Source: Kangiellaceae bacterium
GTDB lineage: Bacteria; Pseudomonadota; Gammaproteobacteria; Enterobacterales; Kangiellaceae
NCBI GenBank assembly: GCA_013373015.1
Contig: JABXIQ010000002.1
Coordinates: forward strand, 1-64,000
DNA: 64,000 bases
Reading direction: 5' to 3'
Shown in pieces: positions 1-64,000 of this stretch. Made by a program: the position numbers and the translations under genes. Under the pieces are notes generated by a model. The model worked only from the letters and a program-made list of their open reading frames with translations. It did not search any database and was not told where the DNA came from. How positions within the stretch are numbered: position 1 is the stretch's first letter; each line of letters starts with the position of its first letter.

Positions 1-13
1 GAGCTACATAGCC
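1..13 (-). tRNA. 5' end of a tRNA, probably elongator tRNA-Met (cut by the window edge)
   Basis: Read on the minus strand, the first 13 bases are GGCTATGTAGCTC. This fits a tRNA 5' end: a 7-base acceptor strand, T8, A9 and a GCTC D-stem. It differs by one base from the E. coli elongator tRNA-Met start (GGCTACGTAGCTC). P. aeruginosa also has a tRNA-Met next to ychF. A good promoter lies just upstream (32-60). The anticodon is outside the window, so the identity is inferred. Confidence 0.65.
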
Positions 14-31
14 ATAAATTCAGTGGCGCGT

Positions 32-60
32 ATTTTGGTGATTTTAGTGCTTTTTGTCAA
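32..60 (-). promoter_or_regulatory. Sigma-70 promoter of the truncated tRNA
   Basis: On the minus strand there is a perfect -35 TTGACA, a 17-nt spacer and a -10 CAAAAT, followed by a GC-rich CGCGCC discriminator typical of stringently controlled stable-RNA promoters. It points at the tRNA start at base 13. A 9-bp inverted repeat (TGGTGATTT / AAATCACCA) flanks the -35 and may also act at the end of ychF. Confidence 0.65.
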
Positions 61-87
61 CCCCAAATCACCATTTCTAGCGATAAA

Positions 88-1179
88 TTAAACGTTAAAT
101 CTAAAGTGCATCACGTCGCCGTCTTGCACGATATAGTCTTTGCCTTCTAAACGCCATTTACCAGCTTCTTTAGCGCCGGCTTCACCATTACCAGCGATAT
201 AGTCGTCGTAGGCGGTAACTTCCGCGCGGATAAAGCCTTTTTCAAAGTCGGTGTGGATGACGCCAGCAGCTTGCGGGGCAGTGGCTCCGACGCGAACTTG
301 CCATGCACGTACTTCTTTTTTGCCTGCTGTGAAGTAGGTCTGTAGGTCTAATAATGTGTAGCCTGCTCGAATTACGCGGTTTAAGCCTGGCTCTTCTTGA
401 CCAATATCGGCTAAGAAGTCCGCTTTGTCTTCGTCATCAAGAGCAGCAATTTCTGACTCAATTGAGGCGCAGATTGGCACAACTTCGGCACCTTCTTTGG
501 CGGCAAAGTCACGAACCTGCTCAAGCAAAGGGTTATTTTCAAAACCATCTTCGCTAACATTAGCGATATACATGGTTGGCTTGGTGGTGATCAATTGGAA
601 GCGCGAAAGAATTTTCTTTTCGTCTTTGTCCCAGTCTAAGCTACGTAATGCGTTGCCTTCATCTAAGCAAGTTTTGCATTTTTCTAAGACTTCCAAGTCG
701 GCTTTGGCTTCTTTATCGCCACTTTTAGCAATTTTAGTTGCTTTAAGTATGCGTTTTTCAACTGATTCTAAGTCAGCAAGTGCTAACTCGGTATTAATGG
801 TTTCAATATCAGCAATAGGATCCACTTTGCCTGCCACATGTACTACGTCGTCATTGGCAAAACAACGTACAACATGTGCAATGGCGTGAGTTTCACGAAT
901 ATTGGCAAGGAACTTATTACCTAGACCTTCACCTTTTGATGCGCCAGCAACTAAGCCAGCAATGTCCACGAATTCCATAGTGGCTGGCAATATACGCTCT
1001 GGAGTGACGATTTTGGCAAGAGCATCGAGTCGTGGATCTGGAATAGGAACAACACCAGTGTTTGGCTCAATAGTACAGAAAGGGTAGTTAGCTGCATCAA
1101 TTCCCGCATCGGTTAGCGCGTTGAATAAAGTTGATTTGCCAACGTTTGGTAAGCCTACAATTCCGCAGTTCAAAGGCAT
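88..1179 (-). CDS. ychF: Redox-regulated ATPase YchF (Obg/OLA1 family)
   Basis: A 363-residue cytosolic P-loop NTPase that binds ribosomes and is involved in translation and stress responses. The N-terminal G domain shows the P-loop GLPNVGKS (about residues 9-16), a DIAGLV switch II, and NVSE in place of the GTPase NKxD motif, which in this family gives ATP preference. A TGS domain forms the C-terminus. The length matches the family. The start gives the usual [16 protein letters not shown] opening. It lies 30 nt after pth and is probably the last gene of rplY-pth-ychF, the same order as P. aeruginosa PA4671-PA4673. Confidence 0.97.
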
Positions 1180-1209
1180 TGTCTATTCTCTCTTTGCTAG
1201 ATAATCAGT

Positions 1210-1806
1210 TTATGAAGATAAAGGTGATTGCAAGCTGTGTAAGCGTTGCACGGCCTTATCCCAGTCGCCCTGTAATAGGGCTGGTGTTTCGCGTATTGCT
1301 TCATCAATGGCAATATTGATGGCGTTACGTTCGTCTGCGCTCGGTTTATTCAGGACATAACCTGACACTTTGCTTTTATGGCCTGGATGCCCAATACCAA
1401 CGCGGAGACGCATAAATTCTTTGTTGTTGGCCAGTTTGCTAATGGTATCGCGTAAACCATTGTGGCCACCATGACCGCCGCCTTTCTTGAGTTTCAAAGT
1501 TCCAGGCTCAATATCCAGTTCATCATGTGCGATCAGTATTTCTTCTGGTTGGATCTTATAAAAGTTAGCTACAGCTTGAATGGCTTTGCCACTTAAATTC
1601 ATAAAAGTGGTTGGGATCAGCAGTTTAACTTCGTAATTTCCAATCAAACCTTTGCCAAAAAGGCCATGAAACTTTGATTCGACTTTGAGTTGGATATTAT
1701 AAGCTCGAGCCAGCTCTTCGAGATACCAGGCTCCGGCGTTATGACGGGTGTCTTGATATTGTGAGCCTGGATTGGCCAGGCCCACAATTAACTTGATGCT
1801 AGACAT
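1210..1806 (-). CDS. pth: Peptidyl-tRNA hydrolase
   Basis: Releases peptides from prematurely dissociated peptidyl-tRNA so that the tRNA can be recycled. The ORF track extends it to 1956, but that extension lies inside rplY and codes a hydrophobic, non-homologous leader. The ATG at 1806 gives [17 protein letters not shown], the family's normal N-terminus, and a 198-residue protein of usual length. The catalytic His is in DTRHNAG and the catalytic Asp in AHDELD. It sits 46 nt downstream of rplY in the common L25-Pth-YchF operon. Confidence 0.96.
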
Positions 1807-1852
1807 GTTCGCAGAATCTTCAGATTCAAGTCTAACAGGCGGAGCGGAAGAA

Positions 1853-2497
1853 TTACTCTTCGCCGCCTTCTTCTGATGCAGTTTCTTCTGCTGCTGAGTC
1901 GTCTTCAGAAGAAGCAGGGCCAGCAGGACGAACAACGTTAGCAACAGATAAATCATGGTCTTCGCCTTGAGCTAGTGCGTCTAAAGTTACACCTTCAGGC
2001 AATACTAGATCAGATAAATGTACAACTTCACCCATGCCTAAGTTTGCTAGATCAACTTCGATGAACTCTGGCAAGTGGCGTGGTAAACAGCTGATTTCAA
2101 CTGAAGTTACTTGGTGAGAAACGATACCACCTTCTTTAACGCCAGGTGCTTTATCTTCGTTGATGAAGTGTAAAGGTACTGATGCGTGCATAACTTGGCC
2201 ACGAACAACGCGCTTTAAGTCCATGTGAAGAACTTTCGGCTTGTATGAGTGACGTTGAATGTCTTTTAAGATAACTTCTTCAACTTTGCCGTCGATGTCT
2301 AAGTTGATGATTGAAGAATAAGCTGCTTCGTCTTCTAACATACGGATCACTTGGTTGTGAAGTAAAGTTACAGATACAGCTTCTTCTTTACCGCCGTAAA
2401 CTACGGCTGGGATTTTATCGTCCAAACGACGTAGGCGGCGGCTCGCACCTTTCCCTATATCGCTACGAACTTCAGCGTTTAGAGTAAATTCGCTCAT
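1853..2497 (-). CDS. rplY: 50S ribosomal protein L25, long (Ctc) form
   Basis: A 5S rRNA-binding ribosomal protein. At 214 residues it is the two-domain Ctc/TL5 type: an N-terminal L25 beta-barrel (about 1-90, with the GxGAxRRLR segment that contacts 5S rRNA) and a C-terminal TL5 domain (about 95-190). The tail is very acidic ([19 protein letters not shown]), common in this form. E. coli has only the short form. It heads the operon with pth and ychF. Upstream, on the minus strand, a TATAAT box lies about 100 nt before the start. Confidence 0.97.
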
Positions 2498-2597
2498 TGT
2501 ATTTCTCCTCTACACCATAAATGGTGAGGTAATGAGTGTTAATAAAAAAGGTTTATCCCTTGCGACCAAGGATGAACCCGCAAAAATTTGGAGCGCG

Positions 2598-2603
2598 ATT
2601 ATA
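2598..2603 (-). promoter_or_regulatory. Probable -10 box of the rplY-pth-ychF operon
   Basis: The minus-strand sequence TTGTATAATCGCGC has a consensus TATAAT and a GC-rich discriminator, as expected for a ribosomal protein promoter. I see no good -35 at 16-18 nt. The leader to the rplY ATG is about 95 nt. Confidence 0.5.
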
Positions 2604-2669
2604 CAATGAAAAAAAGGATTACACTAGCTCTATCTCTAGGTTTTTATGGCTTAGAGCGCCTAAATATGG

Positions 2670-3938
2670 CTATTCTTGGCAGCTTAACTCTGGCGAGACG
2701 GATAATTGTAGTTTGTGGCAAATTTCTTTAGCTGAGGCTTGCTCACCTTTGGATTTCAATAATTCCATGAGACCTAAGTTGGCCTCTACATCAAGCGGAG
2801 AGTAGTTTAAAACTCTTCGATACCATATTTCAGCATCTAGGCTTTTACCTATTTGATTGCTTTTTTTGGCTATTGCAATACCAATTTTTGAGTGCCAAGG
2901 TCTAATTTTAACCGTTTCTGAGTTATATTCACGTTCCATCGCTTCATAAGCATTTGTTAAAAGTTCTAATCCTTCTAGGGTTTGATTGCGTGTATCTAAG
3001 ATCTCAGACTTATTAATCATGGCTCCCCATGCATTGGGATTAAGCTCAATCGCTTTATCATAGTGTTTGAGTGCCAAATCAAATTTGTTTTGGGCTGCAT
3101 AAACTAAACCAAGAGAGCGGTGGACCGACGAATCTGATGGCGCAAGACGAACGGCTCTTTCGCCTAGAGCTTGAGCTCGCTCAAGATATTGTTTTGCTTC
3201 AGGAGTTGCTAGTCTTTGTTCTTTATGCGCTTGCGTAAGGGTTGTATGTTCTATATCAGGAGTACCTAATTCATTAGGCCATCGCAGTACCTTTTGCACT
3301 AAGGCTGTTGCTAACCCTGATTGAGCTGGGCCAAAATTAGGCTCTGCGGCAATAATTCTTTCATACAAGCGAATAGCATTTTCGTTATCAGCTCGAGTGT
3401 ACTGAAAATAATAATCATCTGCCTGTTTTTGTAAATTGCTTAACTCTGGGTTCAATATTGTGCTTGAGGGCTGTTTTTGATTATTGCTAGAGTTGTAGTC
3501 GCGATATATAAAAAAAACAGTGCCGATAGCGATGGCAACAGTTGCAAGCAGCAACACTAATTTGGTATGGCCAACCTTGGTGGTATCTTGCTTTAGTGTG
3601 TTATTTGAGATGATGGGTTGTGGAGCTACTTTAAATCGATAACCTCTTTTGGGTAAGGTTTCGATGAATTCAGGCGTTTTGGGATTATCATTAAGAGCTT
3701 TGCGAAGCTTAGAAATGGTTTTTGCTAATACTTCGTCGCTGACTATAGTATCTTCCCATAAAGAATTTACGATCTGCTCTTTAGGTAAAACTTTTGAGTG
3801 GTTGTTTAAAAAATAGGATAACAACTCTATGGTTTTAGGCTCTAAAGTGTTTTGTGTTTGCCCATTAGAAAGTTCACCAGTGGTGAGATCACAGTGCCAT
3901 TGCCCAAGTTTTACCAATTCGATATTATCCACTTGCAA
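2670..3938 (-). CDS. ToxR/CadC-like membrane-anchored transcriptional regulator with TPR domain
   Basis: A 422-residue protein with three parts. Residues about 10-103 are an OmpR/PhoB-type winged helix with the typical ending ETLPKRGYRF. A single transmembrane helix follows at about 127-146, then a periplasmic tetratricopeptide domain (about 165-410). This architecture resembles CadC/ToxR regulators that bind DNA while anchored in the inner membrane. It is divergent from the S41 peptidase at 4089, with a 7-bp inverted repeat between them, so it likely controls that gene; this is inferred. The pair interrupts the prs-rplY neighbourhood found elsewhere. The track start is TTG; GTG at 3932 is an alternative, and neither has a clear ribosome site. 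Confidence 0.85.
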   Translation of the reverse strand: MQVDNIELVKLGQWHCDLTTGELSNGQTQNTLEPKTIELLSYFLNNHSKVLPKEQIVNSLWEDTIVSDEVLAKTISKLRKALNDNPKTPEFIETLPKRGYRFKVAPQPIISNNTLKQDTTKVGHTKLVLLLATVAIAIGTVFFIYRDYNSSNNQKQPSSTILNPELSNLQKQADDYYFQYTRADNENAIRLYERIIAAEPNFGPAQSGLATALVQKVLRWPNELGTPDIEHTTLTQAHKEQRLATPEAKQYLERAQALGERAVRLAPSDSSVHRSLGLVYAAQNKFDLALKHYDKAIELNPNAWGAMINKSEILDTRNQTLEGLELLTNAYEAMEREYNSETVKIRPWHSKIGIAIAKKSNQIGKSLDAEIWYRRVLNYSPLDVEANLGLMELLKSKGEQASAKEICHKLQLSVSPELSCQE

Positions 3939-3997
3939 GTCTAAGTTATTGAATATTAAAGATATTGCTTTAATTCAAAGTAAAGTCAGAAAAAAAA

Positions 3998-4016
3998 GAT
4001 ACTTACTTCAAGTATC
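3998..4016. promoter_or_regulatory. Inverted repeat, candidate operator between regulator and peptidase
   Basis: A perfect dyad, GATACTT-ACTTC-AAGTATC, is centred in the 150-nt divergent intergenic region between the winged-helix regulator and the S41 peptidase. Its position suits an operator. Function is inferred from position and symmetry only. Confidence 0.4.
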
Positions 4017-4088
4017 ATTAATCAGCCTATAGCACGATCTTAGCCAGATTAATATTACACATCAATTAATTATTCGGAGTAATTAAAA

Positions 4089-5552
4089 ATGCAATATAAA
4101 TGGTTAATCAAAATAGTACTATTAGGTTTGATACTTGTATTGTTTGTAACGAGTACAAAAGCGTCTAATACCGAAGCCAATACTCAATACATTTCCAAAG
4201 AAGAGATTATCAATGACTTTGAAGAGCTGTATCAAAGACTACAAAAAGCACACTATGATTTATACGCTCACCGGTCAAAGGAAGAATTTGATGAACACTT
4301 TATCAAACTAAAGCATTCTATCAATGCGCAAATGACTCTGTCTGAAGTAACGGTTTTGTTTCAGACATTTGCATCATTTGCTAACATTGCGCATACCAAG
4401 ATCGATCTTCCAACCCAAGATTATGTCAATTATCGTCAGTCTGATGGAAAGGCTTTTCCTCTCTTTGTAAAAGTGATTGATGGCAAAGTCTATGTGGTCG
4501 AAAATTATAGTGATGCGAAAGATATCAGTGCTGGAGATCAAATTGTTGCACTGAATAAGCAATGTATGCGCAGTCTGTTAAAAGATTTGAGGAAATATAT
4601 TTCGGCAGATACAGACACTATGTATTTTGGCTTTCTTGAGCTCCAATTCCCAATGTTACTTTGGTTTGAGCATGGTGCTCAAGAGCAATACGAAGTAACT
4701 ATCAAAGGCGAAAACGGACAAAAAGATATCATGCTAGCAACCATTGGATATGATGATTTAATTCATAAAATGGAGCAGAGGAAAGGGTTGCTAGAGTTGG
4801 GTTTTGAGCGAGTTACCACAGTAACTAAGCAAATTGGTTATCTAAGACCTGGTCCATTTTTTAATACGGACCAAAATGCCGAAGATGTATGGGATCACAC
4901 AAGCTTTAAAAGCTTTATTGATGATGCCTTTGAAACATTCTCAGTGCAAAAAGTAAAAGCTTTGCTAATTGATTTGAGAAATAATCCTGGTGGGACCAAT
5001 TCCTTTAGTGATTACATGATTCAAAAGTTTGCGAACAAGGATTTTAAATTTGCTTCTGATTTTAAAGTGAAAGTCAGTTCTGAATTTATAGCTGCCAATG
5101 AAAATCGACTCAAGGAAAGCGTGGTTACAGAAACCTCAGAAAGGTATCAAGCAAGTTATGCGGGATTAGCAGAGGGAGATATTTTTGATTTTAATTTAGC
5201 ATTAAATAAAGCTTCGTCAGAAAGATTTGAAAAACCAGTTTATATTTTAGTGAATCGTCACAGTTATTCAAATGCTGTAACAACCGCTGCATTAGCTCAA
5301 GATTATGATTTTGCGACTATTATGGGTGAAAAAACCAATGATTTAGCGACAACTTATGGCGCAATGGAAGCATTCAAATTAAGTAAAACAAAAATAGCTG
5401 TTAGTTTCCCTAAAGCTCACATTATACGGCCTAATGGTGAGAAAAAAGCGCATGGCGTTACACCAGATATTATTATTGAAACACCGTTAGTGGAATATGT
5501 TGAAGATAGTGTATTACAGAGAGCTTTGTTAGAAATTGAAAAGAGGTTTTAA
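4089..5552 (+). CDS. Secreted S41-family (C-terminal processing-like) peptidase
   Basis: A 487-residue protein with a cleavable signal peptide (hydrophobic 8-24, then TKAS). A helical domain (about 33-105) is followed by a PDZ-like segment ending ISAGDQIVALN (about 145-160) and the S41 catalytic core: LLIDLRNNPGG, VNRHSYSNA carrying the likely nucleophilic Ser, and IMGEKT. The Lys of the Ser-Lys dyad in Prc/CtpA (FGKG motif) is not visible after GEKT. It may therefore belong to the tricorn/IRBP-like S41 branch rather than true Ctp proteases. The start has GGAG about 10 nt upstream. It probably acts on periplasmic or extracellular proteins; the substrate is unknown. It is divergent from the membrane regulator. 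Confidence 0.82.
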   Translation: MQYKWLIKIVLLGLILVLFVTSTKASNTEANTQYISKEEIINDFEELYQRLQKAHYDLYAHRSKEEFDEHFIKLKHSINAQMTLSEVTVLFQTFASFANIAHTKIDLPTQDYVNYRQSDGKAFPLFVKVIDGKVYVVENYSDAKDISAGDQIVALNKQCMRSLLKDLRKYISADTDTMYFGFLELQFPMLLWFEHGAQEQYEVTIKGENGQKDIMLATIGYDDLIHKMEQRKGLLELGFERVTTVTKQIGYLRPGPFFNTDQNAEDVWDHTSFKSFIDDAFETFSVQKVKALLIDLRNNPGGTNSFSDYMIQKFANKDFKFASDFKVKVSSEFIAANENRLKESVVTETSERYQASYAGLAEGDIFDFNLALNKASSERFEKPVYILVNRHSYSNAVTTAALAQDYDFATIMGEKTNDLATTYGAMEAFKLSKTKIAVSFPKAHIIRPNGEKKAHGVTPDIIIETPLVEYVEDSVLQRALLEIEKRF

Positions 5553-5582
5553 AGGTTGATCGAGTAAATGTAGTTAAGACGT

Positions 5583-5617
5583 AAAAAGCTATCCCGCTTT
5601 ATAACGAGATAGCTTTT
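5583..5617. terminator. Bidirectional terminator between S41 peptidase and prs
   Basis: AAAAGCTATC pairs with GATAGCTTTT around a roughly 14-nt loop that can extend the stem. T-rich runs follow on both strands. It sits between convergent genes and can serve both. Confidence 0.7.
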
Positions 5618-5623
5618 GACTTT

Positions 5624-6571
5624 TTAGTCTAAAAACATGGTTGAAATCGATTCTTCAGTATTTACACGACGAATTGATTCGCCAAGTAGTGGCGCTAGGC
5701 TTAATACTTGTACTCTATCACAACCTTTTGCCTCGTCGCTTAAAGGAATGGTGTTAGTCACAACTAAACGATCAAGGTTAGAATTATTAAGATTATCAAT
5801 GGCTTTGCCCGATAATACAGGGTGAGTAGCATAAGCTGAAACACTGCGAGCACCATGATCTTTAAGAGCTTGCGCGGCTTGGCATAAAGTGCCTGCGGTA
5901 TCCACCATGTCATCAACGATTACACAGTCACGGTCAGTAACGTCACCAATAATGTTCATTACGCTAACTTCATTAGCGCGAGGACGACGCTTGTCGATAA
6001 TGGCAAGGTCTGCGTCATTCAAGCGCTTTGCTATTGCGCGAGCGCGTACCACACCGCCAACATCTGGCGAAACTACCATGAGATTGTCACCTGCATTGGC
6101 TTGAATATGATCTAGCAATACTGGAGTAGCGTACACATTATCCACTGGAATATTGAAGAAACCTTGAATTTGGTCAGCGTGCAAATCAACCGTCAATACG
6201 CGGTCAAAACCAACTCCACCTATCATATCAGCAACAACTTTTGCGCTGATTGGCACGCGAGCTGAGCGAACGCGACGATCTTGGCGAGCGTAACCATAGT
6301 AAGGAACAACTGCGGTGATACGTTTAGCAGAGGCACGTTTTAGCGCATCGGCCATGATGATTAATTCCATCAAGTTGTCATTAGTGGGTGCACAAGTTGA
6401 TTGGATAATGAAAACGTCTTTACCACGTACATTTTCGAGAATTTCTACACTGCATTCGCCATCGCTAAAGCGATTTGCGTTGACTTTGCCCAGCGGCACA
6501 TTGAGATAAGTAGAGATTGCATTCGCAAGTTCAGGTGTTGCATTACCGCTGAAAAGCATTAAATCAGACAT
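5624..6571 (-). CDS. prs: Ribose-phosphate pyrophosphokinase (PRPP synthase)
   Basis: Makes phosphoribosyl pyrophosphate from ribose 5-phosphate and ATP for nucleotide, His, Trp and NAD synthesis. The 315-residue length is standard for class I enzymes. Motifs seen are the [14 protein letters not shown]/Mg site, YARQDRR, and the PRPP-binding loop [12 protein letters not shown]. It lies downstream of tRNA-Gln and ispE on the same strand, an arrangement conserved in Pseudomonas and Escherichia. Confidence 0.98.
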
Positions 6572-6667
6572 GAAAAAGCCCTAAAAAGTTAGCCCCAAAA
6601 TAGCTTAAATATAGCTTAAGTAACGAGTTGTGGCGTAGCAGGCTGTGTCGGATAGACGTAAAGAAAA

Positions 6668-6742
6668 TGGCAGGGGTAGCTGGATTTGAACCAACGAATG
6701 CCGGCATCAAAAGCCGGTGCCTTACCGCTTGGCGATACCCCT
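6668..6742 (-). tRNA. tRNA-Gln (anticodon UUG), CCA encoded
   Basis: A 75-nt gene that folds as a cloverleaf. Acceptor strands AGGGGTA / TACCCCT pair fully, the anticodon loop is TTTTGAT (anticodon TTG), the T-loop is GTTCGAATC, and the 3' CCA is encoded. It closely matches E. coli tRNA-Gln(UUG). It lies between ispE and prs, a conserved location, and is probably co-transcribed with them. Confidence 0.96.
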
Positions 6743-6747
6743 ATTTT

Positions 6748-7644
6748 TTAAGCAATCTCTAGTAGAGGAGAGCGATTAATACCCTTGGCTACCAGAGTTA
6801 ACCAGCGCTGCTTGCACAGAGCCGATATTTTACGGACTTCTCGCTCATTGTCAAAGGATAAGAAGACACAACTTCCAGTTCCTGTTAACAGTGCTTGTCC
6901 ATATTGTGAAAGGACGTTTAACGCTTCGTTCACTTCAGGATAAAGCTCTGCGACAAGTGGCTGTATGGCGTTGTAACCAAGCTCTTCGAGCTGCGTTTCA
7001 ACATACTGCCCTTGGCGAGTGGCGCGTAATTTAATAGGTTTATCGTTTCTTGTCAACGCTGAATGTGAAAAAATTTTACCTGTATTGATGTGAACATTTG
7101 GATAAACAATCAGATACCACTTTTCTGGTAATTCGGTTTTGGTTAAAACTTCACCAATCCCTTGCGCCCAGGCGCTGTAGCCGTTGACGAAAACAGGAAC
7201 GTCAGCACCTAATTTGCTACCAATATCACATAAAGTTTGGTTGTCTAAACCTAACTTCCACAAGTGGTTTAGTGCGATCAAGGTGGTTGCGGCATCTGAG
7301 CTACCGCCGCCTAAACCTGCGCCAGAGGGTAATTTTTTATGCAGTTTAATATCTGCGCCAAGGGCTTGAGAATTGTATGGAGCCAGAGCTTTGGCTGCTT
7401 TAATAATCAAATTATCAGCGCTTGGAACCTCATCATATTCTGATTGTAGCGATAATCGACCCGTATCATTGGATTTGATCCAAATATCATCACCATAATC
7501 TAATAATTGGAATAAGGTTTGTAACTCATGATAACCGTCATCGCGCTGACCAAGTACACGCAATTCAAGATTTAACTTAGCTGGTGCGGGCCAATAGCTG
7601 TATCCCTCACTATCTAAACTGGCAGTTGTGATCTGAAAACTCAT
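6748..7644 (-). CDS. ispE: 4-diphosphocytidyl-2-C-methyl-D-erythritol kinase
   Basis: The ATP-dependent kinase of the MEP isoprenoid pathway. The 298-residue GHMP kinase shows PAPAKLNLELRVLG at the N-terminus with the conserved Lys, the glycine-rich PSGAGLGGGSSDAA phosphate loop (about 105), and a C-terminal GTGSCVF motif. It starts 2 nt after the lolB stop, so the two are translationally close, and is followed by tRNA-Gln and prs. Confidence 0.97.
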   Translation of the reverse strand: MSFQITTASLDSEGYSYWPAPAKLNLELRVLGQRDDGYHELQTLFQLLDYGDDIWIKSNDTGRLSLQSEYDEVPSADNLIIKAAKALAPYNSQALGADIKLHKKLPSGAGLGGGSSDAATTLIALNHLWKLGLDNQTLCDIGSKLGADVPVFVNGYSAWAQGIGEVLTKTELPEKWYLIVYPNVHINTGKIFSHSALTRNDKPIKLRATRQGQYVETQLEELGYNAIQPLVAELYPEVNEALNVLSQYGQALLTGTGSCVFLSFDNEREVRKISALCKQRWLTLVAKGINRSPLLEIA

Positions 7645-7646
7645 GG

Positions 7647-8348
7647 CTATTGATAGGCCTTGGTATCAGTAGGGATGGTTGTAGAGTTCATGTCCCAACT
7701 GCGATTTGACAGAATGACTTTATTATCACCTTGCAGGATTTTAATTTTTGTGGGTAGTTTTGTGGCAACTGTTTCACCTTCAATTGCGCTTGCTAGTTGA
7801 AATTCAGCATAGCGCTCATAAGTCACTACATAATCCTGATAGGTTAATTGTTGCAAGGTGCCATCGGCATTGATCAATAAATTATTTTGGCTAATGCCCG
7901 TGGGCAAGCCTTTAACCCAATCTTGCAAATAATTTATGGGTAAACTCCAGCCTAGTATGCTGTAAAGCAAATATTCTGGATTGGTTCCTTCAAAATGACG
8001 CTCATCGCCTGTATCTAAAGTGCTGATCATTGGGGTCACTTTCATAATGGCATAGGTTTGACCAAAGGCGCCGTATAAGCGGAAGTCGAAATGATTATGA
8101 GCTTGTTGTTGCCATAGGAAGTTACTAGAAAAGCTGTCTTGGGGATGAGTAATTCCAATACGGCCTTTGAGCTGGAACTGCTCAATGGTTTTTAGCTGCT
8201 GGTATTGACGTTGCCACAAAGGGTCGTCCCAAACGGTTGTTGCTTGTTTGACTGGAGTTGTTTCACAGGCGCTCAATAGGAAGAGCGCAATGATAGTTAA
8301 GATGGTTTTTTGTATTGTTTTTGCTAATGGTAGCTCACGAAAGGTCAT
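7647..8348 (-). CDS. lolB: Outer-membrane lipoprotein receptor LolB
   Basis: Accepts lipoproteins from periplasmic LolA and inserts them in the outer membrane. The 233-residue precursor has a basic N-terminus, a hydrophobic core and lipobox LSAC (Cys about 28). The mature part has the LolB pattern FQLKGRIGITHPQDSFSSNFLWQQ, the WSLPINYLQDWVKGLP segment and Y-rich C-terminal strands. It lies between the TPR lipoprotein gene and ispE, as in Pseudomonas (PA4667-PA4669). Confidence 0.93.
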   Translation of the reverse strand: MTFRELPLAKTIQKTILTIIALFLLSACETTPVKQATTVWDDPLWQRQYQQLKTIEQFQLKGRIGITHPQDSFSSNFLWQQQAHNHFDFRLYGAFGQTYAIMKVTPMISTLDTGDERHFEGTNPEYLLYSILGWSLPINYLQDWVKGLPTGISQNNLLINADGTLQQLTYQDYVVTYERYAEFQLASAIEGETVATKLPTKIKILQGDNKVILSNRSWDMNSTTIPTDTKAYQ

Positions 8349-8382
8349 GTATCGCCTTATGGTTGGGTATTAAATATTAGTG

Positions 8383-10488
8383 TTAAACACCGACCCCTGA
8401 AGCAATATTGGCTTCAGGGAAACGTCTTAAGGTGCGCAAAATATACTGGTTATTAGGTTCTTTCTGCAAGGCTTTTTGCCAAATTTGCCTAGCCTGGTCT
8501 TTTTGATCGAGCATCCACAAAACTTCACCCAGGTGAGCTGCTATTTCAGCGGCAGGAGTTTTGTCATAAGCTGATTGCAGGTAGGTTAAAGCGTTTTGTA
8601 AATTGCCCAAGCGATATTGTATCCAACCCATTGAATCTTGAATGGCACTACTTTCAGGGTCTTTTTGATAAGCGGCTTCGACTAATCGCTGAGCTTCCTC
8701 TAACGAACGGTTCATATCGGCTAGCGTATAACCCAAGGCATTCATTGCATCGATGTGATCTGGCTTGATGGTTAGAATTAAGCGCAAATCGCGCTCAAGT
8801 TGGGCATAATACCCCAAAGGTTCGCCAGCAAGGGCTTTATTATAAAGTAAATCTAAATCTTCAGGATTGCGTTGGCTTTCTTGCTCCAGCAGTTTATAAG
8901 CCAATAAATAGCTGTGACGGTTTTGCAAGAAACCAGCCGCCATTAAGCTTATCTCTTTTCGTAATTCAGCGCTTCTGGCGTTTAGTTGAAAGGTGTTAAC
9001 CGATGTTACAAATTGCTCCACCGATTGGCTTTGGTTGAGTAATTGCAACTGCAAATAATAGAGACTGCTATTGTCAGGTTCGATTTGTAAGGCGCTATTG
9101 ATACGACGTTGGGCAAGCTCGTATTGCTGTAATTGGGTCAAATAGTCGATTTCAAATTGTAATAGCCGTTGTTTATCGGCAAGACCAACGTTTCGTTGCG
9201 CTTGTTGCAGCGATTCTTGCCCGCGCTGCCATTGGCCTTGGTCAGCATATAACTGCGCTAACTGAGTTCTTGCTTTCAGATAATAATTACCGCGCGGAAC
9301 TTGTAGATAGCATTCAATGGCCAGATCATAGTCTTCATCGCGTAGAGCTGAGTCAGCGCAATAATAACTGCTAATATCAGGTTTGTAGTCTTGAGCAGTA
9401 AGCAGCGCAAAAAGTTCAGCGCTTTGCGGATATTGTTCTAGAGCATAATAACTGCCTGCCATTAAATACTTGGCTTGTAATGCGCTTGAGCTATCGACTT
9501 CCGTTTGCGGTGTATTGGCTAAAACGGTTTGAAATGCTTTGATCGCAGTTGAGTAACTTTTTTGGGTGTAAAGCAATTCAGCTAACCGAAAAGTTTGTTT
9601 TTGATTAAGAATATTTTGCGCTAACACTTGCTCAAAGTACTGCTCACGCTTATCTCTTGAATCCAGTAGCCAAGCCTCTCCTTTAAGCTCAATTGCTGAT
9701 AGAAAGGCTGGTTCCTGAGCTAAAGCGCTATCTAATAATTGGTGTATTAATTCGGTTTGTGCATCTGCATTTTCTGATTTGAGTAGAAAATATGCTTTCA
9801 CACAGGCTAACACTGGATTGGCGATCTTTGCTCGACTAGTTGTACTGCTTGAAGCCGAGTTTTTATTGTTTTGTTCATCAAAAAAACTAATAAAATCAAT
9901 ATCTTCTTGATAAGAACCCAGTTGAATAAGTTGATAGAGCTGCTCGTCTTTATTGCTTGGTAATAAGGGTAACAATCGTTCAAAGTCTTGTTCAGCTTGA
10001 GTATATTGTCGTAACGCCAAATGTGCCACTAAGGCCACTTTATGAACGCTGGCATCGTCGGGTGCGGCTTGTTGCCAAATGGTTACAGCCTGCAGCGCAT
10101 CTGCGTATTTCTTTTCCTGCAACGAAATTAAAGCCGCTTGTTTAGCCAGCGCAACACTGCTGGTTTTGTCGGCTGCATCAAGAAAATTACCTTGTGCAAC
10201 TTCAAATAATCCCTGCCTTTGCGCAATATCTGCTAAAAGGATACTGAAATACAATTGGCTTCTTTGATCTGGGTCGAGATGAGTGATATTTGGATGCCCA
10301 GATTTTATCGCCTCAGGTTGCGAATCAATAGCGATGGTTTGATGTTTAGTCGCGGTGCTACATGCGGTTAGCCCGCTTAATAATGTGCAACTCAATAACA
10401 GCAAGCAACCAACATGTCGCAGCGAAGAGGTGCGCTGAGAGTAAGTCTGCTTTATGTAGGTTGTTGGTGTAAGGGCTTTATGAGTCAT
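8383..10488 (-). CDS. TPR-repeat outer-membrane lipoprotein, LbcA-like
   Basis: A 701-residue protein with a signal peptide and lipobox LTAC (Cys about 43), followed by tetratricopeptide repeats over nearly the whole length; the last repeats, near NALGYTLADMNRSLEEA, are the clearest. The slot between hemA and lolB is that of P. aeruginosa PA4667 (LbcA), a lipoprotein scaffold that recruits the protease CtpA to degrade peptidoglycan hydrolases. Orthology is inferred from position and architecture. No CtpA gene is in the window; the S41 peptidase at 4089 is of a different type. The leader before the hydrophobic core is long (about 25 residues). Confidence 0.85.
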   Translation of the reverse strand: MTHKALTPTTYIKQTYSQRTSSLRHVGCLLLLSCTLLSGLTACSTATKHQTIAIDSQPEAIKSGHPNITHLDPDQRSQLYFSILLADIAQRQGLFEVAQGNFLDAADKTSSVALAKQAALISLQEKKYADALQAVTIWQQAAPDDASVHKVALVAHLALRQYTQAEQDFERLLPLLPSNKDEQLYQLIQLGSYQEDIDFISFFDEQNNKNSASSSTTSRAKIANPVLACVKAYFLLKSENADAQTELIHQLLDSALAQEPAFLSAIELKGEAWLLDSRDKREQYFEQVLAQNILNQKQTFRLAELLYTQKSYSTAIKAFQTVLANTPQTEVDSSSALQAKYLMAGSYYALEQYPQSAELFALLTAQDYKPDISSYYCADSALRDEDYDLAIECYLQVPRGNYYLKARTQLAQLYADQGQWQRGQESLQQAQRNVGLADKQRLLQFEIDYLTQLQQYELAQRRINSALQIEPDNSSLYYLQLQLLNQSQSVEQFVTSVNTFQLNARSAELRKEISLMAAGFLQNRHSYLLAYKLLEQESQRNPEDLDLLYNKALAGEPLGYYAQLERDLRLILTIKPDHIDAMNALGYTLADMNRSLEEAQRLVEAAYQKDPESSAIQDSMGWIQYRLGNLQNALTYLQSAYDKTPAAEIAAHLGEVLWMLDQKDQARQIWQKALQKEPNNQYILRTLRRFPEANIASGVGV

Positions 10489-10812
10489 TTGTGATGAGTG
10501 TTGAAACTTCCTGTCAAATTAGAGCTATTGAATTGGCCAAGGGCATATCGCCCGTTTCAAGGTATTAGCGTTATTGTCCTAAAGTGTTGCATCTATTCGT
10601 TAAGATTAGCAGGAAAACAGCTTTATTACAGAGAAATCGTTATCTTTTAACGAATTTTTAAGATTAGCGGTGAGTAAAAGGCGGTGTTATAATTCGCGCC
10701 TATTTATAAGCCATTGATAGTTTGAAGCCTGTTTGATAACGACAAAGATGTCAGTGTTGTGTCGTTTTGAACAGTTTTTTGCTGGGCGCTCGTAACACAC
10801 ATATCTAATACT
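10489..10812. other. Divergent promoter region between the TPR lipoprotein gene and hemA
   Basis: No gene is seen in this 324-nt gap. It holds the hemA -10 box at 10688-10693 and a 7-bp hairpin (AACGACA / TGTCGTT, 10738-10766) in the hemA leader. The hemA ATG has no recognisable Shine-Dalgarno sequence in the 20 nt before it. Confidence 0.6.
10688..10693 (+). promoter_or_regulatory. -10 box of the hemA-prfA-prmC operon
   Basis: GTGTTATAATTCGCGCC contains a consensus TATAAT with a GC-rich discriminator. The region 17-18 nt upstream has no good -35. The leader is about 115 nt. Confidence 0.5.
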
Positions 10813-12120
10813 ATGTCATTGATTGCATTAGGAATTAACCACAAAACAGCCCCTGTTGAGGTGCGTGAAAAAGCAGCGTTTGCGGACCACGAACTGGCAG
10901 AAATGATGGCTGAGCTCAGTCATGCTTTGCACAGCTGTGAAGTGGCGATCTTGTCAACGTGCAATCGGGTTGAGTTTTATTTGGCAAGCACTGAACTGAA
11001 CGATCAACAATTAATAGAACTCACATTACGTTGGATAGAAGGTAAAAAGCAACTTCAGCAGGATCTACAACCTTACGTTTACACCTATCTTGAACAGGAT
11101 GCAGTTTTACACCTAATGCGTGTGGCGAGTGGTCTTGATTCGATGGTGTTGGGCGAGCCGCAAATTTTGGGACAGCTTAAAGCGGTTTATCAAAAGGCGC
11201 GTCGAGCTGGTAGCATCGCTCAAGTGTTAGAGCGTTTGTTTCAAAAAGCATTTTCGGCGGCCAAGCGAGTACGTCATGAAACAGAAATTGGCACAAATCC
11301 AGTCTCAGTGGCGTATGCTGCGGTTAGTTTAGCTAAACATATTTTCGCCGATTTCTCTCAGTTGAGCGTGTTGTTTGTGGGAGCTGGTGAAACTATTGAG
11401 TTAGCGGCAAGACATTTGCAGCAGCAGAATGTGGCTAAGATGATTATGGCCAACCGAACCTTAGCAAATGGACAAAAGCTCGCTAATGAAATTGCCAAAT
11501 CGGAAGCCGATACCAGTTATAAAGCGATTGGACTAGAAGCTATACCGCATTATTTACCGCAGGCTGATATTGTGATTTCTTCAACTGGCAGTATGTTGCC
11601 GATTATTGGGCAAGGTATGGTTGAATCAGCCATTAAGCAACGTCGTCGTAAAAGCATGTTTATGGTCGATTTGGCGGTGCCGCGAGATATTGAAAGTTCA
11701 GTTGCCAAGTTGGATGACGTCTATTTATATACGGTAGATGATTTAGAAGGCGTGATCCAAGAAAATATGCAAGCGCGTCAACAAGCGGCAGAACAGGCAG
11801 AAGTGATATTGCAAGAGTTCGTTGCTGAGTTTAGCCGATGGCAAGCTGGTCGCGAGAAACACGATACGGTGCGTGAATTAAGGCAAAAGTTTGCTACTAT
11901 TGCGCACAATGAGCTAGAGCGTGCCAAGGCGCTGGTTGCGGTCAATAACGGTGATGAAGCTGGACCAAGCCAACAAGAAGCGGAAAAAGCTTTAGAAGAG
12001 TTAACCCATCGTTTGATGAAGAAGTTTTTACATCAGCCTTTAGTATGGTTGCGTCAAGATCACGATGAACTGGATACCCATAAAATAACTCGCGAGTTAT
12101 TTGATTTGGATAATGATTAA
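10813..12120 (+). CDS. hemA: Glutamyl-tRNA reductase
   Basis: Reduces Glu-tRNA(Glu) to glutamate-1-semialdehyde with NADPH, the first step of C5 tetrapyrrole synthesis. The 435-residue protein opens GINHKTAPVEVREK. The catalytic Cys is Cys50 in LSTCNR, an NADP-binding domain follows (VLFVGAGETIELAARHL, about 190), and the C-terminus is a dimerisation helix. It is first in an operon with prfA (26-nt gap) and prmC, an order widely conserved. The ATG lacks a visible ribosome binding site. Confidence 0.98.
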   Translation: MSLIALGINHKTAPVEVREKAAFADHELAEMMAELSHALHSCEVAILSTCNRVEFYLASTELNDQQLIELTLRWIEGKKQLQQDLQPYVYTYLEQDAVLHLMRVASGLDSMVLGEPQILGQLKAVYQKARRAGSIAQVLERLFQKAFSAAKRVRHETEIGTNPVSVAYAAVSLAKHIFADFSQLSVLFVGAGETIELAARHLQQQNVAKMIMANRTLANGQKLANEIAKSEADTSYKAIGLEAIPHYLPQADIVISSTGSMLPIIGQGMVESAIKQRRRKSMFMVDLAVPRDIESSVAKLDDVYLYTVDDLEGVIQENMQARQQAAEQAEVILQEFVAEFSRWQAGREKHDTVRELRQKFATIAHNELERAKALVAVNNGDEAGPSQQEAEKALEELTHRLMKKFLHQPLVWLRQDHDELDTHKITRELFDLDND

Positions 12121-12146
12121 AAACCTAAAAAGTAAGTAAATACAAT

Positions 12147-13241
12147 ATGTTACAAGATACTGTTGCTGGAAAATTAGAAGGGTTGGTTGAGCGTCACGAA
12201 GAGATTAGTGCTTTGCTGGGTGATCCGAGTGTCATTTCCGATCAAAATAAATTTCGTGATTTGTCGAAAGAGTATTCGCAACTTGAAGAAGTAGTAACTA
12301 GCTTCCAAAAATATCAACAAGCGGTTGAAAGCTTAGAAACTGCTGAAGAGATGCTTAAAGATGATGATCCTGATATGCGTGAAATGGCGCAAGAGGAGCT
12401 GAAAGAAGCCAAGGCTTTGATTGAGCAGTTAGAAGTTGAGTTGCAAAAATTATTATTGCCACGTGATCCAAACGATTCTAAGAATACCTTTTTGGAGATC
12501 CGTGCTGGAACAGGTGGTGATGAGGCAGCGATTTTTGCGGGTGATTTGTTCCGTATGTACAGTAAATACGCCGAGAAAAAGCGTTGGCAGGTTGAGATTA
12601 TTAGCGAAAATCAAGGTGAGCATGGCGGTTATAAAGAGATCATTGTGCGTATTATTGGGGATGGGGCTTATTCTCGCTTGAAGTTTGAATCGGGTGCACA
12701 TCGTGTGCAACGAGTTCCAGAAACTGAGTCGCAAGGTCGAATTCATACCTCAGCTTGTACCGTTGTGATCATGCCAGAAGCGGATGAAGTGGATGCAATT
12801 GAGATTAACCCTGCGGATTTGAAGGTTGATACTTTCCGAGCTTCGGGAGCTGGTGGTCAGCACGTGAATAAAACAGACTCAGCCATTCGAATTACCCATT
12901 TGCCTACAGGGGTAGTGGTTGAGTGCCAAGACGAGCGTTCGCAACATAAAAATCGGGCTAAAGCAATGTCGGTACTACAAGCGCGTTTGCAGGCGGCAGA
13001 AGAGGCTAAAGCGCAATCGGAGCAAACCGAAATGCGTCGCAACTTGGTAGGAACGGGTGATCGCTCCGATCGTATTCGTACCTATAATTTCCCGCAAGGT
13101 CGTATGACTGACCATAGAATTAATTTAACTCTCTATAAACTTGATGAAGTGATGGAAGGTGATATTGATCAAATCGTTGAGCCATTGATTCAAGAGCATC
13201 AAGCCGATCAATTGGCTGCATTATCAGAACAAAACGGCTAA
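12147..13241 (+). CDS. prfA: Peptide chain release factor 1
   Basis: Recognises UAA and UAG stops and triggers peptide release. In the 364-residue protein the codon-recognition tripeptide is PET (residues 191-193, the RF1 PxT motif) and the hydrolysis motif is GAGGQ (Gln about 238), the target of PrmC methylation. The gene for that methylase follows directly. The length is normal. Confidence 0.98.
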
Positions 13242-13303
13242 TTACTGATAGTGAATAGTGATAAAGGCCTGCTGATTAAAAAATTGTACAAGGACAGGGT
13301 TAT

Positions 13304-14155
13304 ATGGAAGGTAGCATAAGTCAGCAACTAACCGAGGCGATCAATCTTTTATCAGGTCATTCAAGCATTGATAATCCTCGTCTAGACAGTGAGTTATTAC
13401 TCGCTCACTGTCTGCAAAAAGATAGAAGCTGGCTCAAGGTTTGGCCTGAGCGTGAACTTAGTCAACAGCAAATTTCTGCTTTTCATGAGTTATTGGCGCG
13501 TCGTAAACAAGGTGAGCCGATAGCTTATATTCTTGGCTACAAAGACTTCTGGACGCTGACCTTAAAAGTCACTGCAGATACCTTGGTTCCAAGGCCTGAA
13601 ACCGAAACATTGGTTGAACAAGCGTTACTGAAAATTAGTACGCAATCCGAAGCCAAAACGCATGTGGTTGATCTGGGAACAGGAAGTGGATCTATTGCTT
13701 TGGCGATAGCCAGTGAAAGACCTTACGCTAAGGTCTTTGCGGTAGAGTTTAGCCTACCAGCTTTACGGATTGCTCAAGAAAATGCTCAGCAAAATCAAAT
13801 AGATAATGTTGAAATGATACATGGCTCATGGCTCGAAAATTGGTCTTATGGTGAGTTAGATGTGATCGTTAGCAATCCTCCTTATGTAGAAGAGGGGGAT
13901 CCTCACTTACACCATTTAACCTATGAGCCCTATCAAGCGCTGGTGGCAGGTGAGCAAGGTTTGGCTGATATTAAAACGATAACCCAGCAAGCGGTTAGTT
14001 GTCTTAAATCAGGTGGTTGGTTGATGTTTGAGCATGGTTACGATCAGGCTCTAAAAGTGCAGGCAATTTTAACAGAGAATGGTTTTTGCCGCGTGCAATC
14101 AGTGAATGATCTAGCGGGACAAAATCGCGTCACTTTTGGGCAATATTTGCCATAA
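13304..14155 (+). CDS. prmC: Release factor glutamine methyltransferase
   Basis: N5-methylates the Gln of the GGQ motif in RF1 and RF2. The 283-residue protein has a helical N-terminal substrate domain and a Rossmann methyltransferase domain with DLGTGSGSIALA (about 123-134) and the catalytic NPPY at 191-194. It is last in hemA-prfA-prmC. A weak stem (CTCA/TGAG) with a T run lies about 15-30 nt after the stop. Confidence 0.97.
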   Translation: MEGSISQQLTEAINLLSGHSSIDNPRLDSELLLAHCLQKDRSWLKVWPERELSQQQISAFHELLARRKQGEPIAYILGYKDFWTLTLKVTADTLVPRPETETLVEQALLKISTQSEAKTHVVDLGTGSGSIALAIASERPYAKVFAVEFSLPALRIAQENAQQNQIDNVEMIHGSWLENWSYGELDVIVSNPPYVEEGDPHLHHLTYEPYQALVAGEQGLADIKTITQQAVSCLKSGGWLMFEHGYDQALKVQAILTENGFCRVQSVNDLAGQNRVTFGQYLP

Positions 14156-14615
14156 TTTGCTATTTCCTCAGTGGTGTGAGCATTTTTTACTCCTGTTAGT
14201 TCATCAATCGTTAAAATTCCTTAAAAAATAATGAATTACATACATTTCTAGGGAATTATCTGATAAAACTAGGGTCTACTAGTGTGTTGCTGGTGGCTGA
14301 TGGTGCTATCTTATTATTTGATTAAATGCGCACATTCAGTGATCAATTCATAATGACCTGGCATGAGGTTTATTGTTGACTGCTTCGTTAGTTTTGTTGT
14401 GGTACTTATCAAAACCATAAAAAAGTGTCATTGATTGAGTTTTAGGCTTGCTCACTATGGCTAGTATTGTTAGAGTAGCGCGATTGTTTTTTTATTTGCC
14501 TAGATATAGCGTTAGCCCCTATAAATAAAGGCTTCTAGCGTGAAATTTCAACCAGCATTTATCAATAGACATAATTTGATTTTTTAGAATTTTTATTATC
14601 AGGATTTTTCCGTAG
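14156..14615. other. Intergenic region before mreB
   Basis: No ORF or known RNA is recognised in this 460-nt gap. It contains a weak terminator-like hairpin after prmC and a probable mreB promoter near 14496-14525. The rest is AT-rich and unexplained; the length suggests complex control of the shape operon. Confidence 0.5.
14496..14525 (+). promoter_or_regulatory. Candidate mreB promoter
   Basis: TTGCCT (-35), an 18-nt spacer and TATAAA (-10) lie about 90 nt upstream of the mreB ATG. It is a moderate match to the sigma-70 consensus. Confidence 0.4.
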
Positions 14616-15659
<1,044 letters not shown>

Positions 15660-15677
15660 TTGATATGAGTGGTTTTT

Positions 15678-15709
15678 GCAAAATCGGGCTGGTTAGGGCC
15701 CGTTTTTGC
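15678..15709 (+). terminator. Hairpin with U-tract between mreB and mreC (probable attenuating terminator)
   Basis: GCAAAA-t-CGGGC pairs with GCCCG-t-TTTTGC around an 8-nt loop and includes a T5 run. No mreC promoter is evident after it, so read-through is expected. This could set the MreB to MreCD ratio. Confidence 0.6.
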
Positions 15710-15756
15710 ATTCTAGCTAATAAGAAATAAGAAAATGAAGAAATAGGAGCAAGGTC

Positions 15757-16662
15757 ATCAAGAATATATTCACCCAAGGCCCATCTTTGATCATTCAGCT
15801 GTTCATGGCGCTGGTGGTTTCGAGCGTGTTGATGGTTTTGGATTATCGTTTTGGTTATCTTGATTCTGCGCGCAAGACAGTTTCTACCGTGTTAACGCCT
15901 GTTTATTATTTGGCAAACTTGCCAAATGAAGTAGCTTCGTGGGCGGATGATAATATTGTTAGTCGTAATGATTTGCAGGATGAAAACCGCCGCCTAAAAG
16001 ATGAAGTTTTAATCTTAAAAGCGCAAAATCAAAGGTTGGTAGGATTGGAGTCTGAAAATGGACGATTGCGGGCCTTGCTGGGATCCGCCAGAAACCTGCG
16101 TGGTCAACGGCTCGTAGCTGAAGTTTTGAATGTTGATGCCAGCAAATTTACCAATGGTTTGATTATTAATAAAGGAGCCAATCACGGCGTATTTGTTGGA
16201 CAAGCTGTGGTAGATGCCGATGGGGTAATGGGGCAAATCACGCAGGTTTCTAATATTACCAGCCGCATGGTGTTGCTTAATGACCCCAAACACGCCATCC
16301 CTGTGCGCGATGATCGCAATGGTGTTAGAGCAATAGCGCAGGGTAATGGTCAATCTTTATATTTAAGACACTTACCCAATACAGTTGATATTCAAGAAGG
16401 TGACTTGTTGTTAAGCTCTGGTTTGGGCGAGAAATTTCCCGATGGCTATCCTGTGGCAAAAGTGATCTCAGTAACCAAACAAACCACTCAGCCTTATGCT
16501 GAAATATTAGCAGAGCCTACTGCCAATATTAACACCGCCGATCACGTCTTGCTGTTATGGCCTTATCGTGCAAATGAACCATCTTCTTTTTCAAAAGAGC
16601 CGCAAGCGCCTGAGTTGGAAGACAATTCTGAAACTGTGCAGGGAGTTGTGGATGAAAACTAA
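15757..16662 (+). CDS. mreC: Rod-shape determining protein MreC, apparently starting at an ATC codon
   Basis: Periplasmic scaffold of the elongasome: an N-terminal transmembrane helix (about 14-30), a coiled coil (about 70-110) and beta-domains (about 120-275). The track starts at TTG 15787, which would remove the conserved MreC leader. Reading upstream in frame gives (I)KNIFTQGPSLIIQLFMA, which aligns residue for residue with E. coli MKPIFSRGPSLQIRLILA. The position of Met1 is ATC at 15757, preceded by AGGAG with 7-nt spacing. The in-frame stop is at 15736, and no ATG, GTG or TTG exists between it and 15787. A non-canonical AUC start is therefore likely. The 3' end overlaps mreD by 11 nt. 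Confidence 0.93.
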   Translation: MKNIFTQGPSLIIQLFMALVVSSVLMVLDYRFGYLDSARKTVSTVLTPVYYLANLPNEVASWADDNIVSRNDLQDENRRLKDEVLILKAQNQRLVGLESENGRLRALLGSARNLRGQRLVAEVLNVDASKFTNGLIINKGANHGVFVGQAVVDADGVMGQITQVSNITSRMVLLNDPKHAIPVRDDRNGVRAIAQGNGQSLYLRHLPNTVDIQEGDLLLSSGLGEKFPDGYPVAKVISVTKQTTQPYAEILAEPTANINTADHVLLLWPYRANEPSSFSKEPQAPELEDNSETVQGVVDEN

Positions 16663-17140
16663 AAGCAAGCACGCAAGTTGGGTGATATATTTATCACTAA
16701 TAATTGCCTTGATTCTAAGTATTTTCCCTTTGCCTGAGGCTTGGCAAGCTTATAGACCCAGTTGGTTGTTATTGGTGGTTAGCTATTGGGCCATCGCATT
16801 ATCATATCGTTTTGGCTTGTTGTGGGCTTTCGTGTGGGGACTTATGCTAGATGCGCTCCTCGGAACCACTTTAGGGCTGCATAGTTTCGCCTTGTGCGTA
16901 GTGGTATTTATTGTACACCTCAATCACAAGCGGATCCGTTTATTTCCACATTGGAAGCAAGCTCTAACTATGGGTTCGTTAAGTGTATTGTATTTAGCGA
17001 TTGTTTTGTGGTTATCACGTTTAACAGGTAAGCCAGCACCAGATTGGGACTATTGGTTTGCAGCGCTGATTAATGCTGTTTTGTGGCCTTGGTTATTTAT
17101 TTTATTGCGTGATCTTAGGCGTTATTTTAAGGTCGTTTAA
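16652..17140 (+). CDS. mreD: Rod-shape determining protein MreD
   Basis: A 162-residue inner-membrane protein of the elongasome with about five transmembrane helices. The track ORF starts too early inside mreC. The ATG at 16652 overlaps the mreC stop by 11 nt, has GGGAG about 9 nt upstream and gives MKTKSKHASWVIYLSL, a normal MreD N-terminus. The overlap implies translational coupling with mreC. Confidence 0.93.
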   Translation: MKTKSKHASWVIYLSLIIALILSIFPLPEAWQAYRPSWLLLVVSYWAIALSYRFGLLWAFVWGLMLDALLGTTLGLHSFALCVVVFIVHLNHKRIRLFPHWKQALTMGSLSVLYLAIVLWLSRLTGKPAPDWDYWFAALINAVLWPWLFILLRDLRRYFKVV

Positions 17141-17202
17141 TTGCAGAACAGCAATGCTTTGATATTAACCTCAGGTTTAATACTAAAATTTAGAGAGTGA
17201 TC

Positions 17203-17796
17203 ATGGCGCAATTTGAATCAATATATTTAGCTTCCAGCTCGCCGAGGCGCAAGGAATTACTGAAACAGCTAGGAGTTTCTTTTGAGCTTATCACCAATCA
17301 GTTTGATGAAACTCCTTTCGATAAAGAAAGTCCTGCTGAGTATGTGAAACGCCTTGCAATTGGCAAAGCACGCTCAGCAATGACGCACCCAGACTATTCA
17401 AAATCGATTCCTATTTTGGGCGCAGATACCATTGTTGTGCTAGAGGGAGAGCTACTGGGAAAGCCTAAAGATATCCAAGATGCACGACTCACCTTACGTT
17501 CTTTGGCGGGTAAAAAACATCAGGTGTTTACCAGCGTAGCTTTGTGTCTTGGCGAAGAAGCTATTGAAAAGACCGCCTCTAGTGAAGTTCAGTTTGCTCG
17601 TCTAACGGATCGGCAGATTGATGCCTATTGCGCAACAGGCGAACCGTTTGGTAAAGCAGGTTCATATGCTATTCAGGGTGCTGCTGCTAGCTTTATTAGT
17701 ATGATGAGCGGTAGTTATACTGGAGTAGTGGGTTTACCATTGTACGAAACCAGCTTGCTATTAGAGCAAATGCAGGTTAAATATCTATTATCATAA
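17203..17796 (+). CDS. maf: Maf-family nucleoside triphosphate pyrophosphatase (YhdE type)
   Basis: Hydrolyses dTTP/UTP and modified nucleotides to monophosphates, a house-cleaning role linked to septum control. The 197-residue protein has ASSSPRRKELL (phosphate loop), the catalytic GADTIVV, and the C-terminal YAIQGAAASFI. ATG 17203 is preferred over the in-frame GTG at 17197 because it is preceded by AGAGAG and gives the family start. It lies between mreD and rng, as E. coli yhdE does. Confidence 0.95.
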   Translation: MAQFESIYLASSSPRRKELLKQLGVSFELITNQFDETPFDKESPAEYVKRLAIGKARSAMTHPDYSKSIPILGADTIVVLEGELLGKPKDIQDARLTLRSLAGKKHQVFTSVALCLGEEAIEKTASSEVQFARLTDRQIDAYCATGEPFGKAGSYAIQGAAASFISMMSGSYTGVVGLPLYETSLLLEQMQVKYLLS

Positions 17797-17811
17797 TTGA
17801 ATAATGAAACG

Positions 17812-19323
17812 ATGCGCGAAGAAATTTTAATTAATGTTACACCACAAGAAACGCGAGTTGCTATTGTTGAAAATGGCATGTTGCAAGAGGTACATTTAGA
17901 GCGTACTTCCAATCGCGGTATTGTTGGGAATATTTATAAGGGTATTGTGCGTCGAGTTATGCCTGGAATGCAAGCTGCGTTTGTGGATATTGGACATGAT
18001 AGAGCTGCTTTTTTACATGTAGCAGATATTGTGGGTAGCGGCCATAATGAGGAAAAAGAACGAGCAACTGAAGGTGCTGATTTATTACAAGAGAATGCCG
18101 TTCAAGACGCTGATATCTCAAGCCTTTTGCATGAAGGTCAGAAAATAATAGTGCAAGTAATCAAAGATCCTATTAGCAGCAAAGGTGCGCGATTAACTAC
18201 TCATATAACCATACCTTCTCGTTATCTAGTCCTGATGCCTGATAATCAACATGTTGGTGTATCGCAAAGAATTGAAGATGAGTTAGAGAGAGAGAGGCTC
18301 AAACAAATTTTAACAGATGAAGGTTTTGATGATAGTTCGAATGAACATATAGGTTACATAATTCGCACTGCCGCAGAAGGTGCTTCAGATGTTGAATTAC
18401 ATCGAGATGCAAAGTTTTTAACAAAACTTTGGGCGCGCATCAATGAAGATGCCAAAACTACCAAAGCCCCAGGCATGATTCATCAAGATTTAGGCGTAGA
18501 GCTACGAGTTATTCGAGATATCATAGCTGACGATGTTGAGCGAATTCGTTTTGACGAACAAGAAACGAGTAAGAAGGCTCGAAACTTTGTGAGCCAGTTT
18601 TTGCCAGAAGTTGGTGATTCGATTGAAGATTATCATGGAGAGCGCCCGCTATTTGATTTATACAATATAGAAGATGAAATCAAGAAGGCTTTAGAGCGTA
18701 AAGTACACCTTAAATCAGGTGGCTATTTAATTATTGATCAAACAGAAGCGATGACAACCATTGACGTTAACACAGGTGCTTTTGTTGGTTCTAAAAATTT
18801 GGAAGAAACAATTTTTAGAACCAATCTGGAGGCGGCTACGGCGGTAGCGCGTCAGTTACGACTGCGTAATTTAGGTGGAATTATCATTGTTGATTTTATT
18901 GATATGCTTGAGGATGAGCATAAACGTCAAGTTTTGAGAACTTTAGAAAAAGCATTAGAGCGTGACCACGTTAAAACACAGATTTCAGAAGTTTCTTCTT
19001 TGGGGTTAGTTGAAATGACTCGAAAGCGTTCAAGAGAAAGTTTAGAGCGCTTAATGTGTCAGCCGTGTCAACAATGTAATGGACGGGGATTTGTTAAAAC
19101 CCCTGAAACTATTTGCTACGAAATATTTCGCGAAATTAGTCGAGCGGAACGGGCCTATGATGCTCAAAAGTTTTTAGTGTTAGCCAGTCAAGAGGTAATT
19201 GATTGTTTATTAGATGAGGAAGCAAGTAGTTTAGCTGAATTGGAAACTGATATTGGAAAACCAATTCGTTTGCAAGTTGAGTCGCTATATGCTCCTGATC
19301 AGTTCGATGTGGTGCTGATGTGA
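17812..19323 (+). CDS. rng: Ribonuclease G
   Basis: Endoribonuclease for 16S rRNA 5' maturation and mRNA decay. The 503-residue protein has an N-terminal S1 domain (about 35-125), an RNase H-like and catalytic region with TIDVNTGAFVGSKN and IVDFIDM acidic residues, and the Zn-link CQPCQQC near 415. The track start is TTG 17797 directly after maf. ATG 17812 gives MREEILINVTPQETRVA, which aligns with E. coli RNase G, so I prefer it. There is no RNase E-like C-terminal scaffold. Confidence 0.96.
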   Translation: MREEILINVTPQETRVAIVENGMLQEVHLERTSNRGIVGNIYKGIVRRVMPGMQAAFVDIGHDRAAFLHVADIVGSGHNEEKERATEGADLLQENAVQDADISSLLHEGQKIIVQVIKDPISSKGARLTTHITIPSRYLVLMPDNQHVGVSQRIEDELERERLKQILTDEGFDDSSNEHIGYIIRTAAEGASDVELHRDAKFLTKLWARINEDAKTTKAPGMIHQDLGVELRVIRDIIADDVERIRFDEQETSKKARNFVSQFLPEVGDSIEDYHGERPLFDLYNIEDEIKKALERKVHLKSGGYLIIDQTEAMTTIDVNTGAFVGSKNLEETIFRTNLEAATAVARQLRLRNLGGIIIVDFIDMLEDEHKRQVLRTLEKALERDHVKTQISEVSSLGLVEMTRKRSRESLERLMCQPCQQCNGRGFVKTPETICYEIFREISRAERAYDAQKFLVLASQEVIDCLLDEEASSLAELETDIGKPIRLQVESLYAPDQFDVVLM

Positions 19324-19353
19324 TGAACTCATCATGGAGCTTTACTGGTATTA

Positions 19354-22300
19354 ATGAGTAGAGTGATAATTAAAAATATTAGAAAATTGTTAACCAAATT
19401 ACTTTGGTTACTTTCAATTTTTATTATCTTATTTGTTCTTATACTGTCACTTTTCAAATTAGCTTTACCTTATTGGCTGAAAGATAAAGAGCGAGTTGAA
19501 GGATATATAGAGCAACAAATAGGTGGTGATTTTAATTATACCAAGCTCTCCGTTGATTGGAGTAAGTTCAAGCCATTAATTTCCCTGGAGGGTGCGAGCT
19601 GGAAATCTAATGACGGATCCTTGCTTATCTCCAGCAATCGTAGTGATGTCAGTTTGCGCTTTTGGCAAACCTTATACTTTGGTTATTTGCGTACTGAAAA
19701 TGTGTCTTTATCAGGCTTGAATATAGATTATCTACATGCCTCAGAACAAGCATCAAAAGGAATTGACGCGGATTTGATAAAGTTGTTCTTTCAGCGACAT
19801 CCAGAAATTTTACAGCAAGAAAATATTTTAATTAGCGATCTTTCATTGAAAGTAAGCAGAAATAAACAGGCTGTATCCTTTACTGTTCCTCGGGTTAAAT
19901 ATCAACGCATTAAGCAAGAAAGGCAACTTGTCATTCAAAGCTATAGTGACTTTTTTAATAAAGCAAACTTAGTGATTGAGTCTCAAGGTTGGCCGCTGAG
20001 TCAAGGAAGTCGAATTAACCTTTTTGCAGATATTACACATATTGATACTGACAACCTCTATCAATTTCTTAATAAATCTGAAGTTCCGACTTTAAGTAAT
20101 ATTAATGTACGCTCTTGGGTAAACTTACAAGGTGATGAGGTTGCAAGTGGTCGTCTTGAAGTTACTGCTGATGGCTCGGACAATAACCCAAAAAATCTTG
20201 ATGCAGTGGTTAATTTTAAGCAAGACCAACAGTTACTTTCTTTCGAAACAGAAAAGTTCATTCTTAATCATTTGCCAATAAATGCGCAAGCAACCGAATC
20301 TAAACCTGTACACAGTTATTTTAGTTTGCAACAAAATAAACTAATTAATCAGTGGGATGTTGCTGCCAAAGATATGCCTATTGAATATCTTGTAGCTTTG
20401 GGTCAGCCTTTTCTATCTGGTGAGCAACGGAGTTTGGCAATGGGTTTGAAGCCCAGTGGTTTAATAAATAAAGTACAAATTGCATTAACTAAATCTGACC
20501 AAGGCATTCAAACAAAAAAGGGGATTATTGAGTTAAATAATTTCTCGATTAATGAGTTTAAGCAATATCCAGGCATTGAGCTTGATAGTGTTGTTATCGA
20601 AAATCAATCGAATTCTTCGCACTGGAATTACAGTATTAATGCGCAAGAAAAAATTCTTCATTGGTCACAGGTTTTCAAAGAAGGGGTTGACGTACAAAAT
20701 CTTAAAGTCGTTGGTGATTTTGATTTATTGCAAAAAAATGAAGATATTACGATAAATGTTAGAGATTTTGTATTTACTAATGCTGATGCAAAGGCTCGGG
20801 CTTATGGAGCTATACGTCTGAAGGATGATAAAGATGTTGAGCTATCGCTTTATGCTGAAGGAAGTGATATTAACATCAAGCGACTAGAGTATTATTGGCC
20901 AAGAAATGTGATGCAACAAGAAGTGCTGACTTATCTTGAGCAGAGTCTGCAGAATGGAGTGGTGGATTTTGCAAAGATGATATGGCGAGGAACAATAGAA
21001 GGTTTTCCTTACCAGAATTTTCAAGGCCAATTTGATACGCAGGCTTGGATAACAAACGCCAGCTTGAAATTTGATCCTGACTGGCCTCAAGCTGACGGCA
21101 TTAAGGCTCATGCATCTTTTATTAACGATGGAATGTATATAACTGCTAGTGAAGGGCGATTAACCGGCAATATACTGAAAACTGCTACAGCTCAAATCGT
21201 TTCTTTTTCAGATGATGACTCGAGTCTTAATCTTACTGCGACGGCAAATTCAACCCCTTTAAGCTACAGTGCTCTGTATTCACAGTCACCGCTCAAAGAG
21301 TGGCTGGGTAGTGAATTAGAGTCGATCATTTTTGAGCATAGCCTTGAATCTGAAATTGAATTAAATATACCTCTTGGTAGCAGCGATGACTCGAAAGTAA
21401 AATTAAAAGGATTGACAAGATTTTCAGGTAACAGTGTTACGGGATTGCCATATGCTATTCAGCTTAATAATGTGTTCGGCGAACTTCATTTTACTGAAAA
21501 TGGAGCTTATACAAATCAGTTCTCTGTAGAACTTTGGGGTAGTCCTGTCGATCTGGAACTTAAGGCAGCTGACTTTGCAGGATCCGACGATCTAATCAAT
21601 ATTAAGGCAAATTCCAATGTTAACTTTAGTAAAGCACTTAGTTACTTGCAAATTGAATCGCCTTTAAACATCAATGGTAACAGTGATGTTTTTTTCAATT
21701 ATCGTATGGATAACAATGAACATGAATCTATTATTGTTCGATCACAATTGCATGGAACGCAAATCGATGGACCAAGTTGGTTAAGTAAATCCGATGAAGA
21801 AATAAGTCCTGCGCTTGTTACAGTAGCTAAATTAAATAATGATGTAACCATTCGAGCCATTTATCGAGATAGTATTTCTTCGCAAATAAAATTCAATTCA
21901 AATGCTACGGAAGAAACTATTAATGGAGTAGTGGCACTTGGCAATCTAGCTACGACAGATATCACCTCTCCAGATAAAGGTATTGCAATTGAGGGGCATT
22001 TTGATGAGGTTGTGGCTAAAGAGTGGTTAAACAGTATTAACATCACAAAAAATGGTGATTTTTATTGGCCGCAATGGATCGAGCGTATTCGAGTTCAATC
22101 ACCTTTATTTGAAGTGGCTGGTCAGAAAATACATGATGTACAATTTTCTGATGACAAATTATCCGATCAAAGTGTTCGCTTTAATGTAACCTCTCAAGAA
22201 GGAAATGGTCATTTAACATTATTTGCAGATGGTCGAAAACATTTAACAGTTGAGCATTTGAATATTCAGTTAAAACCTTTTAGTGATATTTCGGATAATG

Positions 22301-23199
22301 AAATTCAGCTCAATCAATCATCCTTTTATGACTGGCAATTTGAGTGTCAGTCCTGCGTGATTAACGGAATTGATACGGGTGTGTTGACGCTAGTGTCTTC
22401 AAAAAATGATAAAGGTGTTTTTGTGCAAGGCGATAGCCAAGTAAATGGGCTTTTATCGGCTTATCTTGAAGCAACTTGGTATGGCAGCACTTCAAACTTA
22501 TCTATCGATTTTGAAACTGCTAATGCAGGCAGGTTACTGCAGCATTGGGGGTATGGTGATGGTTTAAAAGATGCTCAGTCTAAGGGTAAGATCGCTTTAG
22601 ATTGGCGGGGTGGTTTTCATGAGTTTGAGTTATCAAGGTTGAATGGCTCTTTGACGCTGGATACCGAAGAAGGGGTAGTTAAGGAGTTAAGCGATAAACA
22701 AGCTCGAATTTTTAGTTTGTTATCTTTGCAAAGTTTGCGTCGTCGATTATCGTTAGATTTTAGTGATTTATTCCAGGATGGTTTTTTCTTTGATGAAATC
22801 GACGGAAATTTTTCGATAAAAAACGGACTGGTATATAGCGATCAAGTGAAAATAAAAGGCGCAGCAGCAGATGTCGTGGTCAGTGGTTATACTAATCTCG
22901 TCACTAAAACGGTTGATCAAAATGTATTGGTTAGTCCAAAAATTAGTTCAAGTTTGCCAATTCTTGCTGGTTGGGCTTTGGAGCCTACGACGGGTTTAAT
23001 TATGTTATTGGTGAATAAAATTTTTGAGCCAGTAATCGATGTTGTAGTGAGTCTTGAATATAAAATAACAGGCTCATTATCAGATCCTAAAGTTATTGAG
23101 CTAGATAAGAAGTCTAAAGAGATTGTAGTACCCGAAGAAGAGCTGATTGAACATCAGCCAAACAAGCAGTCTACAGAGACTGAAACCCCTTCAGAATAA
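19354..23199 (+). CDS. yhdP: YhdP, AsmA-like intermembrane phospholipid transporter
   Basis: A 1281-residue inner-membrane-anchored protein with one N-terminal transmembrane helix (about 14-40) and a very long periplasmic beta-rich DUF3971/AsmA_2-type region. The C-terminal AsmA-like part includes NGSLTLDTEEGVVKELSD and a hydrophobic segment near 1220-1245. In E. coli YhdP, TamB and YdbH carry phospholipids to the outer membrane. The position between rng and tldD is conserved. The size is typical. Confidence 0.93.
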   Translation: MSRVIIKNIRKLLTKLLWLLSIFIILFVLILSLFKLALPYWLKDKERVEGYIEQQIGGDFNYTKLSVDWSKFKPLISLEGASWKSNDGSLLISSNRSDVSLRFWQTLYFGYLRTENVSLSGLNIDYLHASEQASKGIDADLIKLFFQRHPEILQQENILISDLSLKVSRNKQAVSFTVPRVKYQRIKQERQLVIQSYSDFFNKANLVIESQGWPLSQGSRINLFADITHIDTDNLYQFLNKSEVPTLSNINVRSWVNLQGDEVASGRLEVTADGSDNNPKNLDAVVNFKQDQQLLSFETEKFILNHLPINAQATESKPVHSYFSLQQNKLINQWDVAAKDMPIEYLVALGQPFLSGEQRSLAMGLKPSGLINKVQIALTKSDQGIQTKKGIIELNNFSINEFKQYPGIELDSVVIENQSNSSHWNYSINAQEKILHWSQVFKEGVDVQNLKVVGDFDLLQKNEDITINVRDFVFTNADAKARAYGAIRLKDDKDVELSLYAEGSDINIKRLEYYWPRNVMQQEVLTYLEQSLQNGVVDFAKMIWRGTIEGFPYQNFQGQFDTQAWITNASLKFDPDWPQADGIKAHASFINDGMYITASEGRLTGNILKTATAQIVSFSDDDSSLNLTATANSTPLSYSALYSQSPLKEWLGSELESIIFEHSLESEIELNIPLGSSDDSKVKLKGLTRFSGNSVTGLPYAIQLNNVFGELHFTENGAYTNQFSVELWGSPVDLELKAADFAGSDDLINIKANSNVNFSKALSYLQIESPLNINGNSDVFFNYRMDNNEHESIIVRSQLHGTQIDGPSWLSKSDEEISPALVTVAKLNNDVTIRAIYRDSISSQIKFNSNATEETINGVVALGNLATTDITSPDKGIAIEGHFDEVVAKEWLNSINITKNGDFYWPQWIERIRVQSPLFEVAGQKIHDVQFSDDKLSDQSVRFNVTSQEGNGHLTLFADGRKHLTVEHLNIQLKPFSDISDNEIQLNQSSFYDWQFECQSCVINGIDTGVLTLVSSKNDKGVFVQGDSQVNGLLSAYLEATWYGSTSNLSIDFETANAGRLLQHWGYGDGLKDAQSKGKIALDWRGGFHEFELSRLNGSLTLDTEEGVVKELSDKQARIFSLLSLQSLRRRLSLDFSDLFQDGFFFDEIDGNFSIKNGLVYSDQVKIKGAAADVVVSGYTNLVTKTVDQNVLVSPKISSSLPILAGWALEPTTGLIMLLVNKIFEPVIDVVVSLEYKITGSLSDPKVIELDKKSKEIVVPEEELIEHQPNKQSTETETPSE

Positions 23200-23224
23200 T
23201 AGCAAAGGTTAGTTTATAAACTCA

Positions 23225-24100
23225 ATGCAATCATCTAACTCTAAAGAAAGCAATTACGAATCTGTGTCTGGCGATCTAATGTCCAGAGCTCTAACCGTTG
23301 GCTTAATTCAAATGTGTTCAACGAGTAATGTTCAGGATAATTTGCGCTTGGCAGAGCAGTTTATTGAGCAGGCTGTAACTCATGGTGCACAAATGGTGAT
23401 TCTGCCTGAGTCTTTTGCCTTAATGGAAAAATATCAAGGGCAAAAACTAGAGTACACCGAAGCACATGGTGAAGGAAATATACAGCGGTGGATGCAAGAT
23501 ATCGCTAAAAAATTTAGTGTTTGTATTGTGGGCGGAACAATAGCTATTAACTCAAACCATTCTAAACGACCTTATGCCCGATGCTATGTATATGCGCCAA
23601 ATGGTACTCTAATTACCTATTACGATAAAATTCACTTATTTGACGTTGCTATTAACGATGCTGAAGCCTATTCAGAATCTTCCAATACTTATCCTGGTCG
23701 GCGAGATAGTGTGTTTGAATTTAATGGAGTCAAGTTTGGCCTTTCAGTATGCTATGATTTGCGCTTTCCTGAACTTTATCGTCGTTATCAGCAGCAAAAC
23801 GTTGAAGTGATATTAGTGCCATCAGCATTTACTTTGAATACAGGAAAGGTTCATTGGCAGCTACTTTTACAGGCTCGTGCGGTAGAAAATTTGGCTTTTA
23901 CACTTGGAGCCAATCAAACAGGCACTCATGATAATCAACGCAAAACTTTCGGACATAGTATGATAGTGAGCCCGTGGGGCAAAGTGATAGCTCAATCGGA
24001 GTTTCAACAAGGCGCTTTAGTTGCTACTATCAGGCTTGATGAGATTGATGCAATAAAAGCAAAATTTCCAGCACACAAACATCGACGATTAATTCCCTAA
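23225..24100 (+). CDS. Carbon-nitrogen hydrolase (nitrilase superfamily, Nit1/YbeM-like amidase)
   Basis: A 291-residue cytosolic amidase with the full nitrilase triad: Glu in LPESFAL, Lys in YDKIHLFDV, and nucleophile Cys in SVCYDLRFPELYRR. The best-known Nit1-type relatives hydrolyse deaminated glutathione; this substrate is inferred from family only. The first 18 residues are polar and non-homologous. ATG 23279 (MSRALTVGLIQMCS) is the more family-like start, but neither start has a clear ribosome site. It lies between yhdP and tldD, as P. aeruginosa PA4475 does. Confidence 0.92.
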   Translation: MQSSNSKESNYESVSGDLMSRALTVGLIQMCSTSNVQDNLRLAEQFIEQAVTHGAQMVILPESFALMEKYQGQKLEYTEAHGEGNIQRWMQDIAKKFSVCIVGGTIAINSNHSKRPYARCYVYAPNGTLITYYDKIHLFDVAINDAEAYSESSNTYPGRRDSVFEFNGVKFGLSVCYDLRFPELYRRYQQQNVEVILVPSAFTLNTGKVHWQLLLQARAVENLAFTLGANQTGTHDNQRKTFGHSMIVSPWGKVIAQSEFQQGALVATIRLDEIDAIKAKFPAHKHRRLIP

Positions 24101-24121
24101 CAAACTCATTAGTGAGACGAC

Positions 24122-25555
24122 ATGAGCATCATACAGCAAGTAGAGCAATACCTATTCCAAGAATCTGATCTTAATATCGAGACATTACAAGAAGCTATAA
24201 CTGACCTCTATCGTTATCAAATCGATTTTTCAGATATTTTTGTTCAAGAAGTGCAAATGGAATTTTGGCAGTTGGAAGACGGTATTGTCAAAGATGCCAG
24301 CTATAACCTAAACAAAGGTTTAGGTGTTAGAACTATAGAAGGTGAAAAAACTGGATTTGCTTACGCTAACCAATTGCAGCTCACGGCGTTGACCAATGCT
24401 ATTAATGCCGCAACAAGCATCAGTCGAGCTGGACAAAATAGACAAGTGAGCTTTAATGTAGCCCACGCCGCAAATTTATATACTTCAGCTCCAACTATGG
24501 AGCAAGTAGCTCAAACTGAAAAAATTGATTTGTTACGAAAACTCGATAAAGCTGCGCGTAGTATGGATGAGAAAGTTACTCAAGTCATTGTATCTTTGTC
24601 TGCCGCGCATGAGCACATGCTGGTGGTAGCTACTGATGGTACTTTGGCAGCCGATATTAGGCCTATGATTCGTATAAATGTCACTGTAGTTGCCGAATCG
24701 AATGCTAAACGTGAAAGAGGTAGTGCAGGGCTTGGCGGCCGTTATGGTTGGTCACAGTTGTTAACTATGGATCTTGAAACACTCGTTAAAAATGCTGTGT
24801 CTCAGGCGGTGGTTAATTTAGAAGCGATTGAAGCGCCAGCAGGAATGATGCCTGTTGTGTTGGGTAATGGTTGGCCGGGAGTTTTGTTACATGAAGCGGT
24901 TGGTCACGGGCTTGAAGGTGATTTTAATCGTAAAGGATCGTCGGCTTATTCTAATCGTATTGGACAACAAGTTGCTTCAGAACTTTGTACAGTGATAGAT
25001 GACGGTACTTTAAGTCAACAAAGAGGCTCGCTCAATGTTGATGATGAAGGAACTTCAACTCAATCGACGGTTTTGATCGAAAAAGGCATTTTGAAAGGCT
25101 ATATGCAGGATAAGCATAATGCATCGCTTATGGGGGTTGCGCCAACGGGTAATGGGCGAAGAGAGTCTTATGCTCATTTACCGATGCCTCGAATGACCAA
25201 TACTCTGATGTTGTCGGGTCAATCTGATCCTCAAGAGATTATTCAATCAGTTAAAAAAGGAATTTATGCACCTAATTTCGCAGGAGGCCAGGTTGATATA
25301 ACTTCTGGGAATTTTGTATTTAGTGCCAGCGAAGCTTATTTAATTGAGAATGGAAAAATCACTGCTCCAATCAAAGGGGCAACCTTGGTGGGTAATGGCC
25401 CCGAAGTATTGAAAAAAGTCAGTATGGTGGCTAATGATAGCCAACTTGATCCTGGAATTGGTGTGTGTGGCAAAGATGGGCAAAGTGTGCCTGTTTGCGT
25501 GGGCCAACCAACACTGAAGATTGACCAAATGACGGTGGGTGGAACTCAGGGCTAA
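24122..25555 (+). CDS. tldD: Metalloprotease TldD
   Basis: The active Zn-protease subunit of the TldD/TldE (PmbA) heterodimer, which degrades unfolded peptides and processes modified peptides such as microcin B17 and the antitoxin CcdA. The 477-residue protein carries the HExxxH motif HEAVGH near 257, followed by GLEGDFNRKGSSAYS. Its partner pmbA lies 2.8 kb downstream, with darP and a TonB receptor gene between them. Confidence 0.97.
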   Translation: MSIIQQVEQYLFQESDLNIETLQEAITDLYRYQIDFSDIFVQEVQMEFWQLEDGIVKDASYNLNKGLGVRTIEGEKTGFAYANQLQLTALTNAINAATSISRAGQNRQVSFNVAHAANLYTSAPTMEQVAQTEKIDLLRKLDKAARSMDEKVTQVIVSLSAAHEHMLVVATDGTLAADIRPMIRINVTVVAESNAKRERGSAGLGGRYGWSQLLTMDLETLVKNAVSQAVVNLEAIEAPAGMMPVVLGNGWPGVLLHEAVGHGLEGDFNRKGSSAYSNRIGQQVASELCTVIDDGTLSQQRGSLNVDDEGTSTQSTVLIEKGILKGYMQDKHNASLMGVAPTGNGRRESYAHLPMPRMTNTLMLSGQSDPQEIIQSVKKGIYAPNFAGGQVDITSGNFVFSASEAYLIENGKITAPIKGATLVGNGPEVLKKVSMVANDSQLDPGIGVCGKDGQSVPVCVGQPTLKIDQMTVGGTQG

Positions 25556-25562
25556 GACTTAT

Positions 25563-26072
25563 TTATAACTCCGTAAAGTCAACATTTTCTTTAATATAGC
25601 GATACAATTCACGTTGGTATTTTGCTGGATTTTGCAGGCTCATTTCTTTTTGCGCGCTGCGTACTAGTTGGCGTAGTTTTTGTCTATCAAGTGTTGGAGA
25701 AATCTGAAGTAATTCGAAAATTGCGCTATCACCTTGGGCAAGCAGTCGCTCTCGCCACTGTTCTGCAAGGTGTAATTCTTTAACTTGCGCTAAATGACGT
25801 TGATCATAAGTGTTCAGGAACTGCTTAATGGCTTCAACATTTTCATCGCGCAATATTTTTCCAACATACTTTAAGTGGCGCTTGAGCCCCGTATGGTGCT
25901 TAATTTTTTGCCCTTCAATAATTGCTTTGTATGCAACTTCTGAAAGAGGAACCTTGTCTAGAGTGGTGCTATTTAAATCAACTAATCGCTGCCCTAGCTT
26001 GGTAATCTCAAGCATTTCTTTCTTGATTTCCGTCTTGGATTTTTCTTGATCTTGTAAATATTCTTGGTTCAT
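25563..26072 (-). CDS. darP: Ribosome biogenesis factor DarP (YjgA)
   Basis: DUF615/YjgA-family protein that assists late 50S subunit assembly. It is a helical, highly charged protein with KKEMLEITKLGQRLVDL and KGLKRHLKYVGKI-like RNA-contact segments. ATG 26072 gives 169 residues; the track begins at a TTG three codons earlier. It is convergent with tldD, and its neighbourhood with tldD and pmbA is conserved in pseudomonads. Confidence 0.93.
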   Translation of the reverse strand: MNQEYLQDQEKSKTEIKKEMLEITKLGQRLVDLNSTTLDKVPLSEVAYKAIIEGQKIKHHTGLKRHLKYVGKILRDENVEAIKQFLNTYDQRHLAQVKELHLAEQWRERLLAQGDSAIFELLQISPTLDRQKLRQLVRSAQKEMSLQNPAKYQRELYRYIKENVDFTEL

Positions 26073-26092
26073 TGCTGTCAATCACTGCTAAG

Positions 26093-28207
26093 TTAAAAGT
26101 TTAGACGAGCACGCATGTAAGCGGTAGTTTTGTCGTCATAAGCACTTTTCTTGTCGAAAAAATACTGGTCATTGATGTTGTATTGTATCACTAATTCTAA
26201 ATGTAACTCAGAACTTTGCAGTGGAATCGAATGGCTAAAACGTGCATCGACACGTTTGAAGTCAGGTTTGTTTCTAATGTCTTGCCAATAATAAGCCGTA
26301 CTGAATTGAGTGCGGTCATTTATCTGGTGGGCATAAAGTAGTGATAAAGTATTTTGCGCAGCTTGATGTTGTAAATTTCGACCGCGTTCAGGATCTATAT
26401 CAAGATAACTGTAGCTAAACCAAAAGCGGTTTGTTTCGTTCCAGTGATAATTTAATTGTAGATCAACGCCATTTTGCGTGTAGTCAATGGCATTTTGTGG
26501 GTCAAATTCATCTAATCCGAAAAGTCCATCAATAACGTTTTCTAGTTGTTCCGAATAAAGTTTAATATCTATATCTAAATTGTTGCTTGGACGATAGAAC
26601 CAGCCGATTTCTCGAGACTTAATTGTTTCGGAAATTAAATCGCCTCTGGATTGAGGGGTTTGGTAAAATGTTGCGAACGTATCAGTTCCATTAATTGGGA
26701 AGGCTAACTCTCTAACTCGATATTGACGATGTCCCACTTGTTCATAAAAGTCAGGCGTGCGTTTACCTTCTGAAATGATAACCCGCCAAGCCGAACGATT
26801 ATTGGCTAAATAGTTAAGGGCAAAGCGGGGCGATAGTTCGCCACCTACATAATCATCATTTTCGTACATAGCTCCCAAATTTACCAACCACTGAGGCTGC
26901 ACGCGCCATTCAAGGTTGGCAAAAACTCTATGGCTGTTATTAGTTGTACGTTGTTCAAAGAATGATTCACCGCTAATAGCATCACGACGAAGACTAAAGC
27001 CACTAACTAATCTGAGTGATTCGTTGAAGCTGTAAGTATCCTGTATTTCAAGTTCCCACTTGCTTTCATCAAAGTTTTGATTCGCTATACCGCAATTAGT
27101 TTGGCTACCCAGTTGTAAAAAACGAACAAGCACTTGTTGAGTTAATGAAGCGGCTTCTGTGGAGGGTGGGGTTGGCGGATTTTGACCACTAGATAATGCG
27201 TTTATTAAAGCTTCTGTATAGTTAGCATCTAAATCGTATAAGCTACCCAGCTCGGCACTCATGAAGATTGCTGGTGGGCAGGTTTGCCAGTTTTCACGAA
27301 TTTTATCAAAGCTATAGTAGGCGTTGACTTGCAAATCATGGTTTGTACTAAAATTATGATCCCAGATAATTTGCCCGAAACTATCTTGTGTTCGTTTGTT
27401 ATGAGAAGGGGCTAGTTGATAAATATCCAGTAAATCTTGATCTTCGTTGGACTCGCTAGCGCCGAAAATAAACCGTAATTGATCATCATTATCGAATTGA
27501 TAAGAAATATCAGCGCGTAAATAATTGGTGTCATGGTTATCAAAACGTTTTATACCGGTAGTATCAATATCAAAACCATCATCTTGGTGATGACCTGCTG
27601 TTAAGCGATAGCTCAAGGTATCTGATTGTCCAGTCATACGCACAGAACCATCGGCTATTCCACGATTCCCCACTGTCACACTCAGCTGCTGGCTTTCCAC
27701 ATCAGACGGATGTCGAGTAATAATATTGATAACACCCAAAAAAGAATTGGCACCATAGCTTGTAGTATTCGGACCTCGCACGACTTCAATGCGTTCAATA
27801 TCAGAAACACTGATCGGCAAGCTACCCCATAATACTCGTGAAAGTCCTGGTTTGAAGACTGAGCGGCCATCGACGAGAACTTGTAAATGCCGCGAGAAAT
27901 CGGTGTGTAAGCCGTGAATACTGACTTCAGGAGTATTGCCGCGGCTATATCCGACATTCATGCCGGGAACTAAACGTAACACTTCGACGATGCTTCTAGC
28001 GCCAGAGGCGCTGATCAATTCACGATCAATTATTGTTATTGCGGCAGGTGTTTCGAGTTGTGATTGGCGCAGGCGTGTAGCTGAAAGAACCATTGGAAGT
28101 TCTTCAGAAAATAGATCATCATTAACTTGTGTTGCTTCACTCCCTTGACTAAACTGGCTTATCGCCATCAATGGCAAAGCCCAAAAGACGCCTGGTTTTT
28201 TTAACAT
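26093..28207 (-). CDS. TonB-dependent outer-membrane receptor
   Basis: A 704-residue precursor with a signal peptide (about 1-22), a plug domain (about 45-150, with TPAAITIIDRELISASGAR and VEVVRGPNTTSYGANSFLGVINI) and a 22-strand barrel ending in the outer-membrane signature phenylalanine (RARLNF). The plug resembles cobalamin/siderophore or colicin-I-type receptors, but the ligand cannot be read from sequence. It is inserted between darP and pmbA, which are adjacent in Pseudomonas. No Fur box was recognised. Confidence 0.92.
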   Translation of the reverse strand: MLKKPGVFWALPLMAISQFSQGSEATQVNDDLFSEELPMVLSATRLRQSQLETPAAITIIDRELISASGARSIVEVLRLVPGMNVGYSRGNTPEVSIHGLHTDFSRHLQVLVDGRSVFKPGLSRVLWGSLPISVSDIERIEVVRGPNTTSYGANSFLGVINIITRHPSDVESQQLSVTVGNRGIADGSVRMTGQSDTLSYRLTAGHHQDDGFDIDTTGIKRFDNHDTNYLRADISYQFDNDDQLRFIFGASESNEDQDLLDIYQLAPSHNKRTQDSFGQIIWDHNFSTNHDLQVNAYYSFDKIRENWQTCPPAIFMSAELGSLYDLDANYTEALINALSSGQNPPTPPSTEAASLTQQVLVRFLQLGSQTNCGIANQNFDESKWELEIQDTYSFNESLRLVSGFSLRRDAISGESFFEQRTTNNSHRVFANLEWRVQPQWLVNLGAMYENDDYVGGELSPRFALNYLANNRSAWRVIISEGKRTPDFYEQVGHRQYRVRELAFPINGTDTFATFYQTPQSRGDLISETIKSREIGWFYRPSNNLDIDIKLYSEQLENVIDGLFGLDEFDPQNAIDYTQNGVDLQLNYHWNETNRFWFSYSYLDIDPERGRNLQHQAAQNTLSLLYAHQINDRTQFSTAYYWQDIRNKPDFKRVDARFSHSIPLQSSELHLELVIQYNINDQYFFDKKSAYDDKTTAYMRARLNF

Positions 28208-28306
28208 AGCAAAGAGGCCAATTTACAAAGAGGATTGCTTGAAAGATATGTTAACCATTCTTGTCAATAATCCACGTTAAGTCAAGTTTTGGGAATGCAT
28301 CGTTTA

Positions 28307-28335
28307 TTGATAAAATAGATTGAAAACGCAATAAA
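28307..28335 (+). promoter_or_regulatory. Candidate pmbA promoter
   Basis: TTGATA, a 17-nt spacer and AATAAA lie 23 nt before the pmbA start. The match is moderate. The region is shared with the divergent TonB receptor gene, whose strand shows TTGACT-17-AAGAAT. Confidence 0.4.
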
Positions 28336-28357
28336 ATCAGACTGTTAGGAGAAAATC

Positions 28358-29722
28358 TTGGGCGTCGCTAGTCATCTAACTTTACAGCAAATTGCTGAAC
28401 AACAAAATCAAACCGAACAGCAACTCAAGGACTTAGCAGCACTTGCTTTAAGATTAGCACAGCAAAAAGGTGCAGAACAAAGCGAAGTCTGGTGTTATAA
28501 CACCATAGGCAATAGCCTTGAAGTGCGTCAAGGGGAGTTGGAAACGTTAGAGTTTAATCAAGATAGTCATCTTGGAATTAATCTGTATTTTGAGCAAAGA
28601 AAAGGTACAGTTTCGATCAATGACTTGACGGAAGCCGCAATAGAAAAAGGAGTGCAAGCTGCCGCTGATATTGCCCGTTTCACTGAGCTTGATCCTTATT
28701 CGGGTTTGGCTGAAAAGGGATTAATGGCTACTCAGTTTCGAGATTTATCACTTGATCATCCAGCTTCTATTGATATTCCGCAATCTATCGAATTGGCTCA
28801 ATCCTGCGAAGCTGCAGCTCTTGATAATCCGTTGACCAAACAATCTGAAGGTGCCAGTTTTTACGGCCATCGTTCAGTATCGGTATATGCTAACAGCCAT
28901 GATTTTGTGGGTGTGAATCGAACTACTCGCTATTCATTATCTAACACTGTTATTGCGCAAAATGATAAAGGAATGATTCGTGACGGTTATTATTCGCTTG
29001 CTAGAAATATTGATGATCTGATTCCTGCGCAACTTATTGGTCAAACAGCCGCTAAGCGAGTTACTGATAAACTCCAACAAGGAAAAGTGGCGTCTGGAAA
29101 ACATCCGATTATTTTTAGTCCAGAAGTAGCAAGAACGCTGTGGGGACACTTGTTTTCAGCTATAAAAGGTGGCGCTTTATATCAGAAATCTTCTTTCTTA
29201 TTGGATATGAAAGGACAGCAAATTGTTCCCGACTTTATCAATATCCATGAAGATCCTTTTATCTTAAAGGGACTTGGAAGCAGTAATTTTGATAGTGACG
29301 GTGTGGCAACTTATAAACGCGATATTGTGCGCGATGGTATCTTAAAAGACTATTTTTTAAGCAGTTATTCTGCGCGCAAACTAGGATTGTCGACCACCGC
29401 CAATGCTGGCGGTATTCACAATATCATTGTTGATTCGACTTGCGGTAGCCTAGAACAATTGATGCGGCAAATCGGCACAGGATTGCTGGTCACTGAAGTG
29501 ATGGGACAGGGTGTTAATATTGTGACTGGTAATTATTCGCGCGGCGCAAGCGGATTTTGGTTTGAGAATGGTCAAATAAAGCATTTTGTGCAAGAAATTA
29601 CCATTGCTGGTAATCTAGCCGATATGCTTAATAATATTGTAGACGTAGCAAGTGACGTGGATAAACGATCGAGTATTCTGACGGGATCGGTTGCTATTGA
29701 AGGAATGATTGTGGCTAGTTAG
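28358..29722 (+). CDS. pmbA: TldE/PmbA, partner subunit of the TldD protease
   Basis: A 454-residue protein of the TldD/PmbA family lacking the HExxxH zinc motif, as expected for the non-catalytic TldE subunit. It shows GLGSSNFDSDGVAT and the C-terminal GNYSRGASGFWFENG. The start is TTG at 28358, supported by TAGGAG with 6-nt spacing and no ATG nearby. It forms a heterodimer with the tldD product encoded upstream. Confidence 0.95.
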   Translation: MGVASHLTLQQIAEQQNQTEQQLKDLAALALRLAQQKGAEQSEVWCYNTIGNSLEVRQGELETLEFNQDSHLGINLYFEQRKGTVSINDLTEAAIEKGVQAAADIARFTELDPYSGLAEKGLMATQFRDLSLDHPASIDIPQSIELAQSCEAAALDNPLTKQSEGASFYGHRSVSVYANSHDFVGVNRTTRYSLSNTVIAQNDKGMIRDGYYSLARNIDDLIPAQLIGQTAAKRVTDKLQQGKVASGKHPIIFSPEVARTLWGHLFSAIKGGALYQKSSFLLDMKGQQIVPDFINIHEDPFILKGLGSSNFDSDGVATYKRDIVRDGILKDYFLSSYSARKLGLSTTANAGGIHNIIVDSTCGSLEQLMRQIGTGLLVTEVMGQGVNIVTGNYSRGASGFWFENGQIKHFVQEITIAGNLADMLNNIVDVASDVDKRSSILTGSVAIEGMIVAS

Positions 29723-29737
29723 CAACGTCTGTTGCTA

Positions 29738-31117
29738 TTAGCCAAAAAAGTAAGTCGCCAAGCCTAATAAAGCGAAAAAGCCAGCTACATCAGTAATGGT
29801 GGTTAGAACCACGCCGCCAGCGATAGCGGGATCAATGTTCAATTTTTTTAACAGCATCGGTAAACTCGCACCGCTTACTACGCCAGTGACTAAGTTGAAT
29901 AGCATGGCGCCTCCGATAGTGATGGCTAGGTGCAGATGGTTAAAGTCGCTATTTTTCCACAACGAGTAAGCGTAAACCAAACTGGAAATTACCAGTGCCC
30001 ATAAGATGCCGTTGATAACGCTCACAGCCAATTCTTTTTTCAGTAAATAGCCTTGGTTTCCTTCCCCAATATGACCCAATGACATGCCTCGAATGACAAG
30101 GGTTAAGGTTTGAGTGCCTGCGATACCGCCCATGCTGGGTACAATGGGTAGCAAAACGGCGAGCATAGTTACCTTGCCAATGGTGCCTTCGAACAAGCCG
30201 ATTACCAATGCTGCGAGTATTACGGTTAATAAGTTGATACCTAACCAGATAGCGCGTTTTTTGGCGGTTTGAAAAACTGGGCCAAAGGTATCTTCAAGCT
30301 CATCAAGGCCTGCCATCGACATTAATGAGTGATCAGCTTCTTCACGAATGACGTCAACCACGTCATCAATAGTGATACGGCCAATTAAGCGACCTTCCTC
30401 ATCAATCACTGGTGCAGATACGAGGTCGTGACGTTCGAATAATTGAGCCACTTCCGTTTCAGGCATATCGGCGGGAATGGTGAAGGTTTCTTGATCGACG
30501 ATTTTAGTAATCGGAGTTTCAGGATCGCATGTTAACACTGAGCTGATTGGCACAGAACCCACTAACACATCGCGCGAATCGACTACATATAAATGGTCGG
30601 TATTGTGCGGCATACTGCCGCGAATTCGCAAGTAACGCAAAACTACTTCCACTGATACGCGTGGACGGATCATGATAGTATCGATGTTCATCAAGCCGCC
30701 AGCGGTATCTTCTGGATAAGTTAAGGCGTGTTCGATTTGAGCACGATTTTGTTCATCTAAAAGTCTTAATACTTGGTTACTGACGTTTTTTGATAGATCC
30801 CCAAGAATATCTACAACATCATCGGTATCTAAGTCGGTTAACGCATCGGCCAGTTCTTGCGGATGCATTTGCTCGATAAAACTTTGACGGATTTCTTCAT
30901 TCAGATGCTGTAGGACATCACCTTCGCGCTCTTTATCCAGCAATTGCCAAATAAGATTTCTAACCCGCGGAGGCGTGGACTCGAGAAGGTGGGCAATATC
31001 AGCCCCACGCAGTTCTTCAAGCAGATCTTTGACAGGAATAAGGTGGCCGCTGTCGAGTGCTGTATTAAGCAGCTGCAACTGTTCTTGGCGGTTTTGTACG
31101 CTCTGAATTTCAGGCAT
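29738..31117 (-). CDS. mgtE: Magnesium transporter MgtE
   Basis: A Mg2+-gated channel/transporter of the inner membrane. The 459-residue protein has an N-terminal superhelical MgtE_N domain (about 20-125), two CBS domains (about 130-260) that sense cytosolic Mg2+, and five C-terminal transmembrane helices with the pore-lining PSMGGIAGTQTLTL segment. It follows rapZ on the same strand with a 100-nt gap. No Mg riboswitch was recognised in that gap. Confidence 0.96.
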   Translation of the reverse strand: MPEIQSVQNRQEQLQLLNTALDSGHLIPVKDLLEELRGADIAHLLESTPPRVRNLIWQLLDKEREGDVLQHLNEEIRQSFIEQMHPQELADALTDLDTDDVVDILGDLSKNVSNQVLRLLDEQNRAQIEHALTYPEDTAGGLMNIDTIMIRPRVSVEVVLRYLRIRGSMPHNTDHLYVVDSRDVLVGSVPISSVLTCDPETPITKIVDQETFTIPADMPETEVAQLFERHDLVSAPVIDEEGRLIGRITIDDVVDVIREEADHSLMSMAGLDELEDTFGPVFQTAKKRAIWLGINLLTVILAALVIGLFEGTIGKVTMLAVLLPIVPSMGGIAGTQTLTLVIRGMSLGHIGEGNQGYLLKKELAVSVINGILWALVISSLVYAYSLWKNSDFNHLHLAITIGGAMLFNLVTGVVSGASLPMLLKKLNIDPAIAGGVVLTTITDVAGFFALLGLATYFFG

Positions 31118-31216
31118 AGATCACACTTATTCGTTGATTACTAATTGATTTTGCTAGTTATTCTAACGTAATTACTGGCGTAATTGATAGTGTATTCACG
31201 CAAGCGGGATAAATAA

Positions 31217-32065
31217 TTAGGCTTTGTCTAACCTGCGGTGTTGAATTGAAACATTAGGATACAGCTTGCTCAAGTGTTTATATAAGGTTTCGACCATATA
31301 CACAGAGCGGTGGCGACCACCGGTACAACCAATAGCGCAGGTGAAATAACTTCGATCTTGTTTACTAAATTCTGGGATCCAAGTGGTTAGAAACACTTTT
31401 AGTTGCCAAATGTATTCCATGACCATTGAGCTTTGCTCTAAATATTGCGCGATGGGTTCGTCGCGTCCAGTAAAGTCTCGCAATTCTGGTACCCAGTAAG
31501 GGTTAGGCAAGCAGCGAACGTCGAAGACAAAATCTGCGTCTTTAGGAGCTCCGTGCTTAAAGCCAAAAGAAACCAATTGAATATCCATGTTTGGGGCTTT
31601 ATTGGCACTAACTCGCTCTCGAATGCGTTCACGCAACTCATGCGGTGTTAATTCGCTGGTGTTTATGACTAAATCAGCTGATTCTCGAACGGACTCGAGT
31701 AAATTTCGTTCTTGTTTTATGGCATCGCGTAGCGATAGGCCTCGGTTGGTCAGCGGGTGGCGACGGCGAGTTTCGCTGAAACGTTTGAGCAGTACATTTT
31801 CATCCGCATCGATAAATAAAGTTTTTGCTTGTGGAACTGAACCGCGAATTTTTTCCATTTCAGCAGAAAAATTTTCAAGATCGTGAGGACTACGCGCATC
31901 AACACTGATTGCAATGTCTTCATTTTTAAGTAGATGATTATTGATTACATTGAGAGTTAAACTCAGCGGCAAATTATCAATACAGTAATAACCTGCATCT
32001 TCTAATGCTTTGAGGGCAACTGATTTTCCTGAGCCTGAGCGGCCGCTGACGATTAGTAACTTCAT
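31217..32065 (-). CDS. rapZ: RNase adapter protein RapZ
   Basis: Binds glucosamine-6-phosphate and, in enterobacteria, targets the GlmZ sRNA to RNase E. The 282-residue protein has Walker A GRSGSGKS (about 8-15) followed by ALEDAGYYCIDNLP, and the C-terminal sugar-phosphate/RNA domain with CTGGRHRSVY. It is in the conserved order rpoN-hpf-ptsN-rapZ. The npr (ptsO) gene that usually follows is replaced here by mgtE. Confidence 0.97.
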   Translation of the reverse strand: MKLLIVSGRSGSGKSVALKALEDAGYYCIDNLPLSLTLNVINNHLLKNEDIAISVDARSPHDLENFSAEMEKIRGSVPQAKTLFIDADENVLLKRFSETRRRHPLTNRGLSLRDAIKQERNLLESVRESADLVINTSELTPHELRERIRERVSANKAPNMDIQLVSFGFKHGAPKDADFVFDVRCLPNPYWVPELRDFTGRDEPIAQYLEQSSMVMEYIWQLKVFLTTWIPEFSKQDRSYFTCAIGCTGGRHRSVYMVETLYKHLSKLYPNVSIQHRRLDKA

Positions 32066-32079
32066 GTTGTAGGGCTTAA

Positions 32080-32619
32080 TTATTCGGTTGATTGTTGCTC
32101 GGTTTCTGACTGCGATGTAATCGCTTCTTTCTTATCTTCAACAGACTCTTTGTTTTTTGAACGTTGCTCTAAGGCGTGGGTCAAAATTTCAAATAAAGCC
32201 TCGTTGTTATGTGCATTACGACATTGAGCGCAAACTGTTTTATCCTTAAAAATAGTTATTACATCATTCAGATCGCGTATTTCTGCATAATCAAAGTCTT
32301 CAGGAACGATTAATGCAAATACAATATCTACATCTTCCTGATCTGGCGCATGAAAGTCAACGCCATCTTGCAAGGTGAGGAATACTGCTTGAGGAATTTC
32401 ACAATTAGCAATGCGCGCATGGGGTAAGGCAATGCCATTACCTATGGCTGTGCTGCCAAGTTGTTCTCGGGCAACCATGGCTTTGAGTATGATAAAAGCA
32501 TCCAGTTGCGTACTTTGTTGTGCAAATACAGAGGCCGCGAGTTGTAATGCTTTTTTTCGGCTGGAAACTTGACCGCCGAGCAGGCAACGCTCGGCGGTGA
32601 TACATTGTTTTATGTGCAT
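32080..32619 (-). CDS. ptsN: Nitrogen-PTS EIIA protein PtsN
   Basis: Phosphoacceptor regulator of the nitrogen phosphotransferase system, affecting K+ transport and sigma-54-linked metabolism. The 179-residue protein carries the EIIA type-2 domain, with the phosphorylated His at about 67 in IALPHARI. The last 25 residues are a charged, Ser/Glu-rich tail beyond the usual fold. It is 4 nt downstream of hpf and part of the rpoN operon. Confidence 0.96.
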   Translation of the reverse strand: MHIKQCITAERCLLGGQVSSRKKALQLAASVFAQQSTQLDAFIILKAMVAREQLGSTAIGNGIALPHARIANCEIPQAVFLTLQDGVDFHAPDQEDVDIVFALIVPEDFDYAEIRDLNDVITIFKDKTVCAQCRNAHNNEALFEILTHALEQRSKNKESVEDKKEAITSQSETEQQSTE

Positions 32620-32623
32620 TGAG

Positions 32624-32911
32624 TTAATGACGGATCATCTTTTCCTTATGTTTTATCACTTGTCGGTCTAGTTTATCAATCAATAAATCAATCGCCGCGT
32701 ACATATCTTCAGATTCACTGCTGGCAACTATTTCGCCACCATTGACGTGTAAGGTCGCTTCAGCAATCTGTCTGAGCTTTTCGACACTCAAGGTTACATA
32801 GACATTGTTGATGTGATCAAAATGACGCTCTAATTTGGCAAATTTCTCGTGTACGAAGGTTTTTAATGGGTCTGTAACTTCTAAATGACGGCCCGTTAGA
32901 TTGATTTGCAT
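32624..32911 (-). CDS. hpf: Ribosome hibernation promoting factor
   Basis: A short HPF (95 residues) that binds the 30S decoding site and promotes 100S dimers in stationary phase. It starts MQINLTGRHLEVTDPL like E. coli HPF. ATG 32911 is chosen over 32917 because AAGGA lies 8 nt upstream. It follows rpoN closely, as is usual. Confidence 0.96.
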   Translation of the reverse strand: MQINLTGRHLEVTDPLKTFVHEKFAKLERHFDHINNVYVTLSVEKLRQIAEATLHVNGGEIVASSESEDMYAAIDLLIDKLDRQVIKHKEKMIRH

Positions 32912-32936
32912 AGACATATTCCTTCTATTCGAATTA

Positions 32937-34361
32937 TTAAAAATTGTTCAATAACTTACGTTGACTGGAGCAGGGAATATTCAAAGCTTCGCGATACTTT
33001 GCAATAGTTCGACGGGCTATTTGAATACCTTCTTGCTGAAGCATATCAACGATGGTGTTATCACTTAAAGGTTTGCGGGAAGGTTCCGCTTGGATCATAG
33101 TTTTGATTTTGCTTTTGATTGCTGTAGATGATAATTCACCTCCTCGATCGTTTGGAATAGCATTAGAAAAAAAGTATTTCATTTCAAAAACACCTTGCGA
33201 TGATTGCAGGTATTTGTTTTTGGTGGCGCGTGAAATGGTCGACTCGTGCATCTCTAATTTTTCCGCGATATCTTGCAAGCGCAAAGGTTTGAGAGATTCT
33301 TCGCCGTGTTCAAAAAAGTCTTGTTGATGCTCAACAATCAACTCAGCAACTTTGTGAATTGTCTGCTGGCGAGACTGCAAGCCATTGATAAACCAGCGCG
33401 CTTTTTGCAGGTTTTCTTGTAGATATTGTTTATCACTAGCCTTTGCGGACTGGCGTAAAATAGTGGCGTATTGTTGATTAACTGCTAACGTTGGAAAATG
33501 TTGATCAAACATTTGAACATGCCATTGTCGTCCCTGTTGTATGACTTCAATATCGGGCTTTATATAGTCAGCTGTATCGTTGATACATTCGGTGTTAGGC
33601 TGTTTTTTTAAGCTTTGAATGAGCTCAACGCACTGATGGATTTCGGAGTCATTAAGTCTTAAATGCTTTGCAATATCGCGGTAGTGATGCTTGGATAAGG
33701 CGTCAAAATGATGGCTGACGATTTCACAAGCAGATTGAGCAAAGGGTGCTTTGTTTTGCTTTAATTGTAAAATTAAGAACTCTTGTAGATCGCGGCTTGC
33801 GCAACCAAAGGGTTCAAATTGTTGAATTAGATGAATGAGAGGGAAGATGTCATTCGGCTCAACCTCAATGTCAAGATCGTGCGATAGGAGTTGAGCAATT
33901 TCTTCAGCACTAAGGGTTAGAAAACCTTTGTCGTTGAGATTTTCAATCACATAGTAGCCAATTTCCAAATCTAAATCTGATAAGTGTGATAGCTCAAGTT
34001 GCCATTCGAGCTTGCCAGTTAAGGTGACGGGCTCGGATGCAGTGTTTTCAATATTGAAATCGGAGGTGGATATTGAGTTATGGGTAATGGGATCCGATAC
34101 AGATACTTGAGTCCAATCATCATTATTATTTGTTAAAGATGCTTCAACCGCTTGGGAATTTTCTTTGGCTGAAGGTGTTTGAATATTTTGGTCAACTGCT
34201 TTTATTGCTTCATCGACGCATAACAAAGGATTGTTATCAAGTTGATATTGAATTTCTTGTTGTAAGTCAGTCTGCGAGAGTTGCAATAACTTAATCGACT
34301 GCTGTAACTGAGGGTTCAGCTTGAGTTGTTGGCGTAAATTTAGTTGCAGTGTTTGATTCAT
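32937..34361 (-). CDS. rpoN: RNA polymerase sigma-54 factor
   Basis: Recognises -24/-12 promoters and needs AAA+ activators. The 474-residue protein has a Gln-rich region I (LRQQLKLNPQLQQSIKLLQLS), an acidic region II (about 55-125), a core-binding domain, a helix-turn-helix, and the RpoN box ARRTIAKYRE near the C-terminus. It lies between lptB and hpf as in most gammaproteobacteria. The 196-nt gap upstream shows no clear promoter. Confidence 0.98.
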   Translation of the reverse strand: MNQTLQLNLRQQLKLNPQLQQSIKLLQLSQTDLQQEIQYQLDNNPLLCVDEAIKAVDQNIQTPSAKENSQAVEASLTNNNDDWTQVSVSDPITHNSISTSDFNIENTASEPVTLTGKLEWQLELSHLSDLDLEIGYYVIENLNDKGFLTLSAEEIAQLLSHDLDIEVEPNDIFPLIHLIQQFEPFGCASRDLQEFLILQLKQNKAPFAQSACEIVSHHFDALSKHHYRDIAKHLRLNDSEIHQCVELIQSLKKQPNTECINDTADYIKPDIEVIQQGRQWHVQMFDQHFPTLAVNQQYATILRQSAKASDKQYLQENLQKARWFINGLQSRQQTIHKVAELIVEHQQDFFEHGEESLKPLRLQDIAEKLEMHESTISRATKNKYLQSSQGVFEMKYFFSNAIPNDRGGELSSTAIKSKIKTMIQAEPSRKPLSDNTIVDMLQQEGIQIARRTIAKYREALNIPCSSQRKLLNNF

Positions 34362-34557
34362 TAAAACCTTTTATTCTGTGCCACTATTGCCTTTGTTAAC
34401 TCCCTTACTTACAAATTACTCCTTGTGAAGAGACAGTGCAAGGGCTTATTGTTAAACTTTGGTCAGAATATGTAAATTTCAATAGTTTGAAGAAAGTTAT
34501 TTAGCAAAAATTTTGCTTTATGGCTTAGTATTAAAGGTCTGTTGTAAAAAAACTCGA

Positions 34558-35283
34558 CTACATCTTGAAGTGTTCGCCAAGGTAGCGTTCACGAACCAGT
34601 GGATCGGATAAAATTTGATCAGGTGTACCTTCAGAGATAATTTTGCCTGAATCAACAATGTAGGCATGCTCACATACATCTAAAGTTTCACGCACATTAT
34701 GGTCAGTAATCAACACTCCCAAACCACGTTCTTTCAGTTGCATAATAATACTCTTAATTTCAATGACAGAAATCGGATCAACGCCGGCAAAGGGTTCATC
34801 AAGCAGAATGAATTTAGGGTCATTGGCAAGTGCGCGGGCGATTTCAACCCGGCGACGTTCACCGCCTGATAAGCTCATGCCTTGACTCAAGCGGATATGT
34901 TCAATGTGAAACTCTGATAACAGTTCATCGAGTTTTTCTTCACGTTCTTGCTCTGTTAGTTCTTCGCGGAGCTGAAGAATTGCCATGATATTATCTTGAA
35001 CTGATAGCTTGCGAAAAATCGAGGCTTCTTGCGGTAAATAGCCAATACCTTTTTGCGCTCGAGTGTGCATAGGTGCTTTAGTTAAGTTTTCTTCACCTAA
35101 TAAAATCTGTCCATTGTCAGAGGGAACTAATCCGACAATCATATAAAATGATGTGGTTTTACCCGCGCCGTTTGGCCCCAATAAACCCACTACAGCACCT
35201 TGCTCAACTTGTAAGGATACGTCCTCAACGACACGTCGTGTTTTGTAGCTTTTAGCTAAATTTTGTGCTTTTAGAACATTCAT
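34558..35283 (-). CDS. lptB: LPS export ABC transporter ATP-binding protein LptB
   Basis: The ATPase of the LptB2FGC extractor of lipopolysaccharide. The 241-residue protein has Walker [11 protein letters not shown]-loop YLPQEAS, signature LSGGERRR, Walker [14 protein letters not shown] and H-loop ITDHNVRE. It is directly downstream of lptA (18-nt gap). Confidence 0.98.
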
Positions 35284-35301
35284 TAGAGAGCTCTCGACTA
35301 C

Positions 35302-36114
35302 TTATTGGTCTGATTTTGGTGGGGTTTCATTCAAAAAGGCGTCTTCTTGTTCAGTATTGTGTTCAGAATCCTGCGTTTGGTCACTGGAATCATTTTGTTG
35401 CGAACTGTCTTGTTGCCAAAAAAACTCAGTTTCAACTCTTTGCGAACCATCGCTAGAACTTCCTGCAGAGAAAACCTTGGTAGTGCCATCGTATAATAGA
35501 TTTTGCGCCGCCATGTTAGAGCTGCCTTGTAAGAAGGTAACGTTGCCCAGCAATTCTGTTTGTTTGTAGCGGCCTTTGGAGCGAAGTTGCGCGGCAGTGG
35601 CTACAATAGGCTGTTGTTGCGGCTGACGTAAAGTAAAACGGGTGGGCTGGCCCGAGAGTACAAAATTAAATTCTTGGGTCGTATTTTTATTGGCACGCAA
35701 TTTATTACCTTCAAGGGTAAGAGTATCACGGTTGGAGCTTTGAACAATTTCGATAGTTCCATCAGCTGCTAAATCGCCAGATTGCTGTTGGTAACTAATT
35801 TCTGGGGCTTTGATGTCGGTTGTTTCTCCGCGCGGATCAACGTAATGAATGGTCACAGGATTGCCCGTTGCGGTTAGGGTTCCTGCTTGCTCGCCTACTT
35901 TCATCAATTCGTCGGCTTTAATGGTCATGCTGCCGTGTTGATAAATTACATTCCCGCGATAAATGATGGTGCCATTAGTCGCATCTAAAAAAGATTTGCT
36001 GGCTTTAATATTGGATTTTTCCAACTCAGCTGCTTGTGTAGTAAACGATAAACTGAAACCTAAGGTTAGGCTCAGTAAGCTGAAAAAGGAATATAAAGGC
36101 ATATTTTTCATCAT
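35302..36114 (-). CDS. lptA: LPS transport periplasmic protein LptA
   Basis: Forms the beta-jellyroll bridge that carries LPS across the periplasm from LptC to LptD. A signal peptide (to about residue 28) is followed by an OstA/LptA domain (about 30-170). The protein is about 270 residues against roughly 185 in E. coli. The extra C-terminal part includes a second stretch of beta-type sequence and a final 40-residue Gln/Ser/Asp/Glu-rich low-complexity tail. The track start is TTG 36129, immediately after the lptC stop; I favour ATG 36114, giving a better signal peptide. Confidence 0.93.
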   Translation of the reverse strand: MMKNMPLYSFFSLLSLTLGFSLSFTTQAAELEKSNIKASKSFLDATNGTIIYRGNVIYQHGSMTIKADELMKVGEQAGTLTATGNPVTIHYVDPRGETTDIKAPEISYQQQSGDLAADGTIEIVQSSNRDTLTLEGNKLRANKNTTQEFNFVLSGQPTRFTLRQPQQQPIVATAAQLRSKGRYKQTELLGNVTFLQGSSNMAAQNLLYDGTTKVFSAGSSSDGSQRVETEFFWQQDSSQQNDSSDQTQDSEHNTEQEDAFLNETPPKSDQ

Positions 36115-36129
36115 CAATAATAGTTTCAA

Positions 36130-36684
36130 TTATTTTTCTTGCGATATAACTTCAGACTTAAATTCAATGGTATTTTTTTGCAAGTCTGCGTCCATACCCG
36201 TTGCGGTGAGCAAATATAAGTCAGTTTCAAGCCGCAATGGCTCTGCTGTACTAGCTGTTTGGCTAGCAAAATCAATTAATAGCTTTGGCATACTTAACAC
36301 GGCATTACTTTGGCGCTGACTTTCAAATGTTATTTCAACCATGCCATCCAAGGTCAGCTGCTCACTCAATTCATTAGATATAGCACTGTTCGCGCTAACA
36401 TGCCATTGTTGATTTTGCTCAGTGCTCATGCTTAGTTTGGGTGATTGTAAGTGAGTTTGAGCAATATCAATATAATGCAATGTTTTGTCACTGCTAAAAC
36501 GTCTGGCGACCTGACCTTGGCTATTAAACTCGATAGTTTGAGTGTTGGTTAGGTAATAATCAGGATTGCTCGATTCTTCGAGGAAAACAGGTTTTGGTTT
36601 TTCACTCCAGTCCCATAAAAAAGGCACCACAAAAGCGGCTGGGATTAGCAACCATAATATTGAGCGGCCTTTTAAGAAAGTCAT
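36130..36684 (-). CDS. lptC: LPS export protein LptC
   Basis: A bitopic inner-membrane protein of 184 residues that accepts LPS from LptB2FG and hands it to LptA. It has an N-terminal transmembrane helix (about 9-24) and a periplasmic LptC beta-jellyroll with PDYYLTNTQTIEFNSQGQ. It abuts lptA and follows kdsC, as in E. coli. Confidence 0.94.
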   Translation of the reverse strand: MTFLKGRSILWLLIPAAFVVPFLWDWSEKPKPVFLEESSNPDYYLTNTQTIEFNSQGQVARRFSSDKTLHYIDIAQTHLQSPKLSMSTEQNQQWHVSANSAISNELSEQLTLDGMVEITFESQRQSNAVLSMPKLLIDFASQTASTAEPLRLETDLYLLTATGMDADLQKNTIEFKSEVISQEK

Positions 36685-36723
36685 CGAAATACCTAAAATC
36701 CTAGTTTTGTGTTAGCACAAGAT

Positions 36724-37263
36724 TCAAGCCCAGTATTTATTATGCAATTCAGAAAGTTTACCTTGGCTGAACAAAATCATATCAGTAATCTCTCGAACCG
36801 CACCAAAACCACCTTTGTTGGTGGTGATCCAGTGGGCATTTTGCTGTACAAACCAATGGCCATCAGCCACGCTGATACCCAAGCCTGATAATTGAAATAA
36901 TGGCAAATCGGGCAAATCATCACCTACATGGCAGACCTGATCAGGGTTAACGGAGAGCTTTTGGCATAGTTCGTGGTATGAACTTACTTTATCACTTTTA
37001 CCTTGATAGAGATGTTTGATACCCAGTTCAGCGCAACGTTTTTCAACAATATGTGATTGACGACCAGTAATAATGGCCACTTCAATACCATTATTCATTA
37101 AACTTTTCAGTCCAAGACCATCTTTGATATTAAAGGTCTTTAATTCTTCGCCATGGTTACCAAAGATTACTTGCCCATTGCTTAATACACCGTCCACATC
37201 ACAAATGACAAGCTTGATTGCTTTAGCTTTTGCAACGAGCTCGGTTGGGTATTGAGGATTCAT
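36724..37263 (-). CDS. kdsC: 3-deoxy-D-manno-octulosonate 8-phosphate phosphatase
   Basis: HAD-family phosphatase releasing Kdo for the LPS core. The 179-residue protein has motif I DVDGVLSNG, motif II TGR and motif III GDDLPDLPLF. It forms the usual tetrameric C0-type HAD without a cap. It overlaps kdsD by one nucleotide (TAATG), so the two are translationally coupled. Confidence 0.96.
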   Translation of the reverse strand: MNPQYPTELVAKAKAIKLVICDVDGVLSNGQVIFGNHGEELKTFNIKDGLGLKSLMNNGIEVAIITGRQSHIVEKRCAELGIKHLYQGKSDKVSSYHELCQKLSVNPDQVCHVGDDLPDLPLFQLSGLGISVADGHWFVQQNAHWITTNKGGFGAVREITDMILFSQGKLSELHNKYWA

Positions 37264-38264
37264 TATACAACCCCTGCTTTGAGTAGATCGTGCATATGTA
37301 AAATCCCCACGGGTTTTTGCTCGTGGTCAATTACCACCAGCGCAGTAATACTGCTTTTTTCCATAAGCTGTACTGCATCAACGGCTAAAGTGCCCAGTGC
37401 AACGGTTTTACTGTTGCGAGTCATGACCTGCTCAATGGGGCTATTAATATCCGCACCTTTTTCAAAGGTTCGGCGTAAATCTCCATCAGTAAAAACCCCC
37501 AACAGGCTGCCTTGAGAGTCAGTAATGGCGGTCATTCCCAAGCGTTTATCCGTCATCTCCAGCAGAGCATCCCTAATACTGATGTGTGGAGCAACTTGCG
37601 GAAACGCATCGCCAGCGTGCATCAAATCATCGACTAATAATAATAAGCGTTTACCTAAACTGCCGCCAGGGTGCGATAAGGCAAAGTCATCAGCGGTAAA
37701 GCCTCTGGCTTCTAATAGGGATACAGCAATGGCATCACCGAGCACTAATACTGCGGTGGTCGAAGCTGTGGGTGCCAAGTTATGCGGGCAGGCTTCTTGC
37801 GCAACATTAACGGTTAAATGTATTGAGCTTGCCTTCGCTAAACTCGAATTTGGGTTACTGGTGATTGAAATTAAATCGATACCACGACGTTTGATCACAG
37901 GTAACAAAGCTGTCACTTCGTGTGTTTCGCCAGAATTAGATAAAGCGATAATAATGTCTTGTTCGCCAATCATCCCTAAATCGCCATGACTGGCTTCGGC
38001 GGGATGGACGAAAAAGGCTGGAGTGCCTGTGCTGGCAAGAGTTGCGGCCAATTTACCGCCAATATGCCCTGACTTACCCATACCAATGACAACTACTTTG
38101 CCGCTGCAAGCGATTAGCTTGTGACAAGCACCGATAAACTCTTGATTCAGGTTATGTTGTAAGTTAGCGACTGCTTCTTGCTCAATCTTGATTACCCTTT
38201 GACCTGAGGTGAGAAATTGCTCGTCGAGTTGTCCAGTTGTCCACTGACTTGGTTTTGAAGCCAT
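37263..38264 (-). CDS. kdsD: Arabinose-5-phosphate isomerase KdsD
   Basis: Converts ribulose 5-phosphate to arabinose 5-phosphate, the first Kdo precursor. A SIS domain (about 45-180, with VIGMGKSGHIGGKLAATL) is followed by two CBS domains (about 205-330). ATG 38264 is preferred over TTG 38267 because AGGA precedes it by 6 nt; 333 residues. It is the head of kdsD-kdsC-lptC-lptA-lptB. Confidence 0.97.
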   Translation of the reverse strand: MASKPSQWTTGQLDEQFLTSGQRVIKIEQEAVANLQHNLNQEFIGACHKLIACSGKVVVIGMGKSGHIGGKLAATLASTGTPAFFVHPAEASHGDLGMIGEQDIIIALSNSGETHEVTALLPVIKRRGIDLISITSNPNSSLAKASSIHLTVNVAQEACPHNLAPTASTTAVLVLGDAIAVSLLEARGFTADDFALSHPGGSLGKRLLLLVDDLMHAGDAFPQVAPHISIRDALLEMTDKRLGMTAITDSQGSLLGVFTDGDLRRTFEKGADINSPIEQVMTRNSKTVALGTLAVDAVQLMEKSSITALVVIDHEQKPVGILHMHDLLKAGVV

Positions 38265-38361
38265 CAAAATTCCTATTAATGTATTATTTTCAATAAGTTA
38301 TCAAGCGATCACCACGATATTACTCTAGTGTAACCGACTTATTGATTTAGGCAAATTTTGT

Positions 38362-39345
38362 TTAGAATACGCGAACTATATAATACCCAATGAACACCGC
38401 AAGTAAAACACCGCCTTCAAGACGATTAATTTTACCAGGACCGCGTAAACCATAAGCCATCAAGGCCAAAGAAACCGTCAAACCAATCATCAATGGGTAG
38501 TCTATGGTGATGATCTCTTTATCCACCGAAGGGGCGGCGATTAGTGCTGGAATGCCAAGCACTGCTAAAAGATTGAAAATATTGGAACCGATTACGTTAC
38601 CAATGGCTATTTCATGCTCATCTTTCAATACGCCTGCCACAGAAGCCGCCAGTTCCGGTAAACTGGTGCCTAACGCGACAATAGTCAATCCGATGATGGT
38701 TTCTGATACTTGCATCGCTTCAGCGACACCCACCGCTCCTTCGATCAGAAGTTTAGAGCTGGCGACTAACAGAATAAGACCAACAATGACCCAAAAAATA
38801 GCTTTACCGTTGCTCATTTGATCGGGTAATTCTTCGACAATTTCTTCAATCATAGGGTCGTGCTGTTGGCGTGACTTTATGCCCAATCGCACCAGCCAGA
38901 TGAAATAGAAGATCAAAGACGTCAACAGAATAAGCCCTTCAAAATGGCTTAGTTGTCTGTCAAACAAAAAGTAGTAAGCCATAAAACAGACTGCGAACAA
39001 GATGGGGATTTCTCGTTTTAGCATTGAGGAGTTGACTAGCAAAGGTTTGACAAGCGCGGTGATCCCCAATACGAGTGCTACGTTAGTAATATTAGAGCCA
39101 ATGGCGTTACCAATGGCTACACTGGGCCCGCAGTTGATAGCGTCAGGGGCGCAGCTTTTTAATGAGTCGGTGATCGAGACAAAAATTTCAGGTGAAGAAG
39201 AGCCAATGGCGACAATAGTTAAACCCACGATTAAGCGAGAAACACCAAAGTTACGAGCTATGGCTGCGGCACCGTCAGTGAAGCGATCTGCACTCCACAC
39301 CAGTAAACTGATACCAACGATGATATAAGCTAGAAATTCTAACAT
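38362..39345 (-). CDS. yrbG: Inner-membrane Na+/Ca2+ exchanger-family protein YrbG
   Basis: A 327-residue cation/Ca2+ antiporter family protein with about ten transmembrane helices in two inverted halves. Each half has an alpha-repeat: VAIGSSSPEIF and VALGTSLPELA, with the ion-binding acidic residues. It lies at its conserved place before kdsD. The physiological role of YrbG is unsettled even in E. coli. Confidence 0.93.
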   Translation of the reverse strand: MLEFLAYIIVGISLLVWSADRFTDGAAAIARNFGVSRLIVGLTIVAIGSSSPEIFVSITDSLKSCAPDAINCGPSVAIGNAIGSNITNVALVLGITALVKPLLVNSSMLKREIPILFAVCFMAYYFLFDRQLSHFEGLILLTSLIFYFIWLVRLGIKSRQQHDPMIEEIVEELPDQMSNGKAIFWVIVGLILLVASSKLLIEGAVGVAEAMQVSETIIGLTIVALGTSLPELAASVAGVLKDEHEIAIGNVIGSNIFNLLAVLGIPALIAAPSVDKEIITIDYPLMIGLTVSLALMAYGLRGPGKINRLEGGVLLAVFIGYYIVRVF

Positions 39346-39770
39346 TGAAACCTTAATAATTTATCTAATGACCATTATAGAATAGAGCATCTCGGTCATA
39401 GCAAGGGTAAAATTGTTTCAAACCTTTGCTTTGACTCATAAGATGAACATAGGCGCCACCAATACTTGTTACTGAGGTGTGCCGAGCACAAACGCGCCAT
39501 TGTACTGGTTCTTAGGCCTAAAGTCATTATGACTGATGAAAGCTAAAATGATCTAATGCTCAATGCCAATGAGGTCTGCCTTTGAGTATGATGAGTAACT
39601 CATATATATGCCTTGATAGGTGTTTATTGCCGCAATTTAGGGTAAAATCTCGCCACTTTTATGCCATACTTGATAGCTATTGGCTTGAATTGTGAGGCTT
39701 TAGCGCCACTTTAGGTGCTGATAATAAGCGCTAGTTTTTTTGCCGCTAGCTGTAAACACTCCGCAAAGCA
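39346..39770. other. Divergent intergenic region between yrbG and ibaG
   Basis: No gene is recognised in 425 nt. A likely -10 for ibaG-murA (GGGTAAAATCTCGCC, box 39643-39648) is present without a good -35. The rest shows nothing I can name. Confidence 0.5.
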
Positions 39771-40040
39771 ATGAGTATACTGGATAAAACACTGATGATT
39801 GAAAAGATAAAACAACTGATCGAGCAACACATTGATACCCAAGAAGTTCGCGTAGATGGCGATGGAAGCCATTTTCAAGCGATAGTAGTTAGTAGCGCAT
39901 TTGAAGGTGTTCGAGCAGTGAAAAAACAGCAAATGGTCTATGCCGCAGTAAATGATTATATTGCCAGTGGTGAGATCCACGCTTTAACAATCAAGGCTTA
40001 TACGCCGAGCGAGTGGGAAAAAGCAAAACTATTCGTCTAG
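39771..40040 (+). CDS. ibaG: BolA-family iron-sulfur metabolism protein IbaG
   Basis: A small BolA-type protein (89 residues from the track start, 81 from ATG 39795) that partners with monothiol glutaredoxins. It contains the IbaG signature VDGDGSHFQAIVVS, VKKQQMVY and HALTIKAYTPSEW, including the conserved His. It is just upstream of murA, the standard gene order. The start is uncertain because neither ATG has a strong ribosome site. Confidence 0.95.
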   Translation: MSILDKTLMIEKIKQLIEQHIDTQEVRVDGDGSHFQAIVVSSAFEGVRAVKKQQMVYAAVNDYIASGEIHALTIKAYTPSEWEKAKLFV

Positions 40041-40085
40041 AAAGACTGTTTATTATAGATAGCACTAATAACACATTAAACATAG

Positions 40086-41375
<1,290 letters not shown>

Positions 41376-41446
41376 ATTGTTAGCGGATAAAAAAAGCAAG
41401 GGGTTCACCAAATCTGGACTTCTTGGCTTTAGTAACTAATGAAAAG

Positions 41447-41469
41447 CTCTTTATTTAAAGAGTTTTTTT
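41447..41469 (+). terminator. Intrinsic terminator of murA
   Basis: CTCTTT-ATTT-AAAGAG stem followed by seven T residues, about 70 nt after the murA stop. Confidence 0.8.
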
Positions 41470-41505
41470 AATTTTAGCTTTTGAATTCTTCAAAAAGATA
41501 TTTGC

Positions 41506-41584
41506 GTCATTCCCGCGAAAGCGGGAATCCATTCAAAGGCTTCTATTGTAGTATAATATAGATTCCCGCTTTCGCGGGAATGAC
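41506..41584. repeat. Perfect 24-bp inverted pair of dRS3-like palindromes
   Basis: GTCATTCCCGCGAAAGCGGGAATC (41506-41529) is repeated exactly in inverted orientation at 41561-41584, with 31 nt between. Each arm is itself a hairpin (CCCGC-GAAA-GCGGG), and the two arms can also pair with each other. ATTCCC-N8-GGGAAT is the pattern of the Neisseria dRS3 element. The pair lies between convergent murA and degS. The same hairpin core occurs twice more, at 60790-60803 and 60929-60942. Confidence 0.85.
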
Positions 41585-41629
41585 AGAAAAGCCCAGAAAG
41601 GGTTCAGGCCTTGGCCTTTTGGCGCTTTT

Positions 41630-42796
41630 TTATTGTGTCCGTGTTCGAGAACCGAGAATGACTTGCGTGGTACCTTTTTGGCTATTTCGAAGGTACTCAA
41701 CGGTTACCGAGCTGTTGGGAGACAGGTTCCAAATAGCGGCCATTAAATCACCCGTGTTATAGATGGTTTTACCGTCAACTGCTGTGATAATGTCTAATGT
41801 TTGCAATCCTGCTTTATCCGCAGGGCCATTACCATTAATGGCGGTGATGACGATACCTTGTCCATAAGATAAAAGATTGATTTGTTCAAGTAAGGCGTTT
41901 TGCTGTTGTGTGTTCAGCTGAATTTCTTGGGCAATGGAACGATAATTAATGGTCATATCACCATCTAGACCAAGCCAACCTCTATTGACTTGACCGTGAG
42001 TCAATAATTGCTCCACCACATGTCGAACATCGCTACCGCTTAAGGCAAAGTTTTGATAGATTTTTTCATCTGAATCATCACGCGAGCTTAGCGAGGTAAT
42101 GCCAACTAGATTGCCCTTGGCATCAATCAAAGCACCGCCTGAATTGCCGGGGCGCAAGGCTGCGTCGGTTTGAATATAGTGCGCAACTCTAGAAAAGAAC
42201 TTAGCGCTCACAATACCCTGAGTTACAGTTTGCTCAAATGCCATATAAGGAGTACCTATGGCAAAGACTTTATCTCCAATTCGAGTATTATCAGCCTTTG
42301 GTAAAGGTAAGAAATATTGCGGCTGGTGGTCGACTTTCAATATTGCAATATCCGAATCAGCGTCGGCACCAACTATTTGAGCGGTCAGTTTTTGGCCATT
42401 GATTAATTCGACAATAATGACTTTGGCTTTATCGAGAACGTGCGCATTGGTAACTATATGTCCTTGACCATCAATGAAAACGCCAGAACCACTATTCAAA
42501 AAAGCACAAGCGTTGGTGGTGGTTGGAATACCGCGTAAATTACTGCGACACTCAGTACTGTTTAGAGGGTACAGATCAGAGCGAGCCTGAATAGTCACTA
42601 CTGCGGGTTTTGCTTGCGCTAACATATCGGCAAAACTAACAATGGGTTGCGGTAACTGTTGAACAGATTGTGTTGGCTCATTGCTGGGTTTATAAAAACC
42701 AAAGCGCTCAGGCATAAATACAATCAAAAGAGCCGCTATACCAAGACCTATAAGTAAATAACGTAATATATAACCAAGAGTTTGTATAAGTTTCAT
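41630..42796 (-). CDS. degS: Membrane-anchored periplasmic serine protease DegS
   Basis: Site-1 protease that senses misfolded porins and cuts RseA to release sigma-E. The 388-residue protein has an N-terminal membrane anchor (about 8-28), a trypsin-like domain with His119 (TNAHV), Asp149 (DSDIA) and Ser219 (GNSGGA), and one PDZ domain (about 285-375). The single PDZ plus anchor indicates DegS rather than DegP/DegQ. Between the first strands there is an insertion with two cysteines (83 and 97) not present in E. coli DegS. It is directly downstream of zapG. Confidence 0.9.
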   Translation of the reverse strand: MKLIQTLGYILRYLLIGLGIAALLIVFMPERFGFYKPSNEPTQSVQQLPQPIVSFADMLAQAKPAVVTIQARSDLYPLNSTECRSNLRGIPTTTNACAFLNSGSGVFIDGQGHIVTNAHVLDKAKVIIVELINGQKLTAQIVGADADSDIAILKVDHQPQYFLPLPKADNTRIGDKVFAIGTPYMAFEQTVTQGIVSAKFFSRVAHYIQTDAALRPGNSGGALIDAKGNLVGITSLSSRDDSDEKIYQNFALSGSDVRHVVEQLLTHGQVNRGWLGLDGDMTINYRSIAQEIQLNTQQQNALLEQINLLSYGQGIVITAINGNGPADKAGLQTLDIITAVDGKTIYNTGDLMAAIWNLSPNSSVTVEYLRNSQKGTTQVILGSRTRTQ

Positions 42797-42802
42797 AATA
42801 AT

Positions 42803-43330
42803 TTATTCTTGTTGTTTATTGGAATTTTCCGACAAGTTATGTTCAGAACTATTCTCTAACTTGTCAATTTCCGAATTTTCTGGGGCATAATCAAGAGGCT
42901 GTTTTACATCATCGTCATTATGATCTACTTGTTGCTCTTCGTGATTTTCGTTAGTTGCTTCGGGTTGCTCTTCAATCACCTCAGTTTCTACGGTTTGCCC
43001 CTTAGTCTCTTCAATTTGTTGCTCAATTAATTCAGAGTTATTGGCCGTTGAGGTGATTGAAAGTTGAAAACTTTTTTTGCTGAGTTTACTAGCTCCAGCG
43101 GCCAAGTGCTTATAAAGTGCTTTGTATTCCTCAGTCAGATTGGAAAATAACTCTGCTGTATGCTCAAAATGTTCATCAACATTAGACTTCAACTGATCTA
43201 ACTCTTGTTCTTTGTGCTCTAATTGTTCAGCGATTTCTTTGCTACGGTGAGACATGCCATGCCAGCGACCAAAAAAGAATCCACCAACAGCGGCTCCAAT
43301 CAAGCCAAGAATAAATAAAAAAGTTGTCAT
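42803..43330 (-). CDS. zapG: YhcB/ZapG-family (DUF1043) envelope and division protein
   Basis: A 175-residue inner-membrane protein with an N-terminal transmembrane helix (about 4-22, ending GGFFFGRWHG), a coiled coil (about 30-75) and the conserved LFSNLTEEYKALYKHLA motif. The second half is a Gln/Glu/Asn-rich disordered tail. YhcB/ZapG coordinates cell-envelope growth and division in E. coli. It is 6 nt before degS, so likely co-transcribed with it. Confidence 0.88.
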   Translation of the reverse strand: MTTFLFILGLIGAAVGGFFFGRWHGMSHRSKEIAEQLEHKEQELDQLKSNVDEHFEHTAELFSNLTEEYKALYKHLAAGASKLSKKSFQLSITSTANNSELIEQQIEETKGQTVETEVIEEQPEATNENHEEQQVDHNDDDVKQPLDYAPENSEIDKLENSSEHNLSENSNKQQE

Positions 43331-43512
43331 TGAGCTTAGCCCTAATTTAGTTCCTTAAAAATAGATCAATTATAAAATATAACCAAGACTTACACAGAGT
43401 CTGTTGCTCAGCTTTAGTTCAAAATTTTACAAATGGCAATAACGACAAATTGTAGTTTTGAGCTATTTAGCATTATGATACACATAATCAATGGGGAAAT
43501 ACGAGAACAATA

Positions 43513-44217
43513 ATGACACACAATACACGTTTTGCATTAATACTTGGGGTAATATTTGCGGTTGTTTTTATATTGAGTGGTATTAATCCGCACCATTTTG
43601 CTGACTGGGCGCTGGAAAACGCCCTAACGGTATTGGCGATTATAGCCTTAGTAGCCACTCATAAAAAGTTTCCACTATCCAAAATTTCCTATGGCTGTAT
43701 CTTTGCTTTTTTATGTTTACACGCAATCGGCTCTCACTACACCTACTCAGAAGTGCCTTACAATCAATGGACTAAAGCACTTTTTGGATCAGAATTAAAC
43801 TCATGGTTTGGCTGGGAGCGTAACCATTTTGACCGCTTGGTTCATTTTTTATATGGCCTATTGTTTGCATATCCTATTCGAGAAGTCTTTATTCGCGTCG
43901 CTAATGTAAAAGGTTTTTGGAGTTATTTTTTGCCTCTCGATCTGACTATGTCTACTTCAATGATTTATGAACAAATTGAGTGGGGCGCAGCAGAGTTTTT
44001 TGGTGGAGAGTTAGGCGCTGCATACCTAGGAACTCAAGGTGATATTTGGGATGCTCATAAAGATATGCTATTAGCAAGTATTGGTGCTTTAATTACCATG
44101 TTGATCATTGCTTTAGTCAACGCTAAATGGCAACGTGATTTTGCTCAGGAGTGGAACCATAGTTTAAGCGTTAAGCATGACAAGCCTCTTGGCGAAGGTG
44201 ATAGCCAAAAATTGTAA
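43513..44217 (+). CDS. DUF2238 (YjdF-like) polytopic membrane protein, copy 1
   Basis: A 234-residue protein with about six transmembrane helices. Family-defining motifs are HYTYSEVPYN, ERNHFDRLVHF, REVFIR, YEQIEWGAAE and LGTQGDIWDAHKDM. The biochemical function of this family is unknown to me. A second, divergent paralogue lies at 61902-62498. It has its own 180-nt upstream region, divergent from zapG. Confidence 0.85.
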   Translation: MTHNTRFALILGVIFAVVFILSGINPHHFADWALENALTVLAIIALVATHKKFPLSKISYGCIFAFLCLHAIGSHYTYSEVPYNQWTKALFGSELNSWFGWERNHFDRLVHFLYGLLFAYPIREVFIRVANVKGFWSYFLPLDLTMSTSMIYEQIEWGAAEFFGGELGAAYLGTQGDIWDAHKDMLLASIGALITMLIIALVNAKWQRDFAQEWNHSLSVKHDKPLGEGDSQKL

Positions 44218-44392
44218 AATAAATGTGAAATCTCTTCTTTGTTTGATCGATTCAAAGGAAGTTTTGAATCCGTTCAGTCAAAATTCACTCAGATCTTATC
44301 AAAATCGATGCAAGTTTAATGTTTGGCTAGCAATCTTCTAGCCAAGCAAACTTATTATGAAAGCTCAATACAAATAGGAGAGGGTGTTTTCC

Positions 44393-45049
44393 ATGAAAAA
44401 ATTAATAACTTTAGCAGTGATTGCTGCACTAGGTACTACTGCTCACGCAGCGCAAAATGATAAACAAGACAACAAAGGTCAGCAGATTAAAGCTGAGCGT
44501 CAAGAAATCAATGAATTGCGTAAAGAAGAACATAAGCTCGAAGTAGAGCAAATGAAAATGGAAAAGGAAATCGAGCAATATCGCGATAAGGAAGAGTCAA
44601 TAGAAGAGCGTAAAGAACGCCTTGAAAAAGAAGAACAAATGCTTAAGAAAGAGCAGAAAATGCTAGAGAAAGAACAGAAAATGCTTGAAAAGGAAAAGCG
44701 CAAAATGGAAAAAGAGCGTGAAGACATGGAAGATGATTTGGGCGATTTAGAAAAGAAGGAAAAGAAGCTTGAAAAAGTAAAGGAAAAGAAAGAAAAGGAA
44801 TTATTAGCAAAGGAAATTGACGTTGCTGAAGAGCGTGCGCGTAATGAAGAAGCAATGGAGCGTTCAGCAGAAATGCGTGAAGAAGCACGTGAGCGCGCCG
44901 AAGAAGCAAGAAAGGAAGCAGAAATAAAGCGTCGTGAATTAGCCGAGCGTAAAGCTGAGCAAGAGCGTAAAGAATTAGATAAAGGCTCTGAAAAAGGCCA
45001 AGAAAAACGTGAAGAAGAAAGTAAAAAGTGGTGGCAGTTCTGGAAGTGA
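44393..45049 (+). CDS. Secreted, highly charged long-helix (coiled-coil or single alpha-helix) protein
   Basis: Not a family I recognise. ATG 44393 (AGGAGAGGG about 9 nt upstream) gives 218 residues with a Sec signal peptide ending AHA. Almost all of the mature protein (about 28-200) is Glu/Lys/Arg/Met with a heptad-like pattern, such as EKEEQMLKKEQKMLEKEQ. The alternating charge blocks suggest a stable single alpha-helix or a coiled coil. It ends in WWQFWK. It is a single-gene unit with a strong terminator. A periplasmic or surface role is inferred from the signal peptide. Confidence 0.75.
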   Translation: MKKLITLAVIAALGTTAHAAQNDKQDNKGQQIKAERQEINELRKEEHKLEVEQMKMEKEIEQYRDKEESIEERKERLEKEEQMLKKEQKMLEKEQKMLEKEKRKMEKEREDMEDDLGDLEKKEKKLEKVKEKKEKELLAKEIDVAEERARNEEAMERSAEMREEARERAEEARKEAEIKRRELAERKAEQERKELDKGSEKGQEKREEESKKWWQFWK

Positions 45050-45070
45050 TCAGTACTATCATCAATGACT

Positions 45071-45096
45071 AAAAGGAGCTTCGGCTCCTTTTTTTC
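45071..45096 (+). terminator. Intrinsic terminator of the charged-helix protein gene
   Basis: AAAAGGAGC-TTCG-GCTCCTTTTTTT: a 9-bp stem with an extra-stable TTCG tetraloop and T-tract, 20 nt after the stop. Confidence 0.92.
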
Positions 45097-45317
45097 TTGC
45101 CACTATTCTATGAGCTTTGAGCTAGTTCACATCAATAATGCCAAGTCGAATAAACGAGGTTCACAATGTAATTTCAATGGCTTTAATTGTGCTACAGAAT
45201 TTTACAATTAGAACGTTAATTTGCTCACAGTTTCATCTTGAGCTCTCTAGCTTTTTTTAACAAAGAGAGTAATTTTCGAGTTGCTTATGTAAGCACACTA
45301 CACTTAAAGGTGAAATT

Positions 45318-45641
45318 ATGAAAATAAAACTATTAGTATCTCTTATTGCATCTATGTTTTTAACTACAGGAGCTATTGCCTCATACAATCCTACTAATCA
45401 ATCGGCAAAACCTGCTGATACTAAAGGACAAGAAAAAGCTGAAGAGGTGCGCTCGGATCAAGCTAATCAGAATCAGGAAGAAGAAGAGCCGATGATGGAA
45501 GAGGAGCAAAATGAAGAGCTGTATGATGACAGTGAACCTGAAGTTGATGAACAGGACATGGATGAAGAACAAGAGCCAGAAGATGAGCAGGACGAAGAAC
45601 AAGAAGATGAACAAGAGCCAGAAGACGATCAAGATAAGTAG
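45318..45641 (+). CDS. Small secreted, very acidic protein
   Basis: A 107-residue protein of no recognised family. A signal peptide (MKIKLLVSLIASMFLTTGAIA) is followed by an almost entirely Glu/Asp/Gln/Pro mature region with DEQ and EPEDE-type repeats, predicted to be disordered. AAAGGTGA lies 7 nt before the ATG and a TTCG terminator follows. It sits next to the Lys/Glu-rich helix protein and could bind cations or basic partners; this is speculation. Confidence 0.72.
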   Translation: MKIKLLVSLIASMFLTTGAIASYNPTNQSAKPADTKGQEKAEEVRSDQANQNQEEEEPMMEEEQNEELYDDSEPEVDEQDMDEEQEPEDEQDEEQEDEQEPEDDQDK

Positions 45642-45669
45642 TCTTTATAAATGGTATTCTAAATTTTTA

Positions 45670-45690
45670 GGGGCTTCGGCCCCATTTTTT
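45670..45690 (+). terminator. Intrinsic terminator of the acidic protein gene
   Basis: GGGGC-TTCG-GCCCC followed by A and a T7 run, 29 nt after the stop codon. Confidence 0.92.
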
Positions 45691-45794
45691 TGTCTATGAT
45701 ATTGTATTGATCAATACTGAACTGGTAGCCATAACTTAATCTACAGCTGTTTGATCTAGCGTTAAAACATGCGAAAATAGCATCAAACTTTACA

Positions 45795-46445
45795 ATGTTA
45801 TTTGTTTTGAATAAAAATCACTTTCTTATAGAGGGGAGCGTTGGTGTCATTGAAGCCACGCTTGATGAGCCTCAGGAACCTATGCGCAAAGCGGTGGCGG
45901 TGTGTTGTCATCCCCATCCGCTGCATGGCGGTGCTATGACCAATAAAGTCATATATACGGTTTCTCGAGCACTTGCTGGTCTAGGTATCCCATCTGTACG
46001 CTTTAATTTTCGAGGTGTGGGCGAAACTCAGGGTGAGCATGATTATGGGATTGGGGAAGGTCAGGATTTAATTACAGTGATTGAATGGGCTAAGTCACAA
46101 TACCCCGAGCATGAGTTATGGCTTGCTGGCTTCAGCTTTGGCTCATGGGTTGCTGCTCTACAAGCTCACACACAACAACCCGCTCAATTGATCAGCATTG
46201 CGCCGCCAGTGAATCGCTTTAGTTTTGATGATTTTGTGATCCCTGAATGTCCTTGGTTGGTTGTTCAAGGTGATGCTGATGAAGTGGTGGATCCTAATGC
46301 TGTGTTTGATTGGCTTGATTCACTGTATCCGCAACCTACCGTAGTTAATATGCAGGGAGCTGGACATTTCTTTCATAGTCGATTGGTCGATTTGCGCGAA
46401 CAGTTAGAACAGCAATTAATTCCTAACCTGCCAGAACTGGCATAA
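45795..46445 (+). CDS. Alpha/beta hydrolase (YqiA/CocE-like small esterase family)
   Basis: A 216-residue cytosolic hydrolase with HPHPLHGGAMTNKV, FNFRGVGETQGEHD, nucleophile Ser in GFSFGSW, Asp in GDADEVVD and His in GAGHFFHSRL. This HPHPxxGGxxxNxVV subgroup is a widespread family often annotated as alpha/beta or CocE/NonD hydrolase; the substrate is unknown. It is 6 nt upstream of zapE, suggesting co-transcription. Confidence 0.85.
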   Translation: MLFVLNKNHFLIEGSVGVIEATLDEPQEPMRKAVAVCCHPHPLHGGAMTNKVIYTVSRALAGLGIPSVRFNFRGVGETQGEHDYGIGEGQDLITVIEWAKSQYPEHELWLAGFSFGSWVAALQAHTQQPAQLISIAPPVNRFSFDDFVIPECPWLVVQGDADEVVDPNAVFDWLDSLYPQPTVVNMQGAGHFFHSRLVDLREQLEQQLIPNLPELA

Positions 46446-46451
46446 AACATT

Positions 46452-47567
46452 ATGCAAAATATCGATCTCACACCCTTAAAAAAATACCAGCAAGATTTAG
46501 CTAATGGTTTTTCGCAAGACTCTGCTCAGGCTGAAGCTATCGAAGCTTTACAAAGAGTTTATGATGATATTTTGACCCAAAGACCATCGGGTGGTTTTAT
46601 GCAGCGTTTTTCGCGTTGGCTTAGAAGTGATGGCGAAGATGCTGGTGATGATATTCAAGGGCTTTATATGTGGGGTGGCGTAGGGCGAGGCAAAACCTAC
46701 TTGATGGATACCTTTTTTAATTGCCTGCCGATCCAAGGTAAAGTTCGCTTGCACTTCCATCGCTTTATGCATGAAGTTCATGCTGAGTTAAAAAAATTAT
46801 CAGGTGAAAAGAATCCTTTAACTAAAATTGCCCAGCAATTAGCCGAACGAGCTAAAGTCATTTGTTTTGATGAGTTTTTCGTTACTGATATAACCGATGC
46901 CATGATTTTGGGCACTTTGTTTGAAGAGTTGTTCAAGCGCAAAGTGGTTTTGGTCGCAACATCCAACACTCCCCCTGAAAAGCTGTATTGGAATGGTTTG
47001 CAACGTGAACGTTTCTTGCCAGCTATTGAGCTGATTGAGCAACACTGTCAAGTGTTGAATGTTGATGGTGGTACAGATTATCGTTTGCGCACTTTGGAAA
47101 AAGCGCAGATTTATCATTATCCATTAGATCCAACCGCTGATAGCAATATGCAGACATATTTTGAGCTGCTTTCGGGCGAGAAAGGTCAAGCCAACTGTAA
47201 ACTCAAAGTAGAAGGACGTTTGATTGATGTGGTGCGCTTGTCGGAAAGCGTGGTTTGGTTTGAATTCCAATCAATTTGTATGACTGAACGCTCGTCTGCT
47301 GATTATATTGAACTGTCTCGTGGCTATCATACGGTATTTGTCAGCCATATACCGCAAATGGATAATGCCATTAATGATGCTGCGCGGCGCTTTATTGCGC
47401 TTGTTGATGAATTCTATGAGCGTCACGTTAAATTGATTATTTCAGCCGCAGTGCCACTTGAAGAGTTATATGTAGGCAGTGGTCTTGCCTTTGAGTTTAA
47501 GCGCACCATTAGCCGTTTGCAGGAAATGCAGTCGAAAGATTATCTGGCTCTAGAGCACTTGGCTTAG
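46452..47567 (+). CDS. zapE: Cell division AFG1-like ATPase ZapE
   Basis: A 371-residue AAA-type P-loop ATPase that associates with FtsZ and is conditionally needed for division. It has Walker A GGVGRGKTYL (near 76), Walker B KVICFDEFFVTDI, sensor ATSNTPPEKLYWNGLQR, and a C-terminal AFG1 motif FEFKRTISRLQEMQS. In E. coli zapE lies next to zapG and degQ/degS; here zapG-degS are nearby but separated by accessory genes. Confidence 0.96.
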   Translation: MQNIDLTPLKKYQQDLANGFSQDSAQAEAIEALQRVYDDILTQRPSGGFMQRFSRWLRSDGEDAGDDIQGLYMWGGVGRGKTYLMDTFFNCLPIQGKVRLHFHRFMHEVHAELKKLSGEKNPLTKIAQQLAERAKVICFDEFFVTDITDAMILGTLFEELFKRKVVLVATSNTPPEKLYWNGLQRERFLPAIELIEQHCQVLNVDGGTDYRLRTLEKAQIYHYPLDPTADSNMQTYFELLSGEKGQANCKLKVEGRLIDVVRLSESVVWFEFQSICMTERSSADYIELSRGYHTVFVSHIPQMDNAINDAARRFIALVDEFYERHVKLIISAAVPLEELYVGSGLAFEFKRTISRLQEMQSKDYLALEHLA

Positions 47568-47723
47568 TAGCTAAAATTTGCAACTTTTGGGAGCCTACTA
47601 TAAATACAAAGTCAATCAAATTTGGAAATTAACTACGGTCTTTGGAGTAAATTTTTTCTGTTATTTAATGATTTAATAAATATACTATATTATCTGCACA
47701 AAACAATAATTAAGGCTAGATAA

Positions 47724-48971
47724 ATGTCGGAATATCGGTTGACTCTTAAAATATCATCGGATGATGAAAAAATAATAAGTCACATTAAAAGTGGTTTAAA
47801 TTTACTGAATGAAGATATTGATGCTGCAAATGCCTATTTTGAAAATAATCTTGATTTCAGTTTTCTCGAAGAACCCAAAATTGAGCTATTCCAAATAGAA
47901 ATAACTCAGTTAGCCATTCAGCTTACTTACTATAATGTTGGTGGTTTGGAGTCTTATAATACTTTCACTCAGAGTTTATCCGAATTATCGGGCTCGACCA
48001 TAAGTGGGGATTGTTATTCTTTTGATTACGGTCCATGCGAATATATGGATTATAAAAATGGTAAGCGCTACGACCCTTTGTTAGAAGGCTCTAATGACAG
48101 AATAAAAGGTATTTATAAGCTAATTGACGACACTAAGCTGGAAGCTTTGTTTGACGATCTAAACAAAGCTCCTTTGAGTGATTCTGAGCAATTAGAAGTG
48201 GCTAGGTTTATTTGCGTTAATGAATCCAGCCACTACTTAAAATCCTTTTTAGACCACTCCAGTATTAATAAAGAAGCAGTGCTAAAATATAAATTTGAGT
48301 TGTTTGATCTGGCGAATTATGAGTCTGAACATCCAGAAAGCGCTTATAAATTTTTAGCGGCTCTTGGCGCTGATATGCAAAAAATTCGAATTGATTGTAA
48401 ATGGTTCATCAAGGATCAAGAGTTAATCCGTCTTACTGATGAATTGGTCGCTAACTGGGAGTGTGATACGCCCCATGAGTGCCTTGAAGAAGATGAATAT
48501 TATGCTGATCATGTTGAAAAGTGGAAGCAGCTTGGTGCAAAAACAGACATTTTATTTAATAAAGGCACAAAGTGGCGTGGGTCGAGTGACTGGGGAAAAA
48601 CTGACGAACAGGAGTGGTTTAGAGTTTCGGCAAGACTAGAATACAAGCCTGTCGATGATGAGTGGGTTAGCGCTTTTGTGCAAGCCTGTCAAACGTTGAC
48701 TGATAACCTAGCAAGCTTTGAAGCACGGATTATAGTTCAGCCAAGAGAAAGAGTTTACTTGTTGACCAATGCAAAGAACATGACTTGGAGTGATCCTCAA
48801 GACCCGCCCAAAGAAATATGCATTGATTACAGCTCATGGCCTATGCCCTATGAGCCGTTATCACAAACTAAGCAAGCTGCATTGGAAATTCAAGAAACAG
48901 AGGTGTTAGACCAGGTTAGTGGCAAACAAAAGTTTTTAAGTAGGCTTTGGAGGCGTTTAAAAGGCAGGTAA
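47724..48971 (+). CDS. Uncharacterised 415-residue protein
   Basis: No family recognised. There is no signal peptide or transmembrane helix, so it is probably cytosolic. It is acidic over residues 1-300, with a cluster CDTPHECLEEDEYY near 255, several single Cys residues, and a basic end (SRLWRRLKGR). The upstream region is very AT-rich with a TATACTATATTAT stretch that could hold a promoter. AAGG lies 12 nt before the ATG. It stands alone between zapE and the HU-like gene. Confidence 0.7.
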   Translation: MSEYRLTLKISSDDEKIISHIKSGLNLLNEDIDAANAYFENNLDFSFLEEPKIELFQIEITQLAIQLTYYNVGGLESYNTFTQSLSELSGSTISGDCYSFDYGPCEYMDYKNGKRYDPLLEGSNDRIKGIYKLIDDTKLEALFDDLNKAPLSDSEQLEVARFICVNESSHYLKSFLDHSSINKEAVLKYKFELFDLANYESEHPESAYKFLAALGADMQKIRIDCKWFIKDQELIRLTDELVANWECDTPHECLEEDEYYADHVEKWKQLGAKTDILFNKGTKWRGSSDWGKTDEQEWFRVSARLEYKPVDDEWVSAFVQACQTLTDNLASFEARIIVQPRERVYLLTNAKNMTWSDPQDPPKEICIDYSSWPMPYEPLSQTKQAALEIQETEVLDQVSGKQKFLSRLWRRLKGR

Positions 48972-49023
48972 CAAGCGCAAACATAAAACTTATGATTCAA
49001 TGACTTCATTAGATACTAATATT

Positions 49024-49045
49024 AAAAAAGCCGGCAATGCCGGCT
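49024..49045 (-). terminator. Intrinsic terminator of the HU-like gene
   Basis: On the minus strand AGCCGGC-ATT-GCCGGCT is followed by TTTTTA, about 28 nt after the HU-like stop. Confidence 0.85.
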
Positions 49046-49072
49046 CTTGAATTTGTTAATAAGCAGTTGAGC

Positions 49073-49414
49073 TTATTTTACCATATCTTTTAGCTTTTTC
49101 AGTGGGCGTACTTTTACTGCAACGCTTGCTGGTTTAGCTTTGAACATAGTTTCTTCGCCAGTGAAAGGGTTGATACCTTTACGTGCTTTAACTGCTGGCT
49201 TCTTAACAGTACTGATTTTTAACAAGCCTGGTAAAGTGAACTCCCCAACTGAACGTTTCTTAACGTGACGCTCAATTACTACCCCTAGTTCATCCAATAC
49301 GGCTGCAACGTCTTTCTTTGTAAGACCAGTTTGGGCTGAGATTTCATTTAAGATTTGTGTTTTTGTGAACTTCTCTTTGACGGCTGAGATCTTACGAGCT
49401 TTATTATCTGCCAT
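49073..49414 (-). CDS. HU-family DNA-binding protein with N-terminal extension
   Basis: A 113-residue nucleoid protein of the Bac_DNA_binding fold, longer than HU (90). A basic leader of about 16 residues precedes TKTQILNEISAQTGLTKKDV. The beta-arm region is atypical: KARKGINPFTGEETMFKAKPAS replaces the HU RNPRTG arm. Because of this I do not assign hupA/hupB or ihf. It is divergent from rplM and ends in a strong terminator. A dyad (AGCGCT-N6-AGCGCT) lies upstream. Confidence 0.85.
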   Translation of the reverse strand: MADNKARKISAVKEKFTKTQILNEISAQTGLTKKDVAAVLDELGVVIERHVKKRSVGEFTLPGLLKISTVKKPAVKARKGINPFTGEETMFKAKPASVAVKVRPLKKLKDMVK

Positions 49415-49490
49415 TTTTCCTTTGCCTCTTTTGTTAATTAGTTGTTAAAATAGTCATTGTCTTGGCGAGTAATGCAAAATTGACTCTCCC

Positions 49491-49508
49491 AGCGCTTTTT
49501 ATAGCGCT
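49491..49508. promoter_or_regulatory. Palindrome upstream of the HU-like gene
   Basis: AGCGCT-TTTTAT-AGCGCT: two copies of a palindromic hexamer, located in the divergent HU-like/rplM intergenic region. It could be an operator; no direct evidence. Confidence 0.3.
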
Positions 49509-49607
49509 AAAAGCCCCGTAAATAAAGTCTTTTGTGATGAATTAAGGCTAAAATTCATAATTTTTACCAAGACAGACAAATATTTTAGATTAATCGAGCA
49601 CTGCCTC

Positions 49608-49636
49608 TTGTGTTAGGGAGGTGGTTTCTGTACAAT
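49608..49636 (+). promoter_or_regulatory. Promoter of rplM-rpsI
   Basis: TTGTGT (-35), a 17-nt spacer and TACAAT (-10), followed by TCGCGC, a GC-rich discriminator typical of ribosomal protein genes. The leader to the rplM ATG is about 87 nt and has room for L13 autoregulatory structure. The rest of the 314-nt gap from 49415 shows only the AGCGCT dyad. Confidence 0.7.
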
Positions 49637-49728
49637 TCGCGCTCTATTTTTCAGGGGCTGCTGTTTCGTGCGTGGCACAAAAGCGGCTTCTTTTGCGGGT
49701 GCAAACGGCTTTTTGGAGCTTAAAGAAT

Positions 49729-50157
49729 ATGAAAACATTTAGTGCAAAGCCTGAATCTGTAAAACGCGACTGGTTTGTCGTTGATGCAGAAGGCAAAACT
49801 TTAGGTCGTTTAGCGACTGAAGTTGCTCGCCGTTTAAAAGGCAAGCATAAAGCAGAATACACGCCTCACGTTGATACTGGTGACTACATCATCATCATCA
49901 ACGCTGAGAAAGTTACTGTGACTGGCAACAAAGCAGAAGACAAAATGTACTACCGTCACTCTGGTTACCCAGGCGGTATTAAAGAGATTAATTTCAATGA
50001 CTTACAAGCTCGTAAGCCTGAAATGATCATCGAGAAAGCGGTTAAAGGCATGCTTCCTAAAAATCCATTAGGTCGCGCTATGTTCCGTAAATTGAAAGTA
50101 TATGCGGGTCCTGAGCATGATCATTCAGCTCAGCAACCAATCGCTTTAGAAATATAA
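49729..50157 (+). CDS. rplM: 50S ribosomal protein L13
   Basis: A 142-residue early-assembly protein of the large subunit. The track ORF begins upstream at 49621, but that stretch is the mRNA leader. ATG 49729, with GGAG 10 nt upstream, gives [20 protein letters not shown], and the length is identical to E. coli L13. It is followed 11 nt later by rpsI, the universal pair. Confidence 0.98.
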
Positions 50158-50168
50158 GGTAGAAGACA

Positions 50169-50558
50169 ATGGCTGAACAATATTACGGTACAGGTCGTCG
50201 TAAGAGCTCAACAGCTCGCGTATTCTTGCGTCCAGGTAATGGTGGTATCACTATTAACCAGAAGAGCATTGAAGACTACTTCGGTCGCGAAACTTCTCGT
50301 ATGGTCGTTCGTCAACCACTAGAGTTGACTGAAACGTTAGAAAAATTCGATGTGTACGTTACTGTAGCTGGTGGCGGCGGTACTGGCCAAGCTGGTGCAA
50401 TTCGTCACGGTATTACTCGTGCATTGATGGAATACGACGAAGAATTACGTCCAGCATTACGCAAAGCTGGTTATGTGACTCGTGATGCTCGTGCTGTTGA
50501 GCGTAAGAAAGTGGGTCTTCATAAAGCACGTAAGAAACCTCAATTCTCTAAGCGTTAA
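50169..50558 (+). CDS. rpsI: 30S ribosomal protein S9
   Basis: A 129-residue S9 with the canonical [16 protein letters not shown] start and the C-terminal KKPQFSKR tail that reaches the P-site tRNA. It is co-transcribed with rplM and ends at a strong terminator. Confidence 0.98.
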
Positions 50559-50600
50559 TCGCGATTGCTCTTTTCAAGAGCGAGAATTCAGAAGTTCAAA

Positions 50601-50627
50601 ATGCCTGCACTATGCAGGCATTTTTTT
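50601..50627 (+). terminator. Intrinsic terminator of rplM-rpsI
   Basis: ATGCCTGCA-CTA-TGCAGGCAT followed by T7, 43 nt after the rpsI stop. Confidence 0.92.
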
Positions 50628-50718
50628 ATCCCCAGAAATAAATCATAAACTATTTATTGCTATGATTTTCTTTTAGTATTTTCAATAGTTTATTAACACT
50701 CAATCTGGTCAGACCACA

Positions 50719-50747
50719 TTGTAATTGTAGCCAATATGCTTTATGAT
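50719..50747 (+). promoter_or_regulatory. Promoter of petABC
   Basis: TTGTAA, a 17-nt spacer and TATGAT, about 130 nt upstream of the petA ATG. A hairpin lies in the leader. Confidence 0.6.
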
Positions 50748-50876
50748 CCCCGCCCAGTATCTTAGCAAAGCCCCTACATTTTTTAGGGTTTTGCTGGTGC
50801 AGGTTTTTTTAATCAAATTTGATTTTTTATGACCATGGGTATGTTACCGATGGTTTCTTGTGGGGAGATTAACCAA

Positions 50877-51476
50877 ATGAGCAAAGAGAGCGTCAACAAA
50901 GGACGCAGAAATCTGCTAATTGGAGCTACCAGTGCGGTAGGCGCCGTTGGTGTGATTGGTGCGGCTGTACCTTTTGTTCGCTCCTGGGCACCAAGCGAGA
51001 AAGCGCAATCTGCGGGTGCACCAGTAGAGTATGATTACAGCAAATTAGAAATGGGCCAGCAGGTAACTGTTGAGTGGCGTGGTAAGCCAGTATGGGTTAT
51101 GCGTCGCAATGCAAAAATGCTTGATTCTGTGACTCAAAGTAATGATCTGGTAGCGGATCCAAATTCGGATAATACCGATCAACAGCCTGAGAACTGTAAA
51201 AACGAATATCGCTCGGTTGATCCTGAGATTTTCGTGGCGGTTGGTTTATGTACTCACTTGGGTTGCTCGCCAAAACTTTATGCCGACGCCGGCTCTCTGG
51301 GTGGTGACTGGATTGGTGGTTTCTACTGTCCTTGTCACGGTTCTAAGTTCGACTTAGCGGGGCGTGTATATTCTGGCGTTCCAGCGAATGCAAATTTAGA
51401 AGTGCCACCTTACGTCCTCGATACTTCTGCTAAAACAGTTATGATCGGTGTCTCAGGCGAAGAGGGGGATGCATAA
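50877..51476 (+). CDS. petA: Ubiquinol-cytochrome c reductase Rieske iron-sulfur subunit
   Basis: Takes the first electron from ubiquinol in the bc1 complex. A twin-arginine type N-terminus (GRRNLLIGATSAVG) precedes the membrane anchor. The [2Fe-2S] ligands are in CTHLGC (about 125-130) and CPCHGS (about 151-156). ATG 50877, with GGGGAG 9 nt upstream, is chosen over the track start 50829, which adds an unrelated leader. The stop overlaps the petB ATG (TAATG). Confidence 0.97.
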   Translation: MSKESVNKGRRNLLIGATSAVGAVGVIGAAVPFVRSWAPSEKAQSAGAPVEYDYSKLEMGQQVTVEWRGKPVWVMRRNAKMLDSVTQSNDLVADPNSDNTDQQPENCKNEYRSVDPEIFVAVGLCTHLGCSPKLYADAGSLGGDWIGGFYCPCHGSKFDLAGRVYSGVPANANLEVPPYVLDTSAKTVMIGVSGEEGDA

Positions 51477-52690
51477 TGTTTAAGAATTTAATGGCTTGGA
51501 TCGACAAGCGTTTCCCAATGACCAAAGTGTGGAATGAGCACTTGGCAGAATACTATGCACCAAAGAACTTTAACTTCTGGTATTTCTTTGGTTCTTTAGC
51601 ATTACTAGTATTAGTGAACCAATTATTAACAGGTATCTGGCTAACCATGTTCTACAGCCCAAGCGAGCCATTCGCTTCGGTTGAATACATCATGCGCGAT
51701 GTGGATATGGGCTGGGTTATCCGTTACTTGCACTCAACCGGTGCTTCAGCGTTCTTCGTAGTGGTTTATTTGCACATGTTCCGCGGCATTATGTACGGTT
51801 CATACAAAAGCCCACGCGAATTGATCTGGATCTTCGGCATGATCATTTTCGTATTATTGATGGCTGAAGCTTTCATGGGTTACTTATTACCATGGGGGCA
51901 AATGTCATTCTGGGGTGCGCAAGTAATTATTAACCTGTTCGGCACTATCCCAGTGGTGGGTGGTGATTTGGTTGAGTGGATCCGTGGTGACTTCACTTTA
52001 TCATTAGCGACTTTGAACCGCTTCTTCGCATTGCACGTAGTAGCAGTACCATTAGCATTAGTGGCTATGGTGTTCTTACACATTGTTGCATTGCATAAAG
52101 TGGGTTCTAACAACCCTGATGGTGTTGAAATCAAAGACCACAAAGATGAAAACGGTATTCCATTAGACGGTATTCCTTTCCACCCATACTACACAGTGAA
52201 AGACATTGTTGGCGTTGTGGTGTTTATGATGATCTTCTTAGGTATCGTATTCTTTGCTCCAGATTTTGGCGGCTATTTCTTAGAGCGTCCAAACTTTGAG
52301 CCAGCGAATCCGCTGAAAACTCCAGCGCACATTGCGCCAGTCTGGTACTTCACGCCGTTCTACACTATCTTGCGTGCAGTTCCACACCCATTCTGGGGCT
52401 TCATGGCAATGGCGGCAGCGATTATCGTTCTATTCTTGTTGCCTTGGCTGGATCGCCAAAAAGTGAAATCAATCCGCTACCGTGGTGCATCATACAAAAT
52501 CGCCTTGGCTATCTTTGTAGTGTGCTTCTGTGTATTGGGTTACTTAGGTGTAGTTGCGGTAACGCCAACGACTAAGCTTTTAGGCCAGTTGTGTACTGTT
52601 TACTACTTTGCGTTCTTCTTGATTATTCTTCCGCTATTGCCGAAGTTTGAGAAGACTAAACCAGTACCAGAAAGGATAACAGACAAATGA
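51476..52690 (+). CDS. petB: Cytochrome b subunit of the bc1 complex
   Basis: A 404-residue polytopic protein with about eight transmembrane helices binding hemes bL and bH. Heme-ligand histidines appear in YLHSTGAS, YLHMFRG, FALHVV and FLHIVALH. The Qo motif is PVWY instead of mitochondrial PEWY, a variant I recall as normal in this bacterial group. It overlaps petA (TAATG) and petC (ATGA), so the three are tightly coupled. Confidence 0.97.
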   Translation: MFKNLMAWIDKRFPMTKVWNEHLAEYYAPKNFNFWYFFGSLALLVLVNQLLTGIWLTMFYSPSEPFASVEYIMRDVDMGWVIRYLHSTGASAFFVVVYLHMFRGIMYGSYKSPRELIWIFGMIIFVLLMAEAFMGYLLPWGQMSFWGAQVIINLFGTIPVVGGDLVEWIRGDFTLSLATLNRFFALHVVAVPLALVAMVFLHIVALHKVGSNNPDGVEIKDHKDENGIPLDGIPFHPYYTVKDIVGVVVFMMIFLGIVFFAPDFGGYFLERPNFEPANPLKTPAHIAPVWYFTPFYTILRAVPHPFWGFMAMAAAIIVLFLLPWLDRQKVKSIRYRGASYKIALAIFVVCFCVLGYLGVVAVTPTTKLLGQLCTVYYFAFFLIILPLLPKFEKTKPVPERITDK

Positions 52691-53529
52691 AAAAGTTAAT
52701 TAAAGCTATTTTATTATTGGTTCCTGTTGCCGCTTTCGCAGCTGGTGGCGGTGCAACCTACCCAAATGAACACGCAAACATTGATTACAGCGATAAAGGT
52801 TCTTTACAAAACGGCGCCAAGTTGTACATCAACTATTGTGCGGGCTGTCACTCAATGGAATATGTGCGTTATTCGCGTATTGCTAAAGACTTGGGTTTAA
52901 CCGAAGAGCAAACCATGAACAACTTGGTCATGGGTGATGCTAAATTCGGTGATACCTTAAAGAAAAGCATGAACGGCACTTTAGCTAAGAAATGGTTTGG
53001 TGTTGACCCATTAGACCTAACTTTGGTTGCTCGTGTGCGTGGTAACGACTGGGTATTTAACTACCTTAACGCTTTCTATGCTGATCCTGCGCGTCCTTTT
53101 GGCGTGAATAACACGGTTTTTCCAGATGTGGGTATGCCTCATATTTTGGCTGACCTACAGGGTTTACAAGCAAAAAGCGATGAGTTGATTTCTATCGAAG
53201 AGCAAATTTCTTCAGCAAAAGACGTATTGTCTGACAAAAATTCATCAGCAGAAGCTCGTGCTAAAGCTAATGATGCAATTCATGATGCTGAAGTTGCGAT
53301 GAAAGAATTAGCTGCTAATGGCGGTATGTTCGTACAGGTTCAAGAAGGTTTAATGAAACCTGATGAGTACAAAGAGAACATGCGTGATTTAACAGCGTTT
53401 CTTGCTTACACCTCTAATCCGGTAAAAATGGAAAGTAAAAGCATTGGTATTTGGGCCATCATTTTCTTGTTGATCCTTTTAGTTTTTGCTTATTTCTTAA
53501 AGAAAGAGTTCTGGAAAGACATCCATTAA
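52687..53529 (+). CDS. petC: Cytochrome c1 subunit with a helical insertion
   Basis: A 280-residue membrane-anchored c-type cytochrome: signal peptide (1-18), heme motif CAGCH (51-55), the GMPHIL region (about 149-154) and a C-terminal transmembrane helix (about 252-270). Between DLQGLQ (about 161) and VQEGLMKPDEY (about 218) lies an insertion of about 50 residues rich in Ala/Glu/Lys/Asp, probably a helical hairpin, which makes the protein longer than most bacterial c1. Confidence 0.96.
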   Translation: MKKLIKAILLLVPVAAFAAGGGATYPNEHANIDYSDKGSLQNGAKLYINYCAGCHSMEYVRYSRIAKDLGLTEEQTMNNLVMGDAKFGDTLKKSMNGTLAKKWFGVDPLDLTLVARVRGNDWVFNYLNAFYADPARPFGVNNTVFPDVGMPHILADLQGLQAKSDELISIEEQISSAKDVLSDKNSSAEARAKANDAIHDAEVAMKELAANGGMFVQVQEGLMKPDEYKENMRDLTAFLAYTSNPVKMESKSIGIWAIIFLLILLVFAYFLKKEFWKDIH

Positions 53530-53540
53530 TCGGTATTTCT

Positions 53541-53575
53541 AGCCTCGGTATGTTATTAACTTAACGACCGAGGCT
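53541..53575 (+). terminator. Probable terminator of petABC
   Basis: AGCCTCGGT pairs with ACCGAGGCT across a 17-nt loop, followed by TATTAGTTTTT. The T-tract is imperfect, so some read-through into sspAB is possible. Confidence 0.6.
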
Positions 53576-53602
53576 TATTAGTTTTTATTCAGGAGAATGA
53601 GT

Positions 53603-54235
53603 ATGGCAGTAGTTGCCAAGCGTTCAGTTATGACATTATTTTCAGGTAATGATGTATACAGCCATCAGGCACGTATCGTTTTAGCTGAAAAAGGTGTTAA
53701 TTATGAAGTGATTGAAGTCACGCCAGAGCGTGTACCAGAAGATTTAATCGACTTAAATCCTTATGGTTCGGTTCCGACGTTAATCGATCGCGATTTAGTC
53801 TTATATGAAGCGAACATCGTAATGGAATATCTTGATGAACGTTTCCCACACCCGCCTTTAATGCCAGTTTATCCAGTAACTCGTGGTCGTAGCCGTTTGA
53901 TGATGCATCGCATTGCAAAAGAATGGTACAGCCAATATGAGCTTATTGTTAATGGCGCTGAAACCAAAGCTAAAAAAGCGCGTAAAGAGTTGCAAGAAAG
54001 TATCATGGCATTAGCGCCAGTGTTTGCCGCAAGCGACTATTTCATGAGTGAAGAGTTTTCTTTGGTTGATTGCGTGATCGCACCATTACTATGGCGTGCC
54101 GAGCATTTAGGTTTGGAAATCTCAGGTCGCGGTAGCAAAGCTATTCATGACTACATGGAGCGTATTTTTGAGCGCGAATCTTTCAAGGTTAGTTTAACCG
54201 AAGAAGAGCGTGAACTTAAATTAGGTCTAATGTAA
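53603..54235 (+). CDS. sspA: Stringent starvation protein A
   Basis: An RNA polymerase-associated GST-fold protein that favours stress and phage late gene transcription. The protein is 210 residues from ATG 53603, which has AGGAG at 7-nt spacing; the track ATG at 53597 is only 1 nt from AGGAG. It has MTLFSGNDVYSHQARIVLAEKG in the thioredoxin domain, PYGSVPTLID, and the helical C-terminal domain. It is coupled to sspB by a TAATG overlap. Confidence 0.97.
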   Translation: MAVVAKRSVMTLFSGNDVYSHQARIVLAEKGVNYEVIEVTPERVPEDLIDLNPYGSVPTLIDRDLVLYEANIVMEYLDERFPHPPLMPVYPVTRGRSRLMMHRIAKEWYSQYELIVNGAETKAKKARKELQESIMALAPVFAASDYFMSEEFSLVDCVIAPLLWRAEHLGLEISGRGSKAIHDYMERIFERESFKVSLTEEERELKLGLM

Positions 54236-54651
54236 TGGCGGGTTCTGCGCCATTACAACCCTATCTTCTAATCGCTTATTATGAGTGGATTGTCGATAAT
54301 GAATGGACTCCGCAAATTCTAGTCGATGTATCTTTGCCCAATGTTGATGTTCCGCAGCAATTTGCTAATGATGGCAAGATCGTTCTTAATATTTCGCCAT
54401 CTGCAGTTGCTCACTTTGAAATGGATCATGAGCATATTAGTTTTAGCGCTCGCTTTTCAGGCTCTTCGTTAAGTATTTATGTGCCGACAAATGCTATTTT
54501 AGCTATTTATGCACGAGAAAATGAGCAAGGGATTATGTTCTCTCCTAACATGTATGGCGAGCATAGTGAGGGTAACGGTGATGATGAACCACCAACACCT
54601 GAACCATCTAAAACAGCAAAAGATCGCTCTTTTCTAAAAGTGGTCAAGTAG
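54235..54651 (+). CDS. sspB: ClpXP protease specificity-enhancing factor SspB
   Basis: Delivers ssrA-tagged proteins and RseA fragments to ClpXP. The N-terminal substrate-binding domain (about 1-110) has PYLLIAYYEWIVDNEWTP and INISPSAV-like strands. A flexible linker leads to the conserved C-terminal ClpX-docking peptide (RSFLKVVK). 138 residues. It is downstream of sspA as in E. coli. Confidence 0.96.
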   Translation: MAGSAPLQPYLLIAYYEWIVDNEWTPQILVDVSLPNVDVPQQFANDGKIVLNISPSAVAHFEMDHEHISFSARFSGSSLSIYVPTNAILAIYARENEQGIMFSPNMYGEHSEGNGDDEPPTPEPSKTAKDRSFLKVVK

Positions 54652-54678
54652 CAGATCAAGTAGCAATAGAAATAGAAA

Positions 54679-54703
54679 AAAGCCTGCAGATGCAGGCTTT
54701 TTT
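54679..54703. terminator. Bidirectional terminator between sspB and the small secreted protein gene
   Basis: AAAGCCTGCA-GA-TGCAGGCTTT with T/A runs on both sides. It serves the convergent sspB (plus) and 54721-54993 (minus). Confidence 0.88.
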
Positions 54704-54720
54704 ACGTTCAATAATTGCAG

Positions 54721-54993
54721 TTACATTACAGAAGATAACTTCACTGTTTTACCGCAATGTTTAGATTCCACCTTAAAGATAACATCTTTCTTCTTACCAC
54801 TATCTGCTTTGCTGACTGCTTTACCAGGCTTACAGCTAAAAGAAGTGCTGCCACCTTTGTTTAAGGTTACAAAGCCCGTGCCTGTATGAATACTGACTTT
54901 GTTACCCGTATCATTGATAAGTTTTACGTTAGCCGCAAAAGCTGACAAAGGCGTTAAAGCGATGATAGCTGCAAGAGTTGTTAGTTTTTTCAT
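54721..54993 (-). CDS. Small secreted protein, unknown function
   Basis: A 90-residue precursor with a clear Sec signal peptide (MKKLTTLAAIIALTPLSAFA). The roughly 70-residue mature protein is basic and beta-rich, and two cysteines (SFSCKPG and SKHCGK) could form one disulfide. ATG 54993 is preferred over 55005 because GGGGA precedes it by 6 nt. No family recognised. It is monocistronic, convergent with sspB. Confidence 0.75.
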   Translation of the reverse strand: MKKLTTLAAIIALTPLSAFAANVKLINDTGNKVSIHTGTGFVTLNKGGSTSFSCKPGKAVSKADSGKKKDVIFKVESKHCGKTVKLSSVM

Positions 54994-55081
54994 TGTAATC
55001 CCCATAATGTTTTTATTAGATGTCTATTAAGCCAAATATTGTGGAGCATTTCAACAAAGTATAGCCGATGCGCAGCAATTC

Positions 55082-55609
55082 TTAATTGATATACTCAAAA
55101 ATCTTAACAACTCGCGTCACACCTGAAATATTACGTGCTACTAGTGCAGCTTTATCGCCTTCCTCACGAGTCACCAAGCCCATAAGGAAAACTTCACCAG
55201 CTTCGGTGATGACTTTAATACGTTTTGAATCTAGGCCTTTTTCGGCAGCTAAACTGGATTTGACTTTTGTGGTGATCCACGAATCGCTAATGGTACTGAC
55301 TTCCTCTGGGTTAGCCACTCGTAATTCATTAAAAACTTTACGGATAACAGGGATGCCATTTATTGATTGCGAGGCTTGGGCTTTAACATCTTCACTAGGG
55401 ACTTGGCCGTAGATTAGAACGTATAAGTTGTGGCTTTCAACGCCAATAAATGCAGGTTGGTTATTTAATTCAATAGGTTCAAGGATATCTTCTACTTGAC
55501 CTTCTATACTTTGATCTTCGGCAAATGTTCCGAAAGTTGTACAACCAGAAGTAAGTAGCGCAAAAGCAGCGCTAGCAATCAATAGTTTTAATGAGCGAGT
55601 TGTTTTCAT
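55082..55609 (-). CDS. dolP: Outer-membrane lipoprotein DolP (YraP), two BON domains
   Basis: Supports outer-membrane integrity, BAM function and septal amidase control. ATG 55609 gives 175 residues with lipobox TSGC (Cys about 23). Two BON domains follow (about 45-105 and 115-175). It lies last in the minus-strand group lpoA-yraN-diaA-dolP, exactly as in E. coli. Confidence 0.92.
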   Translation of the reverse strand: MKTTRSLKLLIASAAFALLTSGCTTFGTFAEDQSIEGQVEDILEPIELNNQPAFIGVESHNLYVLIYGQVPSEDVKAQASQSINGIPVIRKVFNELRVANPEEVSTISDSWITTKVKSSLAAEKGLDSKRIKVITEAGEVFLMGLVTREEGDKAALVARNISGVTRVVKIFEYIN

Positions 55610-55668
55610 ATCAGTTTCTCTACATTTCTTTTGTTGTAGTCCGAAGCATTGATTATTAATCAATAACT

Positions 55669-56274
<606 letters not shown>

Positions 56275-56290
56275 TCATGTTGCAGCAAAG

Positions 56291-56671
56291 TTACCAAGCT
56301 GATACTTGAAAGGCATCTTTAAGCCAGTTGGCTTGTAAATTGTTATTGTCTAATGTTACGGAAACAACATCGAAACGACAATTAAGTTGTTGATATTTTT
56401 TCATATTTTGCAGGAAAACCTGCGCAGTTTTAATGATTTTTTGCTGTTTATTGTAATCAACTGTTTCAGCGCCCGAGCCGAAGCGTAAATCCTTACGGTA
56501 GCGAACTTCAATAAAAACCAAGCAATCTTGATGTAACATGATCAAGTCTATTTCACCATAACGAGAATGATAATTAGACTCGATTAATTGTAGCTTGTGA
56601 TTTTTGAGAAAATTTAAGGCAAATCGTTCAATTTTTTTGCCTAGATCCCGAGTGAGTATTGTCTTCAACAT
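56291..56671 (-). CDS. yraN: UPF0102 family protein YraN (nuclease-like)
   Basis: A small restriction-endonuclease-like fold protein of unconfirmed function. It carries the family motif E-x-n-YHSRYGEIDLI...FIEVRYR with conserved Glu and Asp residues. ATG 56671 (AAGGA 4 nt upstream) gives 126 residues; the track ATG at 56686 adds five. It lies between lpoA and diaA. Confidence 0.92.
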   Translation of the reverse strand: MLKTILTRDLGKKIERFALNFLKNHKLQLIESNYHSRYGEIDLIMLHQDCLVFIEVRYRKDLRFGSGAETVDYNKQQKIIKTAQVFLQNMKKYQQLNCRFDVVSVTLDNNNLQANWLKDAFQVSAW

Positions 56672-56695
56672 GGCTTCCTTGCCCATTGTTTGTGA

Positions 56696-58534
56696 TTAGT
56701 TTACTGGGATGATATTACCTTGATTATACTGTCCCCATGCTAATTGACGTACGATGTTGCCATCACGATCCATAAACAATATGCCTGACAGCCCATCAAT
56801 TGAGTAATCAGACATTGCTGATAATTGAGATAATTCAGGCATCAGTAAATAGGCATCATGGCCTAAGGCAAAAAAGCGTGCCATAGCATTGGTTGAATTA
56901 GGGATCAGCTTACTGAAGCTCGATTTGGTCGCACGAATGTTGCTAGTGCTACCAATCATCCAGGGCGCATCTGTGAACATGATACCTTCAAGATCATTAT
57001 CACGAGTACGACTACTGCTACCGTTGTAGATAGTTGATGTAGCGTAAACTGGTAAATTGTAAGCGTAATAATAGTTCAAGTAAGGTTTTATGATGCGTGC
57101 TTCTTTAGCTTTGGCGACCATAAAAATAAAATCAGCATTTGAGCTACCTTGACCAGAAGACTCAATCGGCACGTTCAATAAATTCTGTAGCTCTGAGGTG
57201 CGCTTTTCTGAGCGATCAGCTCCTAACATCCCCATGATTGCAGATTTAGGATTTTGCCCATTCGACATATCGGCAATTTTGACTATTGAACCGCCAAGGC
57301 TTTGAAATTCTTCAATAAATGCTTTAGTGGCACGTTCTCCAACACTGTTATCAGCGTTAATTATAAAGGCTCGATTTTGGTTTTTGCGCATAGCATATTG
57401 CGCAATTTGTCGAGCTTCATCTTCAATGGGTAAGCCAAATTGGTAAAAGTTTGAAGGGCCATACGCATTCTCTAAGCGATTTAGCGCTAATGTAGGGATT
57501 GGTAGGTTGCGATAGGTGGCAATATCGTCAATATTGCGTTTGGTCAATGGGCCAACCACAAAATCAACCCCTTCATCCATGGCGCGACGATAAAGAGTAT
57601 CCATTGAGTCGCCAGCAGCGCTGTCGTAAACAACGATATCGGCTGTTTCGGACGAACTATTACCTTTTTCATAATGAGCTGCTAAGAAACCATCGCGAAT
57701 GACAGAGCCAACAGCCGCCAAACGACCTGACAGAGGCACAAATAAAGCAACTTTAGTTGGCGCTATCATATCAATCTCGCCTAATTGCTGGATTTGTTGA
57801 TTGACGTAATTTATCGCTGGATGGCCAACATAGAGTTCTTGCCAGTCTTTCATGGCTCCAGACAAACTGCGCGGGTTGCGTGCGTAGCGATGTTGAATGA
57901 TCGCCATGTCTAACCAACCTAATTCTTTATTGGTACGGGCGCGCTCACGTTTTAATTCAATTGCTCCTGCAGGAGATTGCATGAGTTCTTGCCATGCTTT
58001 TTCATGCTGCTGAGTCACTTGCGCGACACTTTCAAATAAATCATCTGCATTGATACGCTGTACTGCAGCATCAGCAAGACGGTTGTTGGCGGCAAGTGCA
58101 TCGGCCATTAATACTTGGTAATGAGCATTCCAACGCATACTGTGTGAATCTGGGTTAGAGACAGCTTGTAACGAACGAATAGCTTCAAAAGCTTTTTTCT
58201 GCTTGAGTGCAGATTCGCCCATTAACATATAGTAAGCATCGCGATCAGAAAGAGGCAGTTGAGTTGGCTGGAAACTGCGTAGAACATTGTAGGCTTCAGC
58301 AAAGCGCTGTTGGCTGGCGTAAGCCGCTGCAGCTTGTAGTTTATATGGAGCTTGCGCGCTTCCATCACGTTTGCTGGCTTCTGATAAATAATAGTCAGCA
58401 CTGCGAGCACTGTTGTTTCCATACACTGACTCGCTTTGGCGAGGACTGGTTCGAGGCTGAGTGGTGATACAAGAAGCCAAGAAAAGAACACTAAAACCTA
58501 ATAATAAGTTCTTGTTTATGCGCATTTTTGTCAT
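56696..58534 (-). CDS. lpoA: Penicillin-binding protein activator LpoA
   Basis: An outer-membrane lipoprotein that stimulates PBP1A. About 612 residues from ATG 58534 (GGA nearby; the track ATG at 58549 has no ribosome site). Lipobox LASC, an N-terminal helical TPR-like domain (about 30-230), and a C-terminal type I periplasmic-binding fold (about 245-600, starting VALFVPLSGRLAAVG). It is divergent from rsmI. Confidence 0.94.
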   Translation of the reverse strand: MTKMRINKNLLLGFSVLFLASCITTQPRTSPRQSESVYGNNSARSADYYLSEASKRDGSAQAPYKLQAAAAYASQQRFAEAYNVLRSFQPTQLPLSDRDAYYMLMGESALKQKKAFEAIRSLQAVSNPDSHSMRWNAHYQVLMADALAANNRLADAAVQRINADDLFESVAQVTQQHEKAWQELMQSPAGAIELKRERARTNKELGWLDMAIIQHRYARNPRSLSGAMKDWQELYVGHPAINYVNQQIQQLGEIDMIAPTKVALFVPLSGRLAAVGSVIRDGFLAAHYEKGNSSSETADIVVYDSAAGDSMDTLYRRAMDEGVDFVVGPLTKRNIDDIATYRNLPIPTLALNRLENAYGPSNFYQFGLPIEDEARQIAQYAMRKNQNRAFIINADNSVGERATKAFIEEFQSLGGSIVKIADMSNGQNPKSAIMGMLGADRSEKRTSELQNLLNVPIESSGQGSSNADFIFMVAKAKEARIIKPYLNYYYAYNLPVYATSTIYNGSSSRTRDNDLEGIMFTDAPWMIGSTSNIRATKSSFSKLIPNSTNAMARFFALGHDAYLLMPELSQLSAMSDYSIDGLSGILFMDRDGNIVRQLAWGQYNQGNIIPVN

Positions 58535-58640
58535 AATTCCATTTCTCATAAAATAATTATCAATATTTTAGGCGCTATTGCCGATTTAGGCAAAGCGACT
58601 TGAGCACAAAGCAGGCAAAATAACGCGAGGAAATGCAGAT

Positions 58641-59510
58641 TTGACACAAAATCACAAACCACAAGACGCACATCCATCATCTGGTTGTTTGTTTGTCGTA
58701 GCAACCCCGATTGGTAATTTCGATGATATGTCTGCCAGAGCCATTCAAACTTTACAGCAGGTTGACTTAATCTGCGCTGAAGATACGCGTCATAGCCAGC
58801 GTTTAATGCAATATTTCTCCATCCATACTCCAATGCTATCGCTACATGAGCATAACGAGGAAGCGCGTATTGAACAAATCGCCGATAAGCTAACTGCTGG
58901 ACAGAATATTGCTTTAATTTCTGACGCAGGAACGCCTTTGATCAGTGATCCTGGTTTTAAGTTAGTCAGAGGTTTGCGACAAAAGGGTTTTAAGATTTCT
59001 CCTATACCTGGTGCTAGTGCCATTATCACTGCTCTTTCTGTCGCCGGTTTAGCAACCGATAGTTTTAGCTTTTGGGGCTTTTTGCCTTCCAAAAGTGGTG
59101 CCCGACAGCAAAAGTTTGAGCAATTGGCTGAACATAGTGAAACGTTAGTTTTTTACGAATCATCCCATCGAATTGTGGCTTGTTTGCAGGATTTACAAAG
59201 TGTCATGCCCACTAGAAATATTGTTATCGCCCGCGAGCTGACCAAAACCTTTGAAACCATTTTAAGTGGTCAAGTTGAAGCTGTTTTACAGCAAGTTGAG
59301 CAAGATGGTGATCAACAAAAAGGCGAGTTTGTGTTAATGGTGCAAGGCGCTACTGAGCAGGTTTCAGAAATCAGCAGTGATGCAAAGAAATTACTCAGTG
59401 CGCTGCTGGAGGAATTACCGCCTAATAAAGCTGCTAAGATTGTCGCCAACGTCACAGGCTTGAAGAAAAAAGACCTTTATCAATGGGCTCTAGAACAAAA
59501 AAATACGTAA
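58641..59510 (+). CDS. rsmI: 16S rRNA (cytidine-1402-2'-O)-methyltransferase
   Basis: Methylates C1402 in the decoding centre. The 289-residue tetrapyrrole methylase-like fold has VVATPIGNFDDM, CAEDTRHSQRL and SDAGTPLISDPG. The start is TTG 58641 with GAGG about 10 nt upstream. The nearby ATG is in another frame and soon stops. It is divergent from lpoA, the usual arrangement. Confidence 0.96.
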   Translation: MTQNHKPQDAHPSSGCLFVVATPIGNFDDMSARAIQTLQQVDLICAEDTRHSQRLMQYFSIHTPMLSLHEHNEEARIEQIADKLTAGQNIALISDAGTPLISDPGFKLVRGLRQKGFKISPIPGASAIITALSVAGLATDSFSFWGFLPSKSGARQQKFEQLAEHSETLVFYESSHRIVACLQDLQSVMPTRNIVIARELTKTFETILSGQVEAVLQQVEQDGDQQKGEFVLMVQGATEQVSEISSDAKKLLSALLEELPPNKAAKIVANVTGLKKKDLYQWALEQKNT

Positions 59511-59669
59511 AAGTGTAGCTTTTAGCAAAGTCAGCGCGTCTAAAAGATGTAAGATAAATAAAGTGACTTACTGTAAAGATATAGGAACCAAACTAATCAA
59601 TCTGTATCAAAAGAGTAAGAGCATCCTTAGTAATATAAGGGCTAACTAAAGTCCGATAAGGAGAAAATG

Positions 59670-60188
59670 ATGAAACGAATGATCCCCTACAAAGCATTGA
59701 AGTTATTAAATGTCTCAATATTAAGCACGCTATTGATTCTGCCTTTTACACTAGCTCAAGCAGGCCAAATCAAAGTGGTTTGGAATGATTTTGATGAATA
59801 TACCGATGTTAGACCCTCTAATGAAACCAAAGGTAGTTTCCACAAGCGAGTGAAGAAATATTTAGAAAAATATTTTGCTGAATTAGAGCAACAACTTCCG
59901 GAAAATTATCAACTACAATTGATTATTAAAGATGTCGATCTGGCTGGTGATGTTCGCTACGGTATGCAAGATTTAAGAATTATCAAGCGCATCCACTTTC
60001 CCAAATTTAATTTAGATTACAAACTGTTAGATGCCAATGGTAATATCGTCAGCCAAGATTCCAAGCGGATTAAAGATATGACCTTTTTAGATGGTATTCA
60101 CAGTCGAAGCAAGGATCGAATAAATTTCTATTACGAGAAAAAGCTGCTCGAAGATTGGTTTAATAAGGATTTAGTCGCTAAATTATAG
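59670..60188 (+). CDS. DUF3016 family secreted protein
   Basis: A 172-residue protein with an N-terminal signal peptide (to about QAG) and the family pattern YTDVRPSNETKGSFHKRV, IKDVDLAGDVRYG and LDYKLLDANG. The function is unknown. The second ATG (59670) is chosen because AAGGAG precedes it by 6 nt. It has its own terminator and lies just before rnpB. Confidence 0.82.
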   Translation: MKRMIPYKALKLLNVSILSTLLILPFTLAQAGQIKVVWNDFDEYTDVRPSNETKGSFHKRVKKYLEKYFAELEQQLPENYQLQLIIKDVDLAGDVRYGMQDLRIIKRIHFPKFNLDYKLLDANGNIVSQDSKRIKDMTFLDGIHSRSKDRINFYYEKKLLEDWFNKDLVAKL

Positions 60189-60214
60189 AGAGTTTACGAC
60201 TGTCAAAAATTAAA

Positions 60215-60245
60215 GGTAGGCCATCGATGGCTTGCCTTTTTTTTT
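60215..60245 (+). terminator. Intrinsic terminator of the DUF3016 gene
   Basis: GGTAGGCCAT-CG-ATGGCTTGCC (with wobble pairs) followed by a T9 run, 26 nt after the stop and 23 nt before the RNase P RNA. Confidence 0.88.
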
Positions 60246-60267
60246 GCATTAGCGCAAACTGCGCGCT

Positions 60268-60753
60268 GAAGCTGGCCAGACAGTCGCTGCCTGTCATTTG
60301 ATGGGGGGAGGAAAGTCCGGACTTCACAGAGCAGGGTGCCAGGTAACGCCTGGGCGGCGAAAGCCGACGACAAGTGCAGCAGAAAAAATACCGCCGATGG
60401 CCGGGGAGTTGCCTAAAGTAAAGTTAAGAAACTGACGAGGCAAAACTTAGCGAAAACGCGCAGTTTATAATCATAAATGAGCATTTGAGTTAAGATTTTA
60501 ACGAAGTCAGATCGAAAAATTTGCTTTAGGCAACTTCTCGGCACAGGTAAGGTTGAAATGGTGCGGTAAGAGCGCACCGCATTGCTGGTAACAGTATATG
60601 GCGAGGTAAACTCCACCCGAAGCAAGACCAAATAGGGTTCCGTATGGCGTGGCTCGCGTTGGAACCGGGTAGGTTGCTGGAGCTATCGAGTGATTGATAG
60701 CCTAGACGAATGACTGTCCAAGACAGAATCCGGCTTATCGGCCAGCTTCACTA
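60268..60753 (+). ncRNA. rnpB: RNase P RNA (class A) with greatly enlarged P12
   Basis: The catalytic RNA of tRNA 5' maturation. Conserved blocks match E. coli M1 RNA: GAAGCTGGCCAGACAGTCGC, GGAGGAAAGTCCGGACT, CAGGGTGCCAGGTAACGCCT, GTGCGGTAAGAGCGCACC, TGGTAACAG, AAACTCCACCCG, AGCAAGACCAAATAGG and the 3' end GAATGACTGTCCAAGACAGAATCCGGCTTATCGGCCAGCTTC, where GGCCAGCTTC closes helix P1. It is about 486 nt against 377 in E. coli. The excess is a roughly 142-nt P12 arm (60403-60544) in place of about 15 nt. It is followed by tandem copies of its own 3' end. Confidence 0.96.
60403..60544 (+). repeat. Repeat-like hairpin insertion forming RNase P RNA helix P12
   Basis: The base of the arm pairs GTTGCCTAAAG (60408-60418) with CTTTAGGCAAC (60524-60534), 11 bp perfect. 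Inside lies a smaller dyad element, CTGAC (60432-60436) to GTCAG (60506-60510), with core GCGCAGTTTA-N6-TAAATGAGCATTT. The same core occurs in the mraZ leader (62847-62874), so this looks like a copy of a dispersed hairpin repeat. Confidence 0.75.
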
Positions 60754-61002
60754 TAATTTTGTCATTTACCACGGCACTCGCTTTGGTCGCCCGCGAAAGC
60801 GGGAATCTGACTATGTTTGAAGTCGTCGTTCATCGAATGACTGTCCAAGACGCTTTTCATAAAGAGAAGCGGCTTATCGGCCAGTTTCACTATTATTTTG
60901 TTATTTACCACGGCACTCGCCTTGGTCGCCCGCGAAAGCGGGAATCTGACTATGTTTGAGGTCGTCATTCATCGAATGACTGTCCAAGACGCTTTTCATA
61001 AG
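60707..61002 (+). repeat. Tandem duplication of the rnpB 3' end (2 full units plus a partial)
   Basis: Unit 1 (60707-60833) starts inside rnpB at CGAATGACTGTCCAAGAC and contains the true 3' end. Unit 2 (60834-60972) repeats it with few substitutions and a 12-nt longer segment. A third copy stops after about 30 nt (60973-61002). Each full unit includes the P1-closing CGGCTTATCGGCCAG and a CCCGC-GAAA-GCGGG hairpin. In E. coli a comparable 113-bp repeat starts within the 3' end of rnpB and carries terminators. Confidence 0.9.
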
Positions 61003-61199
61003 ATATATCGGATTAGATTGTAAAAAATTGCCCGTTTTGATACCAAAACGACCAACGGAAATCCCTTTAGGGGCATCGGAATTCCGAGGGATCATGCACT
61101 TTATGGCCGCCTTTACTATGGTATTAGCCGTAAAATCGACACTTCACTTTTTTTACTTTTAGAATCATATTGTTACAATCGAATTCTGGTATTCTTATG

Positions 61200-61901
61200 T
61201 TAGGCGATTACCCAGTGAGGGAGAAAGATGGTAATTAAAGATCCAGTCAGAAATATCGTAAACCAAACCGCTCTTCCTGAAGGTTTTCCTACGCATGCCC
61301 ATGAATCAGAGTTTTGGGAAAGTTTGGGTAGAACTGTTGCCACATTTGGATTTCTAGAAGAAGTATTGCTGAAAGCCATTTTTGCTTTTACTGCTACCAC
61401 GGAGTACAGCGAAGATGAAATTGAAGAGGCATATTCAAAGTGGGTTCCTAAGCTAGAAAGGTCTCTGTCTGATCAACTTGGCTCGTTAATAGATACCTAT
61501 GGAAAGTCTGTTCGCGATAATTTGTCTGCGACAATAGAAAATCTTGATGTCCTACTAAATGACCTTCGTGCCGCATCAAAAATTCGGAATGTTTTGTGTC
61601 ATGGGTCATGGCGTATGCCAGATAGTAACGGGAAGTCAGTTCCGTTTTTTGTAAATCGTCAGAAAGAGATATTTGAAACCCCAATTGATGTTTCTTTTCT
61701 AAATCAGGTTCAGAAGCATGCGGTAGAGTTAACCTGTGCAGTAATTAATACTGTAACCCACATGGGCTGGCAGTTCCCAAGTTGTAACGGAGTGGGTGAA
61801 CCAGTTTGGAGTTAAATATCCAGCAACGTCGCCTAACAAGTGCGGGCACAATCAGCCACTGGCGTGGCTTGGATTCGCTTCGCTCGCCCGTGCCGCAAGC
61901 G
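61200..61901 (+). mobile_element. Single integron gene cassette inserted outside an integron
   Basis: The left junction is G|TTAGGC at 61199/61200 and the right junction G|TTAAAT at 61901/61902. Circularising the 702 bp restores an attC whose outer boxes, GCCTAAC and GTTAGGC, are perfect complements, the hallmark of a cassette cut between G and TT. One ORF in the same orientation fills it. No integrase and no second attC are in the window. The right junction lies on the stop codon of the neighbouring DUF2238 gene, so the target was probably a secondary site G|TTAAAT. Confidence 0.85.
61228..61815 (+). CDS. Cassette-encoded protein with HEPN-like R-X4-H motif
   Basis: A 195-residue, mostly helical cytosolic protein preceded by GGGAG at 8 nt. 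Helices around 27-55 (ESLGRTVATFGFLEEVLLKA) and 70-125 lead to KIRNVLCHGSW. Arg120 and His125 fit the R-X4-6-H motif that marks HEPN ribonuclease domains found in toxins and phage-defence proteins. HEPN assignment is inferred from the motif and helical pattern. It has no antitoxin-like neighbour in the cassette. Such cassette proteins are usually annotated hypothetical. Confidence 0.75.
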   Translation: MVIKDPVRNIVNQTALPEGFPTHAHESEFWESLGRTVATFGFLEEVLLKAIFAFTATTEYSEDEIEEAYSKWVPKLERSLSDQLGSLIDTYGKSVRDNLSATIENLDVLLNDLRAASKIRNVLCHGSWRMPDSNGKSVPFFVNRQKEIFETPIDVSFLNQVQKHAVELTCAVINTVTHMGWQFPSCNGVGEPVWS

Positions 61902-61907
61902 TTAAAT
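61831..61907 (+). other. attC recombination site (59-base element)
   Basis: The R'' box is GCCTAAC (61831-61837) and the R' box GTTAAAT (61901-61907, G from the cassette and TTAAAT from the target). Inner boxes TGCGGGCAC and GTGCCGCA pair with one extrahelical G, as attC sites require on the bottom strand. The centre folds into AGCCAC-TGGC-GTGGCT and a GC-rich arm. 77 bp in total. Confidence 0.9.
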
Positions 61908-62498
61908 AACTTCCAACTGCCTATCATGCCATTTGCTTAATGTTATCAAGGCAATAATGGCTCCTAATAAGGCTAATCCCATATCGGATTGGGTGTCCCA
62001 GACGTATCCTTGTGTACCTAGAAATGCTTCGGCATCTTCGCCTGAAAGTAGGGCTACCCACCATTCTATAAGTTCGTAGAAAGCGCTAAAAGCTAAGCAA
62101 AAACAAATGGTTAGGAAATCCCTCCACCAGTTACCATTAACCACATTGTGTCTGATAAAGACTTCGCGGGCGATGATTGCGGGGATAAAACCTTGGGCAA
62201 AATGGCCAACTTTGTCGTAGTTGTTACGTTCTGAACCCATCCATTCGGCAATGGTGTCGAATAGCGGCACTTCTGCGTAGGTGTAGTGGCCACCGATCAT
62301 CAGAATAACGCAGTGGATCAATATTAGGACGTATGTGAGTTGGGTTAGCCTGAATTTGTGGTAGCTAATTGCCAAAATGATTAAGCCAATAATGGCGGGT
62401 AGAACTTCTAGGAACCAAGTGAACTGATCTTTGGGGTTGATGGCTGACCATAGCAAAACGGCAAAAAATATCGTTAGCCAGATAACTTTTTTGAGCAT
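61902..62498 (-). CDS. DUF2238 (YjdF-like) polytopic membrane protein, copy 2
   Basis: 198 residues from ATG 62498 (GAGG at 5-nt spacing; the track start at 62540 adds a polar leader). About six transmembrane helices with the same motifs as copy 1 at 43513: HYTYAEVP, ERNNYDKVGHF, REVFIR, YELIEWW and LGTQGYVWDTQSDMG. Its stop codon (TTA on plus, 61902-61904) is the right junction of the integron cassette, so insertion kept the reading frame intact. Confidence 0.85.
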   Translation of the reverse strand: MLKKVIWLTIFFAVLLWSAINPKDQFTWFLEVLPAIIGLIILAISYHKFRLTQLTYVLILIHCVILMIGGHYTYAEVPLFDTIAEWMGSERNNYDKVGHFAQGFIPAIIAREVFIRHNVVNGNWWRDFLTICFCLAFSAFYELIEWWVALLSGEDAEAFLGTQGYVWDTQSDMGLALLGAIIALITLSKWHDRQLEVI

Positions 62499-62693
62499 GA
62501 TCACCTCTTCAATTGGTCTTTTTACAATTAAAAGTCTCATAAATCATACCTTAACTTAAAGTAAATTCTAACTTTAATCTCTAATTTTATGATAAATAAG
62601 CAGTTTATTTTTTAATGTTTGTTAGTGCTAACTAACATTCGCTAAGTGTTTGTAAAAAAAGGACATTTTTCACATTTCTCATGCAAATTTGCC

Positions 62694-62722
62694 TTGCAAA
62701 AGTCATCTAAAATTCATATAGT
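62694..62722 (+). promoter_or_regulatory. Promoter of mraZ-rsmH (dcw cluster)
   Basis: TTGCAA (-35), a 17-nt spacer and TATAGT (-10). The -10 overlaps the first MraZ-type repeat, a layout suited to repression. Confidence 0.7.
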
Positions 62723-62765
62723 GTAGAGAAGTGGAGAAAAGTGTCGCAAAGTGGATCGTAGAGGA
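62721..62765 (+). promoter_or_regulatory. Candidate MraZ operator: five GTGK-type repeats at exact 10-bp spacing
   Basis: GTGTAGAGAA GTGGAGAAAA GTGTCGCAAA GTGGATCGTA GAGGATC: five decamers, four starting GTGG/GTGT and a fifth GAGG. MraZ is known to bind short direct repeats one helical turn apart upstream of its own gene; here they cover the start-site region. Confidence 0.75.
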
Positions 62766-62807
62766 TCAATGATGATGAATACGAACACATTGCTTAAAAG
62801 TAAAATT

Positions 62808-62913
62808 ATTGGGTGCCGCTAAGACAAGGCAAACGATAAAGAAAAAGCGCAGTTTAGTTCCCTAAATGAGCATTTTTCTTTTGAGGCTTAACGCAGTATT
62901 AGCAATACCCAGA
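62808..62913 (+). repeat. Long hairpin repeat in the mraZ 5' leader
   Basis: GGGT..GCTAA (62811-62822) pairs with TTAGC..ACCC (62899-62910), enclosing AAAGAAAAAGC / GCATTTTTCTTT and the tip CAGTTTAG-TTCC-CTAAATG. Its core GCGCAGTTTA-N6-TAAATGAGCATTT is also in the rnpB P12 insertion. It is transcribed between the operator and the mraZ start, so it may affect mRNA stability or read-through. Confidence 0.7.
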
Positions 62914-62949
62914 AATTGTTAACGAGTTAAATGGGGTTTAAGAACTAAA

Positions 62950-63405
62950 ATGTTCCGTGGCGCAAATGCAATCAATATGGACGCGAAAGGGCGTATCGCT
63001 ATTCCAGCGAAGTACCGTTCGCGTTTTGCTGATGTTTGCGCAAACCAAATCGTAGTAACCATTGACTTGTTTGACCCATGCCTATTACTTTTCCCGCTAC
63101 CCCACTGGGAACAACTCGAAGCAAAACTCGACACTTTCTCTAACACAGACCCTAATCAACGCCGGGTTAAGCGTATGTTGCTTGGTCATGCTTCTGAGCA
63201 TGAGATTGATAGCAACGGACGTATTTTACTTCCTCCTGTGTTGCGTGAATACGCACAACTTGAAAAAGAATTATTGTTAGCTGGTCAAGGCAAGACCTTC
63301 CAAATTTGGAATGAAGCTAACTGGCACAAGAAAATTGAGGATGATGTGGCGGCATTGACTGATGGGCCTTTGGATACTGAAACCTTACCGGATCTCGCTT
63401 TTTAG
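62950..63405 (+). CDS. mraZ: Transcriptional regulator MraZ
   Basis: First gene of the division and cell-wall cluster and its repressor. The 151-residue protein has two SpoVT/AbrB-like swapped hairpins, each with the D-x-(K/N)-GRI motif ([10 protein letters not shown] near 10 and DSNGRILLP near 88). It is followed after 11 nt by rsmH. Autoregulation is supported by the GTGK repeats over its promoter. Confidence 0.97.
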
Positions 63406-63416
63406 GATTATCTAAG

Positions 63417-64000
63417 ATGGAACCACAAACGCAGCACGATGCAGTTCTCCTCGACGAAGCAGTGCAAGCACTGGTGATCGATCCGGATGGTAAATATATC
63501 GATTGTACTTTTGGGCGCGGCGGACACAGTCGCGCCGTTTTGGATCTACTGTCGGAAAAAGGTCGTTTACTGGCGTTTGACAAAGATCCGCAAGCGATTG
63601 AAGTCGCGAATAAATTAAAAGCAGAAGATAGTCGCTTTGATATAGAACACAACAGTTTTTCTCTTTTACAACAAGAGGTTACAGAACGTGGCTGGGCTGG
63701 CGAAATCACTGGTGTGTTGATGGATTTAGGGGTTTCGTCACCTCAGCTCGACCAAGCGGAGCGCGGCTTTAGCTTTATGAATGATGGTCCATTAGATATG
63801 CGTATGGATGTCACGCGCGGCCAAACTGCAGCGCAATGGGTTGCACAAACTGCAGAAGAAGATATGGCGTGGACCTTTAAGGCTTATGGTGAAGAGCGTT
63901 ATGCCAAGCGAATAGCCAGATCGATTGTGGAAAAACGTGCGCAAGCACCGATCAATCGTACCAAAGAGTTGGCGGATATTATTGCAGAAGCACATCCACG
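63417..64000 (+). CDS. rsmH: 16S rRNA (cytosine-1402-N4)-methyltransferase RsmH, 5' part
   Basis: The ORF runs off the window end (194 codons visible, about 60% of the usual 310-320), so it is absent from the ORF track. The translation starts [19 protein letters not shown] and shows the SAM motif [20 protein letters not shown], and [19 protein letters not shown]. It modifies the same C1402 nucleotide as RsmI, whose gene is also in the window. Confidence 0.97.

Follow-up and report, generated by a model that had tools for sequence, protein, structure and literature searches.

Where does translation of the cell-shape gene mreC begin if no canonical start codon stands where the protein should start, and what would such a start mean for the amount of protein made? 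The question is raised by a Kangiella-type genome of the family Kangiellaceae, from which a stretch of 64,000 nucleotides (the window) was analysed. A sequence-only reading of the window had proposed that mreC starts at an AUC codon and that its translation is kept low or tuned. To our knowledge, conserved non-canonical starts have been described for very few bacterial genes. The gene pcnB of E. coli starts at AUU, and the initiation factor IF3 autoregulates translation of its own gene, infC.

The start codon of mreC in the window and in Kangiella

The mreC coding sequence occupies positions 15757-16662 of the plus strand (301 codons and a stop). It lies between mreB (14616-15659) and mreD (16652-17140), both on the plus strand and both starting with ATG. 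The gene order mreB-mreC-mreD and a match to the MreC domain PF04085 (positions 16123-16560, 136 bits, above the cut-off) identify the product as the MreC rod-shape protein. An in-frame TGA at 15736-15738 rules out any start farther upstream. The codons at 15739-15786, RNRSKVIKNIFTQGPS, include no ATG, GTG or TTG, and the first canonical codon in the frame is the TTG at 15787-15789. The codon that aligns with the ATG of E. coli mreC, which encodes MKPIFSRGPSL, is the ATC at 15757-15759; the TTG is codon 11 counting from it. Thus a near-cognate codon occupies the position homologous to Met1, and no canonical codon is able to substitute for it. The ATC is preceded by the Shine-Dalgarno (SD) site AGGAG (15745-15749), which belongs to a conserved class of site, with a spacing of 7 nt; 6-8 nt is typical among relatives. 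The predicted duplex with the anti-SD has an energy of -6.5 kcal/mol at the ATC vs -3.0 kcal/mol at the TTG. On these points, i.e., the lack of a canonical codon between the stop and the TTG, the alignment of the ATC with Met1 behind AGGAG, the E. coli-like N-terminus and the lack of a good ribosome site at the TTG, the sequence-only reading agrees with the coordinates, the alignment and the E. coli sequence.

The leader around the start codon is no more stable than shuffled sequences (z +0.6), and for this reason we propose neither a start-codon hairpin nor a riboswitch. In the window, a three-codon open reading frame (ATG AAG AAA TAG, 15735-15746) overlaps the SD site of mreC. It is apparently absent from other Kangiella and was rejected as a conserved element.

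We compared 20 Kangiella genomes, most of them of high completeness. Relatives of the locus were located by the peptide IKNIFTQG among other patterns. Such a search is biased towards proteins with Ile in the first position, so its matches were left out of all frequencies, which were taken from whole-genome profile searches instead. A search of viral contigs yielded no relatives. The codon aligned with E. coli Met1 is ATT in 17 genomes and ATC in three, and in all 20 it sits behind an SD site and an in-frame stop. This alignment had been suggested as a check by the sequence-only reading, and it bears the proposed start out. It also excludes a sequencing error at ATC 15757, since the same codon class recurs in all of these mostly high-completeness genomes. 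Codons 2-10 differ at third positions yet retain K-N/T-L/I-F-T/A-R/Q-G-P-S. Their pN/pS is 0.13 vs 0.29 for codons 11-60, i.e., purifying selection is stronger in codons 2-10, which argues that they are translated and that the ATC before them is not a chance occurrence. Synonymous sites are otherwise nearly saturated among these genomes (pS 0.70). The TTG at codon 11 is present in only five of the 20 genomes, and the first downstream canonical codon shifts between codons 11 and 20. Initiation at AUC 15757, and not at TTG 15787, is strongly supported by these comparisons.

Start codons and Shine-Dalgarno sites across Gammaproteobacteria

A profile search over 281 gammaproteobacterial genomes, completed for low scorers, gave start regions from 187 genera (one genome each), in 153 of which the MreC N-terminus could be aligned. 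Non-canonical codons stand at the mreC start of 99 genera: AUC in 44, AUU in 35, AUA in 18 and GUU in two. AUG was found in 29 genera, GUG in four and UUG in three; there was no call in 18. Codons AUC, AUU and AUA (together AUH) thus account for 97 of the 153 genera, and 82 of the 153 have no ATG, GTG or TTG at all between the upstream stop and codon 9 inclusive. Genera with AUH are scattered over the whole tree, so the feature is conserved across distant lineages; examples of a non-AUG start are Aquisalimonas, Motiliproteus, Pseudomonas aeruginosa and one Legionellales metagenome-assembled genome. E. coli, Proteus and Aeromonas start mreC with ATG and have a weak SD site or none. The AUC start proposed for the window holds, and what had been missed was its scale: in most of the Gammaproteobacteria sampled, a non-AUG codon is, by alignment, the usual start of mreC.

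Three genomes of one family (L289, L292 and L297), whose MreC N-termini are too diverged to be aligned, have ATT or ATC after SD sites of the AGGAG or AGGAGT type and no canonical codon before codon 16-17. They are probable further AUH starts, and since they fall outside the alignable set, the count for the class should be read as a minimum. In two genera of another family (L330 and L331), GTT stands at the mreC start with an SD site and no canonical codon near; a genus sister to them, L074, has ATT. As a start codon, GUU would be rarer still than AUH. Among 20 genomes of other classes of Proteobacteria, in a coarse comparison that placed N-termini by domain distance only, a canonical candidate was found near the expected MreC N-terminus, and none of the 20 had AUH with a strong SD site in place of a canonical start.

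In P. aeruginosa (CP123788.1, L305) the mreC start reads TAGGAGCGGATC-ATC-AAA-CCG-CTA-TTC, with TAGGAG. The GenBank record begins the gene at GTG 267, 16 codons past the ATC at 219, and the annotated protein thus lacks IKPLFSKGPSLGVRLL, i.e., the late start costs it the cytoplasmic tail. The view that translation begins at the next canonical codon downstream (in the window TTG 15787, in P. aeruginosa the GTG that is codon 17), with the AUH stretch as untranslated leader, agrees with this record and with the canonical codon rules that gene callers assume, but on sequence grounds it is refuted and we give it hardly any credence: codons 2-10 are under coding constraint, the candidate codon is inconstant in Kangiella, the conserved tail would be lost, and over 95 AUH genera the median SD energy is -7.1 kcal/mol at the AUH codon vs +0.3 kcal/mol at the next canonical codon (p=2.6e-17), where relatives have no SD site. 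Re-annotation of MreC is called for, because expression constructs made from the annotated start would miss the native N-terminus.

Start codon and SD site change together. A GGAG, GAGG or AGGA motif within positions -17 to -4 is present in 74 of 99 genera with non-canonical starts (AUH or GUU) vs four of 29 with AUG (Fisher 4e-9), and the median energy of the anti-SD duplex is -7.1 kcal/mol in the former and -1.0 kcal/mol in the latter. In the same genomes mreB, taken as a control, starts with ATG in 99 of 102, and its SD energy is alike in the two groups (-3.8 vs -3.5 kcal/mol, p=0.15). Because mreB keeps both its ATG and an equal SD site in the two groups, the contrast is specific to mreC. 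In AUH genomes the SD site of mreC is far stronger than that of mreB (paired p=2e-10); in AUG genomes it is only marginally weaker than that of their own mreB (paired p=0.06). The compensation thus appears clearer on the AUH side than on the AUG side.

A first tree, built from 99 MreC columns, had low support and gave a single pair; it was superseded by a tree of MreB and MreC together (121 rows). The start label changes 17 times on this tree, at least 10 of them on supported branches. Among 10 independent pairs the SD site shifts in the same way in 7.9 and in the opposite way in 0.1. The sign test gives p of about 0.008 at SD cut-offs of -4 to -5 kcal/mol and is weaker at other cut-offs (about 0.06-0.07 at -3 and -6 kcal/mol, 0.38 at -7 kcal/mol).

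One could suppose that a strong SD site left the third position of the start codon free to drift, so that AUH is a neutral relic with no selection on output or regulation. Throughout the class this base does vary freely (T, C or A), Kangiella genomes having either T or C, and a strong SD site did accompany AUH. Drift, however, should often sample AUG, GUG and UUG too, and it should reach mreB, which keeps its ATG. Moreover, AUH has been retained throughout the depth of the class, and all Kangiella genomes keep it despite their synonymous divergence. We regard neutrality as improbable.

Expression of mreC and mreD relative to mreB

A terminator-like hairpin lies between mreB and mreC on the plus strand (15677-15710, z -3.6), with the core CGGGCTGGTTAGGGCCCG at 15685-15702 followed by TTTTTGC. 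A hairpin of the form ATCGGGC...GCCCGAT with a T-run is present at the same place in 20 of 20 Kangiella genomes, which strongly supports the earlier suggestion that the AUC start is partnered with a hairpin after mreB. It is likely to be a partial terminator that reduces the mreCD transcript. The start of mreD at 16652 lies inside the end of mreC (stop at 16660-16662), and because of this 11-nt overlap mreD is probably translationally coupled to mreC.

At any codon but AUG, GUG and UUG, initiation complexes are destabilised by IF3, which is the case for infC and sigR (PMC5472188). An excess of MreC deforms E. coli cells, and MreD counteracts this (PMC7793260). We consider it quite probable that a weak start discriminated against by IF3, a terminator and a coupled mreD together keep MreC and MreD below MreB. 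Initiator tRNA, guided by AGGAG, would initiate mreC at AUC 15757; as a near-cognate codon, AUH would be initiated poorly and rejected by IF3, and little protein would be made per mreC message. The terminator would cut the mreCD transcript relative to that of mreB, and mreD, through its coupling, would take over the low initiation rate of mreC. MreC and MreD would thus stay well under MreB, at a level suited to control of PBP2 and RodA, while the strong SD site would give back enough initiation for an essential gene. The usually weak or absent SD sites of AUG lineages are consistent with stabilising selection for a low initiation rate. Alternatively, a strong SD site may be merely what an AUH start requires to function, with no tuning involved. 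The elements of this model, namely the start position, the class-wide AUH, the strong SD site, the terminator-like hairpin and the mreD overlap, are read from sequence, from which the initiating residue and the initiation rate of mreC are predicted. The proposal that mreC translation is low or tuned thus fits the class-wide retention of AUH, the strong SD sites that accompany it and the deformation caused by excess MreC.

IF3, infC and the meaning of the mreC start

As a side effect of such a start, MreC output should go up as IF3 activity drops. That Kangiella does use AUH starts is indicated by infC, which begins with ATT or ATC in 19 of 19 genomes (L186-L204), with a GAGG-type SD site and no canonical codon near. 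Of the few Kangiella genes examined, none but infC and mreC has an AUH start: mrdA, an elongasome partner, starts with ATG, and pcnB, tried as a second AUH control, has ordinary TTG or ATG candidates. Thus pcnB of E. coli resembles mreC as a rare AUU-initiated gene, and that of Kangiella lies outside such a set. The two AUH genes share a strong SD site, wide conservation and the absence of canonical codons near the start. They differ in that IF3, the product of infC, regulates its own synthesis, whereas the product of mreC is a cell-shape membrane protein; unlike infC, mreC also uses AUA and GUU, and many lineages have AUG instead. In Enterobacterales, including E. coli, the same protein in the same operon order starts at ATG with a weak SD site.

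A further parallel is sigR of Streptomyces, whose GTC start is near-cognate, was misannotated, is repressed by IF3 and keeps the level of the protein below that of its partner (PMC5472188). We liken mreC to sigR, and GTC is the same kind of change as the GUU found here. The gene sigR is another gene in another phylum, and IF3 control was demonstrated for sigR, whereas for mreC we infer it from infC and sigR (PMC5472188), a sound inference by analogy.

This raises the possibility that AUH serves chiefly as a regulatory sensor, by which MreC tracks IF3 and ties elongation to translation capacity instead of holding a fixed low setting. The autoregulated infC of the same genomes, with the same codon class and SD type, speaks for such a role, as does the IF3 repression of the sigR start (PMC5472188). 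Yet Enterobacterales and the other AUG lineages manage without AUH, and mrdA of Kangiella has an ATG start. We hold a mainly sensory role to be possible but doubtful, and only tentatively suggest that mreC is a second class-wide AUH gene after infC, its translation set by IF3. If so, wall elongation in most Gammaproteobacteria would be wired to initiation fidelity, with infC and mreC under the same factor, and lineages of the Enterobacterales type would have cut the link to IF3 through AUG and a weak SD site.

Near-cognate initiation as such is already known; mreC as a class-wide member of this kind is provisionally new. The literature searched contained no report of a non-AUG start for mreC, which says little about novelty since subscription journals were mostly outside its scope. 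Over most of a bacterial class, including P. aeruginosa, a core cell-shape gene usually starts at AUC, AUU or AUA, and this suggests a means of limiting the amount of MreC that is widely conserved and has apparently been overlooked. With at least 10 switches of the start codon that are accompanied by changes of the SD site, mreC offers a natural experiment on the evolution of translation rate, and its codon class suggests that IF3 and cell elongation are linked in a way that can be tested.
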